DNA of 64,000 nucleotides from Sacculina carcini (Eukaryota; Arthropoda; Thecostraca; Sacculinidae): NCBI GenBank assembly GCA_916048095.2, contig OU696575.1, forward strand, positions 6,896,001 to 6,960,000, written 5' to 3'. The position numbers were made by a program, and so were the translations under genes. This document shows positions 1 through 64,000 of this stretch, piece by piece. Within the stretch, counting starts at the first letter, position 1. Every line of letters begins with the position of its first letter. The notes under the pieces were generated by a model. It was not told the origin of the DNA. It did not search any database and saw only the letters and a list, made by a program, of their open reading frames with translations.

Positions 1-330
1 TTCATTACTTATTTATTAATATTTATTCTTATTTATTGATGGCTGTTATTTACTGAATCACATATTTATTGTTGATTGTTATTATTTATTGAGGAACGTG
101 GGCGGAGTGACATTATGGATTGTTATCGGATCATGGTTTATTATTTATTGTTATTTATTTATTATTTTCTTTCCAACTCTCTTTCTAGACTTTTTTCTCT
201 TCGAACTCTCTTTCTCTCTCAATCTTTTGGGCGCTTCCGGTACATGGGGCCACCTTAGGGTGGTAATAGTGCTTGCACTCTTCCCATGCTACTGGATTTG
301 CCTGTAATTAATAATAATAATAATAATAAA
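1..330 (+). repeat. LINE family A 3' end, copy 1
   Basis: The sequence ends in an (AAT)n tail at about 310-329 and is nearly identical to 8430-8747 and, inverted, to 14221-14465. Common 3' ends with a short simple-repeat tail are typical of CR1/L2-like LINEs or SINEs that borrow their tails. No coding sequence is seen. The 5' end lies outside the window. Confidence 0.65.
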
Positions 331-1283
331 GTCTGACAGAGGGAAATATGACGAAGAGGTTGATCGATGGATCACCAATGGATGGCTTGTTCCATATGAC
401 GGACGACGGGTACAGTCAGAGGACTCATACCGTTGATGGCGGTTTGTAACAATGTTTATATTTCATGCGGTGTTGTATATAACTTGTATTCTTATATCTT
501 TATTTAGTAATCGTTGATTGTTTTGTGCATTGTGTATTGTATGTTGTGCATTGAAAGCGACATAGGATAGAAGTTAGGACAGGAAGTGAAGCGTAAACAC
601 ATGCATCACTGTCAACACAGTAGGTTAGAATACAGAACACAGCATTGGTTGCACACACGTAGACACACACACATACACTGTAAGACATTAAGAGAAAACC
701 AGAGAAGCACGGGCACACGCATATATCACTCACACCAGTGTGTAAGACTATGTGCGTGTTGCATTGTGGTGACCTTGCGGTCCGTAAATAATGAGGTCGT
801 GCACAAATAGGAGATAGAGAATGAAGTAGGCGGCGCTAGCTAGCACTATATAAGCATAGTGTTTTCACCATTCGGGGAGATAGGAATAGAAGAGCAGCGG
901 CAGTAGGGATATGGAATAGATAGATAGAAGCGATAGCGGGAAAGGATAGATTGAGCAGCAGCAGCAGTAGAGGAGATTCAGTAGAGAAGGGGAGTGGTTC
1001 AGAGGGAGAATGGAACGGAACAGAGTATAGCAACACCAGAGGATAGAACAGGATAGACAGACTAGCAGAGATACAGGTAGAACGGGAGAACAGATAGGAT
1101 AGATCACTGAACATAACGTTAGGACCGATAGAGTTAGGAACTGCAGCCTTCAGCGTAATATCACGACGAAATACATTGTTTCTTCAACAACTTTGTTTGG
1201 AATCGGACATCAAGCGTTATCGCGGCGCACAACGATAAGAGGCCTGCTCCACTTGAACTGTCACGACTGATAAACAACAATGT
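331..1283. other. No gene recognised; A/G-rich intergenic or LTR-like stretch
   Basis: CA-rich microsatellite-like sequence occupies about 580-740. A TATA-like TATATAAG sits at 847-854, followed by a purine-rich stretch (880-1100). It lies just upstream of the retroelement pol remnant and could be remains of its 5' LTR and leader, but I found no matching copy of it at the 3' side, so this is only a guess. Confidence 0.3.
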
Positions 1284-3535
1284 TACACGGTTCTTCAGAG
1301 AAACGGAGAGAAAGTATGTCCTGTGATGGACTACAGAGAGCTCAACGAACACCTTGATGCACACACGGCTGAAGCTGATGTGTGTTCGCAAAAACTTCGA
1401 GAATGGCGACGTCGGGGAGACCAAGTGTCATTGGTGGACTTAAAGGACGCATACTTGCAACTTAATGTCGACAAGTCCCTTTGGAGTTTTCAAACTGTTG
1501 AGTATCGTGGAAAAAGGTTTTGTCTTACCAGACTGGGATTTGGACTTTCAATTGCACCAATGGTGATGAAAGCCGTGTTGGAAGCGGTGCTGAAACAAAG
1601 CGACTATGTATACAAAGGAACATCTCCATATGTGGACGATATACTCGTGGACGAATCTATCGTATCAACAGACGTTGTGATCGAGCATTTGAAGTGTCAC
1701 GGGTTAGTGCGCAAGGCACCTGAACGTATCTGTGATGGCGCTAAGGTGCTTGGAGTGCGTGTTGGTAATGAAAAAGGGGTCGTGAACTGGAGAAGAGTTA
1801 AGGAGATCCCAAACGTGCCGGCGAAACTAACCAGACGGACCGTATTTTCTTGGTGCGGACAAGCCACTGGTCATCTACCTGTGTGCGGATACTTGCGACC
1901 AGCTGCCTCGTACTTGAAGCGTCGTGCCACAGAGGCGTCCAATGGATGGGACGATGTCATAAATGATGACGAACTACGGCCTATGATGGAGGAACTGCAT
2001 GACAGATGGAAGGCAAATGATCCTTCAAAAGGAAGCTGGAGTGTACATGGAGAAGAAGCCACCTTATGGGTTGACGCCAGTTCACTGGCATTGGGAGTGA
2101 CGTTAGAGGTCAACGGTGAAATTGTTGAGGACGGATGTTGGTTGCGACAGAACCGTGATTCACACATTAACTTGGCAGAATTGGATGCAGCCATAAAAGG
2201 AATGAACCTGGTGGTGGCCTGGGGAATCAAACGGATTCATCTGATGACTGATTCAATTTCAGTGTTTCATTGGCCGAGCGATGCTCTCTCTGGAAAAGCT
2301 AGACTGCGGACCAAGGCCTACAACGAACTGCTAATACGAAGACGCATCTCTATTTTTCAAACTGTGGTGCAAGAATATGCATTGTTAGTGAATGTGCACT
2401 GTGTGAGGTCGGCAAGTAATCGCGCAGATCTTTTGACGAGGGTTCCCCAAGCGTGGCTGAGACGCAGCTCGTCTGACCCATACATCTCTAGGGACACAGA
2501 AGAAGCGAACATCGATACCGACGATAATATTTTATCGGAACTGAAAAAATTGCATCATGAGACAGGTCATCCCGGAGTGAACCGAACGTGGTATTTTGCA
2601 AAAAGAGCAAGTCTTTCCGCTACCAAACGGCAAGTCTCCAATGTGGTTTCTCAGTGTCAAATTTGCAGGTCAATTGATCCTGCGCCGGTCAAGTGGAAGA
2701 CGGGCTCGCTCCAAGTGGATGTTGTGTGGCAGCGCGTGGGCTTAGACATAACTCACGTCGGAGGCGATCACTACTTGACTCTAGTCGACCGTGGTCCATC
2801 ACGCTACTCCATTTGGCGAAAGTTGCTGCTCCAAAATACTCATTCTGTTGTTCAGCATTTGGAGTCGATATTTTTGGAACGTGGAGCACCGGAAGAACTT
2901 CTTCTGGACAATGATACGGCTTTTCGTAGTCGATATTTCAAGATGTTTGCACGAAAGTGGCAGGTGTGTTTACGCTTCAGGTGTGCTTACAGACCATCAG
3001 GACATGGAATAAGTGTCACCGTTGTCACCGTACGATTAAATGCATTGCTGCCAGGAAAAACTGCAGTATCGCTGAGGCGGTGTACAGATATAATGTGGCA
3101 CCGCCTGATGGCTCACAGCCGGCTTCGTCGCCGGCAGACTTACTCTTCAAGTATAGAGTACGAGTTCGAGATGTCGACCCGCACAAGACGGAATCGAGCA
3201 ATCTTGAGTGTCGGTATAAGGTGGGTGACACTGTGTGGGTGCGTCCAAACAGAGTCAGGTGCAACGAGCGCTATGGGACAGGTGAAGTCACCAAAATTTT
3301 ATCACATAATTCGGTTGAGGTTGGTGGAGTCCCGCGTCATGTCGGTGATCTTAGGCCAAGAATTGTGAGAGAACAACGCGCTACTGCGGATCATGACGTC
3401 GCAGACGACGGAGGCATGATTATTACTGTGAACCGAGCCGAACATGACAATGCTGGTGTTGAAAACGACGGTGAGCGGATGCTGAGACGATCAGAACGGA
3501 TGAGAAGACCACCTCGACGATATTGTTGTGATTGA
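1284..3535 (+). pseudogene. Ty3/gypsy-like LTR retrotransposon pol remnant (RT, RNase H, integrase)
   Basis: Encodes reverse transcriptase, RNase H and integrase of an LTR retroelement. A 681-codon open stretch (to 3368) shows the RT palm with YVDD at about 1630, and an RNase H domain (about 2060-2440) with its four acidic residues in WVDASS, LAELDA, MTDSIS and NRADLL. The integrase follows, with an HHCC zinc-binding pattern (about 2550-2670) and the first two catalytic Asp residues (LDITH, LLLDND). Near 3000-3020 the frame breaks: the C-terminal part (YRYNVAPP ... VWVRPN ... RPPRRY) is in another frame to 3535, and the region that should carry the catalytic Glu is lost. gag, protease and the RT N-terminus are missing, so the copy is 5' truncated and dead. 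Assignment to Ty3/gypsy rather than another LTR clade is by domain order only. Confidence 0.8.
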
Positions 3536-3558
3536 GATGACATATGTCATGTCATCTG

Positions 3559-4038
3559 GGAGGAGTGTAATTGCATGAACATGTGTGTGTATGTGTGTGT
3601 GTGTGTGCTTGTGTGAGTCGTGTGGTGTCGTATATTGTGAGTTATACACATGTGTGTATGTATGTGCGTATTTGCTGACCTGTTCTGCGGAGTGTTTGAT
3701 TAGCATGTGTGTGTGTGTATGCGCGCGTATGTATGTTTGTATGTGTGTGTGCGACTGCGTGTGTGTTTGTAAAATATGATGAGAGGAGTTCGGTGCGGCG
3801 GCACTGAAGCAGCCGGAAGTCTGGTTGGAGAAGGGTGGCAGTGCGAATGTGAGTGTAGCGCGGGGTTGTTGTGTTGCCGGCGGTGTTTGGTGTGGCTAGC
3901 GCAGGAGATGGAGAGTTGAATTGGTGTGGTGTTGTGACATTTATTTTCCTTGTGTTTTTAGTCTAGAATTAGACGTTCCCAATTTGTGTTTTTTTCTTTT
4001 TACAACCACAGTATCACAGTGCACGGTGCTTGAATTCA
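3559..4038 (+). repeat. Candidate 3' LTR of the 1284-3535 element
   Basis: Directly after the pol stop a purine tract (GGGAGGAG) is followed by TGTAATTGC, the layout of a polypurine tract and LTR start, and TATCACA near 4015 could be the LTR end. A (TG)n-rich microsatellite fills 3580-3775. No second copy was found upstream, so the boundaries are tentative. Confidence 0.3.
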
Positions 4039-4452
4039 CCAAAATAAACATCAACACGCTTTGTTAGGCGAGATAACAATACAAACTGAAGGCAAAAATA
4101 AAGAAACAATACCAAACGAAAAAAACGAAAATATTAGATTAGAATACATTTAAAAATGAACAAATAAACGAAGTAAAATAATATAACTGAACTAAAACCT
4201 AACTGCAACGTAATAATGCTAATACTTATCACCAATAACTCACAAAATAATATAGTAACAATCAACATAGACACAAACAAAAATGGAAAATAGTGACATT
4301 ACTTACTTCTAATCTCATGTAATTACGTTTGTTTTATGTCACTTATGCTACATAAAGAAGATGCATGCCTGACACTGGGTAGAGAAACAGAACACGAGAT
4401 AGCGTGCATGAAAGACCAGCAGAATGAAGGAGCAAACATGAAGACAACTGAC
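4039..4452. other. AT-rich intron, nothing recognised
   Basis: A-rich, low-complexity sequence without repeats or exons that I can support. The open frame of the preceding minus-strand exon continues to 4323, so its true 3' boundary could lie here. Confidence 0.4.
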
Positions 4453-4683
4453 GTGTGACTGGCGTGTGGCGTGGACGGTGCTGAGTGTTTGCTGTTGTTG
4501 GCGACACCAGCTGTTGTAGAACAGGAAGCAGAAGAGATGACAGTGGCTGCGACCGAAGAAGAACAGGAATTGACAGTGGTGCTGGCAACGCCCGACTGAC
4601 TCATCGACGAATCACTGGCTGAGCGACTGAGCATGCCGTCCGGCTCACACAAACTAGCCCGCCGCACACCCTCCTCCAACAAA
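4453..4683 (-). CDS. CIP4/FBP17/TOCA family gene, exon 8 of those visible (Ser/Thr-rich linker)
   Basis: Coding exon of the host F-BAR gene between the HR1 coiled coil and the SH3 domain, which must lie left of position 1. The acceptor (CAG at 4684-4686) is preceded by an uninterrupted (TG)n tract. Entry in phase 2 joins the previous exon so that QE-D-LLEEGVRRASL is read. The product is rich in Ser, Thr, Ala and Asn, as expected for the disordered linker of CIP4/FBP17, and has no recognisable domain. The donor is uncertain: I chose GTCAGT at 4447-4452, but the frame stays open to 4323. The phosphorylatable RRAS and SRSAS motifs are seen; any regulation is inference. Confidence 0.7.
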
Positions 4684-5055
4684 CTGACACACACACACAC
4701 ACAACTAAATAAATTTCCAGGATTATGAAAAACCTTGGAAGAATCATATATGAAAGATGCAAACTGATAATTATCAGTTTGCATCTCAAATGATCGTTCC
4801 TTTTTTACAAAGTATTTCATCAGTAATTATAATTCGATTCACAGGTGAAAAAGCTGATAACTATTGCTGTAAGGCATACTTCCAAATAGCGGATAATTTC
4901 TCTGTCCCTTCGACTGTGCGTATGAATATAAATGTGTGTGTGTGCAGATCGTATGTGATCGTACTCCTGGAATGTGTATGTGTATATGTGAATATATCTG
5001 TGTATAACGAATATAAATGTATGTGTGTATGTGTGTGTGTATGTGCAGTGCGTAC

Positions 5056-5190
5056 TCCTGTAATTTTTTCAGGTCGCAGCGCAGTTTCTCCAGACGATCG
5101 ACATTCGCTTTCAACTGGTCGTCAATGACGGCCGAATCTCCCAGCGCTGGATTACCTTCGTATGCGTGCTTCATTTTCATCAGCGCATCC
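5056..5190 (-). CDS. CIP4/FBP17/TOCA family gene, exon 7 (C-terminal half of HR1 domain)
   Basis: Encodes RDALMKMKHAYEGNPALGD followed by a heptad-patterned helix ending DLKKLQE. In CIP4/FBP17 the matching segment (REALKKMK... GDP...) is the second half of the HR1/REM antiparallel coiled coil that binds GTP-loaded Cdc42 and links membrane curvature to N-WASP-driven actin assembly. The exon is 135 bp, acceptor GTCAG in a TG-rich tract, donor GA|GTACGC; phase 2 on both sides agrees with its neighbours. The Gly-Asp turn between the helices is preserved. Confidence 0.92.
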
Positions 5191-5984
5191 CTGACATCAC
5201 ACAGACCCACACACATATCCAGAATGAGGCCTCGTTCAAGTTCTTAGCTTCAAAAGAGGGCACAAAATAAAACTTTTGCAAATTAATAATTAACGAGATG
5301 TGGAGGAATTCAGCTGCCCAAATAGAAATGTGAAAAAATAGTAATAAGAATAAGAGAATTTGATTCGAGAATTCGACGTGAAATACAATTGAAATAAAAT
5401 TTAGATTGATAATTTCATTGAAATACAATGAAATACAAATCGTTTCATTTGTACAATTTCCGTTGTATTTGGTTGTTCTTGCACGGTTTTTAGCATTTTC
5501 AGTGTGTATATGTTTGTATTGTACAAATCTTCTATGTGTTGTATGACCTTAAAACAGAGCAAATTGAAATTATAATTATTTTACCACGCGATGATGGCGC
5601 CATTTGTGTGATTACAAACTAACGATAGGTAGTTATTAGAGGGATTACACGGGCCAATATCAAGTACATACTAGACACAACCTATACTGTTTGATAGACC
5701 TCAAGGGGCTCATCCAAATGGTTGGTGTTTAATGACTGTAAAGCTTGTTCAACACAAGATACTGAGGGAAATGTGCAAATATTTCCCAATTTTTCGCTAA
5801 AACTGAAATTTTCAAATGTGATTCGCGACCCCTAAATCTCTTCAAGCTTATATAATTTTAGTACCATTGAATTCAGCGATGACAATACCATTCGAAAAAC
5901 CATACCGATAAACATGTATCAGAAAATATGATTATTAAAATACAAATTTACGAAATACCCCCGAAACACCATACCCAGAAAATG
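5191..5984. other. Intron, nothing recognised
   Basis: AT-rich sequence between two host exons. I see no TE ends, no coding frame and no tandem repeat beyond the TG-rich acceptor tract at 5191-5220. Confidence 0.4.
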
Positions 5985-6165
5985 AGTAGCCTCAATGAAT
6001 ATACACGTGTGCAGCAAGCGTCTGCAAAGCGCATTGGCGTGTGCAAGTGCATATTGGTGGTAGCGTAACCGTAGCTATTGCTATTGCTATAGCAAATAGC
6101 AATAGCAATGCGTAACAAACCGAAGCGTTTAATTAAGTACATAGTCGTGTATGTGCGTGTTCTGT
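5985..6165 (+). repeat. Dispersed repeat family C, copy 1
   Basis: Shares blocks (ACACGTGTGCA..., GCAAAGCGCA, GTGTGCAAGTGCA, GAAGCGTTTAATTAAGT) with 21050-21180 and, inverted, with 56700-56830 and 57165-57310. The last two lie inside the non-autonomous Helitron at 56220-57394, so this copy is probably a fragment of a related Helitron. It carries a private palindromic stretch near 6070-6110 (CTATTGCTATAGCAAATAG). Confidence 0.55.
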
Positions 6166-6740
6166 ATGTCTGTCAAGTCAGTATGTAAGCTATACATACA
6201 GACTTAAAAACGTTCCTGAAACCCGCTTTTAAGTCTGCAAGTACCAGTACTATATTTTCAATTCACATTTATTGTTTCTATTAGTGTTTGTTTTTCAGAT
6301 TGACTCCATACACCATTTCATTCAATTGAGTGATTACTCGAAACTTCCCTGCGATGCCAAAGTATCATTTCCCCCAATTTGTACTCGCGAAATTTTCAAG
6401 AGCGTTGTCACCATACATACACACGCATACACACATATACACAAATATTGTGCGACTGTGGCCACGAATATGTTCATGTGTGCGTTTGCCTGTGCATTTT
6501 ACCAGTAATTGTCTATTCAATACTTTTGTCCCCACACATTTAAGGGCAATTCTTATTTCTAGCGCAGCTTTCCAAGTGCCAGGTTGTTCACTGGCAACCC
6601 TACCAAATATTACTATAAATAGCAAAATACAAAACTAATTATTTAATAATTATTTGGTAATTAGTAATGTGGACCTTATAGAGCAAAATATCTTTACAAA
6701 ATACGAGAGTATTTGGAGCAAGCGAGACTGGTGAGCGCAC

Positions 6741-6883
6741 CTGGTACTGTTCTCCTGGTTGAACTTGCTGGTGATATCATCGATGCGAGCCTGAATGCGC
6801 TTGCGTCGCTGATTCGGCGGCAGACCGTCTATTTCGTCGCGCACAAACGTCTCAAACGACGAAGCGCCTATCACTGGCGAGCC
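6741..6883 (-). CDS. CIP4/FBP17/TOCA family gene, exon 6 (start of HR1 domain)
   Basis: Translates to GSPVIGASSFETFV followed by DEIDGLPPNQRRKRIQARI, matching the LPPEQQRKRLQQQL signature that opens HR1 in CIP4/FBP17/TOCA-1. The exon is 143 bp, acceptor GCAG after TTTGTGTGTATGT, donor ACCAG|GTGCGC, entry phase 0 and exit phase 2, which joins exon 7 at an Arg codon. HR1 binds Cdc42-GTP. Downstream intron 1.5 kb, upstream intron 10.9 kb filled with LINE and hAT elements. Confidence 0.93.
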
Positions 6884-7042
6884 CTGCACATACACACAAA
6901 GACAGACATCATGTACAGAAACATACACACATGCACAAATAATGTTAACAGACACACACACAATTAAAGACATGTACATCACACATAAGTGTACACACAA
7001 ATGAATGAAGCTGTTTGAATTTGTATAACAACAATGACATAC

Positions 7043-7140
7043 AATGACAAGACATAACAACAATGTGCCCGAAAATCAATGTACAGTTGGAGGAAAATGG
7101 AGTTCTCCCCACCCAAAGACCTCCAAGTAGAGAGCTGCAC
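7043..7140 (+). mobile_element. Penelope-like element 3' fragment
   Basis: About 90 bp matches 60008-60095 of the larger Penelope-like element, covering the end of the GIY-YIG ORF (PKINVQLEENGVLPTQRPP is readable). Strongly 5' truncated copy. Confidence 0.75.
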
Positions 7141-7540
7141 CAACGCCACCTAGATACCTCTAGTATCTACCATGTATCTAGGTAGCGTTGCTGAACCATA
7201 ACCGCCTGTTTATACAGCGCTGTGTTGACTGCGCGATGACGTCATAATCAGTGGCGGGTACTCATTACAAGCTTGTCTCACAATCGACGAATTTTGACGT
7301 TAAAACGATTATGTTGGGTCGATTTCGTGTTTTTGTTGTTGCGTCGCGACTGAACACGCCTGCCGCGTTAGGTTTTCTGATCCGATGGAGCAGAAGTCGG
7401 TGAATTCGGGCGCGAGACAGGACGAGACGGAGACATAACTTGCAGTGTGCTCGGCATATTAGGCCACTGGAATCAAGTGCGGCAAGTGCGTGCATCCCGG
7501 CCGTAATACAGGTGCTCACACGCAAACGAGGGATAAAGCT

Positions 7541-7740
7541 CCTGAGTAGCTCGGTGGATTAGGAGCTGAGCTCTCGTGTCAGAGATTCGGGGTTCGAATC
7601 CTGGCCCGGGTTCGTTCATCAGCACCTCCGCTTGAGTCTACCGGGAATCGCCACTGTAGATGGGACCACAGTGGGGCGCGCCATATACTCTCAACAGGCT
7701 GGTGCGTGCTTAAAAAGCCAATAACAACAAACAAGCACTA
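7541..7740 (+). mobile_element. tRNA-derived SINE
   Basis: Polymerase III type 2 internal promoter: A box TAGCTCGGTGG at 7547-7557 and a consensus B box GGTTCGAATCC at 7591-7601. The head is followed by about 110 bp of unrelated body ending in a CAATAACAACAAACAA tail. No acceptor-stem pairing or CCA-ready 3' end is evident, so it is a SINE and not a functional tRNA gene. Confidence 0.75.
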
Positions 7741-8289
7741 GCAAGCACACAGCTAGCATACACACACACACACATGCACAAATGCTATACGCGAATACGC
7801 GAATACACAAATACGCGAATAAACACAAGTAAAAACAGCGATTATGTCCATATATATCAGGAATAAAATAATGGAAAAAACAGATGTATGTACACACACA
7901 CAAAATTAATGGAAAATGATTGAAGTCAATATCAAATGATTGATTCAATATTCCAAAGAAATACTCCAATAAAAATACACATTGACTGAACTGACATTTG
8001 TTTGTTGATGTTTTAATGAAGGAGTGTATCAATAGATGTGAACAGTAAACAAAATCAAGCCGCTACAAAAATACCCCACGAACTCTGGCCTCACTTGCCT
8101 GTATATTTTGCGTATTGGCACTGTTTGTATACACCCTGATTGAGATTATATTCAACCCAAGTCAGCGATACACATATATCAGTGAACTTCTAAAATACCC
8201 ACACACAGATACACATTCAACACACAAATGCGCACTGGAAGACAGAGTACCGTGATATTGCAAATTTCCCGGTACACTCCGTCATAGTT
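7741..8289. other. Intron, nothing recognised
   Basis: CA-rich microsatellite remnants (7750-7830) and AT-rich unique sequence; no coding frame or TE terminus identified. Confidence 0.35.
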
Positions 8290-8747
8290 AACAACAACAA
8301 CAACAACATATTTATTGGTGTTATTGTTTATTGAATCATATTTATTTGTGTTGTTGTTACTTATTGAATCATATTTATATTTATTGTTGGATGTTTCTTA
8401 TTGAATCATATGTATTGTTCTTGATTGTTATTTATTACTTATTTATTAATATTTATTCTTATTTATTGATGGCTGTTATTTACTGAATCATATATTTATT
8501 GTTGATTGTAATTATTTATTGAGGAACGTGGGCGGAGTGACATTATGGATTGTTATCGGATGATGGTTTATTATTTATTGTTATTTATTTATTATTTCCT
8601 TTCCAACTCTCTTTCTAGACTTTTTTCTCTTCGAACTCTCTTTCTCTCTGAATCTTTTGGGCGCTTCGGTATATGGGGCCACCTTAGGGTGGTAATAGTG
8701 CTTGCACTCTTCCCATGCTACTGGATTTGCCTGTAATTAATAATAAT
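8290..8747 (+). repeat. LINE family A 3' end, copy 2
   Basis: Near-identical to window positions 1-330, extended upstream by imperfect TTATTGAATCATATTTATT repeats. It ends in (AAT)n at about 8737-8750, where it meets the oppositely oriented 3' tail of LINE family B. Confidence 0.65.
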
Positions 8748-9173
8748 AATAACAACATGTATTTCATATAGCGCACTTTCGAGGGCAAAGGTGCGACCAG
8801 GAGCAGAGTAACAAAAGTGTAGACACAGAGCGGTATGGGGACACAAATATAGAGCACAAATCGACAGAAAGTACATGGGTGCTTGCAAAATTGAATACAT
8901 ACAGACACAAACACATGCACACCAGCACATACACACGCACATATATACACATACACATGCATACACATGAACATATATGAATAATGTAATGTAATATGAA
9001 TATAATGGAAAGAGAGAAAATATATAATGGGAATAGAGAAAATAAAGCAAAGTGAAATTTAAAAAAAGAATAAAAAGCATAGGATATAAAAGAATAAAAA
9101 TAAATGCTAGATGGCCGTTGGCTAGCGAGTAGCTCTTCCGCCCTTGGACAGGTTTTATTTTTAGTCCAGCTGG
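8748..9173 (-). mobile_element. CR1-like LINE family B, 3' UTR and tail
   Basis: Minus-strand 3' end of the LINE whose reverse transcriptase is at 12060-14101; the two parts are separated by the hAT insertion 9182-11835 and become contiguous when it is removed. The terminal block (GCGCACTTTCGAGGGCAAAG on the plus strand) recurs inverted at 19380-19440. The (TTA)n/(TTG)n end at about 8748-8758 is the LINE tail. A (CA)n stretch lies at 8900-8970. Confidence 0.7.
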
Positions 9174-9181
9174 GTGTCTAG
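9174..9181. repeat. hAT target-site duplication, left copy
   Basis: GTGTCTAG, repeated exactly at 11836-11843 on the other side of the hAT element. Eight-bp duplications are diagnostic for the hAT superfamily. Confidence 0.92.
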
Positions 9182-9249
9182 TAGGGCTGGGCAGGAACCG
9201 GCTCCGGAACCGGTTCTGACGGTTCTGCAACGTGGGTATTGGAACCGGG

Positions 9250-9490
9250 TCCGAGACTCGGAACCGGTTCCACACGGATCCGAGTCCACACGGTTCCGAT
9301 TCTCGGACCCGGGTCCACACGGATCCGATTCTCGGACCCGGGTCCACACGGATCCGAGTCCACACGGTTCCGATTCTCGGACCCGGGTCCACACGGATCC
9401 GAGTCCACACGGTTCCGATTCTTGGACCCGGGTCCACACGGATCCGAGTCCACACGGTTCCGATTCTCGGACCCGGGTCCACACGGATCT
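9250..9490. repeat. 45-bp subterminal minisatellite of the hAT element
   Basis: About four to five copies of a 45-bp unit built from TCCACACGGATCCGAG and TCCACACGGTTCCGATTCTC plus GGACCCGGG. Open frames in five of the six frames arise from the repeat (unit length divisible by three) and are not genes. The reiterated CGGTTCC core also occurs at the other end (11755-11820). Confidence 0.85.
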
Positions 9491-10992
9491 TAGTATCAGG
9501 ACTGACAGGAAAATGTATGCGCATTGCGCACACACTGCATGATCACTACGGTGCGTTTTAGAATTAACGCTAATATGAAATTGCGGTGAATGCAGTTTTT
9601 CACGTGTATTTTAAAAATGCGTATTATATTGTCTTCTTTTTTCTGAAATACATGTACATTATTTGCAAGTAAGTCTGTGCGCGCAGAGTCATATTACACG
9701 AGGTATAATACTAAATTAAATACATATTATTTATTACGCTTATTTTATTGAATATATTATTAATATATTATTTTTGGGCGTATGATTACCGGAATTAGAT
9801 TAAATAACCACATTTTCAGCTAATTTGAGCGAAAAAGTATCGCATGAATGTTGATACAACATTTTTCTAAATCTGCGTGAAAACTTCATCCTTTACATGG
9901 TGATTTCAATTACAATTCAACAATCAAACAAACAAACAACAATAATTTTAAAATCAAAGGCATGCAATTAAACGCTACACGATCGCAATTATACGACAAA
10001 ATGGATGTTTCAACTTGACTTCCGGAAAAGGTTTTCTCATTGAATCCAATAAAATATACATTTTCGGAATCAGCATGAAAAAATGCATCTACCGCAACTT
10101 GGTACTAGTTAAACTTTTGGAAAAGTAAAGAATCCACACATTCTAATGCACACAAGCATACATGACCAAAGCTGTGATCACGTCACATCGATCACATTTG
10201 ACGTGTCGCCCACAAAGAATGTAAAAACCCATACAGGTGTGAACCAGGCGATAAAGATGCCTGCTAAGTTTGTTTGTATCGAACGAAATGTGCGTGAAAA
10301 TCCTGGATGGAAGTCAGATTTGGTGGACATTGATGAATCCTGTCATATTTGTGTGGAAACCGTGTTTTCACTCAGAATCTGTTATGACTGAAATCAGCAG
10401 GCTGTCTTGGTTGTACGCGGCTAAGGACAAATAATTTGTCAGTCAAACTGCCAGCGCCAACATCTCAGCTAGTGTTTGAGCTGTTTAGTTGAATCTAGTG
10501 AGGTCCACCGTGTACACTTGAGTGGTGAGTAAAAATTGTTTTTGCCTTATTTTTATACATTATCATGCATAATTGTTTAATATTAGAAATTGTTTGTGCT
10601 TATTAAAATGACATTTTTATCAATTTCCCTCTTATTTTTTAGTTTCAATTTATTCTTGTAGTGCTCCAACATTAGTAGCGTAGCAGAGGGCCTTAGTGAC
10701 CTTGCGATTATTACGGAAATGTTCACAATATTCATCATTGAATCTCATAATGATCACTCAATGAGGTCGTTAAGGGGAAAATCAATCTTTTATTGAACTC
10801 GGAGTGTACTTTATCATTTAAGCATTTAGTCATGCGAATAACTAACATACTTCTTCCCAAATGTAACTTTTTTTACCCGAGAACGCCCATTATATCGCTA
10901 ATATGGAATTGTTGTGAAATTGCCAATATGCCTCGATATAGAACTATTCAAATTCATATTTTTCATATTTTCCATTTCACGTCTCCCGAGAA

Positions 10993-11193
10993 GTGAATCC
11001 ATTATCATGGTGGAGGGACCGAGCGTTGTTACTGCCTCGACTACATGAAGTGGCGACAAAATATTTGTGCACACCGGCATCTTCCGTTCCATCTGAACGT
11101 TTATTTTCAAAAGCCGGTGAACGGATATCACACAGACGGAACAGTCTCAAAGAAGAAAACATAAATATGATTCTCTTTTTGAATAAAAATGTG
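10993..11193 (+). pseudogene. hAT transposase C-terminal dimerisation domain
   Basis: Translates to NPLSWWRDRALLLPRLHEVA, then SSVPSERLFSKAG and ISHRRNSL, the well known hAT C-terminal dimerisation signature (Dimer_Tnp_hAT: PxxWW, SSxPSERxFS, RRxxL). It ends at a stop just after FLNKNV. Upstream coding sequence is not recognisable, and the short frame 10146-10391 does not resemble transposase. A last exon or remnant of an autonomous ancestor. Confidence 0.85.
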
Positions 11194-11835
11194 TAATATA
11201 TACGCGTTTTGTGTATGTGTGTGTGAACGTGTGCGTTACGGAATAAGCGAACGTTTTCGGGCAATAGCCGAAATCAAATTATTGTTTGTTTGAGATATTA
11301 TGTAACAGGCGATACGCAAACATTCTTTATATTGGAAAGTACATTGACTATTTAGCACATTTTTGCAGCATTAGCCACATTATTGTGTCAGCATTGTATG
11401 CATTTTTCTGTTGTTAAATATAGAAATGATAATGCCTTGTACATGTCTTCATTGAATATTGAAGCTTTTCTTCAAATTACAGGGCCGTAGTCAAGAGTTA
11501 TATGCCTCACTCACCCAAAAAAACAAAATGAGGATCCCCCACAAAAAGGAAATTTATGAAATGTTGAATTTAATTTTGTGAGAATACCCACTATAATGAA
11601 ACTGATAGAACTTTGACTTTGAATGAAATTTTGAATTTATATAAACATTTGTTATTTTCCCAGTCACACGTTCATCTATGCCAACTCTCTTTTGTGTCTT
11701 CTCCCTTTGGGTGATCTCTAAACATGCGCACAGAAAATATATTTTTTCATCCAGGCGGAACCGGTTCCAACGGTTCCACTGCCCTACGGATCCGGAACCG
11801 TGAGTATCAATTTTCACGGTTCCTGCCCAGCCCTA

Positions 11836-11843
11836 GTGTCTAG
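11836..11843. repeat. hAT target-site duplication, right copy
   Basis: GTGTCTAG, identical to 9174-9181. Confidence 0.92.
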
Positions 11844-12059
11844 CCACCCTCCTCACTGGTGGGAACCAGTGGAAGAGCCGGTTTAGTCGCCGACCACTCG
11901 ACTATGAGACTGCTTGTACTGGGCTACACAGTACCAGTAGCAGGAATTCTCCTGACCAGACAATTTACCAGACCGAAGTGAGTCAACCAGCCGAACACAG
12001 TAATTCACAATGAGGAAAAAGTTTGAAGATAACGGAAACAGATTACAGGGTAGGTTAGA

Positions 12060-14101
12060 TCAAACAGATTCAAGTAGGTGTTTGTGCAAGGCGACAGAGA
12101 AAGACTTGGTAGACGTTTTTTCAAGGATGTGTGAGGGAAGCGAGTTATATATACGAGGAACATTAAATGTAAAAGATTTGGACGACCAGGAAGATAAATT
12201 GATAGCGGGAGGACTAACTAAAGGCTTATGATGGCGACTATCAGAGCGAACGCTGGGTATGAGAAAAGAACGAAGATATAATAGTGAAGATGGAGAATGA
12301 ATCAATTTGAATGTCCAACAGCAAATTTTGAATCGAATCCGTGAAAGAGCAGGAAGCCAGCCAAGCTGCCGGAGGTGGGATGATGTATGAGTTTTAGGAA
12401 GTCGCAAACCAAATCGACATGCTAAATTAATCACAGATTGAAGTTGGCGGACAGTTTTAAAAGAAAGGTGAAAGAAGAGAGAGTTGCAGTAATCAATTTT
12501 TGAGAAGATGTAAGAATTGACTAATAGGGTGGCAGATGCTTCATCAATGAAAGCACGGATAGGATAAAATTGGCGTATGATAAAACGGCAAGAGCGAGTG
12601 AGCTGAGAGAAATGACTTGAGAAGCAAAGTGATGGATCGAATATAACTCCCAAGTTGCGAATCTGGGAGGCAAGAGGAAGATTAATATTGTGAGGGGTGA
12701 GTCTAGGAGGGTGAAATACAAGATATTCAGTCTTTGAATGATCAAGGACAAGTTTCCTTGAGGCAGCCCAGAAAGATATATCATTAAGAAGTTCAGAAAC
12801 TAGACATGAGGAAGATAAAGTGAGGGGAAAGAATATTTGGACGTTGTCAGCATAAATATGGTAAGCAATAGGATAGCGGCGCAAGATTAAGCACAAAGAT
12901 GAGACATAGAGATTGAAGAGGAGAGGACCAAGGAGCGAACCTTGTGGCACTCCAGAAGTGAGAAGCACAGACGATGAGGTAGTTGAGTTGCATCGGACTG
13001 AGTAAGATCGGTTGGTGAGGAAGATGTAAGAAGAGAAAGTGCACTACAGGAAAGACCAGCATGAGCGAGATCTTGGCTTAAGATGGAATGGTCTACAAGG
13101 TCAAAAGCAGAAGAGAAGTCTGGCGAAATGAGAATAACAGACTTGCCATATGAGAATTGTGAGAAAATATCGGGGACAAGTGAGAGTAGCAGGGTTTCAG
13201 TAGAGTGGTTTGAAACGAAACCAGATTGATGAGAGTCAAGAGCAGATTGTATAACTGGACGGAGTTGATACAAGATGGCTGCTTCAAGGAGTTTCAAAGG
13301 GAGAGATAAGATCGAGATGGGACGATAATTACATGGTAGAGTAGGATCAAGACAAGGTTTCTTAAGAATAGGTGTTCTAGATGCATGCTTGGAGGCAAGA
13401 AAAATACCGTGAAGAAACGAGGAGTTAATTAAATGAGTGAAGAAGGGAGCCAGTAGAAGAATTGAATCAGAAAGTGCAGAAACGTTTATTGAGTCGGTAG
13501 GGCAGCGAGATTTCTGGAGTGTTCTGAGATAGCGCGCGGTCTTTGATATATGAATGAAAGAGAATGACGACAAAGATTCGACTGACGATGAAAAGTATAA
13601 AGCAGAGGGAGAAGGTTGAATGCTGGAATGCAGAACGGAGATTTTCTCAGCAAAGAAATGAGCAAAATTAGAGGCGGTGATTGAGCATGATGGCTGATGA
13701 GCTCGACCGGAAATAGCTTTCAAGGTGGACCAGCGCGAGCGAGAAGATGCAAGGTGCTCACTCAGCTTGGAAAGATAGAATTTCGATTTGGAAGAAGCAA
13801 CCGAAGAAAGAAATAAGTCTCGGGCAAAAGCGAAAAGAACTCCAAGATGAACAAGAGCGAAATCGTCGCCAAGAGCGCTCAAGAGATCGACATTCAGACT
13901 GCAAGTGACGAAGTTGAACAGACCACCAGGGAGAAGGGGGGAGGTGCTGAAACGGTGAGTACGTTGGCACAAAGGAAAAATTGCATCATTAATATGAGAA
14001 AGAGCTTCAGATAAGAAATCAGGGAGAACAAGTGGAGGGAGATGAACATAGTTAGAGGCAGAACATAGAGTTAACCAAAAAGTAAAATTTAGAGGGATCA
14101 T
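12060..14101 (-). pseudogene. CR1-like LINE family B ORF2 (reverse transcriptase part)
   Basis: Non-LTR retrotransposon ORF2, 5' truncated: the endonuclease is absent and the frame begins in the linker (FLSEALSHINDAIFP). RT blocks are readable: PILKKPCLDPTLPCNYRPIS, LVDHSIL, SGVPQGSLLGPLLFNLYVSS, YADN and the C-terminal GWLPALSRIRFKI block typical of CR1/Rex/L2-type elements. A frameshift separates 12887-14101 from 12060-12968. The catalytic YADD is changed to YADN, so the enzyme is dead. Similar in sequence to the LINEs at 15306-16735 and 28946-31664. Confidence 0.88.
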
Positions 14102-14197
14102 AGTTCATACATGTTGCACCGAACTCCAAAAATATAGTACATGAACACATAGCGCAAAATACTCTTAGCTCTACCAAATCCTGCTGAAATTCACTTT

Positions 14198-14205
14198 ATA
14201 ATTAG
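14198..14205. repeat. hAT element 2 target-site duplication, left copy
   Basis: ATAATTAG, repeated at 17275-17282. Confidence 0.85.
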
Positions 14206-14220
14206 TAGAGCTGTCAAAGG

Positions 14221-14465
14221 TTAATATTATTATTATTATTACTAATTACAGGCAAATCCAGTAGCATGGGAAGAGTGCAAGCACTATTACCACCCTAAGG
14301 AGGCCCCATGTACCGGAAGCGCCCAAAAGATTCAGAGAGAAAGATAGTTCGAAAAGAAAAAACTCTAGAAAGAGAGTTGGAAAGAAAATAATAAATAACA
14401 ATAAATAACAATAAATAATAAACCATCATCCGATAACAATCCATAATGTCACTCCGCCCACGTTA
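14221..14465 (-). repeat. LINE family A 3' end, copy 3 (inverted)
   Basis: Inverted copy of 8510-8750, beginning with the (TTA)n complement of the AAT tail next to the left end of hAT element 2. Orientation is opposite to copies 1 and 2. Confidence 0.65.
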
Positions 14466-15305
14466 AGCAATAAAGTTACTTTTCCACCTAAAGGTTACTT
14501 TTTCACAAGCTACTTAAAACTGAATGAAAAAGTTGTGTACGACAATTATTGAAACAGTTATTAGGTTACCAAAAGTTACTTTTTCATCGTTAGGTTACTT
14601 TGTTATCGTCAGGTTACCTTTTGCATTTTTTCTTGTTATTAGGTCACTTTACCACGGAGTTTGGTAACTTTTTGCAGATATGAGGCACAAAAACGATATA
14701 TATGAGGATACAATAGAAATAGAGATGGAATATCAGGTCTGACGATCAAGAAATGTCAAAATTTCTGCTGTTAGGATTTAGCAATTGATCTTCACCTCAA
14801 AATCTGTGCTATTCGATAGTTATACGTTTTTGGGTGCGCAGGATAGTATGTATGTACGTATGTATTGGCCACTTTCAAAAAAGTCTCGGCGGGTTTAACA
14901 GAATAAATGCAAGTACAAAAGAGCAAAATAATACAAATCTAAATTGTCATGAGGCACATAGGCAGGCACACAAGCATAGACGCAAACCAAAGTATCGCAG
15001 AAGCTAGCTCGGTAGTTAGACAAGCATAAGCTAAGTTGCGGGTGAACAGAGGGTATACACAGAAAGGATGGTCAGTCAAGACGGTGGTTGGAAATGTCAC
15101 AACAGGTGAGGAAACCGCTACAGATGGGAACTAATATGTGTCGTAGGGAGCCGAAAAGGTCAGTGGAGAGAAGGATAACACGAGGAAAAACAAGCAAAGG
15201 TAGCCCGATAGGCTTCCAGAAGATGTTTATGAAGCTTAAGACTGAAATATTTATTGGACGTGGCAGAGGTTATATGAGAAGGCAGCTTGATATATAGTCG
15301 AGGAT

Positions 15306-16735
15306 CTATGAACTGAAAAGATCGCGAGGACCAGGGAGATTCAGACGTGGCGCGAATTTTAAGGATAGTGATATAGTTCCGGGCATTATGGGCATGGGTC
15401 GTAGGGTGGAGCAGTTCCTTAGGAAAGGGTGGAGGAGCAGGTGAATGCAGAATTTTGAAATGTAGGATTTTGAAAATAAGGCATCATATTTTTGGTGGAC
15501 CAAAAGTTTAAAGGGAAGCCAGCCAAATTTCTTAAGCAGAATAGATGTAGGATGGCGAGCAGGGAGTCTAAAAAGAAAACGACACGATTGATTGAGTATA
15601 GATTGCAAGGAGGATTGTTGTTTCGCTGATAAGGAATTGAATAAGGAAGAACAATAGTTAAGATGAAAAATAAATGAATGTATGAGTGTGATTGAAGTAC
15701 GTTTGGTCAATATATTTTCTAATGATATAAAGGCTGCGAAGGACGAATCTACATTTGCGTACAGTTTGAGCAATATGGTAAGAAAAACTAGGATTGAATT
15801 TAAATGTGACACTAAGATTTCGTGTGTGGAAAAGGGCTTTGAGTTGGCATGATTGGGCGTCCAAAGAAGGTGGTTGGAATAAAATAGTTTGTGTTTTGAA
15901 GGGATTGACTGATAGAGAATGAAGTAGCCCAAGAGGAAATGGAATTAAGTATGAAAGGAAGGTCATTTTGTCGAGATAGAGGAAGGTAAATCTGGATGTC
16001 GTCAGCGAAAATGTGGTACTGCAAAGACAGGGAGCGAAAAATAGAGCAGAGAGAGAGCATGTAAATATTGAAAAGGATAGGACCGAGGACAGAGCCTTGA
16101 GGGACACCAGATGAGAGTGGTTTCGAAAGAGACTCTTCGGAATTCAACAGCACGGATAATGTGCGGTCAGACAGATATGATTCAAGAAGAGCAAGAGCAG
16201 AATCAAAAAGCCTAGTCCGTTGAGGGCATTGAAAAGAATACGATGATCCATCAAGTCAAACGCGGATGAGAAGTCAATGAGGGTCAATATGACAGGAGTT
16301 TTCGAGAAAAATTGTTGCAGAATATCGTTTTTTACTCTTAACATCGCCGTTTCAGTGGATCTATTAGCAAACAATCCCGAAACAATGAAGGCAAAAAAAC
16401 ACCATGAAGGAAAGAGACATTAACGCGGTGGGTGTAAAAAGGAGCAAAAAGGTGAATGCTAGAGGATATTTTCTTGAAACAAATCGGATTGAGCGGACAC
16501 GAGGAAGGTTGAGTCCTTCGTAAGAACCGAATAGTATCGAGATATTTGTGCAAACGAATTCAAAGGAGAAATGGAATAAGAAAAGCGCGAGGGAAGGGAG
16601 CCAGAAGGTTTGACAATAGAGCTGAGTATGGCTTCGATCTTGGATGAAAGGAAATCAGAGAATGCCGAGGCTGACAAGAGCGGGGGGGGGGGGGTCAAAA
16701 TGATTTGGCCAATTTTAAACCATAGCGCCATTTCA
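15306..16735 (-). pseudogene. CR1-like LINE reverse transcriptase fragment inside hAT element 2
   Basis: Frameshifted pieces in order on the minus strand give RT blocks: STETAMLRVKNDIL, TLIDFSSAFDLMDHRIL, SGVPQGSVLGPILFNIYMLS, FADDIQIYLPL and the C-terminal FGWLPFKLLVHQK region. At least four frame changes and truncation near 16735, next to a (G)14 run at 16681-16694, show a decayed copy. The YxDD motif survives as FADD. 3' UTR probably extends to about 14700. Confidence 0.82.
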
Positions 16736-17274
16736 TTTTAGGATACCCACGAACCGGAAGGTGTCGTGATATGTTTGGGTATGTGAGCTCACTATACCAG
16801 ATACTGCACTGTAGCACTTGACAGTGTGCATTTACTAGGACAGGAAGCAGCACGTGAGTTGCAGGGCGTGAGATAACGCCACTTTCCCACGTTTGAGCTC
16901 AAGCGACGAAACAGTGCCAACTTATAAGACTGTGATGACAGGTTCCTTACATAAGGACGGGCGCATTCACACATTCAGTGTGATTACATTTTGATGAATA
17001 TGCTCCTCATGGCGATGTTGGCCAAATGATGTTAAGCCACTTTTGGTGGTTTGTTGTAAAAAGGGTACCAGATCGGAGAGGGTGGACAAATAGCAACAAA
17101 TCGGAAGGAGGATAGAAAAAGGGGACTGGTGTATTTTCTTCCTACAGAACTACAAAAATAAATTTACCTTTTTTGAAGGATATTTTTATGCAGGTTAGGA
17201 TATTTTTGGGTTACTTTTTCTCGAAAATAAGGTTACCCTTTTCTGATTATTAGGTAACTTTTTTGACAGCCCTA

Positions 17275-17282
17275 ATAATTAG
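17275..17282. repeat. hAT element 2 target-site duplication, right copy
   Basis: ATAATTAG, identical to 14198-14205. Confidence 0.85.
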
Positions 17283-17822
17283 CATAAACAGTCTTGGATA
17301 AGCATTGCGTAACATTCCACGAATTCTATTTCTGGTACAAGTTTTTATATAGCAAGCTTCTATTATGCCATATAACAAACGGCGCGTAAACACGCTCGCC
17401 GATAAATTTGAACAGAAACACGAACCAACAAAACACCTTTTGACACCGAATTTCATCGGATGAATTATCAAAACCGAATTGAACAAAATGTAGAAAAAGA
17501 CCAAAAAATTGAGACAACCTAAGACAAACAAGCTTGACTGAAAACCTATCTCTGTATAGAAAAATTGTTAAAAGTCCGTGCGGCCACACATACAAGCACA
17601 ATAGTCGGGTCAAGTCAAAACAAGGGCAGAAAACCGTAAAAAGTCATATACAGGGGATTCATTGAAGAACATAAACAATATGTAAACAATGCGACAAAAA
17701 AATGAAACAATATTTAACCACATCGACATTAAGACGAAAATATTTCGGGACAAGAACAAGTTGCAATTGGCATAAAAGACAAGGATAGTAATCATCCAAG
17801 GATCACTAGCCTCCATACATAC
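17283..17822. other. Intron, nothing recognised
   Basis: Unique AT-rich sequence between hAT element 2 and host exon 5; no domain-like translation in any frame. Confidence 0.35.
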
Positions 17823-18080
17823 CTTACCACCACCGCCGCTGCCACCGCCAAACATGCCAAACAGACTGACTTTCTTCTTGAACTTAGCAGCCGACAGTGT
17901 GGCCTTGCCGGCACTGCTAGCAGCCGCTGCCAGCGTCGAGGAGGTCAGCGACACGCGCGGCGAATCCACCGCGCCGCCACTGCCATAGTCTGCGTCGCGA
18001 ATGTCCGACAAATCCTCGAACGGAATCGGCTCGGGCGGATCCAGCCCGGTTTTGTAGCGCTCAATTATTAAATCACCGTC
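17823..18080 (-). CDS. CIP4/FBP17/TOCA family gene, exon 5 (F-BAR end and basic linker)
   Basis: Begins DGDLIIERYKTGLDPPEPIP-FEDLS, which matches the [25 protein letters not shown] segment closing the extended F-BAR module of CIP4/FBP17. It then runs through a Ser/Ala-rich stretch to a basic motif (KFKKKVSLFGMFGG) at the place of the KRxxWFGKKNK motif of mammalian members. A Gly-rich end (GGGSGGGGK) precedes the donor AAG|GTATGT. Exon of 258 bp, phase 0 on both sides, acceptor after (TG)n. The basic patch plausibly contacts acidic lipids or partners; that is inference. Confidence 0.92.
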
Positions 18081-18111
18081 CTGCACACACACACGCATGC
18101 ATATGTATATA

Positions 18112-18325
18112 CAGTGGACCCTCTAATAGAGGACCTCCAAATGACCGAGTCTTCCAAGTAGCGGGATAATTTCATGGACCCGATCAAAAATCCATCAAAT
18201 GCGCGTTTCTTACGCCTCCACATAGCGTAATTCAAATAGCGGGGACCTTCAATTAGTGGAATTATCTATTGGTCCCTTAGCATATAGCACACATCCAAAT
18301 AGAGGACAACGGTAGTTCTGTGTGA
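18112..18325 (+). mobile_element. Possible pogo/Tc1-like DNA transposon end
   Basis: CAGTGGACCCTCTAATAGAG preceded by TATA resembles Tigger/pogo-type termini, and related words (CCAAATAGAGGAC, CAAATAGCGGGGAC) recur inside. The opposite TIR was not found, so this may be a solo fragment. Confidence 0.35.
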
Positions 18326-18761
18326 TTCATAAATAAAAAAATGTATGAAATACAATTACTACAGCTTGTGGTTAACAACAGTTGTCTGTTGAAGGCTGAT
18401 TACACTGGTCAACAAATTTTGTAAAATTGTGTGCTTCTTAAATGGGATTAGTTGATTCTCATGTATTTTCATTCAATGAATCCAAATATCACGTTGAAAA
18501 ATGTGTATTGGCTACATGTTCAAAGATACGAGGCATGTAATATTTGATCAATTTATTTAAATATACATTATATGTGATTGTTTTGAATTCTAATCCATAT
18601 CTACTCGCCTTTCTAATCCTATCTTCTATCTCCTTTCTAATCTAATCTTTCTACTTCGCCTTCTAAATGCCTTTTTGCTTGACGCTTATAACAGACTGAA
18701 GAGTCTAAGGAGGCGATAATCCACCTGGGCTGGCTCCTGTTGCAGTCGTTCGGTGATTGAA

Positions 18762-19193
18762 TTAAAAAAAATCGTCTCTTGTCAGTGTCCATCAATAATC
18801 TGCAAGCATTGTTGTGTTCCATCTACCCTGGTACCTCTTTTCCATGGTTGAAATATATTGATGAAATCTTTTACCATGTTCGTCACTAACTGCTCCACAG
18901 TTTGCTGGGAAAAAAGCTAAATGTGAATCCAAAAAGTGGATTTTGAGTGACATGTTACATCCCATGATCTTGTAAGCTTTGATGAGGTTTTCCACCAATT
19001 TTTCATAGTTTCCCTCCTTTTTGTTTCCGAGAAATCCCTTTGCAACTAATTTTAATGTCTTCCAAGCAGCTTTCTCCTCCCAATGAAGAGCTGATTCAAA
19101 TTCATAGTCTTTAAGAAGCTCTCGAAGCTCTCGAGGACCAATGAAAACTCCCTCTCTTATCTTTGCGTCGCTCAACGAAGGAAATTTTACATT
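18762..19193 (-). pseudogene. Transposon-associated conserved protein fragment
   Basis: Translates to a protein family I know as recurrent uncharacterised copies in many animal genomes: FPSLSDAKIREGVFIGPREL near the start, then FLGNKKEGNYEKLVENLI, MSLKIHFLDSHLAFFP, HGKRFHQYISTMEKRYQGRW. The likely continuation after MLADY is interrupted by a TGA at the position of a conserved Cys codon. The 5' end is cut by the LINE fragment starting at about 19198. I cannot name the parent transposon superfamily with confidence. Confidence 0.6.
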
Positions 19194-19197
19194 ACAC

Positions 19198-19465
19198 TAT
19201 TAATATATGTATATGTGTATGCATGTGTATGTGTATGTGCGTGTGTATGTGCGTGTGTATGTGCGTGTGTATGTGTTCGTGTGCATGTGTTTGTGTGTCT
19301 GTATGTATTAAATTTTGCTAGCACCCATGCACTGTGCCGATTTGTGTTCCATATTTTGGTCTCCATACCGCTCTGTGTCTACACTTTTATTACTCTGCTC
19401 CTGCTCGCGCCTTTGCCTTCGAAAGTGCGCTATATCAAATACATGTTGTTGTTGTTGTTGTTGAT
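19198..19465 (+). mobile_element. LINE family B 3' end fragment
   Basis: (TG)n stretch followed by a block that is the inverted counterpart of 8748-8980 (CTCTGTGTCTACACTTTT, GAAAGTGCGCTATAT) and a (TTG)n tail. Truncated 3' copy, plus-strand orientation, inserted in the 18762-19193 remnant. Confidence 0.72.
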
Positions 19466-19689
19466 GGAACAATACTGAGGGCAGAGAGCCTGTGAGCGTA
19501 GTGAGTATACATTTTCGCCAGCCTGTAGGAACCTGTTGAGACATAGAGGCGTATCATGAAAATTAGAGCTACCAAACGATATTAACCATGATATTTGTTA
19601 CCAGCATCCTAAAATTATATGAAAATGCTACTTTGGTCTCGGAAGCATTTTGGTTGTTGACCAGTGTTATATACATGTACGTATATGAC

Positions 19690-19870
19690 GTATGATAAAA
19701 CTACAAATGACTGTCACTGTAGTCAAACGTTTCGGTCGCCAAAGCTTCTTCAGTGACTGTACACAGATCATAACATACACACATAGACTGAGCTGTGGAT
19801 AGCCATTGTAGAAGGTCTGACGACCGAAACGTTTGACTAGTGGCAGTAATATGTCTTTTCTCATACGTCA
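19690..19870. repeat. Inverted pair of Penelope-type CCGAAACGTT ends
   Basis: ACCGAAACGTTTGACTA occurs at 19820-19837 (plus) and inverted at 19721-19737, with outer copies of ATATGACGTATGA / TCATACGTCATAT. On the minus strand CTGAAGA (19747-19753) precedes GAAAC, a hammerhead-type arrangement (CUGANGA ... GAAA) as in Penelope-like element terminal repeats. No coding sequence; a relic of two inverted ends. Confidence 0.5.
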
Positions 19871-19950
19871 TATCCGTCATTAAGTTCAAATATACATATA
19901 TATTTCTGTTGGTAAAATTAATGTCAATGTTTTGTGTACGGTGTTGCCAT

Positions 19951-19991
19951 TTTATAGGCATTTTATAGGCTTTTATAGGCTTTTATAGGCA
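19951..19991. repeat. Short tandem repeat, TTTTATAGGC x4
   Basis: Four near-perfect copies of a 10-11-bp unit TTTTATAGGC(A). Confidence 0.8.
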
Positions 19992-20734
19992 CCTATTTGT
20001 AAATCGCACCTACGGGGGAATGACCGTGTAGTGGCGTGCAATTTCGCACGTTGCTGCAAATATTGTATGCGCGTGTGTCTGTATGTGCGATGCTGGCTGG
20101 GTTTGACGCCGCTGTGAGAGTACTCGCATAGTGGAAAAAGAGAGTACAAATGATAAAGAAATCAAGAGTGTAAGACTATAGATGAGAGAAAATAGAGTGC
20201 AAGAACGAGGGAGTAAGAATGTAAAAATAAAAAGTAGTTATTTTTTAGAAAAACAGCCAAAAACGAGACAAAATAAATAAATAAATAATAAATAAATTAA
20301 TAACAATCAATAAATATAATAACAAACCTTATCTTCTCCGAACATTTTCGTTCAGTAGGTTACCCGACGTGGTTCACACAAAGCAACTTGTAAAAGCCGA
20401 GTAATGACAAATGCGAGAAAAGAATACTGGTAAAAGGAAACCAAGTTGATACCGAATAAGTGACGAACACAACGTGAGCGTGATCGACCAAACAAAACGC
20501 ACTCACAGAGCGAACTGTACCGAATGTCAAAAGAAAAACACCAAATCGAATGACGTGCAATAATTTGTCACAAGCCACAGAGCCGACACATGCCAACAAT
20601 CACAGACAAAGCTGTTATACACAAATTTAACAAGCAAAATATACCGAAATAACACTGATATTAATAAGAGAGAGTAAAAAAGAGCGCAAAAGAAACTGAC
20701 AATACAAACCGTGCAAGAGCGAAGATCATTTCAC
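19992..20734. other. Intron, nothing recognised
   Basis: A-rich unique sequence with a few ATAA tetranucleotide runs (20265-20310); no TE ends or coding similarity noted. Confidence 0.35.
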
Positions 20735-20920
20735 CTGTTCCACATCAATACTGTCGGCTGCCTGCGTGATGCCGTCGAGACACGTGGTGACGATTGGCAT
20801 GATGCGACGCTGCACATCGGCCAGCTGCCGCACGAGCAACTGCAAGCAGCGGCCGCGTCGCTCATCCAACCGCTGCAGCTCGTCGTAGATGGCTGGCATC
20901 AGCTGACTGAAGTGTTGGTG
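20735..20920 (-). CDS. CIP4/FBP17/TOCA family gene, exon 4 (F-BAR C-terminal helices)
   Basis: Sixty-two codons starting HQHFSQLMPAIYDELQRLDE and ending DGITQAADSIDVEQ. The match to CIP4 (FYFSQMPQIFDKLQDMDERR ... IIAKCLEGMKVAANAVD) identifies the last long helix of the F-BAR dimer, which senses and tubulates membranes. Exon in phase 0 on both sides, acceptor GTCAG after TGTGGGTGTATGTG, donor CAG|GTGAAA. The conserved LDERR motif is intact. Confidence 0.94.
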
Positions 20921-21049
20921 CTGACACACATACACCCACAAAAGTACACAAACTTGCATTAATCTGTACATTATGAAAACAAACGTACGTGTGCGTGTCC
21001 GGCCACCGAGATGCGCCGTGTACACATTGTATTGGTGTGTGTGTGTTTG

Positions 21050-21180
21050 TGTGTTGATACTCAATGAAAATACACGTGTGCATAGAGCGTTTGCAAAGCG
21101 CAGTGGAGTGTGCAAGTGCACAATAGCAGACAGAATGCGAAGCGTTAAATTAAGTTCATTCTTGTGTATGTACGTGATCA
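21050..21180 (+). repeat. Dispersed repeat family C, copy 2
   Basis: Shares ATACACGTGTGCA, GCAAAGCGCAGTGG, GTGTGCAAGTGCA and GAAGCGTTAAATTAAGT with 5985-6165. No termini visible. Confidence 0.55.
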
Positions 21181-21269
21181 AGGGGTGATCATAATTTTGT
21201 TCCAGGTGTGTTTGATTTTGGTTTCTTTCTTCATAAGCACTAACGTTCCTAAATGAAGCCGTATTTCTC

Positions 21270-21395
21270 AAGCTCTCTACAACGTTTGGGCGTACCTAGT
21301 ACAAGGGATCACCGCATGGTGGAAATGCAGGCACTATAGTGCAGCGCCTGCACTCCTTCCATTTCACTGGATGTAATAAATAATACTAAAATTAT
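21270..21395 (+). repeat. LINE-type 3' tail related to family A
   Basis: Has the same layout as the last 120 bp of LINE family A (TTTGGGCG..., GGT..., paired CACT/TGCACTCC words, CACTGGAT.. then TAATAAATAATA tail) but is well diverged. Probably the 3' end of a related LINE. Confidence 0.4.
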
Positions 21396-21889
21396 TGAGC
21401 CGCTATTGTTGGTGTTCGAGTTAGGCGAGCTGTGTTCGACTACGTGGTCGTGGTCTTGTTTTTGGCTGTACACACAAATACACTAGTTTTCACATCTGCT
21501 GCCGCCAACACAGCGCTTGTGACGTTATTCGGCGTTGGTTAGTGGACAGCTAGACCCCCGGAGGAGAGTTATAGACGCGAGAAAGAAAATACGGAAAAAT
21601 TCAGTAAGAAACACTGTCACATATTCAGTGGAAAACCGGCAATACTATAACAGAATGAGACATACGCTTGCGCACACCCCCAACATACACACAAACACAC
21701 GAGATGAACAATCAACCGGCCATAAACTGAAGCAACATAACAACACGACTAATTGTTTAAGGCACGAGTAATAAGCATATTACTGATAATTATTCGAAAA
21801 CAGTGAACCTTCACGCACATAAATATATGAATACCTTTACATATCACAATTAATACGCAAATATATATAATTACCCTATCAAAAACGAT
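21396..21889. other. Intron, nothing recognised
   Basis: Mixed sequence with short CA runs near 21680-21710; no supported feature. Confidence 0.35.
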
Positions 21890-22775
21890 CATTACCTGAC
21901 CATTGCAGATAATTACCTGAAGATCATTCAATATAGCCGTCTTGAAATCATGCAATATCATACCTTCAGATCATGACCGATAATTACCTGGAGATCATGA
22001 ATGATCATTACCTGGAGATCATGAATGGTTATTACCTAGAAATTATGAATTAGTATTACACGGATATCATAAATTAGTATTACCTGGACATAATAAATGA
22101 TTATTACCTGGAGATCATGAACGATAATTACCTGAAGTCATGAGTGATTAATACTTGGAGATCGAAAATAAAAAGTAGCCGGATATCAAAAATGAAAATT
22201 ATACGGATATCATATATGATTATTACCTGGATATCATAAATGATTAGTACCTGGAAATCATACATGATTATTACCTGAAAATCATAAATGCTTATTACCT
22301 GGAGATAATAAATAATTATTACCTGGAGATCATAAATAAATATTACCTGGATATCATAAATGATTATTACCTGGAAATCATAAATGATTATTACCTGAAC
22401 ATCATAAATTATTATTACCCGAACATCATAAATGCTTATTACCTGGAGATAATACATAATTATTACCTGGAGATCATGAATTAGTATTACCTGGAGACCA
22501 TAAATGATTAGTACCTGGAGATCATAAATGAGTATTACCTGCACATCATAAATGATTATTACCTTAAGATCATAAATGCTTATTACCTGGAGATAATAAA
22601 TAATTATCCTGGAGATCATGAATTAGTATTGCCTGGAGACCATAAATGATTATTACCTGGATATCTAAATTTTTATTAACTGGATATCAAAAATTATTAT
22701 TACCTGGAGACCATAAATGATTATTACCTGAAGATCATACATGCTTATTACCTGGATATAGTAAATTATTATTAC
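21890..22775. repeat. 24-bp minisatellite derived from a splice donor
   Basis: About 36 degenerate copies of a 24-bp unit; on the minus strand each reads roughly GATCTCCAGGTAATAATCAT plus TTAT. The array directly abuts exon 3, whose end and donor (GATCTTCAG|GTAATAATA) are themselves the first unit, so many units repeat a consensus-like 5' splice site. A 163-codon open frame (22128-22619, minus) results from the 24-nt period (8-residue repeats) and is not taken as a gene. Confidence 0.9.
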
Positions 22776-22928
22776 CTGAAGATCGTTTGTCTTTTGCAGC
22801 TGGTTGGCGTACTCGTTCTTGCAGTCTTCACACTGCCGATTTTTAATGTCGGCGTTTAACCGCTGCTTCTCTACCTCGGCGCGACTCAGGTTCAGGTCCT
22901 TGTCAGACTTGCGATAGTTGTCCTGCGC
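22776..22928 (-). CDS. CIP4/FBP17/TOCA family gene, exon 3 (F-BAR central helix)
   Basis: Fifty-one codons, AQDNYRKSDKDLNLSRAEVE through QCEDCKNEYANQLQKTNDLQ. CIP4 has LDQDINATKADVEKAKQQ ... MAEESKNEYAAQLQRFN at the same place, so the CKNEYANQLQ motif is the F-BAR hallmark. The acceptor is TATAG after (TG)n. The donor is the first unit of the downstream minisatellite. Phase 0 at both ends. Confidence 0.94.
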
Positions 22929-22947
22929 CTATACACACACACGTACA

Positions 22948-22948
<1 letters not shown>

Positions 22949-23015
<67 letters not shown>
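22949..23015. repeat. (AT)n microsatellite at Helitron insertion site
   Basis: Uninterrupted AT dinucleotide run immediately 3' (minus strand) of the Helitron end at 23018. Confidence 0.9.
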
Positions 23016-23016
<1 letters not shown>

Positions 23017-23017
23017 A

Positions 23018-24498
23018 CTAGCATTAAAACCCGCACGTTGTGCGGAGGAATTCATTAAATGAAATTCATATTTATAAAAATTGATATTCATAAAAAATAA
23101 TCCAAATTACTCAGTCTTACTCAATAGAAAAGTCCAAGTGTGAATATATTTATTTATATTTTGACATAATATTTTCCCTCAACCCGCCTCATATATAAGC
23201 CTACCCGTCGTAAGGAATAATTAAGAACACTAACACGTACAAAACAATGAAAATTCTAGCATGTAAACCCGCCCGTCGTGCGAAACAATTCATACTATTA
23301 AATTTGCATCCAATTCATAAGAGAAAAGGAATATGAATTAAAAGAGTAAACCCATAAAAATCAAAATTTATATATATTTTATAATTTTGACAGAATAGTT
23401 TGCCTAAACCGCCTCATATTTAAACCTGCCCGTCGTGCTGAATAATTCAAAACTCAGACACGAAACAATGAAAAATGACAAAACTGTTTCATCATAATGT
23501 TTCCGAAAAATATGTATAACTTAACATCACCATCTAGCATTAAAACCCCCCAGCTGTGCAGAACAATAAATAAAGTAAAATCAATATTGAATTAATAAAA
23601 AACAATCAGAAATTTAAAAAGAAAAAGTAAACCCAATAGAAACCAATAGAAAAGTCTAAATATGAATGTGTTTATATTAGATTGGGCAAAATATTTTCCC
23701 TCGAACTGAATCATATTTAAACCCGTCCGTCGTGCGGAACAATTAATAAGATATAATGAATCAAAAAGCAAAAAGCTTATCCAATAGAAAAATATAAATT
23801 TGTAAATTATTGATTTAATTATTGACGAAGTTTTTTTTCCTCAACACTGCTCAAATTCACACCCGTCATGTGCGATAAATAGTTACTGAGAAATAGGTAG
23901 AAAAATTAATTAATTTTAGTCGCCCGGTGTTCAAGTGAAATGTTGGATGTATTTGAGAATTTTGCCAATCTTACACGTTTTTTGTATCATTTGCGGGTAT
24001 AAATTATAGCTTTTCTTGTAGAACACAAAATTATCTAGACAATGATATAATGTTTATAGCTGTACCATTGCTGGTTTATGAGGAGCAGATGGCAGAGTAT
24101 TGACCCAAATATTCACAGTTTGAACTGGTACAACTGGTACAACTGGTACAACTGGTACAACTGGAACAAATAATGCACGATATTAAGAAGTTTTCAATTT
24201 TTTTCAATAGGCTCCTTTGTTGAAAAATAGACTCCTTTGTTATTAAACGCTGTGTTAAATCTACCAGTTGTCGGTGGAAATGACATGGTCTTGAATAAAC
24301 GGATATATCTTTTGAAATGTTGACAGTACATATTTGAAAAATAAATCATCTGGTAGAAGACAAAATTTCCAATCTGTGGATATAAAAAACTGTAAATTCT
24401 GTTGAGCAGTTTTCCTCAAGCCCGTGGCATAAAATCACCAAAATGTGAAAAACTCGTTTGTGCACACACACACAGAATAACGTTTTTATTATTATAGA
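23018..24498 (-). mobile_element. Non-autonomous Helitron 1
   Basis: On the minus strand it begins TCTATAATAATAAAAACG (24498 downward) after an A, and ends in a perfect hairpin CCGCAC-AAC-GTGCGG followed within 10 nt by GCTAG, then T. TC start, 3' hairpin, CTRR end and insertion between A and T are the Helitron hallmarks. No coding sequence. Inside are further degenerate hairpin motifs (23200, 23260, 23425, 23535, 23720) and a block shared with 55370-55610. Its 5' end lies next to Penelope-like element 1. Confidence 0.82.
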
Positions 24499-24519
24499 TT
24501 GAGCATTGATCCATCCATT

Positions 24520-26330
24520 CATATGGCAATCCATTGAGACCGATAATCTCACAAATACCAACTACAACCTACAATGTCGCCAAAAAACTTAACGAAATTC
24601 TACGAACATATGTGCAGAGTGACTACAGCTTGAGCAGCTAACAGGACTTTCTGGAATTGTTGAGGAATGGAAAGCATGAAGGAGGTACGATCGCATCTTT
24701 GGATGTCGAAAGCCTTTTCACAAACATACCAGTTGACCGCACCATCGACATCATAATGGACCGTGTATATAGGTGCGAAGGGAATGAGACACTACAAACA
24801 CCAGAAAAGGTAATGCGTGCCCTATTGACCGTCTGCACCAAGGAAGCTCCCTTCAGCTGTCCCGCTGGGCAACTATTCCAGCAGGTAGAAGGAATTGCGA
24901 TGGGTAGCCCCTTGGGTGTTCTTTTCACCAATTTTTTTATGGGAGCAGCGGAAGCAGAGGTGCTAAAAAACAGCAGACCGTCGGTATATTGTCGCTACGT
25001 CGACGATATATTCGTCAAAGTGCAGTCACCAGACGAGATAGAGAACCTGCAATCAGCACTTGAAAAGGAAACGTTCCTGAAACTGAACAAAGAATACGCA
25101 CACAATAATCGCTTGCCATTTCTCGATGTGCTGGTTGAATTGAATGGTGAACGAATAGACACCAGTGTCCACACCAAGCCCACCAACGCAGGCCTGTGCA
25201 TGGGCGGCCAAAGCGAATGCCCAAAATAGATACCGGCGAGCAACGATTTCTGCATACGTGCGACGTGCTCTGACACACTGTTCAACGTGGCAATCAACTC
25301 ACAGTGAACTGGAGCGAATTGCGCAAGTCTTAGTAAATAATGGTTACTGCAGCAAATAAATATCAGACGTCATCGCAGAAACGCTGAATAATTTTTTTCA
25401 AAAAGATAGATGGAATCGCTCAGACACAAAAAGCATTGAGGTCTATTACAAAAACGTATTGTCGACCTCGCACAGAGTGGATAAACGTGTGATGAAAAAC
25501 ATTGTCGAGGATAACGTGAAGGCCACTGAATAAAACACTAGTGAAATTGATTATTTATTACAAAACACAGAAGACGGCAAACTTGGTTCTCCGCAACAAA
25601 CCAGAATCTGACAAGTCTGCGCAGCTGCGGCAGCATCACCTCGTTTACCAATTCACATGCAATGTTGAGGGGTGTGGACCTCAAAGTTATATTGGTATGA
25701 CGACGACGACGCTGTCGCGGCGGCTGACGTGCCACCTGAGCAACGGCGCCATCAAACAACATTTCAGCTCGGCTCACAAACAAAAGCTGACACGTGAGGA
25801 TATTGTTCGCGGTACTGAGGTGTTGGCGTATGAAAACGACGCACGTAGACTGCGCCTGCTTGAAGCAGTATATATCACCCAACTGAGGCCATCAATGAAC
25901 ATTCAACAGGAAGAAAATGGTGAGCTTCCAACTCACCGAGCCCCCCATCTGAGCGAAACTCGACTCGCCCTTGCGACAATCAGACGCCCGCACATCCGCC
26001 TGATGTTAGCACCTTGGCGTGATCCCTGGTCGCTAGCACATAGGCGCGACTATAGTCATTGGCATCTAAATATTCGCCAACATTTTTGTACAATTGTTTA
26101 TATTTGTTGTGTGTTATCATGTGTATTGTGCTTTTATGCATTGTCTCAAGAAGGAGTCAGCAAACACCGAAACGTTACAAAATATAGGGAAGCCTTTGAA
26201 GTGTTTGAGTCAAAGCGACCAGAAACTGGCAAGAGATTTGGAATCTACCAGGAAAAAGGTTGCAAAATGCGAAATTGAATTTAATTTAATCTCGTTTGTA
26301 AGCGCGAAAATCTACTGCCTGGCTACACCA
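24520..26330 (+). pseudogene. Penelope-like element 1 (RT plus GIY-YIG), decayed
   Basis: Penelope-like retroelement protein. Reverse transcriptase from GNPLRPIIS (about 24523) through TIASLDVESLFTNIP, GIAMGSPLGVLF, YVDDIF (about 24997) and RLPFLDVL. GIY-YIG endonuclease at 25541-25920: LVYQFTC, then GPQSYIGMTTTTLSRRLTCH and LRPSMN. In-frame stops near 24642, 25227 and 25360 and a frame change at about 25230 disable it. The N-terminal domain is missing. After the ORF, CCGAAACGTTAC (26167) and a copy of the N-terminal coding region (to 26330) match the 3' terminal-repeat layout of element 2 at 60283-60451. Confidence 0.88.
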
Positions 26331-26465
26331 ATATATATGGCGTATATAAACAAAACAACTGTATATATAAACAAAAATACAGGTAAATTCAAAACCGCGC
26401 ATAAAAATCCGTGTCAAACAAGGGTCTACTGTACACGCAATTTCCACTCACTCACTGACACACAC

Positions 26466-26560
26466 ACAAGAGCGACCGAAGAACTAATGGAAAAAACATT
26501 GGGCGTGATTGGGAGAACAGGAGTTCATGTTGAAGCTAGAGAAATAGCTGATACATGGTG
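26466..26560 (+). repeat. Partial duplicate of LINE ORF1
   Basis: Matches 27034-27113 (GAACTAATGGAAAAAACATT onward) with a few differences; a short displaced copy of the ORF1 interior just upstream of the LINE itself. Confidence 0.8.
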
Positions 26561-26692
26561 ATTTGGTTTGGTTGTGTGAGGACATGTCAGCTCCATTGTG
26601 AGAGTTTGTGAATAGTGAGAGAACAAGTGGTGTCGAGGTCGTGCGTTGTTTGTGTGTGTGAATACTGACTTAAGTGGAATTGTGATATCGGC

Positions 26693-27441
26693 ATGGCAAC
26701 TGGAAACGATTGGAACACACATGGAATGGAAGAAACAATACGGTAAAAACTGAAGGAACAGATTACCGCAATTCAAGCCGGAGAAACAAAAGGGGTGACA
26801 AAGACAGCAAGGGACGCCGTGACATTGTTGATCCGGAGCATAACGAGCATCTCGGTGGCAGTCACACAAGCAGTGACCAGTGCTGTGAATGAACTGCTGC
26901 CAAAGATAAATGAGAAATGCGATGAGATAAAAAAGCTACGTCTCATCAACAAGTATGAGCTTGACAGACAGGAGCAGACATACAAAATGGACAACATCAG
27001 AATTGCAGGTATAGAAGAGGAAGCAAGAGAGACCGAAGAAGAACTAATGGAAAAAACATTGGGCGTGATTGGGAAAACAGGAGTTCATATTGAATCTAGC
27101 GAAATAGCTGATATTTACAGAGCAGGAAGAAGAGGTGATAAAAAGAGACCGTTGGTGGTGAGATTCTGCCGGCGAAGAAAAAGGACCGAAATACTGAAAA
27201 ACAAAAAAGAGCTCAAAAGACGTGGGTAGATCATTTTCATAAATGAAGACATCACTTACCTGCGGACCACAATGCTGAAGATGGTACGCGAACAGCAGCT
27301 TGTGAAGAACACAACCACCCGGAATGGAAGGATATTGGCATGGCTGAGGAATGGAGACGAGATAAATACACCGGACGACCTGCGAAAGGTTGGCATATCA
27401 GAGCCCGATTGGCAACGGCTGAAACTGGACCACATACAATA
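26693..27441 (+). pseudogene. LINE alpha ORF1
   Basis: Starts MATGNDWNTHGMEETI and continues after an in-frame TAA as a coiled-coil-like segment. Then YKMDNIRIAGIEEEA, KRPLVVRFCRRRKRTEILK and IIFINEDITYLR are seen, an arrangement like the RRM-containing ORF1 protein of L1-type LINEs that coats the RNA. A TAG interrupts at about 27229. Function by resemblance only. Confidence 0.65.
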
Positions 27442-27544
27442 GCATGGGGACGGAGCACACGCTGATGAACGGTGTCCGACGAATGATGTGAGTAAGCTAA
27501 ATTGTCATAAAACTTGTGTGAATTCACAAAATAATGCTTAAAAC

Positions 27545-28430
27545 GACGAAGTAAAGCTTAAACTGCTGTGCTTTGATGCTTGTGGTTTAAAATTTAAGCT
27601 CAATTTGTTGGAATTTAAACAAATGATTGAGGGTTATGGGATAGTTCGTCTCACGGAGAATAAATGTGATAATGCCGATATTGAGAACATAAGTGAGATA
27701 TTGAATAATTTTACCTTGGCATTTAATAATCGCGGATATGTTACAAGCAGGAGATCTGGAGGTATTTTGCTGGAAGTTAAAAATGACACGGATATATTGT
27801 AAATTTCTGAAAAACGAAAGTGAAGTCTTGCTGTCGCTTAAAATTGAAGGAAGAGACATTGACCTAGACAAAGACGTGATTGTTTCTGGTGTTTATGTTC
27901 CACCCACTACATGAAAATACGCACGAAAGCATTACTTTGATGATATTGAGAGCTTTTTGTTGAGCTTCCTAAATGAAAAGTTTCGACATCTCCTGTGTGG
28001 CTATTTTAATTGTCATACGGGATTGATGAATGAAGAAGTACAAGTGAGTGAATACGATCGTCATTCAGTTTTTGGCGGAGATGAAACTATCTACGATGAT
28101 CTGAAAGTCATGTGTATACCATTACAAACAACAAACCAAGATCAGAGGTAAGATCGCAGCTCGTATGGCACAAACTTGGTCGAAATATGTGAGAACAATC
28201 GGCTGATGATTTTCAATGGTAGAATTGGAGAAGCCAGAAATGTAGGCAGTTGCAAAACCTCGCTTAACACCACGATAGATTACATCATTGGCTCACAAAA
28301 TGTTTAGAGAATGGTCAAAAACTTCAGTTTCTCAATTTGACCCACTATTGTCTGATATCCACTGTAGTCTCAAGTTGGAAATGGGGTTCAAATGTGTTTA
28401 CCAACACAAAAATGAGTGTATTTGCCAAAA
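27545..28430 (+). pseudogene. LINE alpha endonuclease domain, decayed
   Basis: Frameshifted remains of an AP-endonuclease-type domain: LCFDACGLKFKL, SRRSGGILLEVKNDTD, VIVSGVYVPPT, LLCGYFNCHTG and TIDYIIGSQNV occur in the order expected for APE domains (N-terminal strand, GG-I, VYxPP, GDFN-like, DYIxxS). Several stops; catalytic residues partly lost (GYFN for GDFN). Confidence 0.65.
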
Positions 28431-28800
28431 CGAAAACACCAACATGACTAAGGATGAATAGACATATAATTCCTGGACACTCAGACCAGCCAAATTTATT
28501 AACGAATTCGTAACGAGTGAGTTGATTTAGAAAATGGAAACACTCACTGTAGATGAAATAATTTTAAATCTGAAGGATATAATAATGACACCGGCAGCAT
28601 ACTGTGGCAAGGTGTAGGTAAAGAAATCAAATTATTATTATTATTTATTATTAACGTTTATTTGTATAGCGCACATTAAAACACACGCGCGAAAAGAGAA
28701 ATCTTAGTGCAAAAATATAAACAAATAAGTAAGACACGCCGCTTAGGGAAAACAAACATGCGGACAATACACACACCCACAAGCACACACACTCACACAA

Positions 28801-28831
<31 letters not shown>

Positions 28832-28945
28832 AACATACTCATGCACACACACCGCCAAATTGAAACATGGCAGTAAGAAAGAGCATAAAAACAACAAGAA
28901 AACTTCTAGTAAATATATCACGCGAGACGGGTACGGTATGACAGC

Positions 28946-31664
28946 TCAGAGCGAAGCGTAAGGGGTAAGAGAGTGAGAGTCATGATCAAAAGATTTATCA
29001 AAGAGATGATTGCGCAGAGAAGAGGAAAACGATGATAAGGATGTGGAGGAGATAACATGGGAGGGAAGAGAGTTGTACAAACGTGGAGCATAGAAAGGGA
29101 AGGATTCACTAGACCAGGTAGATTCATTGAGGGCTCGTGGACAGGATAAAGGAAGAGCATGACGGGAAAGAAAGTTATTAGAGAGTGTAAGAAGCTGCGA
29201 GAGGTATGTAGGTTGCCGAGGGTCATGCAAAAGTTTATAAACAAGACAGCAAATTTTAAAGTGGATGCGAGGGATGATCGGAAGCCATCGAAGATTGTAG
29301 AGATAGGGTGAGGTATGACGAAAGTGGGAAGGAGAAAACACGAAACGACAAGATTTATTAATGACATGTTGCAGGATTTTCAGAGAGGAACGAGGTACAT
29401 GGAAATATAAAGAATTGCAGTAGTTGATTCTTGAAAATATGAAACAATGAATCAGTTTAATAGCTGAGGGACGGTCGAGAAAAGGGTGGATAGGATATAG
29501 CGAACGTAGAATGAGATGACAAGTGCGAGCAACAGCAGAAATATTTGCAGAAAAAGAAAGTGACGAATCCAGAATGACTCCGAGATCACGAACACTTTGA
29601 GATGGGGGTAAAGGGAGCAGTGGAGGTGTTAAGCGAGGAGGATGTAGAATGAAGAATTATGATTTGGAAGTGTTAAGAAGGAGACTGCGAGAGGCACACC
29701 AGGAAGAAATATCAGAGATAATGTCTGATAAGAACGAAGCATGGGGAAGGGAAGAGGAATAATTATTTGTATATCGTCTGCGTAGACGTGGAACTGGACA
29801 GAAGAGCGATGGAGAATAGGACATAGAGAAGACATGTACAGATTGAATAGAAGCGGGGCTAGAATAGAACCTTGTGGCACACCGGAAAGTAGAGGAGTTT
29901 GCTTAGAAGTAGTGGAATTGAATTGCACCGAGTAGGAACGATCAGTAAGATAAGAATATAGAGAGAGCGCTGAAGAGGACACACCAAGAAAGGAGAGATC
30001 TCTGATTAAAATTGAATGGTCAACTAAGTCAAAGGCTGCTGACAGATCAAGGATAAGCAGAGCAGATTTACCGAATGAAAAATGAGAAAAAACAGTAGTA
30101 GTAACGGAGGTTAGGACAGATTCAGTAGAGTGAGCAGACTTGAAACCCGATTGGAAGGGGTCAAGGGATTTGTTGAAGAATGGCGCAAGTTGAGAATACA
30201 TAACAGACTCGAGGAGTTTAGAGGGAAAGTTGAGTAGAGAAATAGGACGGTAACTGCTACATAGCGAGGGATCGAGGGAATGTTTTTTTAGTATCGGAAG
30301 GATGACTGCATGCTTCTCAGGAAAAAATACACCATGTAGGAAAGAGCTATAGATTAAATGCAATATAAAGGGAACCAGGAGCAAAATAGAGTTTGATAGG
30401 GCACGAAAATGTATGGGGTCCGCAGGGGAAAGCGAAATGTTTGTTGTAGAAATGATAGTGATGATATCAGGAAGCTCTAGATGTGAAAAGTGAGTAAAAT
30501 GATCGTGCGATTTAGTGTGAGTCAAGCGGGAGTTAGGAGAAAAAATACTAGAAATGGCAATTTGGATGTTATCGGATAAAAATACAGCAAGGTCGGAGGC
30601 AGAGAGAGAAGACGAAAGGCTTGGGTTTTGCAGGCCACTCAATGAGTTAAGCGAGGACCACAGAGATTTAGGACAGCGAGAGAGTGACGATAATTGAGAT
30701 TTGAAGTAGGATTGTTTAGCAGAGTATAGGGCAGATATATACAAAGAGCGAGATGAGCAGAAGGATGACAACGTAGCAGTAGTGCAACAGCGTTTCCACA
30801 CACGCTCATGGTAGCGTTGGGCGCGTTTGAGAGAGATTATTTCGCGATTACACCAAGGAGGAAGATTGGAGCGATTGGAGGATGAGCATAGTGGAAATAT
30901 GGCTTCGTTGATAGAAGACATAACCTTGAAAAAAGAAGAGTACAATTGGGTAGGGGGAAGTGAGTGAAATTGAGTTGAGGGAAGCATGTGAGAGAATAAA
31001 GTTGAGAAGAGGTGAGGGTCAAATTTTTTGTCATTTCTGTACGATCTGGGGGGAGAAATACGTGGTTTGGGAAAGGGAAGATTGAAAGTGAGGAGACTGT
31101 GGTCAGAAGTAATGGTATCTGGGGGAAATACAAGAACATCCGGAGGGGTTAGGTCGGGTGCTAGAACTGGAGATGGAAAAAGAGCAAGATCAAGGGTGTG
31201 ACCGGAGATGTGAGTCGGTGAAGTAACAGGCGAGTATAGACCGTAAGTTTGGATCATAGACAGGAATTGAGAGCAATAAGGATTTCGGGAAGGTTGATCG
31301 ACCCAGAAATTAAAATCTCCAACTATAAGAAAACGACTGGAGAAGGACGCGAGAAGCACATCAAGTAACATAGGAAATTCGGTAAGAAATAATGACGTAG
31401 TTCCCGGATGATTGTGGCGATATATTATAACAAAGCAAAATTTCGAGCAGGATGGAATATTGAGAGAAAGAGCGAGGTATTCAAGGGATAAGCATGGGGG
31501 ACCAAAGTTGGGTATAGTAGATAAGACCCAGGATTTATTAAATATACATCCAACACCACCACCGGAAGCTTTGGTGTTTGAGCGGGAGGAGTGAATAAAG
31601 TTAAAATCAGCAGGGAGATGGGCAGTAAAAGACGTAACATCAGAATCAAGTAACCAGGTCTCAA
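28946..31664 (-). pseudogene. CR1-like LINE ORF2 (endonuclease-RT)
   Basis: Endonuclease: ETWLLDSDVTSF and SNTKASGGGVGCIFN (31500-31664), then after a frame change FLIVGDFNFWVD, HTLDLALF and TSDHSLL (from 31371). RT follows in the same frame to 29629: SLCSSYRPISLLNFPSKLLE, LILDLSAAFDLVDHSILI, SGVPQGSILAPLLFNLYMS and an intact YADD. After another frame change the C-terminus (YNLRWLPIIPRIHFKICCLV, then FYAPRLYNSLP) ends at 28946. Few breaks, so a fairly young copy; the clade CR1/Rex-like is judged from the RWLPI-RI-FKI block. Confidence 0.88.
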
Positions 31665-31815
31665 CGAGGAAGAATAAAGAAAGATTATGAGAGGAAATCA
31701 GGTGTGAGAGTATAGGAGTCTTATACCGACATGACCTAGTATTTAGAAAACCAAGAGTTAAAAATCTAGTGTTAGAGGAGGAACGGATGGGCGAGGCAAG
31801 AGGGAGCGAAGGTAG

Positions 31816-32961
31816 TCAGGCCGAGATACACGAATGTGAATCAGGGTTAACTGAGACGGCAGTAGAAGAGGAAATTTGAGTAGGAGAGTCACAGGAGAGG
31901 GTGCGCATACGAAGAGAATTACGGACAGCCAAGAGAGAAGGACAGGATGAGTCGTAGGAGGAGTGACAGTGGCTACGCCCTGAGCGTACACAGTTTGTGC
32001 ATTTGGCTGGTCCAGAACGGTCACATGTTTTGGATGCATGGGAACCGGCGCAGAAGCCGCACTTAGTAGGTTGACTACATTTATCGGCTTTATGGCCGAG
32101 CCCCGACCAACGGAAGCAGCGTACAACCCAGTACCTACTGTACACCGCACAGCAGCGCAGACCAATAAATAAGCGGTCTGAACAATCATTGATGATTGAG
32201 CGAGCCGAGGGTGACACAGATATAACAGCATGAGTGGCGTTATTCTTCGGCTTGGTGAAAAATAGAACCTGTAGATCTGACGGGGAAAGATCAGTCAGAG
32301 AATAATTTTTTAGGCGAATAGATGAGAGCAGGCTTTCCGGAGTCATGTCGCTCGGGATGTTAGCGATCGTAATCTTTGGGCGAATATGCCTCAGAGGAGG
32401 GATGTGTACCTCCACATCGGCGAATGCCGCACGAACACAATCTGCAGCGTTCTCCGCCGAGCGTGGCGACTCACAATGCAGCACTAAGCTACCGTTGACG
32501 GATGGGCGAGAACCAGAGACCGGAATTTTCTGTAGAGCTGGAGCCACAAGTTTTCCAGAAATAGGTGTGTCAGAATTTCTGGATTTGAGGACAACCGCGT
32601 AGGACTTCAGAGAGTTGGGAGAACGAGTATCAGCCGTGACAGCTTGACTAGACGAGCTAGGGAAATCGGTCAGTAGTTCCTGCCGAAATGAGTTGAGGCG
32701 AGAATCGACAATATTAGCGATTGCTTCAGCAGTTACAGGTGCCGCAGTGGAAGCCGAGCGGATCTTGGATTGGCACGGTGTGCAGCACCAAAACAGCCGA
32801 TGCTTCCTAACGGCATTGTACGCCGGGGTGGTCAGGCCCGCAAATGATACGTGAAAGCATGTCATACAGCTCTCGCACTCTATATACGATGTGGCGGCGA
32901 TGGGCTCACGACATTGGCAAGACTTCGCAGGGGTAGAGGTGGGAGCAGATGACGAAGGCAT
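31816..32961 (-). CDS. CR1-like LINE ORF1 with PHD finger and zinc knuckles
   Basis: Intact 381-codon frame. Residues about 14-61 hold a PHD-type C4HC3 zinc finger (CQCREP, YIECESCMTCFH, FWCCTPCQ). A Ser/Thr-rich middle is followed by an RRM-like region with LVLHCESPRSAENAADCVRA. Three CCHC-like knuckles follow at about residues 283-340 (CFRWSGLGHKADKC, CGFCAGSHASKTC, CTNCVRSGRSHC). PHD-containing ORF1 proteins are known in CR1/Jockey-group LINEs; they are thought to bind the element RNA, and possibly chromatin. Lies upstream of ORF2 on the same strand. Confidence 0.85.
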   Translation of the reverse strand: MPSSSAPTSTPAKSCQCREPIAATSYIECESCMTCFHVSFAGLTTPAYNAVRKHRLFWCCTPCQSKIRSASTAAPVTAEAIANIVDSRLNSFRQELLTDFPSSSSQAVTADTRSPNSLKSYAVVLKSRNSDTPISGKLVAPALQKIPVSGSRPSVNGSLVLHCESPRSAENAADCVRAAFADVEVHIPPLRHIRPKITIANIPSDMTPESLLSSIRLKNYSLTDLSPSDLQVLFFTKPKNNATHAVISVSPSARSIINDCSDRLFIGLRCCAVYSRYWVVRCFRWSGLGHKADKCSQPTKCGFCAGSHASKTCDRSGPAKCTNCVRSGRSHCHSSYDSSCPSLLAVRNSLRMRTLSCDSPTQISSSTAVSVNPDSHSCISA

Positions 32962-33049
32962 TGCAATGAGTGCAAATGTTGTTGGTTATGATAATAGATG
33001 CTGGGGAAGTCGTATTCGATATCACAGAATGAAACAACAGTACAACAAA

Positions 33050-33841
33050 TGTAAAAACTATGAAAACTACAGAAGCTTGATCAGTAAAAGTAGACAATAT
33101 AAAGCGGAATTAAAAAAGAGTTGAAGCCAGTAGGAAAGCAAATATTGTGCAAAAACTGAAAGCTTCAAAAAGTAGAGATCCAAAAAATTCAGGAAAATTT
33201 TGAAAGATGAAAACAGGAGCACAGATATACCTATAAATTTAGACATAATGCGGCAGCATTTTTCAAGTTTATCAGACAAGCTGACCATTACTGAATCGCA
33301 AACCGAAGAACAGAGAAATGAACAAAGGGAGAGCGATACCCAAGAACAAGACTTACTGAATTCGTCAATAGAAGAGTATGAGATAAAAATGCCATAAGAA
33401 AACTGAAAATGGAAAAGGGGCCGGAATGGATGGTGTCACGAACAAACGAACGAGCAAATAAAGACGACGGAGACTACATTAATAACGGTTTTTCTGAAAT
33501 TATTCAATAAGATATTAGACGCAGGAGAGTTCCCCAGTGAATGGAAAATAGGAATGATTGTGCCGATATATAACAAAAAGGGAAACATTTAATACCCTTA
33601 TAATTATAGACGAATCACACTCTTGAGCTATATAGGAAAATTGTTTACATCAATATTAAACGAAACACTGAAAAAGTACTCGGACAGAAACAGCCTGATA
33701 AAAGAAAATCAAGCAGGTTTTCGAGCTGGCTATTCTACCGCTGATCATATTTTTCTGCTGAGTAGCATAATAGAATTGTTTATAAGGAGGAAGAGAAAAA
33801 CTTTTTTTTTGTGGATTTTCGAAAAGCGTTCGATACGGTAT
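33050..33841 (+). pseudogene. LINE alpha RT N-terminal part
   Basis: Broken frame with LDAGEFPSEWKIGMIVPIYN, YNYRRITLLSYIGKL, NQAGFRAGYSTADHIF and the start of the FDTV block, cut at 33841 by the gypsy element inserted there. The missing half resumes at 36275. Confidence 0.82.
33837..33841. repeat. Gypsy element 1 target-site duplication, left
   Basis: GGTAT, repeated at 36270-36274. Confidence 0.88.
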
Positions 33842-34005
33842 TGTCACATATGTATGTAGATATATGTGCGTGTGTGTTATGAACAGTGCGTGACGTCACG
33901 CGTCACGCCACTGTCGTGGGAGTGGCTTGACGGTGCGCACGCGTGGGCTCGGGAGTGTGGCGCAGGACAGTGTGCAATACATGGTCGTATGATCAACATG
34001 TTACA
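33842..34005 (+). repeat. Gypsy element 1, 5' LTR
   Basis: 164 bp from TGTCACATATG to CATGTTACA, identical to 36106-36269. Contains a perfect CRE (TGACGTCA, 33891-33898) and GC-rich promoter-like sequence. A tRNA-type primer-binding site TGGTGTCAGAAGTG begins at 34006. Confidence 0.95.
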
Positions 34006-34099
34006 TGGTGTCAGAAGTGCCCAGTAGATTTGTGAGTTATTTGTGAGTGTGTGTGAGTGGTGTCGTTTCTCTGTGAGTTTTGTTGTGCGGGTTTCAAGG

Positions 34100-35008
34100 A
34101 TGGCAGCTAGACAGCCTCCGGAGCTGGAGTTGACCTCACCTGTGTTAGCGTCGGAGTGGAATGCATGGAGGAGAGACTGGACATACTTTGCTGCGGCAAA
34201 AGAATTGTGCACAAAGCCGGTAGCCGTGCAAGTGGGCACATTTTTCAATTGTGCAGGGCGGCAGGCTCAAGAAGTGGCGTCTCATTTCAGTTGGACGGAA
34301 ACGGATGGCTTGGACGCGCTAGTTCAAGAATTTGAGAAGTACTGTGCGCCGCGCAAGAACGAGGTGCTCGAGCGGTACCGCTTCTACCAGCGGGTACAGC
34401 AGTCGGGAGAAACGGTGAGCGCGTACGTGTCGGCATTGAGAAAACAAGGAGCCCCATGTAATTTCAAAGATCTAGACAGCATGCTGAGGGACCGGCTAGT
34501 GATGGGTATATCAGATAAAGCGGCCCAGCAAGCGCTGTTGCGTGAGACCGAGCTCACTCTGGAGTCTGCACTGGAAATTGCACTGTCGGAAGAAGCGGCC
34601 AAGCGGGACCAGCAGGTCATCAGCGGCGATGTGGTGGTATCGGCGACTCAGTCCAGCGTCTGTGAGATCAGTGACATGGCGGAGGTGGAGGCGCGCCAGT
34701 GTCGTTTTTGCCGGCGTCGCCACGCGATGCGGCGTGAGCTGTGTCAGGCCTGGGGGCGTCGCTGCAATGCGTGCGGTCGGATGCATCATTTTGCTCGTAG
34801 CGAGGCGTGCACCATGGGTGCGGGTGCATCTGACGGGCAGCAACAACAACAACAGCAGCAGCAGCGGCCGCAGCCGACAGGAAGACCGTCCAGCCGGTAT
34901 GGTCCGTGTCGATTTCACAGTAGAAGAGATGTGAACGTCAATGAAGTGACTGCGGGGGATTGTCAGGATGTCTTATCCATTGCTGAGGGACAAGATATTA
35001 CGATGTGA
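34100..35008 (+). CDS. Gypsy element 1 gag
   Basis: About 302 codons from the ATG in AAGGATGGCAG (an upstream in-frame start at 34043 is possible). Retrotransposon gag fold: WNAWRRDWTYFAAA, then EVLERYRFYQRVQQSGETVS, LRDRLVMGI and LTLESALEIAL. A CCHC-like region follows (CRFCRRRHAMRRELC, CNACGRMHHFARSEAC), then a Gln run encoded by (CAA/CAG)9 near 34838-34866. gag binds the RNA and assembles particles. The last codons (after about 34930) run into the deletion junction. Confidence 0.88.
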   Translation: MAARQPPELELTSPVLASEWNAWRRDWTYFAAAKELCTKPVAVQVGTFFNCAGRQAQEVASHFSWTETDGLDALVQEFEKYCAPRKNEVLERYRFYQRVQQSGETVSAYVSALRKQGAPCNFKDLDSMLRDRLVMGISDKAAQQALLRETELTLESALEIALSEEAAKRDQQVISGDVVVSATQSSVCEISDMAEVEARQCRFCRRRHAMRRELCQAWGRRCNACGRMHHFARSEACTMGAGASDGQQQQQQQQQRPQPTGRPSSRYGPCRFHSRRDVNVNEVTAGDCQDVLSIAEGQDITM

Positions 35009-35969
35009 AACATGCATTTCATACCGTCCCCAACAGCCTCCAGAGCCATTAACGCCGCACGAGGTGCCAAGTCGGCAGTGGCAAAAAGTTGGCACGGATA
35101 TATTCGAATTTCGCGGTGCTCATTATCTCGTTTTAGTCGATTACTTCAGTGGATATATTGAAGTTGAACGATTGTCGCCTGTAACAACGACGGCTGTGAC
35201 AAATATTCTCTCCCACCAATTTGCTCGTTATGGTGTGCCGGAAGTACTTGTGTCTGATAACGGGCCACAATTTGCCAGTCTTGACTTCAAAGAATTTGCG
35301 TCATTTGTGGATATGTTGCATATAACGTCAAGTCCGAGGTATCCGCAGTCGAATGGTCGTGCAGAAAACGCTGTCAAGCTAATCAAGGGGATCTTCCGAA
35401 AAGCGCACGATACTCGGCAGAATCCCATGTGGGCGCTCATGCTTTGGCGAAATACACCCAGTCAATATACAGCCTTCTCGCCGGCGCACGTTATGTTCGG
35501 ACGTCGGTGTCGCACTCTAATGCCCACAACCCGACGTTCATTAGAGCCGGATCCTCCCAAAGGGGTTCGGGACAATTTGCTGAATAGCAAAGCCGATCAA
35601 AAACATTATTATGATCATCAGGGAGTGCGGTCATTGCCGCCGATTCGTCCAGGGACAGCAGTTCGGGTAAAACGGCCGGATCAAAACTCGTGGTCACGGG
35701 GAGAATGTGTAAGGAAGCTACCCTATAAGTCGTACTTGGTAAAAGTGGGTGGCACACTGTATCGACGAAATCGCCGTCATATTTTGATGGCAGGGGAAGA
35801 TAATCCCGTGCAGTCGACCCGTAGCTACCAGATGATCCAGGGGCTTCCCAGCCCTGAGGTCCTCCCGTCCAACAGGTCAAACACAACAGGCAATGAGGAT
35901 CGTGTGTTACCGCGGCGGTCTATGCGTATTCGTCGACCGCCGGCGTATTTGAATGATTATGTGCCGTGA
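34968..35969 (+). CDS. Gypsy element 1 integrase C-terminal two thirds
   Basis: Frame different from gag. Starts in the CC half of the zinc domain (LRCETCISYRPQ), followed by the DDE core: VGTDIFEF (D), VSDNGPQFAS (D) and SNGRAENAVKLIK (E), then a C-terminal region ending RRSMRIRRPPAYL. Catalytic triad is present, but the HH half of the zinc finger and all upstream pol domains are deleted, so it cannot support its own mobility. Confidence 0.88.
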   Translation: MSYPLLRDKILRCETCISYRPQQPPEPLTPHEVPSRQWQKVGTDIFEFRGAHYLVLVDYFSGYIEVERLSPVTTTAVTNILSHQFARYGVPEVLVSDNGPQFASLDFKEFASFVDMLHITSSPRYPQSNGRAENAVKLIKGIFRKAHDTRQNPMWALMLWRNTPSQYTAFSPAHVMFGRRCRTLMPTTRRSLEPDPPKGVRDNLLNSKADQKHYYDHQGVRSLPPIRPGTAVRVKRPDQNSWSRGECVRKLPYKSYLVKVGGTLYRRNRRHILMAGEDNPVQSTRSYQMIQGLPSPEVLPSNRSNTTGNEDRVLPRRSMRIRRPPAYLNDYVP

Positions 35970-36105
35970 ACGCGTGTTATGCAATGCCATTTCATGTGGT
36001 ATGTATGTTGTGATTAACTTGGAGGGGGAGGTATAACGTGTGTATGTATGTGCGTGTATTTTATTTCATGTTTTATATAGGTTGTGATTGACTTGAAGGG
36101 GGAGG

Positions 36106-36269
36106 TGTCACATATGTATGTAGATATATGTGCGTGTGTGTTATGAACAGTGCGTGACGTCACGCGTCACGCCACTGTCGTGGGAGTGGCTTGACGGTGC
36201 GCACGCGTGGGCTCGGGAGTGTGGCGCAGGACAGTGTGCAATACATGGTCGTATGATCAACATGTTACA
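36106..36269 (+). repeat. Gypsy element 1, 3' LTR
   Basis: Identical to 33842-34005, followed by the GGTAT duplication at 36270-36274. Confidence 0.95.
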
Positions 36270-36274
36270 GGTAT

Positions 36275-37330
36275 GGAGAGAGGGATTGTGGCACAAAATG
36301 GTGAAGAATGGGGTCGATGGAAGGATCCTAAGAGTAAATAAAGAGTATGTATGACAAGACTAAATCTTGTGTGAAGATGAATACTCGACTATTTTATACG
36401 ATCCTGTGCGAAACAGGGGTTAGACAGGGTGAAAGTTTGTCCCCAATCTTATTCGCCTTTTATGTGAATGATATGGAGGATTATCTACGCAGCAGAGATT
36501 GTCAATTTATTGACTTTGAAGCCGAAGAGGTGGATGTTTACCTAAAATTATTGGTCATGATGTACGCTGACGATACGGTATTGATTAGCGAAACTTACGA
36601 AGGAATGAAGCAAATTATTACAGCGCTTCAGACATACTGTAAAGAATGGCGGATTTCAGTGAATTGCGAAAAAACAAAAATTCTGATTTTCAGTAGAGGA
36701 AATGTGAATTTCAATCAATATATATTTAAATGGAACGAAAAACCACTGGAGGTTGTAGATAACTACAAATATCTCGGCATACATATCAAGTATAATGGTT
36801 CGTTTCGCAAAGGACAACTAGAAATTATCGAGAAAGCAAAAATGTCTATGTATGAGATCCTGGGCAGTTGTAGAAAATTTAACCTACCAGTTGAAATGCA
36901 AATTGACTTAAATAACAAAATGATGCTACCCATATTAAGATATTCTTCTGAGGTCTGGGGTTACGAACAAATTAAAGAAATAGAGAGTACGCAGATGAAA
37001 CTTTTCAAGAATGTTCTCAGTGTCCATAGGTACACATCAGTGGAATACGTCTACGGGGAATTAGGGATATTTCCGATTGAAATTTACATAAAATTAAGAA
37101 TGTATAAATTCTGGGCGCATATATTGTCTGGATCGACTGACAAATTGGTTAATTTGATACATCAATATTTGTACCGACTGAACGAACCCGGAATTTACAC
37201 CTCAAAACGGATACATAAAATGAAAACAATATGTATTGAGTGCGGATTATGGGGACTGTGGAATTGTCAGGACGCTGTTTTAGCCAGAGTATTGACGGAC
37301 AAGGTGAATACTACACTTGAGCATCCGTGG
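36275..37330 (+). pseudogene. LINE alpha RT, main part
   Basis: Continues the RT cut at 33841. WREGLWHKMVKNGVDGRILR leads into a long open frame: VRQGESLSPILFAFYVND (RT block 4), MMYADDTVLIS (catalytic), WRISVNCEKTKILIFSRG and YKYLGIHI (thumb). It is broken only by a frame change near 36345 and then by the gypsy element 2 insertion at 37331. The last residues of the open frame belong to that element's LTR. Confidence 0.88.
37326..37330. repeat. Gypsy element 2 target-site duplication, left
   Basis: CGTGG, repeated at 41906-41910. Confidence 0.88.
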
Positions 37331-37608
37331 TGTCGCGCTCCGAAAACCCTCGACCTTCTACTTAAGGTTTTATTCAACTAAAACAACCAAGTACATCTGA
37401 AAACAACACCAAAATAATATGTTACAAATATTCACATTATCAGATGACATATACAAAAATACAGTTACTTGATAAGCAACAACACCACATCACCGTAGAG
37501 CCTTTGACGAGACACAATAAACACAGAGATACAAAATGACAATATTGCCAGGTATGGCTTAGTTGCCACCCTTGGCGTAAACCAAATTAGGCGCAAAATA
37601 TCATTACA
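37331..37608 (-). repeat. Gypsy element 2, 3' LTR
   Basis: 278 bp; on the minus strand it runs from TGTAATGATATTTTGCG to GGAGCGCGACA, preceded by the purine tract GCAGCGGAGAG. Near its end is TTTAGTTGAATAAA (37377-37390), complementary to the sequence that follows the LTR at the 5' side of the element. Confidence 0.9.
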
Positions 37609-37625
37609 CTCTCCGCTGCATTATT

Positions 37626-40600
37626 TTACTGATATCGCCGATTCCTGATCACGACCCGACCACGTCTTGTAACATCTGGAATAAATGAGAGAGCATCCCT
37701 CTGATCCACGTCTGCATGGTGTTCCTCGCGGTGAACTTCCGTCGCTTGATCAGGAATGTTTCGCTTGCCCCTGGTCCTTTCAGGATCTTCGCTCTGCATA
37801 GTTGCATTCCGATCTTCAGCTTCGCAAGGACTTCCAGCCGACGGTTGAAGAGACACATCACTCTCAGATGCTTCCGGGTGTTCGTGCGAGAGTAAAGAGC
37901 GCTCACTGGTATCTGGTGAAGGAGCTAGATCTCCAGTTGACACGGTTGATTGACGACCATCAGGAAAACGAACTCTGGCATAATTTGGAGTTGCTGAAAT
38001 GATCTCAACCCGTTCTACAAGTGGATCAGACTTGCGTTGGCGTACAAACTTTCGAAGCAGTGCCGGGCCTCCTTGCAGCCATTCTGGTATGGTATAGCCG
38101 TGGCCTGACCTTCTTTGAAAAGCAAACAGTCTTTCGTGAGGAGTCGCGTTGGTAGCGGTACAGAGGAGCGAGCGAATGGCGTGCAGGGCCATATCGAGTA
38201 CTTCTTGCCAGTGACTGTCATCAAGTCCGCTAGATCTTAAAGCTAGTTGAATCGCTTTCCATACTATTCCATTGATGCGTTCACATTGTCCATTTCCACT
38301 TGGGTGATACGGTGTAGAGTGAGTAATAATAATACCATGCTTCCACAAAAATTCCTTTACTTCCGATGACACGAATTGCGCCCCGCGATCGCTATGCATC
38401 GATTCAGGACATCCGCAGAGCGCAAACAGTTTCTGAAGGCAATGTATAACCGTCTTAGTAGACATGTCCTCACATGGAAAAACAAACGGATAGCGTGAAT
38501 ACTCATCTACAATCACAAGGAGATATCGCATTCTGTTTCTTGACGGTTTTGGTCCCACAAAATCCATAGAAAGTCTTTCAAAAGGTGATCGTGATTGGAT
38601 AAGACGGCCAGCAGGAGGCTTGTAGAATCTTGGTTTTAATTCTGCACAAACGTGGCACTGGGCGCACACTCGCTTAACATCTTCCATAGAAAACGGTAAG
38701 TTCTTCTGACGCACAAAATGATAAAGCCTTGCTGTGCCAGGATGACAGAGCGCTATATGGAGATCTTTGAGGGACACTGTGCATGTTGCTGCACAAGAGC
38801 GAGACAGCGCATCAGCTGGTGCGTTCAGAGTTCCTGGCCTGTATACTATATCATATGAGTAATTCGCCAGTTCCAATCTCCACCTCAACAACTTATCATT
38901 TTTTATTCGATTTGGCGCTCTGGTGTTGAACATATACGAGGCAGCTTGCTGATCCGTAACAATAGTAAAATGTCTACCTAGCAGCAAATCACGCCATTTA
39001 CGGACTGATTCAACAATAGCTGCAGCCTCACGTTCCACTGCTGAATGCGATCGCTCAGCTTGAGTCAGAGTCCTGGAGAAATACGCGACCGGACGTCCAT
39101 TCTGCGATAAACAAGCAGCTACCGCCATCGCAGATGCATCTGTTTCCACTCTGAATGGCACATCGTCCTCAATTGCTGCCACCGATGCTCGGCATATCTC
39201 ATCCTTGATGTTCTGAAATCTCATTCTGAGCTGGCTCACCATTGGGAATGATTTTACATTTAAGAGTGGAGATATACGATCTGAGAAATTTTCAACCCAT
39301 GGAGAATAGTAGGAAAACAGCCCCAATGCCCGCTTGAGCGACTTACTGCACGACGGGATGGGAAGATTTCTCAATGGTGTGAGTCGTTCTGGATCAGGAC
39401 TGATGGTTCCATTGTCGAGCATATGGCCGAGAAACCTTAACTTTGTAATTCCGTACTCACATTTGTCGTCATTCAGCTGGAGATTGAGTCGACGAGCCAC
39501 ATCATTGAAAGCATCCATATTCTTTTCAAGTTCTTCTTTTGTCGCACCGCCAATAACAATGTCGTCGATGTACACGAATGCTCCTTTCAAGTTGTTCTCA
39601 GTAATGATATTGTGCATAATACGCTGGAATACGGCTACCGAATTGGTGAGGCCAAAAGGCAACCGGGTAAATTCATAGAGACTGCCATCTGCTTCAAATG
39701 CAGTGAACTTTCTTTCATCTGCTCGTATTGGGCATTGATGATACGCTGACTTGAGGTCAAGTTTGCTGAAAATTCTAAATTTTGAGAGTTGTCGTATGAT
39801 GTCTGATATTTTGGGTATCGGAAACGCATCAAGGTGAGTGAAACGATTAATGGTGCTGGAATAATCGATTACCATGCGGCGTTTCTGTCTTTCATTGTGA
39901 GTAACGAGTGCTTGTGCGCGCCACGGCGAAGTAGATTTCACAATCACACCCTCTTTCAGTAACTTTTCCACTTCTGCTCGAATAAACTGCCGGTCAGGAA
40001 CAGAGTATTGTCTGCCTCTGGTTGCAATGGGTTTGCAATCATCAGATAAGTTGGTGAAAAGTGGTGGTGGCTCGATCTTCATGTGAGCAGCACCACATAC
40101 ATGCAAAGTCGGTGAATCTCCGCTGAAGACAAACTCAACAGTGCCATGAAGCCTCATGAACTCTTGCCCCAGAATCATTTGCGTGCATAAATCCGTCATC
40201 ACAGAAAACCGCACATCCTGATATATTCTTTCATTGACTGATACAGATGAGACGCACTCCCCTTTTGTGTGACATCTTAGTCGCGAAGAAGCCATTGTCA
40301 CCGCTTCGCATGATGGTGCCACTTTCATGCCTAGGCTTTTTGCAACATCATCTCTGATAAAATTGTGGGTGCTGCCGCTGTCTACCATTGCTTTGACATC
40401 AGTGTCTTCGATTTTGACGTTCACCACTGAACACTGCGTTCGAGAAGGCAATACAGCACTAGCTGCAGTGAAAGCAGCTTGCAATTTCGCATTCGATGGT
40501 CTCTCTTTGACATTTGAACGACATACAGTTGAAAAATGTCCTCTTTTGCCACACAAGTAGCATTCAACGTTTCTGGCTGGACAGGCATAACGAGGATGAT

Positions 40601-41279
40601 TAAGCCGTCCGCAGAACTGGCATTTAGCTTGTCGCTTCACTGGTTGGTGGCCAATCGCCGCACATTGCTCGCTGATGTCGATAGAAGAATGACTTTCAGA
40701 TTGTTTGCCTTGCTCGACCGTCACTTGAGCTACAACAGCAGAACTGTTATAAGCGGCGGCATTTTCCTGCGCCATCTCCAGGCTTCTGGCGGTTGCTACG
40801 GCGTCATCTAGCGCGAGTTCATACTTCTCCAGTAATCTTTGACGTATACTCGTAGAAGCAAGACCCGTAATGAATGCGTCCCTCACAGCTTGTTCTGTAT
40901 GTTCTGATGCAGAAACGGCTTCAAAGAAACAATCTTTTGCTAGATTTTTCAGACTCTGTACAAAATTATCAACCGATTCACCCTCGTTTTGTTTTCTGGT
41001 AGCCAGCAAATGGCGGGCGAAAACCTTATTCGCTGGTTTCACGTACGCTGATCGAAGAATTTTGATCGCGCCTTCGAATGTCGAGCACTGAGAAAACAGT
41101 GCATACACCCTTGGTGATACCAAATTCGTTAACACACTGAGTTTGTTCGGTGGATTGCTCGGATTTGATATTGTTAACGATTCTATGCAATTCATCAGCG
41201 TTCGTTCCCAATGATTCCATTCGTCCGCAGTCGTTTCTGGGAGCCCTTCGAAACGCGTCGGTTTTAGTATATGATCCAT
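37626..41279 (-). CDS. Gypsy element 2 gag-pol polyprotein
   Basis: A single 1217-residue frame without stops. gag-like helical region at 1-190; two CCHC knuckles at 220-253 (CQFCGRLNHPRYAC, CYLCGKRGHFSTVC). Aspartic protease motif VDSGSTHNF at 299-307 and its end ILGQEF. RT with DLKSAYHQ, RLPFGLTNS and YIDD at 570-573. RNase H begins VETDASAMAVAA and includes EREAAAIVES and VTDQQA. Integrase has an HHCC-like CAQCHVCAE, SMDFVG, HSDRGAQFVS and GQCERING, so the DDE triad is complete, then a C-terminal tail. Fusion of gag and pol in one frame with self-priming is the Tf1/sushi-like organisation. It looks competent at protein level, but the damaged 5' LTR would prevent normal transcription. Confidence 0.93.
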   Translation of the reverse strand: MDHILKPTRFEGLPETTADEWNHWERTLMNCIESLTISNPSNPPNKLSVLTNLVSPRVYALFSQCSTFEGAIKILRSAYVKPANKVFARHLLATRKQNEGESVDNFVQSLKNLAKDCFFEAVSASEHTEQAVRDAFITGLASTSIRQRLLEKYELALDDAVATARSLEMAQENAAAYNSSAVVAQVTVEQGKQSESHSSIDISEQCAAIGHQPVKRQAKCQFCGRLNHPRYACPARNVECYLCGKRGHFSTVCRSNVKERPSNAKLQAAFTAASAVLPSRTQCSVVNVKIEDTDVKAMVDSGSTHNFIRDDVAKSLGMKVAPSCEAVTMASSRLRCHTKGECVSSVSVNERIYQDVRFSVMTDLCTQMILGQEFMRLHGTVEFVFSGDSPTLHVCGAAHMKIEPPPLFTNLSDDCKPIATRGRQYSVPDRQFIRAEVEKLLKEGVIVKSTSPWRAQALVTHNERQKRRMVIDYSSTINRFTHLDAFPIPKISDIIRQLSKFRIFSKLDLKSAYHQCPIRADERKFTAFEADGSLYEFTRLPFGLTNSVAVFQRIMHNIITENNLKGAFVYIDDIVIGGATKEELEKNMDAFNDVARRLNLQLNDDKCEYGITKLRFLGHMLDNGTISPDPERLTPLRNLPIPSCSKSLKRALGLFSYYSPWVENFSDRISPLLNVKSFPMVSQLRMRFQNIKDEICRASVAAIEDDVPFRVETDASAMAVAACLSQNGRPVAYFSRTLTQAERSHSAVEREAAAIVESVRKWRDLLLGRHFTIVTDQQAASYMFNTRAPNRIKNDKLLRWRLELANYSYDIVYRPGTLNAPADALSRSCAATCTVSLKDLHIALCHPGTARLYHFVRQKNLPFSMEDVKRVCAQCHVCAELKPRFYKPPAGRLIQSRSPFERLSMDFVGPKPSRNRMRYLLVIVDEYSRYPFVFPCEDMSTKTVIHCLQKLFALCGCPESMHSDRGAQFVSSEVKEFLWKHGIIITHSTPYHPSGNGQCERINGIVWKAIQLALRSSGLDDSHWQEVLDMALHAIRSLLCTATNATPHERLFAFQRRSGHGYTIPEWLQGGPALLRKFVRQRKSDPLVERVEIISATPNYARVRFPDGRQSTVSTGDLAPSPDTSERSLLSHEHPEASESDVSLQPSAGSPCEAEDRNATMQSEDPERTRGKRNIPDQATEVHREEHHADVDQRDALSFIPDVTRRGRVVIRNRRYQ

Positions 41280-41282
41280 AAT

Positions 41283-41875
41283 GTTTAGTTGAATAAATCC
41301 TTAAGTAGAAGGTCGAGGGTTTTCGGAGCGCGACAATTTATTCAACTAAACATTATGGATCATATACTAAAACCGACGCGTTTCGAAGGGCTCCCAGAAA
41401 CGACTGCGGACGAATGGAATCATTGGGAACGAACGCTGATGAATTGCATAGAATCGTTAACAATATCAAATCCGAGCAATCCACCGAACAAACTCAGTGT
41501 GTTAACGAATTTGGTATCACCAAGGGTGTATGCACTGTTTTCTCAGTGCTCGACATTCGAAGGCGCGATCAAAATTCTTCGATCAGCGTACGTGAAACCA
41601 GCGAATAAGGTTTTCGCCCGCCATTTGCTGGCTACCAGAAAACAAAACGAGGGTGAATCGGTTGATAATTTTGTACAGAGTCTGAAAAATCTAGCAAAAG
41701 ATTGTTTCTTTGAAGCCGTTTCTGCATCAGAACATACAGAACAAGCTGTGAGGGACGCATTCATTACGGGTCTTGCTTCTACGAGTATACGTCAAAGATT
41801 ACTGGAGAAGTATGAACTCGCGCTAGATGACGCCGTAGCAGCCGCCAGAAGCCTGGAGATGGCGCAGGAAAATGC
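41283..41875. repeat. Inverted duplication of LTR end and gag in gypsy element 2
   Basis: Two arms of about 540 bp, one on the minus strand (41298 down to about 40758, the real gag start) and one on the plus strand (41335-41875), nearly identical and separated by a 36-bp LTR-end fragment (41299-41334). The turn-around occurs exactly at the TTTAGTTGAATAAA / TTTATTCAACTAAA self-complementary pair. The plus-strand open frame (41289-41942) is this copy and not a gene. Confidence 0.93.
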
Positions 41876-41910
41876 GCAAAATAAAAGGCGCAAAATATCA
41901 TTACACGTGG

Positions 41911-42345
41911 ATTGGGACATGACGTTCAAACATGAGGGATAAAACAATTTGTCAGACATACAGTACGTATACACCGATTTATGGACTCGTGCCGTACCTG
42001 CTGAACATGACAAAAAGAAGTTGGATCCACATATGTAGAAGCCGCAGCTGCAACAACCATTTGCCAATTAACGAGGGGAGATACAAGGGTATACCCAGAG
42101 CCGAACGTGTATGCGAAATATGTGACACAAATAAGTTGGGGGATGAGTACCATTTGATATTTTTGTGTACAAATAAGCAAATAGAATACCTGAGACAAAT
42201 ATATATCTCACGGAAGTTTTATAATTGTGTAAATACATATGGTTTCATTAACTTGATGCAAACAAACAATGTACAAGAGCAGCCTAATCTCGCTAGATTT
42301 CTTAAACAAGCATTCAAGTTATATACGCGATTTGTTGCATTATGA
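41911..42345 (+). pseudogene. LINE alpha C-terminal region
   Basis: Follows the CGTGG duplication. RDKTICQTYSTYTPIYG, HLPINEGRYKGIPRAERVC and CDTNKLGDEYHLIFLC form the C-terminal Cys/His region common to such LINE ORF2 proteins, ending at a stop at 42345. A frame change lies near the junction. The 3' UTR runs to an A/T-rich end at about 42515. Confidence 0.82.
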
Positions 42346-42515
42346 TTGGGAATTTATATATTTGGATTCATATATAATGTCATATTGAATTGTTTGTTGT
42401 TTTGATGTGTGCTTTGTTATTGTTGTTTTTACACCGCTGTTACTTGATGCAGAGCTGTGCTCCATACTCTTATTGAGTCTGAGCAAAAAACATTTATTTC
42501 TTTCTTTATTTCACA

Positions 42516-43944
42516 CACACACACACACAAACACACGCAAACTCACAACCACACACACATATGGGCAAATAAATGGAACATGGAGTTCAACAACACATTA
42601 TCATGTGTTGAAGATAAGAAAAATCATATATAGGCCTGATTTTCAATACTCGATAGGTAATGATTAGGTAATTTAATATCTGAGGTTGAGGAAAATAATC
42701 CAGGTGTAGCGGTACAAAATACAATGTCGGCCGAGAAGCATATACGAAAACTTGTGAGTGTGACATATAGGACCATAGCGAAGGTAAGACAAGTTTTTAA
42801 TTGTTTGGATCTATACCTTTTACAATTTGATTTATCCCAACTGAAATAAAAATTGTCCCAACTGGAACCAATGCATGTTATAAACCATTTGTAATGCATG
42901 TATGTTACACAATGCATGTTATAAACCATTTCTAATTTGATTTGAGAAAAGTGAAAATAGATTTGAGAAAATCTCAAATGGATTTTATCCATGCTATTTC
43001 ACAAATTATGAGTTTTCATTTGAAATGTATAGAAGCGTTCAACAAAATTAAGTGATATAGGAATTATTTCAGCAATAAGCGCACTATAGTGCAATCCAGT
43101 CGTTTAAATATGTATAACGAAATATTTAATTATATTCAATTCAATTACAATACAGATATGTACCGTATGTGCTTACTTTATGGGGAACTCTATCAGCCAA
43201 TATATCAGTGTCAGCGATTTTGCATAGCGCTACAGCTCTTGGAGAATACTTACAATCAAATCGTGCGCACACACACACACACACACATCTACAGAAACAG
43301 CACACTTTCAGAGACGGTACAATCCAATGTACAATCCATCTTAAAACGGTACAATCCATCTTATGGCAAGTGTTGAGGCATATATCTTAGGGCAAGTGCT
43401 GAGGCAACATGCGTATAACGCTTGTTGCTTGCCATCTGTACTATGCTAAACCGATTAGCCGACATTGATCTAAAAATAGATCACAAATTTGGTCTACTTT
43501 TGTCTCATGATTGTATATATAATTCATATGAGTTATCTATAATTCATGTATTTTATTTTAAATAACCACTTAAGCGTTTATAACTAGTCCTAATAGAGCA
43601 TTGAAGTAGACCATTTTTACCCTTTATCGATAATTCTTCGTTGACACACAGCATAGACACACGACCTCGAGTAGAAAAAGGGTTAAATAATATATTTATT
43701 GCCTCATATTGCTTCACAACAAATTGAAATGCTCTAATAATTATAACCTCTGTATAGGAGCGATTTCATTCAGTGATCTATAAATAGATCAATAAATAGA
43801 TCACTCCGGTTTACGCTCAGAATGGCACCAACTCCATGTTTTAGAGGAAATAGGTTCATCGCAATAAATTCAACACAAAACACAAGAAGAACTAGTCTAA
43901 TAATGGATATATGTCCCTGTCGGGTTTTTTTAAAAACTTTCGAG
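42516..43944. other. Intron, no gene or element recognised
   Basis: (CA)n at 42512-42560 and 43266-43290. AT-rich sequence with a short direct repeat (AATGCATGTTATAAACCATTT) at about 42870 and 42910. No coding similarity. Confidence 0.35.
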
Positions 43945-44131
43945 CAGCGGCGGTGCCAAGGGAGGATTTGGAGGGGCTGAAATTCCCCAAAATATGCCAA
44001 CACTCCTGAGCACACCGAAAATCCTGATCATGAACATTTCGGGAGTAGTGCTTCATGTTTCCCAAGGCCCCCACATCTTTTTCCTTAGCCCCTCTCATTC
44101 CCCTACCGGAAAAATCCTGGCACCGCCACTG
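43945..44131. mobile_element. hAT-type MITE
   Basis: 187 bp with terminal inverted repeats CAGCGGCGGTGCCAAGG / CCTGGCACCGCCACTG, flanked by the near-perfect 8-bp duplication CTTTCGAG (43937-43944) and CCTTCGAG (44132-44139). No coding capacity. Confidence 0.85.
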
Positions 44132-44139
44132 CCTTCGAG

Positions 44140-44516
44140 TATATACAATAGTTTCAATCCAAGTCCAGATGGTCCGTATCGGAACACGAAATTGACTCTT
44201 TCGAGCTGTATGTAGGTAATTATCAATGTCGTATGATAGGGATTGAAACACTGCCTGCACAGCTTAGTGTTTGCACACTTTCAATATGAGAACAGCGGTA
44301 CACTCGGTTTCCCCTATTTGGAGGTGGGCTGCATGAAAGGGGACCATATTATTCCGTAGAATTAATCCGCACTTTATAGGATTGCACTGTTTTGATGGTC
44401 GACTGTAGACAATTCACCAATATGAGTTTGAGTACGTAGGTATGTGTACACTTGAGCACATGTGTGGTGTGACTGCGTATGGATGTTTATGCGCATGTGA
44501 ATATGTCAGTGCGCAC
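44140..44516. other. Intron, nothing recognised
   Basis: Unique sequence upstream (plus-strand sense) of exon 2; the donor side of the host intron. Includes a short CA/TG-rich part at 44430-44510. Confidence 0.35.
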
Positions 44517-44621
44517 CCGTTCGGACTCTTTGAACGCCTTCTCGTAGTTGCGTTTGCTTTTGTCCAATTGCAGTCTCTGAGTGTGCAACTGTGTCTGCAA
44601 TCGCTCAGCCTCGGCAAACAT
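44517..44621 (-). CDS. CIP4/FBP17/TOCA family gene, exon 2 (F-BAR coiled coil)
   Basis: Thirty-five codons, MFAEAERLQTQLHTQRLQLD then KSKRNYEKAFKESER, matching CIP4 [34 protein letters not shown]. This is the helix with the conserved KSKRxYE motif of F-BAR domains. Acceptor TTGTCAG after TGTGCGTGTGTG, donor CGG|GTGCGC, phase 0 both ends. The upstream intron is 15.9 kb and the downstream intron 21.6 kb. Confidence 0.93.
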
Positions 44622-44735
44622 CTGACAACACACACGCACACAAACACATACACACTCATGAATACATTTGCATATCATTCACCTATATTATGATTAATAT
44701 AACATATATGATTAACATAAAACATTCTTCTCAAT

Positions 44736-44736
44736 T

Positions 44737-44813
<77 letters not shown>
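44736..44813. repeat. (AT)n microsatellite, Helitron 3' flank
   Basis: Long pure AT run adjacent to the Helitron 3' end; another AT run flanks the 5' side at 53021-53068, as if the element had split one microsatellite. Confidence 0.9.
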
Positions 44814-44814
<1 letters not shown>

Positions 44815-46225
44815 TAGCATTAAAACCCGCCCGTTGTGCGGAGGAATTCATAAAATGGAATTAATATTTATAAAAATTGATATTCATAAAGATATTCCAA
44901 AAAAAAAAAAAATTCATAAGTGTGTCCAAGTGTGAATATTTTTATTTTTATTTTGACATGATATTTTCCCTCAACCCGCCTCATATATAAACCCACCCAT
45001 TGTGCGGAATAATTCAGAACACAAACAAGTAACAAACAATAAATATTCTAGCATGTAAACCCGCCCGTCGTGCGAAACAGTTCATACTATTAAATTTATA
45101 TTCAATTCATAAGATAAAAGCAATATGAATTAAAAAGAGTGGAGTAAACCCATAAAAAAGTCTAAATTTCTATATTTTCATTATTATTTTCACAAAATAA
45201 TTTGCCAAGACCGCCTCATATTTATACATGCCCGTCGTGCTGAATAATGCAGAAATCAGACACGAAACAATGAAAAATGACTACACTTTTTCATCATAAT
45301 GTTTCCAAAATATTTTTATAACTTAACATCACCGTCTAGCATTGAAACCCGCCAGTTGTGCGGAGCAATTCATAAAATGAAATTCATATTTAATTCATAA
45401 ACATATTGCAAATTAAAAAAGAAAACAGATATACTAATTAAAATCTTACTCAATTGAAAAGTCTAAATTTAATTATTTTTATTTTTATTTTGACAACATT
45501 CTTTCCTTTACCCGCCTCATATTAAACCCGTCCGTCGTGCTGAACAATTCATAAAATAAAATTCATATTCAATTCATAGAATAAATTGAATACAAATAAA
45601 AAAGCCAAAAATTTAACCTGTATATACGTTCAACAATAAAAACTCTAAATTTGAATACTATAAATTTAAATTTGAAAAAATATGATCCCTCAATCCGCCT
45701 CATATTTGAACCTGCCCGTCGTGCGGATTAATTCAGAACACAAACACGTAACAAACAATGAAAATTCTAGCATGTAAGCCCGCCCGTCGTGCGGAACAAT
45801 TCATACTATTAAATTTGTATTCAATTCATAAAATAAAATAAATATGAACTAATAAAGAAAAGAGTAAAACCATAAAGAAATTTCCTATTTAAACCTGCCC
45901 GTCGTGCTGAATACTTCAGAACTCTGACACAAAACAATGAAAAATGACTAAACTTTTTTATCATAATGTTTTCAAAATATATTTATAACTTAACATCGCC
46001 ATCTAGCATTAAAACCCGCCCGTTGTGCAGAACAATTAATAAAGTAAAATAAATATTGAATTAATAAAAAACGATTAGAAATTTTGAAAGAAAAATAAAC
46101 CCATAAAAAGTCTTAACCAATAGAAAAGTCTAAATATGACTGTTTTTATTTTGGATGTGGCAAACTATTTTCCCTCGAACAGCCTCGAATTTAAACCCGC
46201 CCGTCGTGCGGAACTATTAATTAAG
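44814..46225 (-). repeat. Array of Helitron 3'-terminal hairpin motifs
   Basis: At least eleven degenerate copies of an ACCCGCCCGTCGTGCGGAA-like motif at 44820-46215, five of them preceded by CTAGCAT (44814, about 45049, 45337, 45767, 46002), that is, on the minus strand a hairpin followed by ATGCTAG. They alternate in a higher-order pattern of roughly 100-190 bp spacing. The same array, shorter, is in Helitron 1 (23018-23880). Confidence 0.8.
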
Positions 46226-46453
46226 TAGACGTGCAGCTTTGTCTGGCCACAAACCAGATCCAAAGCTGCATACCCCCAATTCGGCCTTGATATCCTAAAC
46301 CAACTACACATTATGGACAGATTACATAAGAGGGTAAAGAAGAAGCAAAATGATGAAATAATTTGGGACCAGAAGATACACATAGCAATAAGTTATAATG
46401 CTTATATTGTCTAGTACCTCACACACAAGCTCAACCCGACACAAACTCAACCC
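46226..46453 (-). other. Helitron 3' UTR with stem-loop
   Basis: Contains a strong stem-loop at about 46228-46271, with GCAGCTTTG pairing with CAAAGCTGC and CTGG with CCAG. No coding similarity. Confidence 0.5.
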
Positions 46454-47660
46454 CTAGTTAGTAATCATTTCTTGACGTAGAAGAGGAGGTACATTCTTCG
46501 TCCTCACGCTTGACTCGCTGATGGGGGACACGCGCACGTCGTCGAGCTTGACCCACTTCCCGCTTGCCTCGGAATAACAGTCGGCGGTGTAGTGGCCTGC
46601 GGACACCCCCGATCCAAGATGGTTGACGACGCCGCTGAGCCTGTACTCCTTGTAGATGTTCTTGTCCCCTCCGTAGCCTGTCACAAAGGGTGCGATCTCC
46701 AAGGAACCCGTGGGGAAGTCCACAAAGGGGTCCGCCTTCTGGAATGCGCCGTTGAACCTCTTGATGCTGATGATGAGGACGGGAGGGAGGCGGACGATCT
46801 GCAGCCGCATCGTAGAGGTGCAGGTGAAGCATTTCGGGCACATCCTGTCTTCCAGTGACTCGACCTCCAGGTACTTGTTGAGACAGTCGGCAAGTGATCT
46901 TCCAGCCAATGGGACCGAGATGCTGGAGAAGTACTCGTATTTGATGATGACGTCATGGCACGTGTGGCAGTGGACAGTGGACATCTGCTGGCCGTTGAAC
47001 ATGTTCCACATCAGAGGACTGTTGGAACCCGTCGTGAAGAGGTCCCATACCCTGTCAACATCGGTTTCGCCTTCTATGGAGTACGGAAGGGGGTCTGAGA
47101 GTCTGAGCTCAATCTCTAGCTGGTCCAGCAGTAACATCAGGAATTCTTGGGCGTCCTCTTGCGATTCACCGTCGAATTCTTCACGGTAGAACATGGCTTC
47201 TTGTAAGAGACCTGCAGGTGATACGGTTTCCCCGTCGTTGCGCAGCAACTTTTCAATGAGGGCTGCAAATGTGCCGGCGATGGTGTTCTCCTTCTCGCGA
47301 CAGCCCTGCACCAGCTGCCAGGAGAAGGCCCCAAGACTGGCCAAACACTGTATGGTGCTGTTGACGTAGCAGTTGTTGATCATGTTTACCAGTCTGACGG
47401 GGCGAGCATCTGCGGTGGTCTGCTTTTCGGTGGTGGTCTCCTCTTCCATGGCAGCTTGGTCTTCTGCACTGGTGACTGTAACCGGAGAGTCAACATCATC
47501 CACCTCCATTGCCGTCTCTTCCGGTGTCTCGATTGCAGGCTCGTTTCCCAGGGTGATCTGCTCCAGCTTCTTCATCCTCTCCTCTTCCTCGACCCTCTCC
47601 TTGAGCGCCTTGGACTTGGAGATCTGCTCAAAACGTTCAAAGTTAGGGAAGGGACGTTCA
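46454..47660 (-). pseudogene. Helitron C-terminal ubiquitin-specific protease (USP, C19) domain
   Basis: Continuous frame. It opens with the usual Helitron helicase end (FERFEQISKSKALKERVEEE), then an acidic linker, then a complete USP: Cys box LVNMINNCYVNSTIQCLASL (catalytic Cys about 47371), GESQEDAQEFLMLLLDQLE, two CxxC pairs (CHTCHD, CPKCFTC) of the USP zinc ribbon, LPPVLIISIKRF, and the His box GHYTADCYSEASGKWVKLDD (His about 46594, Asp in LDD). The Cys-His-Asp triad is intact. USPs remove ubiquitin from proteins; in a transposon the role is unknown, possibly protecting the transposase from degradation. The domain itself has no stop; it is called a pseudogene because the upstream frame is broken. 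Known Helitron-linked proteases are OTU or Ulp1 types, so this combination is unusual. Confidence 0.88.
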
Positions 47661-49600
47661 AAGTTGCAGCGACAGACCCTTGAACGTTTTGACCCTTGTG
47701 GCTCCAACGAGAAGAAGGCCGAGGGCAAACTCTCTCCTCCCAGGGTTCAGGATGACCTTGTCGAGGGTGGCTCCCTGCAGCTTGTGGATGGAGAGGGTAT
47801 ATCCGAGGATGACGGGAAACATGGTCCTCGTGCAGTCGACCTTGTTGGAGTACCAGTTCCTGGAGACGGGGCAGATCGGTACAGCCTGCTTGATGCCCTT
47901 GTACCACGGTCCCTTGTAGGCCTCAAAGATCGCGATGATGGCGACGGGGAGCTGAGGAGGCTTCTTGCCTGGCGCGTAGATGATGGAGTGGACCTGGCCC
48001 ACTGCTCCGTTGGTCAGCCCCGCTGCGGTTCACAGATTGGAGGTGAGACGGAAGATGGTGTTGCAGCAGAGGATGATCTTGCTGGGCAGTCCAGACAGGC
48101 GGTCCGCTCCCTCCTTGGCTGCCTCTAGCTTGGGATGGCTGTCTGCCTTGATCAGGGCAATGGGCTGCTTGTTGTCGCAAACCTTCCTCGTGTTGTGCTC
48201 GATCATGTCCTTGGTGCAGGCGCAAGCAAGGACTCCATTGTCGAGGAAGCTCTGCCTCTCATCCGTGGGGAGATCGTCGAGTGAACGGGACCTCCAGCGG
48301 TTCCAGTCCTGGAGTTTGAACTTTCCCTCTCCGAGGCGGTGAAGCTCCTCTCTGAACTGCTTCTGCTCGTCCCCGTCCTGCCGCTGGATCTTCTCAAAGA
48401 TGATGGTCTTCTTGAAGCGGAGGTAGAGGCTGTGCGCAGGACCGGTCATCTCCCTGTGCTTGGCCTTCTTGTCCTTGGAGGGGTTGTGGTAGAGGGGATA
48501 GTCCAAGACGGGCGTAGCTGCTTCCAGTCCCCGATGAGGAGGACGGACATTCCCCCAAATGGCTCGTCGCAATGGAGAGGGCGCAGCTCTCTCAGCCTCT
48601 GGTTGATGAAGAAGAACATCTTGAGCCCGATCATGCTCTTCTCGTCGATGATGATAAGGACTACGTTCTTGAGGTCCTGCTGCAGGGGCGAGGAAGTTCT
48701 TCCCGACAGGCAGAAGGAAGAGGCCGTGCAGAGTTTCTCCCCCGATCTGGAATGCAGCTGTTCCCGACGGAGCTGCGGACCTGACAAAGTCCTTGGGCAG
48801 GGAGGTGGACTTGGCATACCTCCGGACGGCGTTGAGGAAGTAGCTCTTCCCTGTCCCTGCTGGCCCCGAGATGTTGAGTAGCAGTGGTTCCGTGCTCCCA
48901 TGTCGAAGGCCACGCGCTGATTGGCGTTGAACTGGTCCGGAAGCGGTCCCTCTTCGTCATCTTCTTCTGGCATGGCCGTTCCGTCCTTGTCATCCTTGAG
49001 CTTCTTTGGCAGGCTCTTCAGATCCTCTCCCGTAAGGCCCAGCTCTCTCGAATCCCTCTGCCAGTCGTGGTCGTGGGCGTCGCTTTGGAACTGGTTCTTT
49101 TTGTAGTCGTCCTCAGGTTCCTCTCTGTAGACCAGTTCCTGCTCCTCTTGGCGTATCTCTCCAGCGAACGTCTGGTACTGGTCCTGCTCGTAGACCTCGG
49201 GAGGAGTCATCGGATGGTGCAGGAGCTCGGTCTCCTGCGCTGGTTCATCATCTGCCCCGAACTGGGTCTCCTTTTCCCCCAGAACCCTCTGGCTCTGCTT
49301 GAACTCTTCCTTGACAAGCTTGTGGCAGTTGGGGCCATTGACAAAATTTTCAACCTCCTCCTCGAGGACTTTCTTTTCGAGGGCCTGAATGACGCTGAGG
49401 GTGGTTCCGGCCTTGAAGACGAGGAGGATCGCTCGCAGGAAAATGAGGTACCTATCCCCCTGTTCGGCCTTGTGTTTGTTGGGGACGTAGGAGAAGTTGG
49501 GTGTGATGTGGGGGACCTTCTCCTCTCCGTGGATCATCCAGTTCCTCTTGTAGTTGGAGACAAACTCGTAGAGGGTAATGTCGCGGGGATTGAACTGCAT
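47661..49600 (-). pseudogene. Helitron Pif1-type helicase domain
   Basis: Superfamily 1B helicase motifs in order: DQFNANQRVAFDMG, Walker A GPAGTGKSYFL (about 48865, in a different frame from the flanks), Walker B VLIIIDEKSMIG, LLIGDWKQLRP (motif III), VLACACTKDMIEHN and the C-terminal GYTLSIHKLQGATLDKVIL. Frame changes near 48895, between 48860 and 48660, near 48500 and near 47680, plus an in-frame TGA at about 48028-48030 (a CGA-to-TGA type change), break it. The N-terminal 49000-49600 part carries MQFNPRDITLYEFVSNYKRN, typical of the region linking Rep and helicase. In Helitrons this helicase unwinds DNA for rolling-circle transfer. Confidence 0.9.
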
Positions 49601-50736
49601 CTTCCCTCCTCGTAGTCCTTGACCATCCTCTTGAAGTTGTCGTTCTCCTCACGGTCCCAGTACCTTGTGGCCATGTTCTCCTCGGCCAGGTCCTTGTCTT
49701 TGGTTTCCGGGGCGGTGAGCTTCCTCGTACCCATGACGTTGACGGAGACGATCTTCCTGCTGAACTCGACAAAGTCCAGGCCGTTGAGGATGTGGGCGCA
49801 CTCCTGCTTGGAGAGGTCATGCTCTCCGACCGTCTTCATCAGGATCTTCTGGAATGCCTTCCTGGTGGAGTCTCCTTCGTCTGAGTCTTCGATGACGGCT
49901 GCACAGATGGCACTGAAGGGCTTGGAGTCGGGCTCGTCCTTCATCATGTACTTGAGGAGGTACTCGATGGCCTGCTTGTAGGAGGTGACGCCCCTCCCCT
50001 CGATGTTCGCTCTCCAGATGACCAGCAGCTCCGTAATGTGGTGGACAATTTTCGGATGGTTCCTGAGGTACACCAGCAGTCCCTTGACGAATTCTCCTCC
50101 CTCGTCTGCCTCTCCCTCGATGCGCCTGGCTCTCAACCGAAGCTGCGTCTCCTCGTCCTGGACATCCTTGAACCCAAGCAGCCGCATAGGGAACTTGAAG
50201 CGGCACAGCTTGTTCGGTTCGTTGATGTTCTTCTCGTCCCTGCAGTAGCCGAGCCTGCACTGGTGGACCATGACCCTGTTGATCAGGAGCTCGTGGCAGT
50301 GCTTGTACTCGTAGGCTTCCTGGAGATCGTTGAGCTTCTGCCGTAGGACGTTCACTTGGGGCGTGTGGACGTCCTGCTCGGGCCAGGTAGCAGGGTCAGG
50401 GTTCGGATGGAGTGCAGAGATGCCGAGATACCCACAGTTGTGCCTCTTAATCTTCTCCCTCGCTTCCATGATGGCCCTGTCCTTGTCCTCGTGGCCCTCC
50501 TTGCCAGTCACTGCCTGCTTCGCATTCTCAAGGTCGTCATGAGAAGGCTTCTTCATGACGAGGAGGATGTGGGCGTGGATCGTTCCTCTTGCCTGCACCT
50601 CATAGCGAACAATGTAGTTCTCGGCTCCCATCTTGGACAGGACGAAGTCGAGCATCATCTTGACCCTGAGGTAGAAGTAGTAGTCCACGAGGTCGGTGTT
50701 GTCGTTGATGGCCTTGATCCGGAGCAGGTGGTCCTA
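49601..50736 (-). pseudogene. Helitron Rep (HUH endonuclease) domain
   Basis: YYFYLRVKMMLDFVLSK is followed by the HUH motif in EVQARGTIHAHILLV (about 50569-50602). The two-tyrosine motif is in YKQAIEYLLKYMMK, then ECAHILNGLDFVEFSRK and VSVNVMGTRKL, as in animal Helitrons. The domain nicks and joins single strands during rolling-circle transposition. It is joined in frame to the N-terminal part but separated from it by one TAG at 50734-50736; the frame is lost at about 49600 before the helicase part. Confidence 0.9.
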
Positions 50737-52582
50737 TGAGCTGGTGATGCAGCCCTGCTTCTCCTCCTCCGTCAGTCCGGCATAGACCGTCGTAGTGACG
50801 ACCCTCTTATTGAGGTACTTCTCCGAGCCAGGGAGGAGCCTGTGGAGATCGTCCCAATGGAGATCGGCTGCGGAGAATGTCTGAAAGAAGTTGAACATCT
50901 TGGTGTCATCGCTGTGGATCCTGATGAACTTGAGGAAGGAGACGGCCATGTCCGACTGGAACCTCATGTACTGCCTCGTTCCCGGGATTGGGATTCCGAA
51001 GTAGAGAAGCTTGTTCAGGACCTTCTTGTATCCCTCGTTGATGAGCTTCTGGAGATCGGCGAACACGAGGCCATCGGTGCAATTCCGGGCGAACACGTTT
51101 CCAAGTGTCAGGGCCTGGTGCCGTCGCAGTATGTTGGTGGCCACGAAGAGGAAGCAGTGGTGCTTGGCGAAGGCACGGTTGGTCCTCAGGAGATGCTTGA
51201 AGGAGTTCTTCTGCGACGGGTTCTTGTACTCTCTGGCCTTGGTGATGTCCCCTCTCCCGTCCGGGAAGAGGTCTGGGAAGGCCTTGCTGAAGTAACCGGT
51301 GATGAACTCCGAGGCAGGCTTCTTCGCCTTCTCCGGCCACTCGAGAAGTGGTGCCTCCTTCTGTGGTTTTTCCTGGCAGAGGGCATTCTGCATCTTCTCC
51401 ACCAGCGTGTTCCCAGGTAGAGGGACCATGACCGTCGACGACTCCTCCCTCGCCGACTCCTGGTTTGCAGCGGTGGCTCCTTCCGTAGGCATGTTGAGGA
51501 CCTCTGGGTCGACCTCAGGAGCATTCTGGATGATGTCGCCGTCCTCCGGGTACTGGTTGAGGTTTCCCTCAGAGATCTCGATATCCCTGTAGTCCTCGCT
51601 GTGGGCCTTGAGGTAGAGGAGAGCCTCGAGCAGATTCTTCCTGGAGACGTAGAAGGCCTTGTCGATGTTTGCGTCCTTGGGGTTCTTCAGCACGAGGATG
51701 GGGAGCTCCGATGGGATGCGAGGAAGCGATGTGGCAAGCTCTTTGATGTCCTGGAAGAAGCTGACGACATGCCCCTTGGTTGCCGTCCCGTGCCCCTTCT
51801 TGTAGACTGCGATCGAAGGGCAGATGATGGAGATGCAGTTCTTTTCGATCGGGCTCAGTCGTGTGAGGACCTCTGGCGTTGGTGACGGAGTCAGGTCGTT
51901 CTTGGCTGCAAAAATATTGGCCCTCTCTCCACGGCAGCTGCTGCAGACTCCCTTCTTGTTTATCTCCAGGCCGATGAACTCCTCCTGGCAGTTGTTGCAG
52001 CGGCTCCACTCGATGGCCTCCAGCTTGCTGAACATCTCCTTGCCGGCCTCTATCAAGGGATTGTTGTCGAACTGGTTGAAGCTGAAGTCGTCCCTGCTGA
52101 AGTGCTCCAGATACGTAGTGTGGAGACGGAGGAGGGTCTCTGCAGGATCCTCGTTGTCGTTGAGGTTGAGGAGATGCTCGAGATCCTCACCGAGGAGGCT
52201 CTCATCTGTTCGGCGTCGCTTCTTGGAGGTTCTCTCGTGCTCCTTTTGGCGCTTGTTGGCCTTAGCAATGCGATCCCTTTCCTGCTCCTGGGCTCGCAGG
52301 TTTGAATTGAGGTGTCTTTGTTGCATTGCAACCTGACTTTTCTGCACCTTCAGAAGCCAATGGCTGGGCGTCTTCTTTACATTGTGGCGCCTCTGGTTCT
52401 TTGCAATCCTGTCCCTTTCTCTTTCTTCATCAGCCTTGTCTTTGTCTTGGCGCCTTGCGCGGTTTGAGACCGTATTCGTTCCCCACTCGAGTTGCTTGTA
52501 CTGCAGATCCTTCCTCCTTTTGTTTTGCTGAGCGGGTCATGGCCAATGTCCTGCCAAGAGATGATTTCCCCTTCTTGGGCAT
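50737..52582 (-). pseudogene. Helitron N-terminal region with zinc finger
   Basis: ATG at 52582 (MPKKGKSSLGRTLAMTRSAK), a frame change near 52520, then a long basic, coiled-coil-like part (ERERDRIAKNQRR, QEQERDRIAKANKRQKEHER). A C2-C2 finger (CNNCQEEF, GVCSSCRGE) and the conserved region LPILVLKNPKDANIDKAFYV, GYFSKAFPDLFPDGRGDI and FARNCTDGLVF match the helitron-like N-terminal domain that precedes Rep. The first finger is of the type found before Rep in most animal Helitrons. Confidence 0.85.
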
Positions 52583-52799
52583 GATGAAGGATCAGTTGTA
52601 GGGCCTTCTCTTCGTCGTCGTCTGCAAGATGAGGTCAGGTCGCGGAGGTCAGGCGAGATTCCTGGAAAAAGATTGATAATTTTATTTCCTCTGTTGAATG
52701 AATGAACGAAAGTTATTCGATATTCACTTGATCGTTGACGGCTCCCACGGGATTGAAGGTTGAGGCTGAATCCGAGTCACTGGCCTTCTCGCCCTTGTC

Positions 52800-52965
52800 G
52801 ATCACGATCGGGATGAGGCCGAATCCGCGGTATGAGGCAGAATCCGCGGGATAAGGCCGAATCCGCGGAATGAGGCCGAATCCGCGGAATGAGGCCGAAT
52901 CCGCGGGATGAGGCCGACTCCGCGGTATCGGGATGAGGCTAAATCCGCGGGATGAGGCCGGCGGG
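52800..52965. repeat. 19-bp GC-rich minisatellite in Helitron 5' region
   Basis: About eight copies of GAATCCGCGG(A/G)ATGAGGCC with small changes, between the Helitron start codon and its proposed 5' end. Confidence 0.9.
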
Positions 52966-53015
52966 GGGAGATGACTGTCTCTTTATAATTTCTTTTGGTT
53001 CTTCCTTCTTCGAAG

Positions 53016-53068
<53 letters not shown>

Positions 53069-53072
<4 letters not shown>

Positions 53073-54258
53073 GTACCAAATACAGTACGTCTAAGTCAGA
53101 TAGCGGGACCCAATCTAGTTCGCGGTGTAGACAGGGTTTGTGAGAAATGTGTCGCCCCTCATTGAACAGAGGTTCTTCTAGCTTGGCGCGAGCAAACACT
53201 CAATTTTATTGGTCGATGGAAGCAGCGTGAGCGAAATTGCGTCAGCATCATGCAGCCTCATTATGAATTGACAGTTGGTCTGTATTTGCGTGGTGGTGTT
53301 AAACTCGTTGCTGTGTAAACGCGCTAAATCAGTATTAGTGCTGACATTAGTTAGTCACTACTGATTTTGTGCGTTCGAAATACCGAACAAGCGTGGTGTT
53401 GTGAACTGCCATGGATATTACTGCAGGGGCCGATTGTTTAGACTACCAAAAACTGGGACCAACATTTTCTTCCGAAGGAACTGAGACATTTTCTCCTGAA
53501 GGGTACCATCAGTTCATTATATACTTTCAGAAATCAACGCAATCTACACAAGCAGTGCAAGCACATGACATAAAAGTGTACAAGTCCTGTATAGTAGTAT
53601 ATATATATATATATAGGTCAAAGCAATTATAATTCGTTGAATTTATGTGTGAGAGACAACGATTATGTGTGAGACGCAAACTTTATATGTGACAGACAGT
53701 ATAATTAAACATCAAAACAGGCGTAATAATGGGATGATTTGCTTGGCAGAATAGAAACGTATATGTATATTTTAGTTTAATTAACAATGCTACTTAATGC
53801 AATACTTCAAAATGATATAAAATTATTGTACTTACTGGATGAAATGTCACGTCAAATTAGGAATTAGCCGTCTCAAAATCGTTAGCTGTCCAAAAAGGTA
53901 GAAAGGAAGCGAACTATTCAGCAATGGCCGAAACAACAGATTTTGAAACTAACCGTCAGTTGGAAAATTGAGCAGAAAGCCAAGAATACAAAATATTTCT
54001 AAATATGTATTCCATATTTCTATTGTTTTTTTCAATATGTGAAAATTAATTGGTTTGTCATAGTTTAGCCCAATTATTATTATTGTAGAATAATAACTGT
54101 AGTGTATAGCAACCGACGAAGCGTTGCCATGGTAACCAGCTACAAACGCGCGGGGAATAGCAAGGCTTAAAATAAAAACCTGGCAAGCCGCTGACAGAAC
54201 AAAAAGCACAATGATGGAAATATTTCTCAATATGAATGTAATATTACGATCGGACATC
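53069..54258. other. Unassigned intronic sequence with a short 5'-exon-like ORF
   Basis: An (AT)n run ends at 53068. ORF 53411-53632 (plus, MDITAGADCLDYQKL...) follows CCAAT-like sequence but resembles nothing I know and ends in a microsatellite; I do not call it a gene. The rest is AT-rich, with a second AT run at 53600-53622. Confidence 0.35.
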
Positions 54259-54656
54259 AAAAATCGGTCCAGTGGTTTAGGAAGAGATAGGGTAAACAAA
54301 CACAAATGACCTCAATGACCTTGAAAATAACCTTGGAGGTCAACAAAAGCTAGCCTATGACCTTCTTGCATCCATTTTACCCCTAGGGACCAAGTTTCAT
54401 CAAAATCGGTCCAGTGGTTTAGGAGGAGATAGGATAAACAGACACAAATGACCTCAATGACCTTGAAAATGACCTCGGAGGTCAACAAAACCTAGCCTAT
54501 GACCGTCTCGCATCCATTTCACCCCTAGGGACCAAGTTTCATCAAAATCGGTCTAGTGGTTTAGGAGTAGATACGATACAAACAGACATTTTTAATAAAT
54601 TTGCAATCAGTATAGGGCAAAAAAATACCATCAATTAGGCCCTTCGGGCCTAATTG
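54259..54656. repeat. 142-bp tandem repeat ending in a perfect hairpin
   Basis: About 2.4 copies of a 142-143-bp unit (starting AAAATCGGTCCAGTGGTTT at 54259, 54402 and 54544), with ATGACCTCAATGACCTTGAA and GGGACCAAGTTTCATC in each. At 54632-54656 an 11-bp stem CAATTAGGCCC closes over a TTC loop. Similar GTTTCATCAAAATCGG-type repeats are common in invertebrate genomes; the parent element is unknown to me. Confidence 0.75.
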
Positions 54657-54659
54657 GAT

Positions 54660-56115
54660 AAAATATAATCAATCAAAGAGCAAAAAGCTTATCCAATGGA
54701 AGAATATAAATTTGTCAATTCTTGATTTAATTATTGACGAAGTTTTTTCCCTCAACACTGCTCAAATTCACACCCGTCCTTCGTGTGTAGTAATTCAGAA
54801 GTGTAACACTATCAAAACAATGAAACTTTCTGTCATCTCTATAATTCCAGATTAATGCCTCCGCTAAAACAGCATATGCATATAGTTGACATTGCATGAT
54901 ATTACAACCCATATCCTTAAGCAACTTAAGCGTATGCAACTTGAAATTAAACCAATTAAATTACACAGTAAAATTCAGTAGTTTACTTTGATCCCAGTAG
55001 CATTTTACCCGCCCTTCGTGTGGAACGATTCATGTGTAAATATTGAGGACAATAAAGCCTTTCTATTCAGTATAGTGTTACCGATTAATTAAACTGTACG
55101 CAATAAAACCACACCATCCATGCTTGGAGCTGATATGATGCATTCTTAATTGTGATTGGGCTTTGTAAAATTTAATCGGTGTATATTCCTGTGTAATCGC
55201 AAGTGCGCATAATAGCTGTCAAATTGGTAATATGTCCTTTTGAATTTACACCGCCGTAACTTCTTTCAGATACACTTTGTAAAATAAAAAAATATACCGC
55301 ATTGTAGGGAAAAAAATTTCCAGCACGATGGTATATTTTATTTTAAAGTGTGACAAATAGTTACTGAGAAATAGGTAGAAAAATGAATATATATTTAGTC
55401 GCCCGGTGTTCAAGTGCAATTTTTGATGTATTTGAGAATTTTGCCAATTTTACACGTTTTTTGTATCATTTGTGGGTATAAATTATATCTTTTCTTGTAG
55501 AACACAAAATTCTCTACACAATAGTATAATTTTTATAGCTCTAACTTTGCTGGTTTAAGAGGAATAAATAGCGGAATATTGACCAAAATATTCGCCTTTT
55601 TCAGTGCTAATATTGCCTTCTTGACTTTGTCAATTTGACTTAACACCGCCGTAATTTTTTTTTATACACTTTGGAAAATTAAAATTCATACCGTGCTGTA
55701 GAACACAAAATTCCCAGCATGACGGTATTATTTATTTAGATGCGTGATAACCAGTTTTTGAGAAATAGAGAAAAAAGTAAAGAAAATCGGACGCGTGGAG
55801 TATAAATATAATTTTGAATGCAGATTGAAATTTTGCCATTTTTAGATACTTAATATTAAATTTTTGGATATAAATTATAGCCTATCTTGTAGAACGGAAA
55901 ATTCTCTACACAGTGGTATACTCTGTATTGCTGTACCATTTCTGGTTTAGGAGATTTCGATGGCAGAATATTGACGAAAATTTTCGCATTTTTCAGGGTT
56001 CATTTTGTCCTTTCACCGCTCCAACTTTTTTTGGATTCATTTTTAAAATTTAACATTTAGTGTAAAGTGTAGACAACAAAATTTGCAACGTGATGGTATA
56101 AATTGTTAGCGGGTA
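54660..56115. repeat. Helitron-related sequence with 370-395-bp tandem units
   Basis: The first part (54660-54780) matches 23745-23890 of Helitron 1, and 55365-55610 matches 23885-24120. From 55248 a unit starting ACACCGCCGTAA recurs at 55643 and, diverged, at 56013. Hairpin-like motifs ACCCGTCCTTCGTGTG and ACCCGCCCTTCGTGTGG occur at 54765 and 55008. Probably a truncated relative of Helitron 1. Confidence 0.6.
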
Positions 56116-56219
56116 TGCCTAGTGGTGGCCGAGTAGGAGCTGATAGAAAATGGACCAAGGAGGGTGGGACACACACACACAGAGGATCTCTTTAATATAT
56201 ATATATATATATATATATA

Positions 56220-57394
56220 CTAGCGACAAGTTCCGCACTTCGTGCGGTTATGGTCGCTAGTAGATCCGCACTACGTGCGTCTCGTAGCTTCGTTTGTAGT
56301 ATTGTAAGTGATGCGGTCGCCTTGAGTTTTGTCTAGGATAGCAATGCAAATATGATGATAATGCACTTGAAGCAAATGTTGCACAATCCGTGTGCACGAC
56401 ATTATATAAGTTCGCATCGCACATACAGACGCACACGCATACAAACACTGGCTGCACACGTGTTCGTTCATAGAATTTCGGCACACGGACACACATACCA
56501 ATACAAAATGCAAAACGGTATCGTGTGTGCAATTCCTGGGACAGTTCGCAGAAAAGATGTGGTGGCAATCTGGCAGGGAAGTTTCTAGCAATCGCTCAAC
56601 TGAATGACAAAAGTGTGTAGAATAAAGGTAAAAAACAAACACCAATAGAAAAATATATGATAATTACAATTACAATATTGGTAAGCTACACATATACACT
56701 TGAAAAACGCTTCTGGAACACGCACATGCACGACGATGTACTTAATTAAACACTCCGTTTTACTACGCACTCTGCACGCCACTGTGCATTTGCAAACGCT
56801 CGCTGCAATGCACGTGAGTCATGGTATATCGACACACAGACACACACACCAATATATACATCAGTGTGCCGTTCTGTACACTGTGTATGTATGTGTGTGT
56901 GTGTGTGTACGTGTACCTGTATGTGTACGTGTGTGTGTGTGTGCATCTATGTCAGTGTGTATGTGTGTGTGTGTGTGTGTGCATGTATGTCAGTGTGTAT
57001 GTGAGTGTGTGTGTGCCTGAGGTGGCAATCTCGCATGGGCGTTTCTAGCAATCGCTCAACTGAATGGCGCAGTGTGTAGAATAATGGTGAAAAACAAACA
57101 CCAGTAGAAAAATAAATGTTAATTACAATTACAATATTGGTAAACTACACATATCCACTCGAAAAACGCCTGTGGAACACGCACATGCACGACAATGTAC
57201 TTATTTAAACACTCTGTTTTACTACGCGCTCTGCACGCCACTGGGCATTTGCAAACGCTCGCTGCAAACGCTCGCTGCAATGCACGTGAGTCATGGCATA
57301 TCGACACACAGACACACACACACCAATATATATATACCAATGTGCCGTTCTGCACACACACTCACACACGTACGTTGAGCTTTATTATTATAGA
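56220..57394 (-). mobile_element. Non-autonomous Helitron 2
   Basis: On the minus strand it starts TCTATAATAATAAAGCTC after an A (57394) and ends with the hairpin CCGCAC-GAA-GTGCGG, AACTTGTCG and CTAG before a T (56220). Both flanks are (AT)n, so the insertion split a microsatellite between A and T. The terminal hairpin is itself enclosed by an 8-bp inverted repeat (CTAGCGAC / GTCGCTAG). Inside, 56555-56900 and 57015-57360 are a direct duplication with 460-bp offset, and the TG microsatellite at 56890-57020 lies between. Confidence 0.87.
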
Positions 57395-57745
57395 TATATA
57401 TATATATATATGTATATTCGGAGGAGCTGAAATTTACGACATATTATGAATTAACTATCGAAAATATATACGGCGTGGCGCCTTGCCAAATAGTTGCCAT
57501 AGAGGCTCATCAGAAGCAGAGATGCTTCATTACACTGTACTACCTCCGAAAGCCGATTCTGAGAATAGAGTGTGTGTACGTGTGTAAATGCGCCTATGGT
57601 TGTGTGCGCGTAGGTGCAAATGTGGGCGTGTCTGTTTGCGTAAATTAAATTGAAATCACTGTAATTAGAATGTAATCGGTTAACATATACAAGAAATTGA
57701 ATGAAAATTGAACATATAAGAACACACTCATTCACATTCACGATT
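57395..57745. other. Intron, nothing recognised
   Basis: Short unique stretch between Helitron 2 and Penelope-like element 2; no coding similarity. Confidence 0.35.
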
Positions 57746-57751
57746 TTGCAA

Positions 57752-60166
57752 AGCGGCAATCCAGTTTAATCTCGTTTGTCTGAATGAGAATATTCTTCCA
57801 GGCTACACCAATATCAAACTGCACGACGAGACAGCCAAAAATGCTGACAACACGCGCCGCTTCCGGATGGAACTGGTCAAGCAGCAGCTGGAGAAAAAGC
57901 AAGGCACTCTGCAGGATTTGAAGAGTGAACATGCCAGACTGCAGAACATTTGGACTGAACTGGACATTTCAGGTGAGCTCAAACGTGTCATAGAAAATAA
58001 GCAAGACGTGCTCATCAAGCAACACAGTCAGGGAGCCTTGTCGAAAATACAGAAGAAGCTCATCCGACTAAACGGCGGTCGAATCAAGTTGCCCCACTTG
58101 CGAGAAGGATTTATCAACTTGTCTGATGAACATCTCTCAACCGATCAGACCAAGCTACTCAACATGGGACTGAAATGCCACTACATGTCAAAGCCAAAAG
58201 ATCATCAGAAGCGGCTAGAGATCGAAGTCCTACTTGATGACATTCAGCAGCTTGAACGCAGAGGAGAAGTCACGACAACAAGCGAGCTTCAGCCATTGCT
58301 TCTAGCCGAATCAAGCAAATCGAGAGGCTCATTTCAGAGCAAAATCATGAACAACAAACTCAAGCAAGCAGCCAAAGAGCTACGCAACAACGACAAAATA
58401 GCGATTCGTCGAGCCGACAAAAGCGCTTCATTTGTGGTGCTCAACAAAAACGAGTATCTCGACAAAATAAACGCTATACTCAGTGACAGCAGCAAATTCG
58501 ACAAAATTCGCCGGAACCCGACGGAGGCGATCAAAAAAAGACTGAACAAATTGATAGAAGAGTTCAACAACGGCGACGACACGCACAAACTTTCAAAGAT
58601 TGCAGGTGAATACTCACCAGGCTATATGTAAGGCAATGTGAAAACGCACAAAGACGGCAACCCATTGAGGCCTATCATTTCACAGATCCCCACTGTGACG
58701 TACAACTTGGCGAAGCGTCTGAACGCAATTTTGCAGCAGTATGCACCGTGCAAACACAGCATCAGCAGTGCACACGACTTTCTGGAATTGCTGCGCGCGC
58801 AAGACTTAGCTGACGGCGATATCATCGCATCTTTGGATGTTGAAAACTTGTTCACCAACGTGCCTGTCGACAAAACCATCGACCTTATAATGGATCGTGT
58901 GTACCGCTGTGAAGAGACAACACCTCTGAAGGTGAGAGAGGATGTTTTGCGTGCACTGTTGAGTATATGCACGAAAGAGGCCCCATTCACCTGTCCAAGC
59001 GGCCAATTATACCAACAGATTGACGGAGTGGCTATGGGCAGCCCGCTCGGCGTTTTGTTCGCAAACTTATTCATGGGTCCCGCTGAAGCTAAAGTACACT
59101 CGTCGAACAAGCCAGCCACCTACTGCCGATACATCGACGACATCTTCATACGAGTGAAGTCATCTGACGAAATTGACTCTCTCAAGCGGGCTTTCGAAGA
59201 AGAAACGTCACTAAAATTCACGCACGAGAACGCACTCGACGGTCGGCTGGCATTTCTCGATGTGCTAGTACAGCTGAATAGCGGAGAGTTTAGCACAAAC
59301 GTATACACAAAGCCGACGAATCTGGGACTGTGTCTGAATGGCATCAGTGAATGTCCAACAAGATATCTGCGATACACAATCAGCGCATACATCCGTCGGG
59401 CACTGACACACTGCTCAAGCTGGGCTTCAACGCACAAAGAGCTCGAGCGTGTCACACAGGTGCTGCTCAACAACGGCTATCCGAACGAGCAAATTTCAGA
59501 CGTGATTGCTGCAGCGCTGAACAAACATTTCGAGACCAACTCTTTGAGCGACGCACAACAGCATATCACCTTGTACTACAGAAACTTTATGTCTTCTGCG
59601 CACAAAGTCGACGAACGAGTCATGAAGGAGATTGTTGAGAAGAATGTGAGACCCACTGAATCAGAAAAAAGGTGAAATTGATAATTTATTATCGTTCACA
59701 AAAAACATCGAGTATGATATTGCGCAACAAAGCATGCAATGACAGGCCAGACAAGCTGCAGCGACATCATGTTGTCTACCGGTACACCTGTGAAAACGAT
59801 GAGGGGTGCGGACCTCATTCCTACATCGGGATGACAACAACAACGCTGTCGCGCCGTTTGACCTGCCATCTCAGCAACGGTGCTATCAAAAACCACAATG
59901 CATCGGCGCATAACACAAAGATTAGTCGAGAAGAAATAGTGGCAAGAACAGATATATTGTCGCACGAAACTGACAACAGGCGCTTGAAACATTTGGAAGC
60001 AATTTACATAACAACAATGCGCCCAAAAATCAACGTGCAATTGGAGGAAAATGGTGTTCTCCCCACCCAAAGACCCCCATCAAGCAGTGAGCTGGACGCG
60101 CCCATGCGCGAGGTGCCACAAACGGCGGCGCGCAGTAGCGTGAGCCATAGGCGTCATCGACCATAG
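57752..60166 (+). pseudogene. Penelope-like element 2 protein (RT + GIY-YIG)
   Basis: About 800 codons. N-terminal part KAAIQFNLVCLNENILPGYT and coiled-coil-like MELVKQQLEKKQ; RRADKSASFVVLNKNEYLDK. RT: GNVKTHKDGNPLRPIISQIP, IIASLDVENLFTNVP, GVAMGSPLGVLFANLFMG, CRYIDDIF (about 59127) and LAFLDVLVQ. GIY-YIG endonuclease at 59780-60020: VVYRYTCEND, SYIGMTTTTLSRRLTCHLSN and TMRPKINVQLEENG. Only two breaks: an in-frame TAA at 58629-58631 and a one-base frame change in an A run at about 59665-59672. RT and endonuclease allow target-primed integration. The first residues lie in the 3' terminal repeat copy, not here. Confidence 0.9.
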
Positions 60167-60282
60167 GTGCGAATTTCGCACACAGTGCGCATACACGAGT
60201 CGTGAAAATAACACATACAATTGACGACCTATATAAACACACAATCGACAACAAACAAACGGCATTTAGTTGACCACATTGT

Positions 60283-60311
60283 CTGAGGATGGAGACCGGC
60301 TGCTCCGAAAC
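60283..60311 (+). ncRNA. Candidate minimal hammerhead ribozyme in the Penelope terminal repeat
   Basis: CTGAGGA (60283-60289) fits the CUGANGA core, followed by a 4-bp stem (GGAG/CTCC) and GAAAC (60307-60311). Penelope-like elements are known to carry such hammerheads in their terminal repeats. Stems I and III were not verified, and activity is unknown. Confidence 0.55.
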
Positions 60312-60514
60312 GTTACACATCGGCGAATTACTGCACAAGCTCAACAGCGATCATCAAAAACTCGCACGAGCGATCGAGACGACAAAGAAGAAGATTGAAA
60401 ACTGCAAAGCGGCAATCCAGTTTAATCTCGTTTGTCTGAATGAGAATATATATATATATATATATATACTAATTCTTATATACCGTATAAATTAATGTAT
60501 ATACTATAATTCAC

Positions 60515-60662
60515 CCTCTTTCTGTCGTCTTTGAGTTCTCGCAGAGCGCTGGCCGCGTCTTTATAAAGCGAGCCACTGATATGCTCAGCAATGAGCTCAT
60601 GCTGGCCCGCTAGGTCGTTGACCTCTGATAACATGGATCTCACGGCCGTGTGGCTCGTCAAC
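60515..60662 (-). CDS. CIP4/FBP17/TOCA family gene, exon 1 of those visible (F-BAR)
   Basis: After one base finishing a split codon: LTSHTAVRSMLSEVNDLAGQ, HELIAEHISGSLYKDA and ALRELKDDRKR. CIP4 has SFVQILQEVNDFAGQRELVAENLSV ... KQERK here, so the NDxAGQ motif on the F-BAR concave face helix is intact. Acceptor TTGGCAG in a TG-rich tract, donor AGG|GTGAAT; 148 bp, phase 0 exit. The preceding exon(s) with the protein start (about 70 residues in relatives) are beyond 60662 and not found up to the window end. F-BAR dimers bend membrane during endocytosis. Confidence 0.93.
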
Positions 60663-60783
60663 CTGCCAAACACAGACGCATACATACGCACAGACAAATG
60701 TGGTGAATGTCAAATGCACTTTTTTCATTTGAGTGTCAATTGTATTTTTTCAATTGTATATTAGAAAACACTAATGAAAAGAG

Positions 60784-62188
60784 CCAGAGCCGTCAATTGA
60801 CGGCTGTCATTTAGGATGAATCTTTTTTGGCCATTTTTCAAAAATAATTCACCAGTATACGTTTTCGAATAATTTACACAACGCTAAATCTAATGGTGTT
60901 ACAATTTGAACAATCCAAAAAAACATAAGGGTAGTAAATTCAAATTGAAAAACACAAGTGTAGCCGAAAATGAAAACATTCAAAGTTTGTCTTAATTGGT
61001 AAAGTTGGATAACTTTAGGCCAATTTAACAAACGCGATTTAACAGATAGGCTTAATATATTTCTAATGGTATAACTTTTGCTATAATTTCACTTATAAGA
61101 AAAAATACAATTACCTAGAAGAATCACAGCCTTCAACTGACGACTTCCCACGTTTTTCACATTATCGACTTCAAATAATGCATGAAACATATCAGATATG
61201 TGCTAAGCTTATGGAACTTCATTTGATTTGAACACCAATAATTAAATACACTAAACCAAAAGTACACAATTATTTTGAAGACGATTACAATTGGTTGGCA
61301 TGAGTTCCGCATATATGTTTCTCACATGCAATGAAAGCACAATTTTTTGCAATGCAATTTTTCATTCAATACTTGTACTTCATATAACAACATGTGAGAC
61401 TCCATTGCTCAATCGCTCACTGTTAGGCGTACATTTTTCAATATACAGAAATTTTATAGGGAAATTCATCAAATAGTACTGTCATCAGTCGCATTGTGAG
61501 GTGTTCCGTCGACCATCACTTGTCATTCCCGCTAAAAATGTTTGTTTAGACTGATGTCTTCATTGTATACGAGTTAGGTAACCTGTCGTAAAACGTGATC
61601 GTTGATCAAAGCTGAACTGACATTATAGAATACCCACTCAAGCAGAGTCTATTGGATGTTTTCACTGAATACATTCTAGCAATCTGATCGAAAAAATTCA
61701 CTTCTGGTTTGTTCATATTATAAGACAGTATGAGTTGACATTTTTTCGGATTCTATTTCGTTGATCTGAGTATGTTCAGGTGCAAAAAAACTGGAGAACA
61801 AGCACGATGTTCATGTTTTACATTGATACAATAAGGCTGCAATGCCCATTTGTGTCTACTTTGCTGCTGGAATAAATATTATTTCGCATCTATATTCAAT
61901 GCTATCATGATAAACCAAATGAATATTTCGAATGGCGATTGGTAAATTGGCATAAACACTATATCAAGCAACCTATTAATTCAAATGTGCAAAATCAGTC
62001 ATTTTTCATTGAGGTTAAGACTTTCAAACTAGTTTTAAGACTCTTAAATCTACTTTGATTTGAATTTCTTTATCACCCATGGATTCAGCGTTGTCTAAAC
62101 TATTAGGATACGTAAACCACAACCAATCCAGGGGAAATATTGAAGGAATCAGAAGCCTTATATGACCGCCGTCAATTGACAGCTCTGG
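60784..62188. mobile_element. 1.4-kb inverted-repeat element without ORF
   Basis: Termini CCAGAGCCGTCAATTGACGG (60784) and the complement of CCAGAGCTGTCAATTGACGG (62188) form inverted repeats of about 30 bp. The left TIR contains a perfect 16-bp palindrome (GCCGTCAATTGACGGC, 60789-60804). No transposase is seen and no clear target duplication, so the superfamily is unassigned. Confidence 0.6.
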
Positions 62189-62409
62189 TTCATTTAGGTC
62201 CGGGGTGTTTACTCATGCTTTATATTTTCCCTGAAAAAAAAACTATTATTTCAGTAAATTTAAGCTGTATGAGTGAATAATGTATTTAGGTGTTGTTATA
62301 AAGTCAATATAAGTAGTAGACCGCGGGACTTTGTGACACATATGACGTCAAAAGTGGGCGTGGCCAAAGTATGACGTCATACCCCTCCCCCTTCTGACGT
62401 CACATGTTC

Positions 62410-62567
62410 CCCCAAGTGGCGCGCTCTATACTTGACTAGTGACGCCCTCTATATTTGACCTGGCCGGAAGTGGCGCCGTCTATACCTGACCTAAGAGTGG
62501 CGCCGTCTATACCTGACCTAAGAGTGGCGCCGTCTATACCTGACCTGGCCGGAAGTGGTGCCATCTA
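62410..62567. repeat. 27-bp tandem repeat
   Basis: Six units, three of them nearly perfect, of GTGGCGCCGTCTATACCTGA plus CCTAAGA; some units have CCTGGCCGGAA instead. Lies between CRE-like sites and the tRNA-like sequence. Confidence 0.85.
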
Positions 62568-62737
62568 AGGTGAGCGGTGGTACCTGTGAATGCAGCAGCG
62601 CTATCTATAAATATTTGAAACAATTTATTTATTTCATTTAGTTTATTTATTTCATTTAATTAATTTATTAGATTTATTTAATCATTTTATTTACTTTGAT
62701 TATTTGTGTGTAGAGTGTAGTGTCGAGTGAGTGAAGA

Positions 62738-62820
62738 AAGTATTTGCCTGGTTGGGATTCGAACCGAGGTCCTCGGGGTTCGAGCAGTTTTACGCAGTTG
62801 GGCCATTGTAGAGGTTCAAG
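62738..62820 (-). mobile_element. tRNA-related SINE head
   Basis: On the minus strand A box-like TGGCCCAACTGCG (62805-62793) and B box GGTTCGAATCC (62765-62755) at tRNA-like spacing. No folded cloverleaf with a paired acceptor stem was found, so a SINE head or tRNA pseudogene is more likely than a tRNA gene. Confidence 0.5.
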
Positions 62821-63301
62821 ATGATGTGATGGTTTATATGTGGTATACATAGTGCGCAAGCACGAGTATACAATTAAATGAATTTAGAGAATTGTGAGAC
62901 ACTTATGGCGCACATGATACAATTGTGGTGCACATATTAGGCATATCAATGTTTATCATATTAGGAATGTTTTATACACTGCGCATGCGCAGACGTCAGG
63001 ACGGTATCTTGGTGCGTGCATTGCATCAGCTAGGCGGTGACCTTGAGATGGCGCCACGCTGTCGGGGAATGTTGTCAATAAACTGCGCAGTTGATAACGT
63101 TGTATGATAAGAGTACATGCAGGTGCATGTTTTTGATATACTGCGCATGCGCTGACGTCATCATCCAGAGTATATAAATTGTCGAGTCTGTGCGCATCTT
63201 GTCTGTCATTTCGTTTCATCGTTTGTCGCGTGCGGGTCGGTCTTTAGTGCTCCAGTTATTTCTTGTGTTTGTTTTATTTGCTGCCATATTGTTTTGGAGA
63301 G

Positions 63302-63663
63302 ATGGCTGCAAAGCATCGGTTGAGTGATGATGAGGACAACGGCTCACCAATGAAGCGTGGAGACACTGCCGAGGTGAGCAATATCCGATGTGTTTTGCAA
63401 GACGTGAGCTCAAGGTACGTTCGGCGATTCAGAGCTCAAGGCAAATCGTATCACCTGGAGCTCAACTTTACGGAGCCCGACAACGTCATTGGAGCAATTG
63501 CTTCAATTGAGGCGACCATCGACGCTGTGGTGGGTCAGGTGCTCCAAGGAGTGGACCCTGAGGATTATGTGGACATTACTCTGCGCAACGCCGACTATAA
63601 GCAGGACGCATACCTGGTGCCTCAGTGTGTCAGAGATTTCGACGCGTCACTTTTGTCAAAAAG
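63302..63663 (+). CDS. First coding exon of an unidentified plus-strand gene
   Basis: ATG in GAGAGATGGCT, 120 codons plus two bases, ending in a strong donor AAG|GTAAGCG at 63663/63664. The N-terminus (MAAKHRLSDDEDNGSPMKRG) is acidic then basic, nuclear-signal-like. The rest is a compact domain: VLQDVSSRYVRRFRAQGKSY, then LNFTEPDNVI, DAVVGQVLQGVDPEDYVDIT and VPQCVRDF. I cannot name it. The layout loosely recalls the N-terminal region before DNA polymerase B in Maverick/Polinton-type or virus-derived elements, but this is only a hint. It lies antisense inside, or beside, the host F-BAR gene. Confidence 0.6.
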
Positions 63664-64000
63664 GTAAGCGTTTTTGTATTTTTATTGTTTTATTTACTAG
63701 ATTTTATTTACGAGATTAAATATTCAAATTAAAAAATGAATTTGTTTGTTTGTTTGTTTTTTTACACATACATGTTTATTGCCCAAAATCAGACACAGAA
63801 AGCATAAAACACAAGCACATGGCACACAAGCGCATGACACAATTTTAACCAAATAGAGACTTAAATAATTAAATAAACGACACTGAATGATTATGCAGTG
63901 ACGGTCATTATAGCAATCATATATAAACACAAAACTATAGTCAAACATCACCACATAACGGTTTCACACAATAAAATATGTGAGAAAATGTGGGCTGTGT
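63664..64000. other. Start of an intron, nothing else recognised
   Basis: Follows the donor of the 63302 exon. A (GTTT)n-rich piece and AT/CA-rich sequence, no coding similarity. Confidence 0.35.

What the first reader, a model, noticed from the sequence alone, without database searches (positions are those of the whole stretch)
46454..52582. Helitron whose Rep-helicase protein continues into a ubiquitin-specific protease
The minus-strand Helitron frame reads zinc finger, HUH/Y2 Rep, Pif1-type helicase and then, after the usual helicase C-terminal helix, a USP with complete Cys-His-Asp triad and zinc-ribbon CxxC pairs. Proteases I know from Helitrons are OTU and Ulp1-like. A deubiquitinase could stabilise the transposase or act on host chromatin; the function is speculation. 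Intact USP motifs beside a broken helicase suggest the USP was under selection until recently.
Basis: partly seen in the sequence, partly recalled or inferred. Interest (0 to 1): 0.85.

Follow-up and report, generated by a model that had tools for sequence, protein, structure and literature searches.

The report
Helitron transposase fused to a deubiquitinase
A broken copy of an animal rolling-circle transposon encodes a replication protein whose end is a ubiquitin-removing enzyme of the USP class, and relatives predicted as whole joined proteins exist elsewhere, which suggests that some of these jumping genes carry their own tool against the cell's ubiquitin system.

Summary
Window 46454-52582 (-) is one decayed Helitron coding region: DUF6570, HUH/Y2 Rep, PIF1 helicase, then a USP (Pfam UCH E 3.6e-47; top Foldseek hit USP8, TM 0.86). 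The helicase's C-terminal helix, linker and USP share one open frame. A Littorina saxatilis protein aligns through Rep, helicase and USP in one stretch (48%); a Nucella lapillus model begins the same USP. Their Rep-helicases form one clade with the window's (100/100). Other Helitrons carry a USP at the N-terminus (P0020, P0049, P0050) or, distantly, the C-terminus (P0040). Helitrons with OTU and active VTD deubiquitinases are published (PMC9741609); nine paper searches, several with capped lists, showed me none with a USP. I file it as a new variant: a further deubiquitinase class in Helitrons. Against: the window USP is no closer to Littorina's (34%) than to ordinary USP8s (29-34%), so two captures are possible; its intactness beside a broken helicase is unremarkable (chance 0.17); activity and substrate are unknown; the own genome could not be searched.

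The parts
46454..52582 (-). Whole decayed coding region of the Helitron, start-like ATG at 52582 to stop at 46456-46454
52436..52582 (-). N-terminal piece in another frame, followed by a frame change
51556..51915 (-). DUF6570 (PF20209), behind a CxxC...CxxC zinc-finger-like stretch
   Evidence: E 5.3e-20; the finger read by eye in the window and in P0011
50560..51198 (-). Helitron_like_N (Rep), interrupted by an in-frame stop at 50736-50734; HUH motif HAH at 50577-50569
49939..49962 (-). Y2 motif YLLKYMMK of the Rep domain
47661..49609 (-). PIF1-type helicase spread over several frames, Walker A 48866-48843, in-frame stop 48032-48030
47420..47650 (-). Helicase C-terminal helix (FERFEQISKSKALKERVEEEERMKKLE) and acidic linker, in the USP's frame
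   Evidence: same layout in P0011 and P0041
46457..47419 (-). USP (peptidase C19) domain: Cys 47371-47369, His 46594-46592, Asp 46543-46538, CxxC pairs 46969-46958 and 46840-46829
   Evidence: Pfam UCH 3.6e-47; PDB USP8 3.8e-38; invariant columns; model pLDDT 78, Foldseek top hit USP8 TM 0.86
46232..46270 (-). Strong hairpin behind the coding region, candidate Helitron 3' palindrome; no clear CTRR end seen
   Evidence: z -4.45, 1 of 200 shuffles folds as well
52790..52985 (.). Tandem repeats of 19-nt period upstream of the coding region, possibly part of the element's 5' region
   Evidence: D3

Best explanation
This is a dead copy of a rolling-circle transposon (Helitron) lineage whose transposase reads zinc finger, DUF6570, HUH/Y2 Rep nuclease, PIF1 helicase, acidic linker, USP deubiquitinase. 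Shown: the anatomy, the shared frame of helicase helix, linker and USP, complete catalytic motifs, and relatives of the same layout. Inferred: in live copies the USP removes ubiquitin. Most likely it acts on the transposase itself and on proteins held beside it on single-stranded donor DNA, keeping the Rep-helicase from being extracted or degraded while it unwinds and transfers the strand (about 0.45). Next come histone or replication-clamp ubiquitin at donor and target sites (about 0.3), or something else. The USP was acquired at the root of the clade holding this element and the Littorina and Nucella elements, or twice at the same place; other Helitrons appear to have taken up USPs separately.
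For: Domains and frames. One BLASTP alignment of the joined window protein to P0011 (Littorina saxatilis) runs 162-2031 at 48%, through helicase, linker and USP. Rep-helicase clade window+Littorina+two Nucella rows 100/100 (22 rows; SH-aLRT 100, 43 rows). P0041 (Nucella) runs past the linker into a USP start, and P0042 stops within that linker. N-terminal USP in P0020, P0049, P0050 with full-length UCH matches; C-terminal in the distant P0040 with a partial one. Cys, His and Asp/Asn boxes in those and P0011 (patterns partly fitted by eye). USP fold. High third-position GC in the USP (0.73) as in Rep-helicase (0.75-0.81), flanks 33-36% GC. Active VTD deubiquitinases in zebrafish Helitrons, with protection of transposition proteins suggested by the authors: PMC9741609.
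Against: No activity, expression or transposition data, and the window copy is dead. The window USP is 34% identical to Littorina's and 29-34% to eleven non-Helitron USPs, while the Rep-helicases are 55% identical; free USP trees do not join the two (one clade not rejected, p-AU 0.367). Rep-helicase relatives P0012, P0014, P0015, P0016, P0043 and P0044 show no USP, though contig ends were not checked. The second zinc CxxC pair or both are missing in P0020, P0049, P0050 and P0040. Other copies in the own genome could not be sought. Element ends are not proven.
Confidence: 0.72

Rival explanations
1. Passenger capture: the Helitron picked up a host USP8-like gene piece, as Helitrons often do, and the USP has no role in transposition.
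For: Helitrons capture host genes (recalled). Nearest solved relatives are USP8, USP15 and USP2. The USP is much more diverged than Rep-helicase (34% against 55%). Several Rep-helicase relatives lack it.
Against: Same place behind the same helix in window and Littorina, and begun in Nucella; catalytic and zinc residues kept on a long branch; single predicted fused proteins in other elements (their DNA not seen).
Confidence: 0.15
2. Two or more independent captures at the C-terminus (window lineage and gastropod lineage) rather than one inherited fusion.
For: Window USP no closer to Littorina's (34%) than to non-Helitron USPs (29-34%). Free USP trees leave the two apart, though with open forks and a long window branch (1.8-2.3).
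Against: Holding them together costs only 1.74 log-likelihood units, p-AU 0.367; the Rep-helicase clade is 100/100; same junction behind the same helix.
Confidence: 0.35
3. The USP works as a processing protease that frees itself or other parts of the Rep-helicase protein, as viral proteases do, rather than as a deubiquitinase of transposition factors.
For: It sits at the end behind a long acidic linker; many viral deubiquitinases also process polyproteins (PMC9741609 introduction, passage).
Against: USPs are ubiquitin isopeptidases by nature (recalled). No ubiquitin-like cleavage site was searched for.
Confidence: 0.08
4. Assembly or gene-model join of two unrelated loci.
For: P0041's model drifts into a filament protein downstream, so models in this family can be chimeric. 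The window copy is broken, and read data are unknown.
Against: In the window, helix and USP share one open frame; P0011, P0020, P0049, P0050 and P0040 are each predicted as one protein.
Confidence: 0.03

Closest known systems
Helitron/Helentron elements with OTU and VTD (herpesvirus tegument-like) deubiquitinases, PMC9741609
   Same: Rolling-circle Rep-helicase protein carrying a deubiquitinase in the same ORF; the authors suggest it prevents degradation of proteins needed for transposition
   Different: Other protease class (OTU, VTD against USP/C19). The paper's VTD hosts carry an AP-type endonuclease, absent here. In the three rows that I scanned for position the OTU or VTD lies N-terminal (P0024, P0027, P0033); here the USP is C-terminal
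Helitron-type proteins without a recognised protease (P0012, P0014, P0015, P0016, P0043, P0044)
   Same: Same Rep-helicase; P0012, P0014, P0015 and P0016 are 45-47% identical to the window's
   Different: End 6-22 residues after the matched helicase region; no USP match. Whether contig ends cut them was not checked
Ginger1 with Ulp1/OTU, and a Trichomonas transposase_11 protein with peptidase C19 (PMC2836005, passages read)
   Same: Transposase proteins with ubiquitin or SUMO proteases; the Trichomonas case has a C19 domain
   Different: Other transposase kinds, not rolling-circle elements
Cellular USP8 / USP2 / USP15 / USP21 catalytic domains
   Same: Fold, triad, zinc ribbon
   Different: Cellular proteins with other accessory domains; 27-31% identity for the first few structural hits

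Membership tests
Helitron (Rep-helicase rolling-circle transposon) | HUH plus Y2 Rep motifs | tested here: met
   HAH and YLLKYMMK; Helitron_like_N, (split by an in-frame stop)
Helitron (Rep-helicase rolling-circle transposon) | PIF1-type helicase in the same protein | tested here: met
   PIF1 in two frames of the broken copy; in one protein in P0011
Helitron (Rep-helicase rolling-circle transposon) | 5' TC, 3' palindrome and CTRR, insertion between A and T | tested here: inconclusive
   3' hairpin 46232-46270; no CTRR just after it and no 5' end recognised by eye; definition from a passage of PMC4067079
Helitron (Rep-helicase rolling-circle transposon) | Multiple copies in the genome | not tested
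   The genome search did not answer in ten tries; no second copy within the window
Helentron | AP-type endonuclease fused behind the helicase | tested here: not met
   No PF03372 in the seven pieces scanned (E up to 1)
USP / peptidase C19 | Family profile, Cys-His-Asp triad, zinc ribbon | tested here: met
   (window Asp read; the pattern missed it)
USP / peptidase C19 | Deubiquitinating activity | not testable with these tools
   needs an assay
Helitron OTU or VTD deubiquitinase class | OTU (PF02338) or tegument-like (PF04843) domain | tested here: not met
   one search finds neither in the seven pieces scanned

The most novel reading that the evidence does not exclude
Deubiquitination is a recurring need of animal Helitrons that interchangeable enzymes fill: USPs were recruited into Rep-helicase proteins at least three times (C-terminal in the window/gastropod clade, N-terminal in another group, C-terminal in a distant element), beside OTU, VTD and Ulp1, so the ubiquitin system is a general front between hosts and rolling-circle transposons.
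Probability: 0.5. Interest if true: 0.75.

Novelty: new variant of a known kind. Interest (0 to 1): 0.6.

Why it matters
Why Helitrons carry deubiquitinases is an open question raised for OTU and VTD (PMC9741609, passages read). A further unrelated class on the same protein, at either end, makes convergence testable: if USP, OTU and VTD elements share substrates, host ubiquitination of the transposase or of its chromatin is a general brake on rolling-circle transposition. Elements with and without the USP (P0011 against P0012 and similar) give natural pairs for an assay.

Tried and rejected
USP-only search of the window domain: 10 hits among 3810 candidates, none with a Helitron domain in its Pfam list. 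P0011 was not among them, probably because candidates must share exact 5-residue words. So absence in that search means little.

USP trees to find the donor gene: unresolved, with open forks and long branches. One clade not rejected for window plus Littorina (p-AU 0.367), for all six Helitron USPs (0.238), or for five without P0040 (0.226). No donor claimed. Rows dropped: the Nucella fragment from all USP trees; P0010 and P0036 (long branches); the four other Helitron USPs as well. P0040 was left out of the Rep-helicase tree by the program, so its distant place rests on low similarity (33% over 7% of the query). For one search I chose 21 of the 43 Helitron-type proteins plus the window, under LG+G4 without the mixture model.

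P0013's roughly 300-residue tail behind the helicase looked to me like a USPL1-type (C98) protease (motif recalled). Pfam and PDB sequences gave nothing meaningful, and a profile comparison with USPs (E 0.011) was matched by one of three shuffles (0.0088). Left unidentified.

P0052 matches the USP profile weakly (12 bits) and was not counted; that profile was built with the Helitron USPs in it, so their own matches prove nothing.

Viral contigs with P0011 and P0020: no related locus. Solved-structure search with the Rep piece: nothing. The viral fold library returned mostly giant-virus USPs at the top, taken as shared fold only.

Recent selection from the lesion pattern: rejected as evidence (0.17). 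dN/dS: not run. On rereading I raised the two-capture rival from 0.25 to 0.35 because the window USP is no closer to Littorina's than to non-Helitron USPs.
Full report
Observation. On the minus strand of 46454-52582 the frames carry, in order, DUF6570, Helitron_like_N, PIF1 and UCH (peptidase C19) by Pfam. The frame read-out shows six frame changes and two in-frame stops (50736-50734 and 48032-48030) in the Rep-helicase part. The last ORF, 47746-46454, holds the helicase C-terminal helix, an acidic linker and the whole USP without a stop; the helicase core before about 47660 is one frame change away. HUH (HAH), Y2 and Walker A motifs are present. The USP Cys, His, Asp and four zinc cysteines are invariant in a 13-row alignment of the window, P0011 and eleven non-Helitron USPs, nine of which carry the USP8 N-terminal domain PF08969 in their Pfam lists and two of which are fungal. 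The modelled domain (pLDDT 78, pTM 0.80) has USP8 as top Foldseek hit by E-value (3n3k, E 1.1e-29, TM 0.86).

Is the intact USP special? Eight lesions fall in 4922 nt and none in the last 1204 nt; if lesions fall uniformly the chance of that is 0.17. Some lesions could be assembly errors; this was not tested.

Relatives. A whole-length search with the read-through protein returned 30 proteins, 28 of them Helitron-type by their Pfam lists. A second one, with P0011 residues 1050-1895, returned 375, of which 120 were listed; the other 255 I did not see. From the two lists I gathered 43 Helitron-type proteins. Six of these 43 carry UCH by Pfam: P0011 Littorina saxatilis (C-terminal, 1612-1889, full length of the profile), P0041 Nucella lapillus (C-terminal, only the start 1169-1204), P0020, P0049 and P0050 (N-terminal, nearly full length; P0049 also has a C-terminal Ulp1/C48), and P0040 (C-terminal, matched only over profile positions 198-254; its Cys half was read by eye). 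This share is biased, since both queries held a USP. P0042, 96% identical to P0041 over 1086 residues, stops inside the linker that P0041 carries on through, so it is a cut copy or model. DNA of these relatives was not seen.

The window protein and P0011 align in one stretch, 162-2031, at 48%. On a Rep-helicase tree of 22 rows (21 of the 43 plus the window), window, Littorina and the two Nucella rows form a clade with support 100/100. It meets P0016 and a five-row clade (P0012, P0013, P0014, P0015, P0043) in an open fork; of those five, four end soon after the helicase and P0013 has an unidentified tail. The quick tree of 43 rows also shows the four-row clade. Cys, His and Asp/Asn boxes were found in P0011, P0020, P0049, P0050 and P0040 (5 of 5) with patterns that I partly fitted by eye. 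The two zinc CxxC pairs were found only in the window and P0011; P0020 and P0050 show one CxxC, P0049 and P0040 none, so those USPs are more divergent.

One capture or more? Against a single inherited C-terminal USP: identity of the window USP to Littorina's is 34%, to the eleven others 29-34%, while Rep-helicases are 55% identical, and free USP trees do not join the two. For it: the clade is not rejected (p-AU 0.367), the junction is the same, the Rep-helicases are sisters. All six Helitron USPs as one clade are not rejected either (0.238). By position and Rep-helicase kinship I favour at least three recruitments in all, which is inference.

How it works. [quoted passage not shown] Chromatin or clamp ubiquitin comes second (about 0.3). 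None of this is shown here.

What is known. OTU in Helitrons or Helentrons (PMC2836005 and PMC4067079, passages read), VTD in Helitrons (PMC9741609), and peptidase C19 with an unrelated transposase in Trichomonas (PMC2836005) are in print. Nine searches of the paper library listed no paper whose title or abstract start shows a USP in a Helitron. Lists were partial (15 of 66; 15 of 16; 12 of 21; 12 of 89; 15 of 4115, mostly off the subject). bioRxiv and most subscription journals are not held, and Repbase was not searched. I read passages of three papers and no paper whole.

Limits. The organism is unknown; 7 of the 10 other long window ORFs scanned carry reverse transcriptase or integrase domains. 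The own genome could not be searched. Helitron ends are unproven: a strong hairpin lies about 184 nt behind the stop, without a clear CTRR.

Noticed in passing
P0049 (2525 aa): One Helitron-type protein carries both an N-terminal USP and a C-terminal Ulp1 (C48) protease, so two ubiquitin-type proteases in one predicted transposase.
   Followed up: partly
P0013 residues about 1630-1929: About 300 residues behind the helicase with no Pfam or meaningful solved-structure relative; motifs NSCPIDNFF and GTHFTS...WLFYDG look protease-like to me (recall), unproven.
   Followed up: partly
P0033 (Strongylocentrotus purpuratus): Tegument-like domain, OTU and endonuclease in one Helitron-type protein.
   Followed up: no
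window 44822-46212: Array of diverged repeats with a CCGCACGACGGGCGGG-like box directly behind the candidate 3' hairpin of the Helitron (D2, D5-D7, D9).
   Followed up: no
window 52790-52985: Tandem repeats with a 19-nt period just upstream of the Helitron start (D3).
   Followed up: no
window 37629-41300 (-): Uninterrupted 1224-residue retroelement frame with aspartic protease, reverse transcriptase, RNase H and integrase.
   Followed up: no
window 29632-31815 (-): Retroelement frame of non-LTR type with endonuclease and reverse transcriptase.
   Followed up: no
window 54260-54588: Tandem copies of a 142-nt repeat, two whole copies 94% alike and the start of a third (D8, D11).
   Followed up: no
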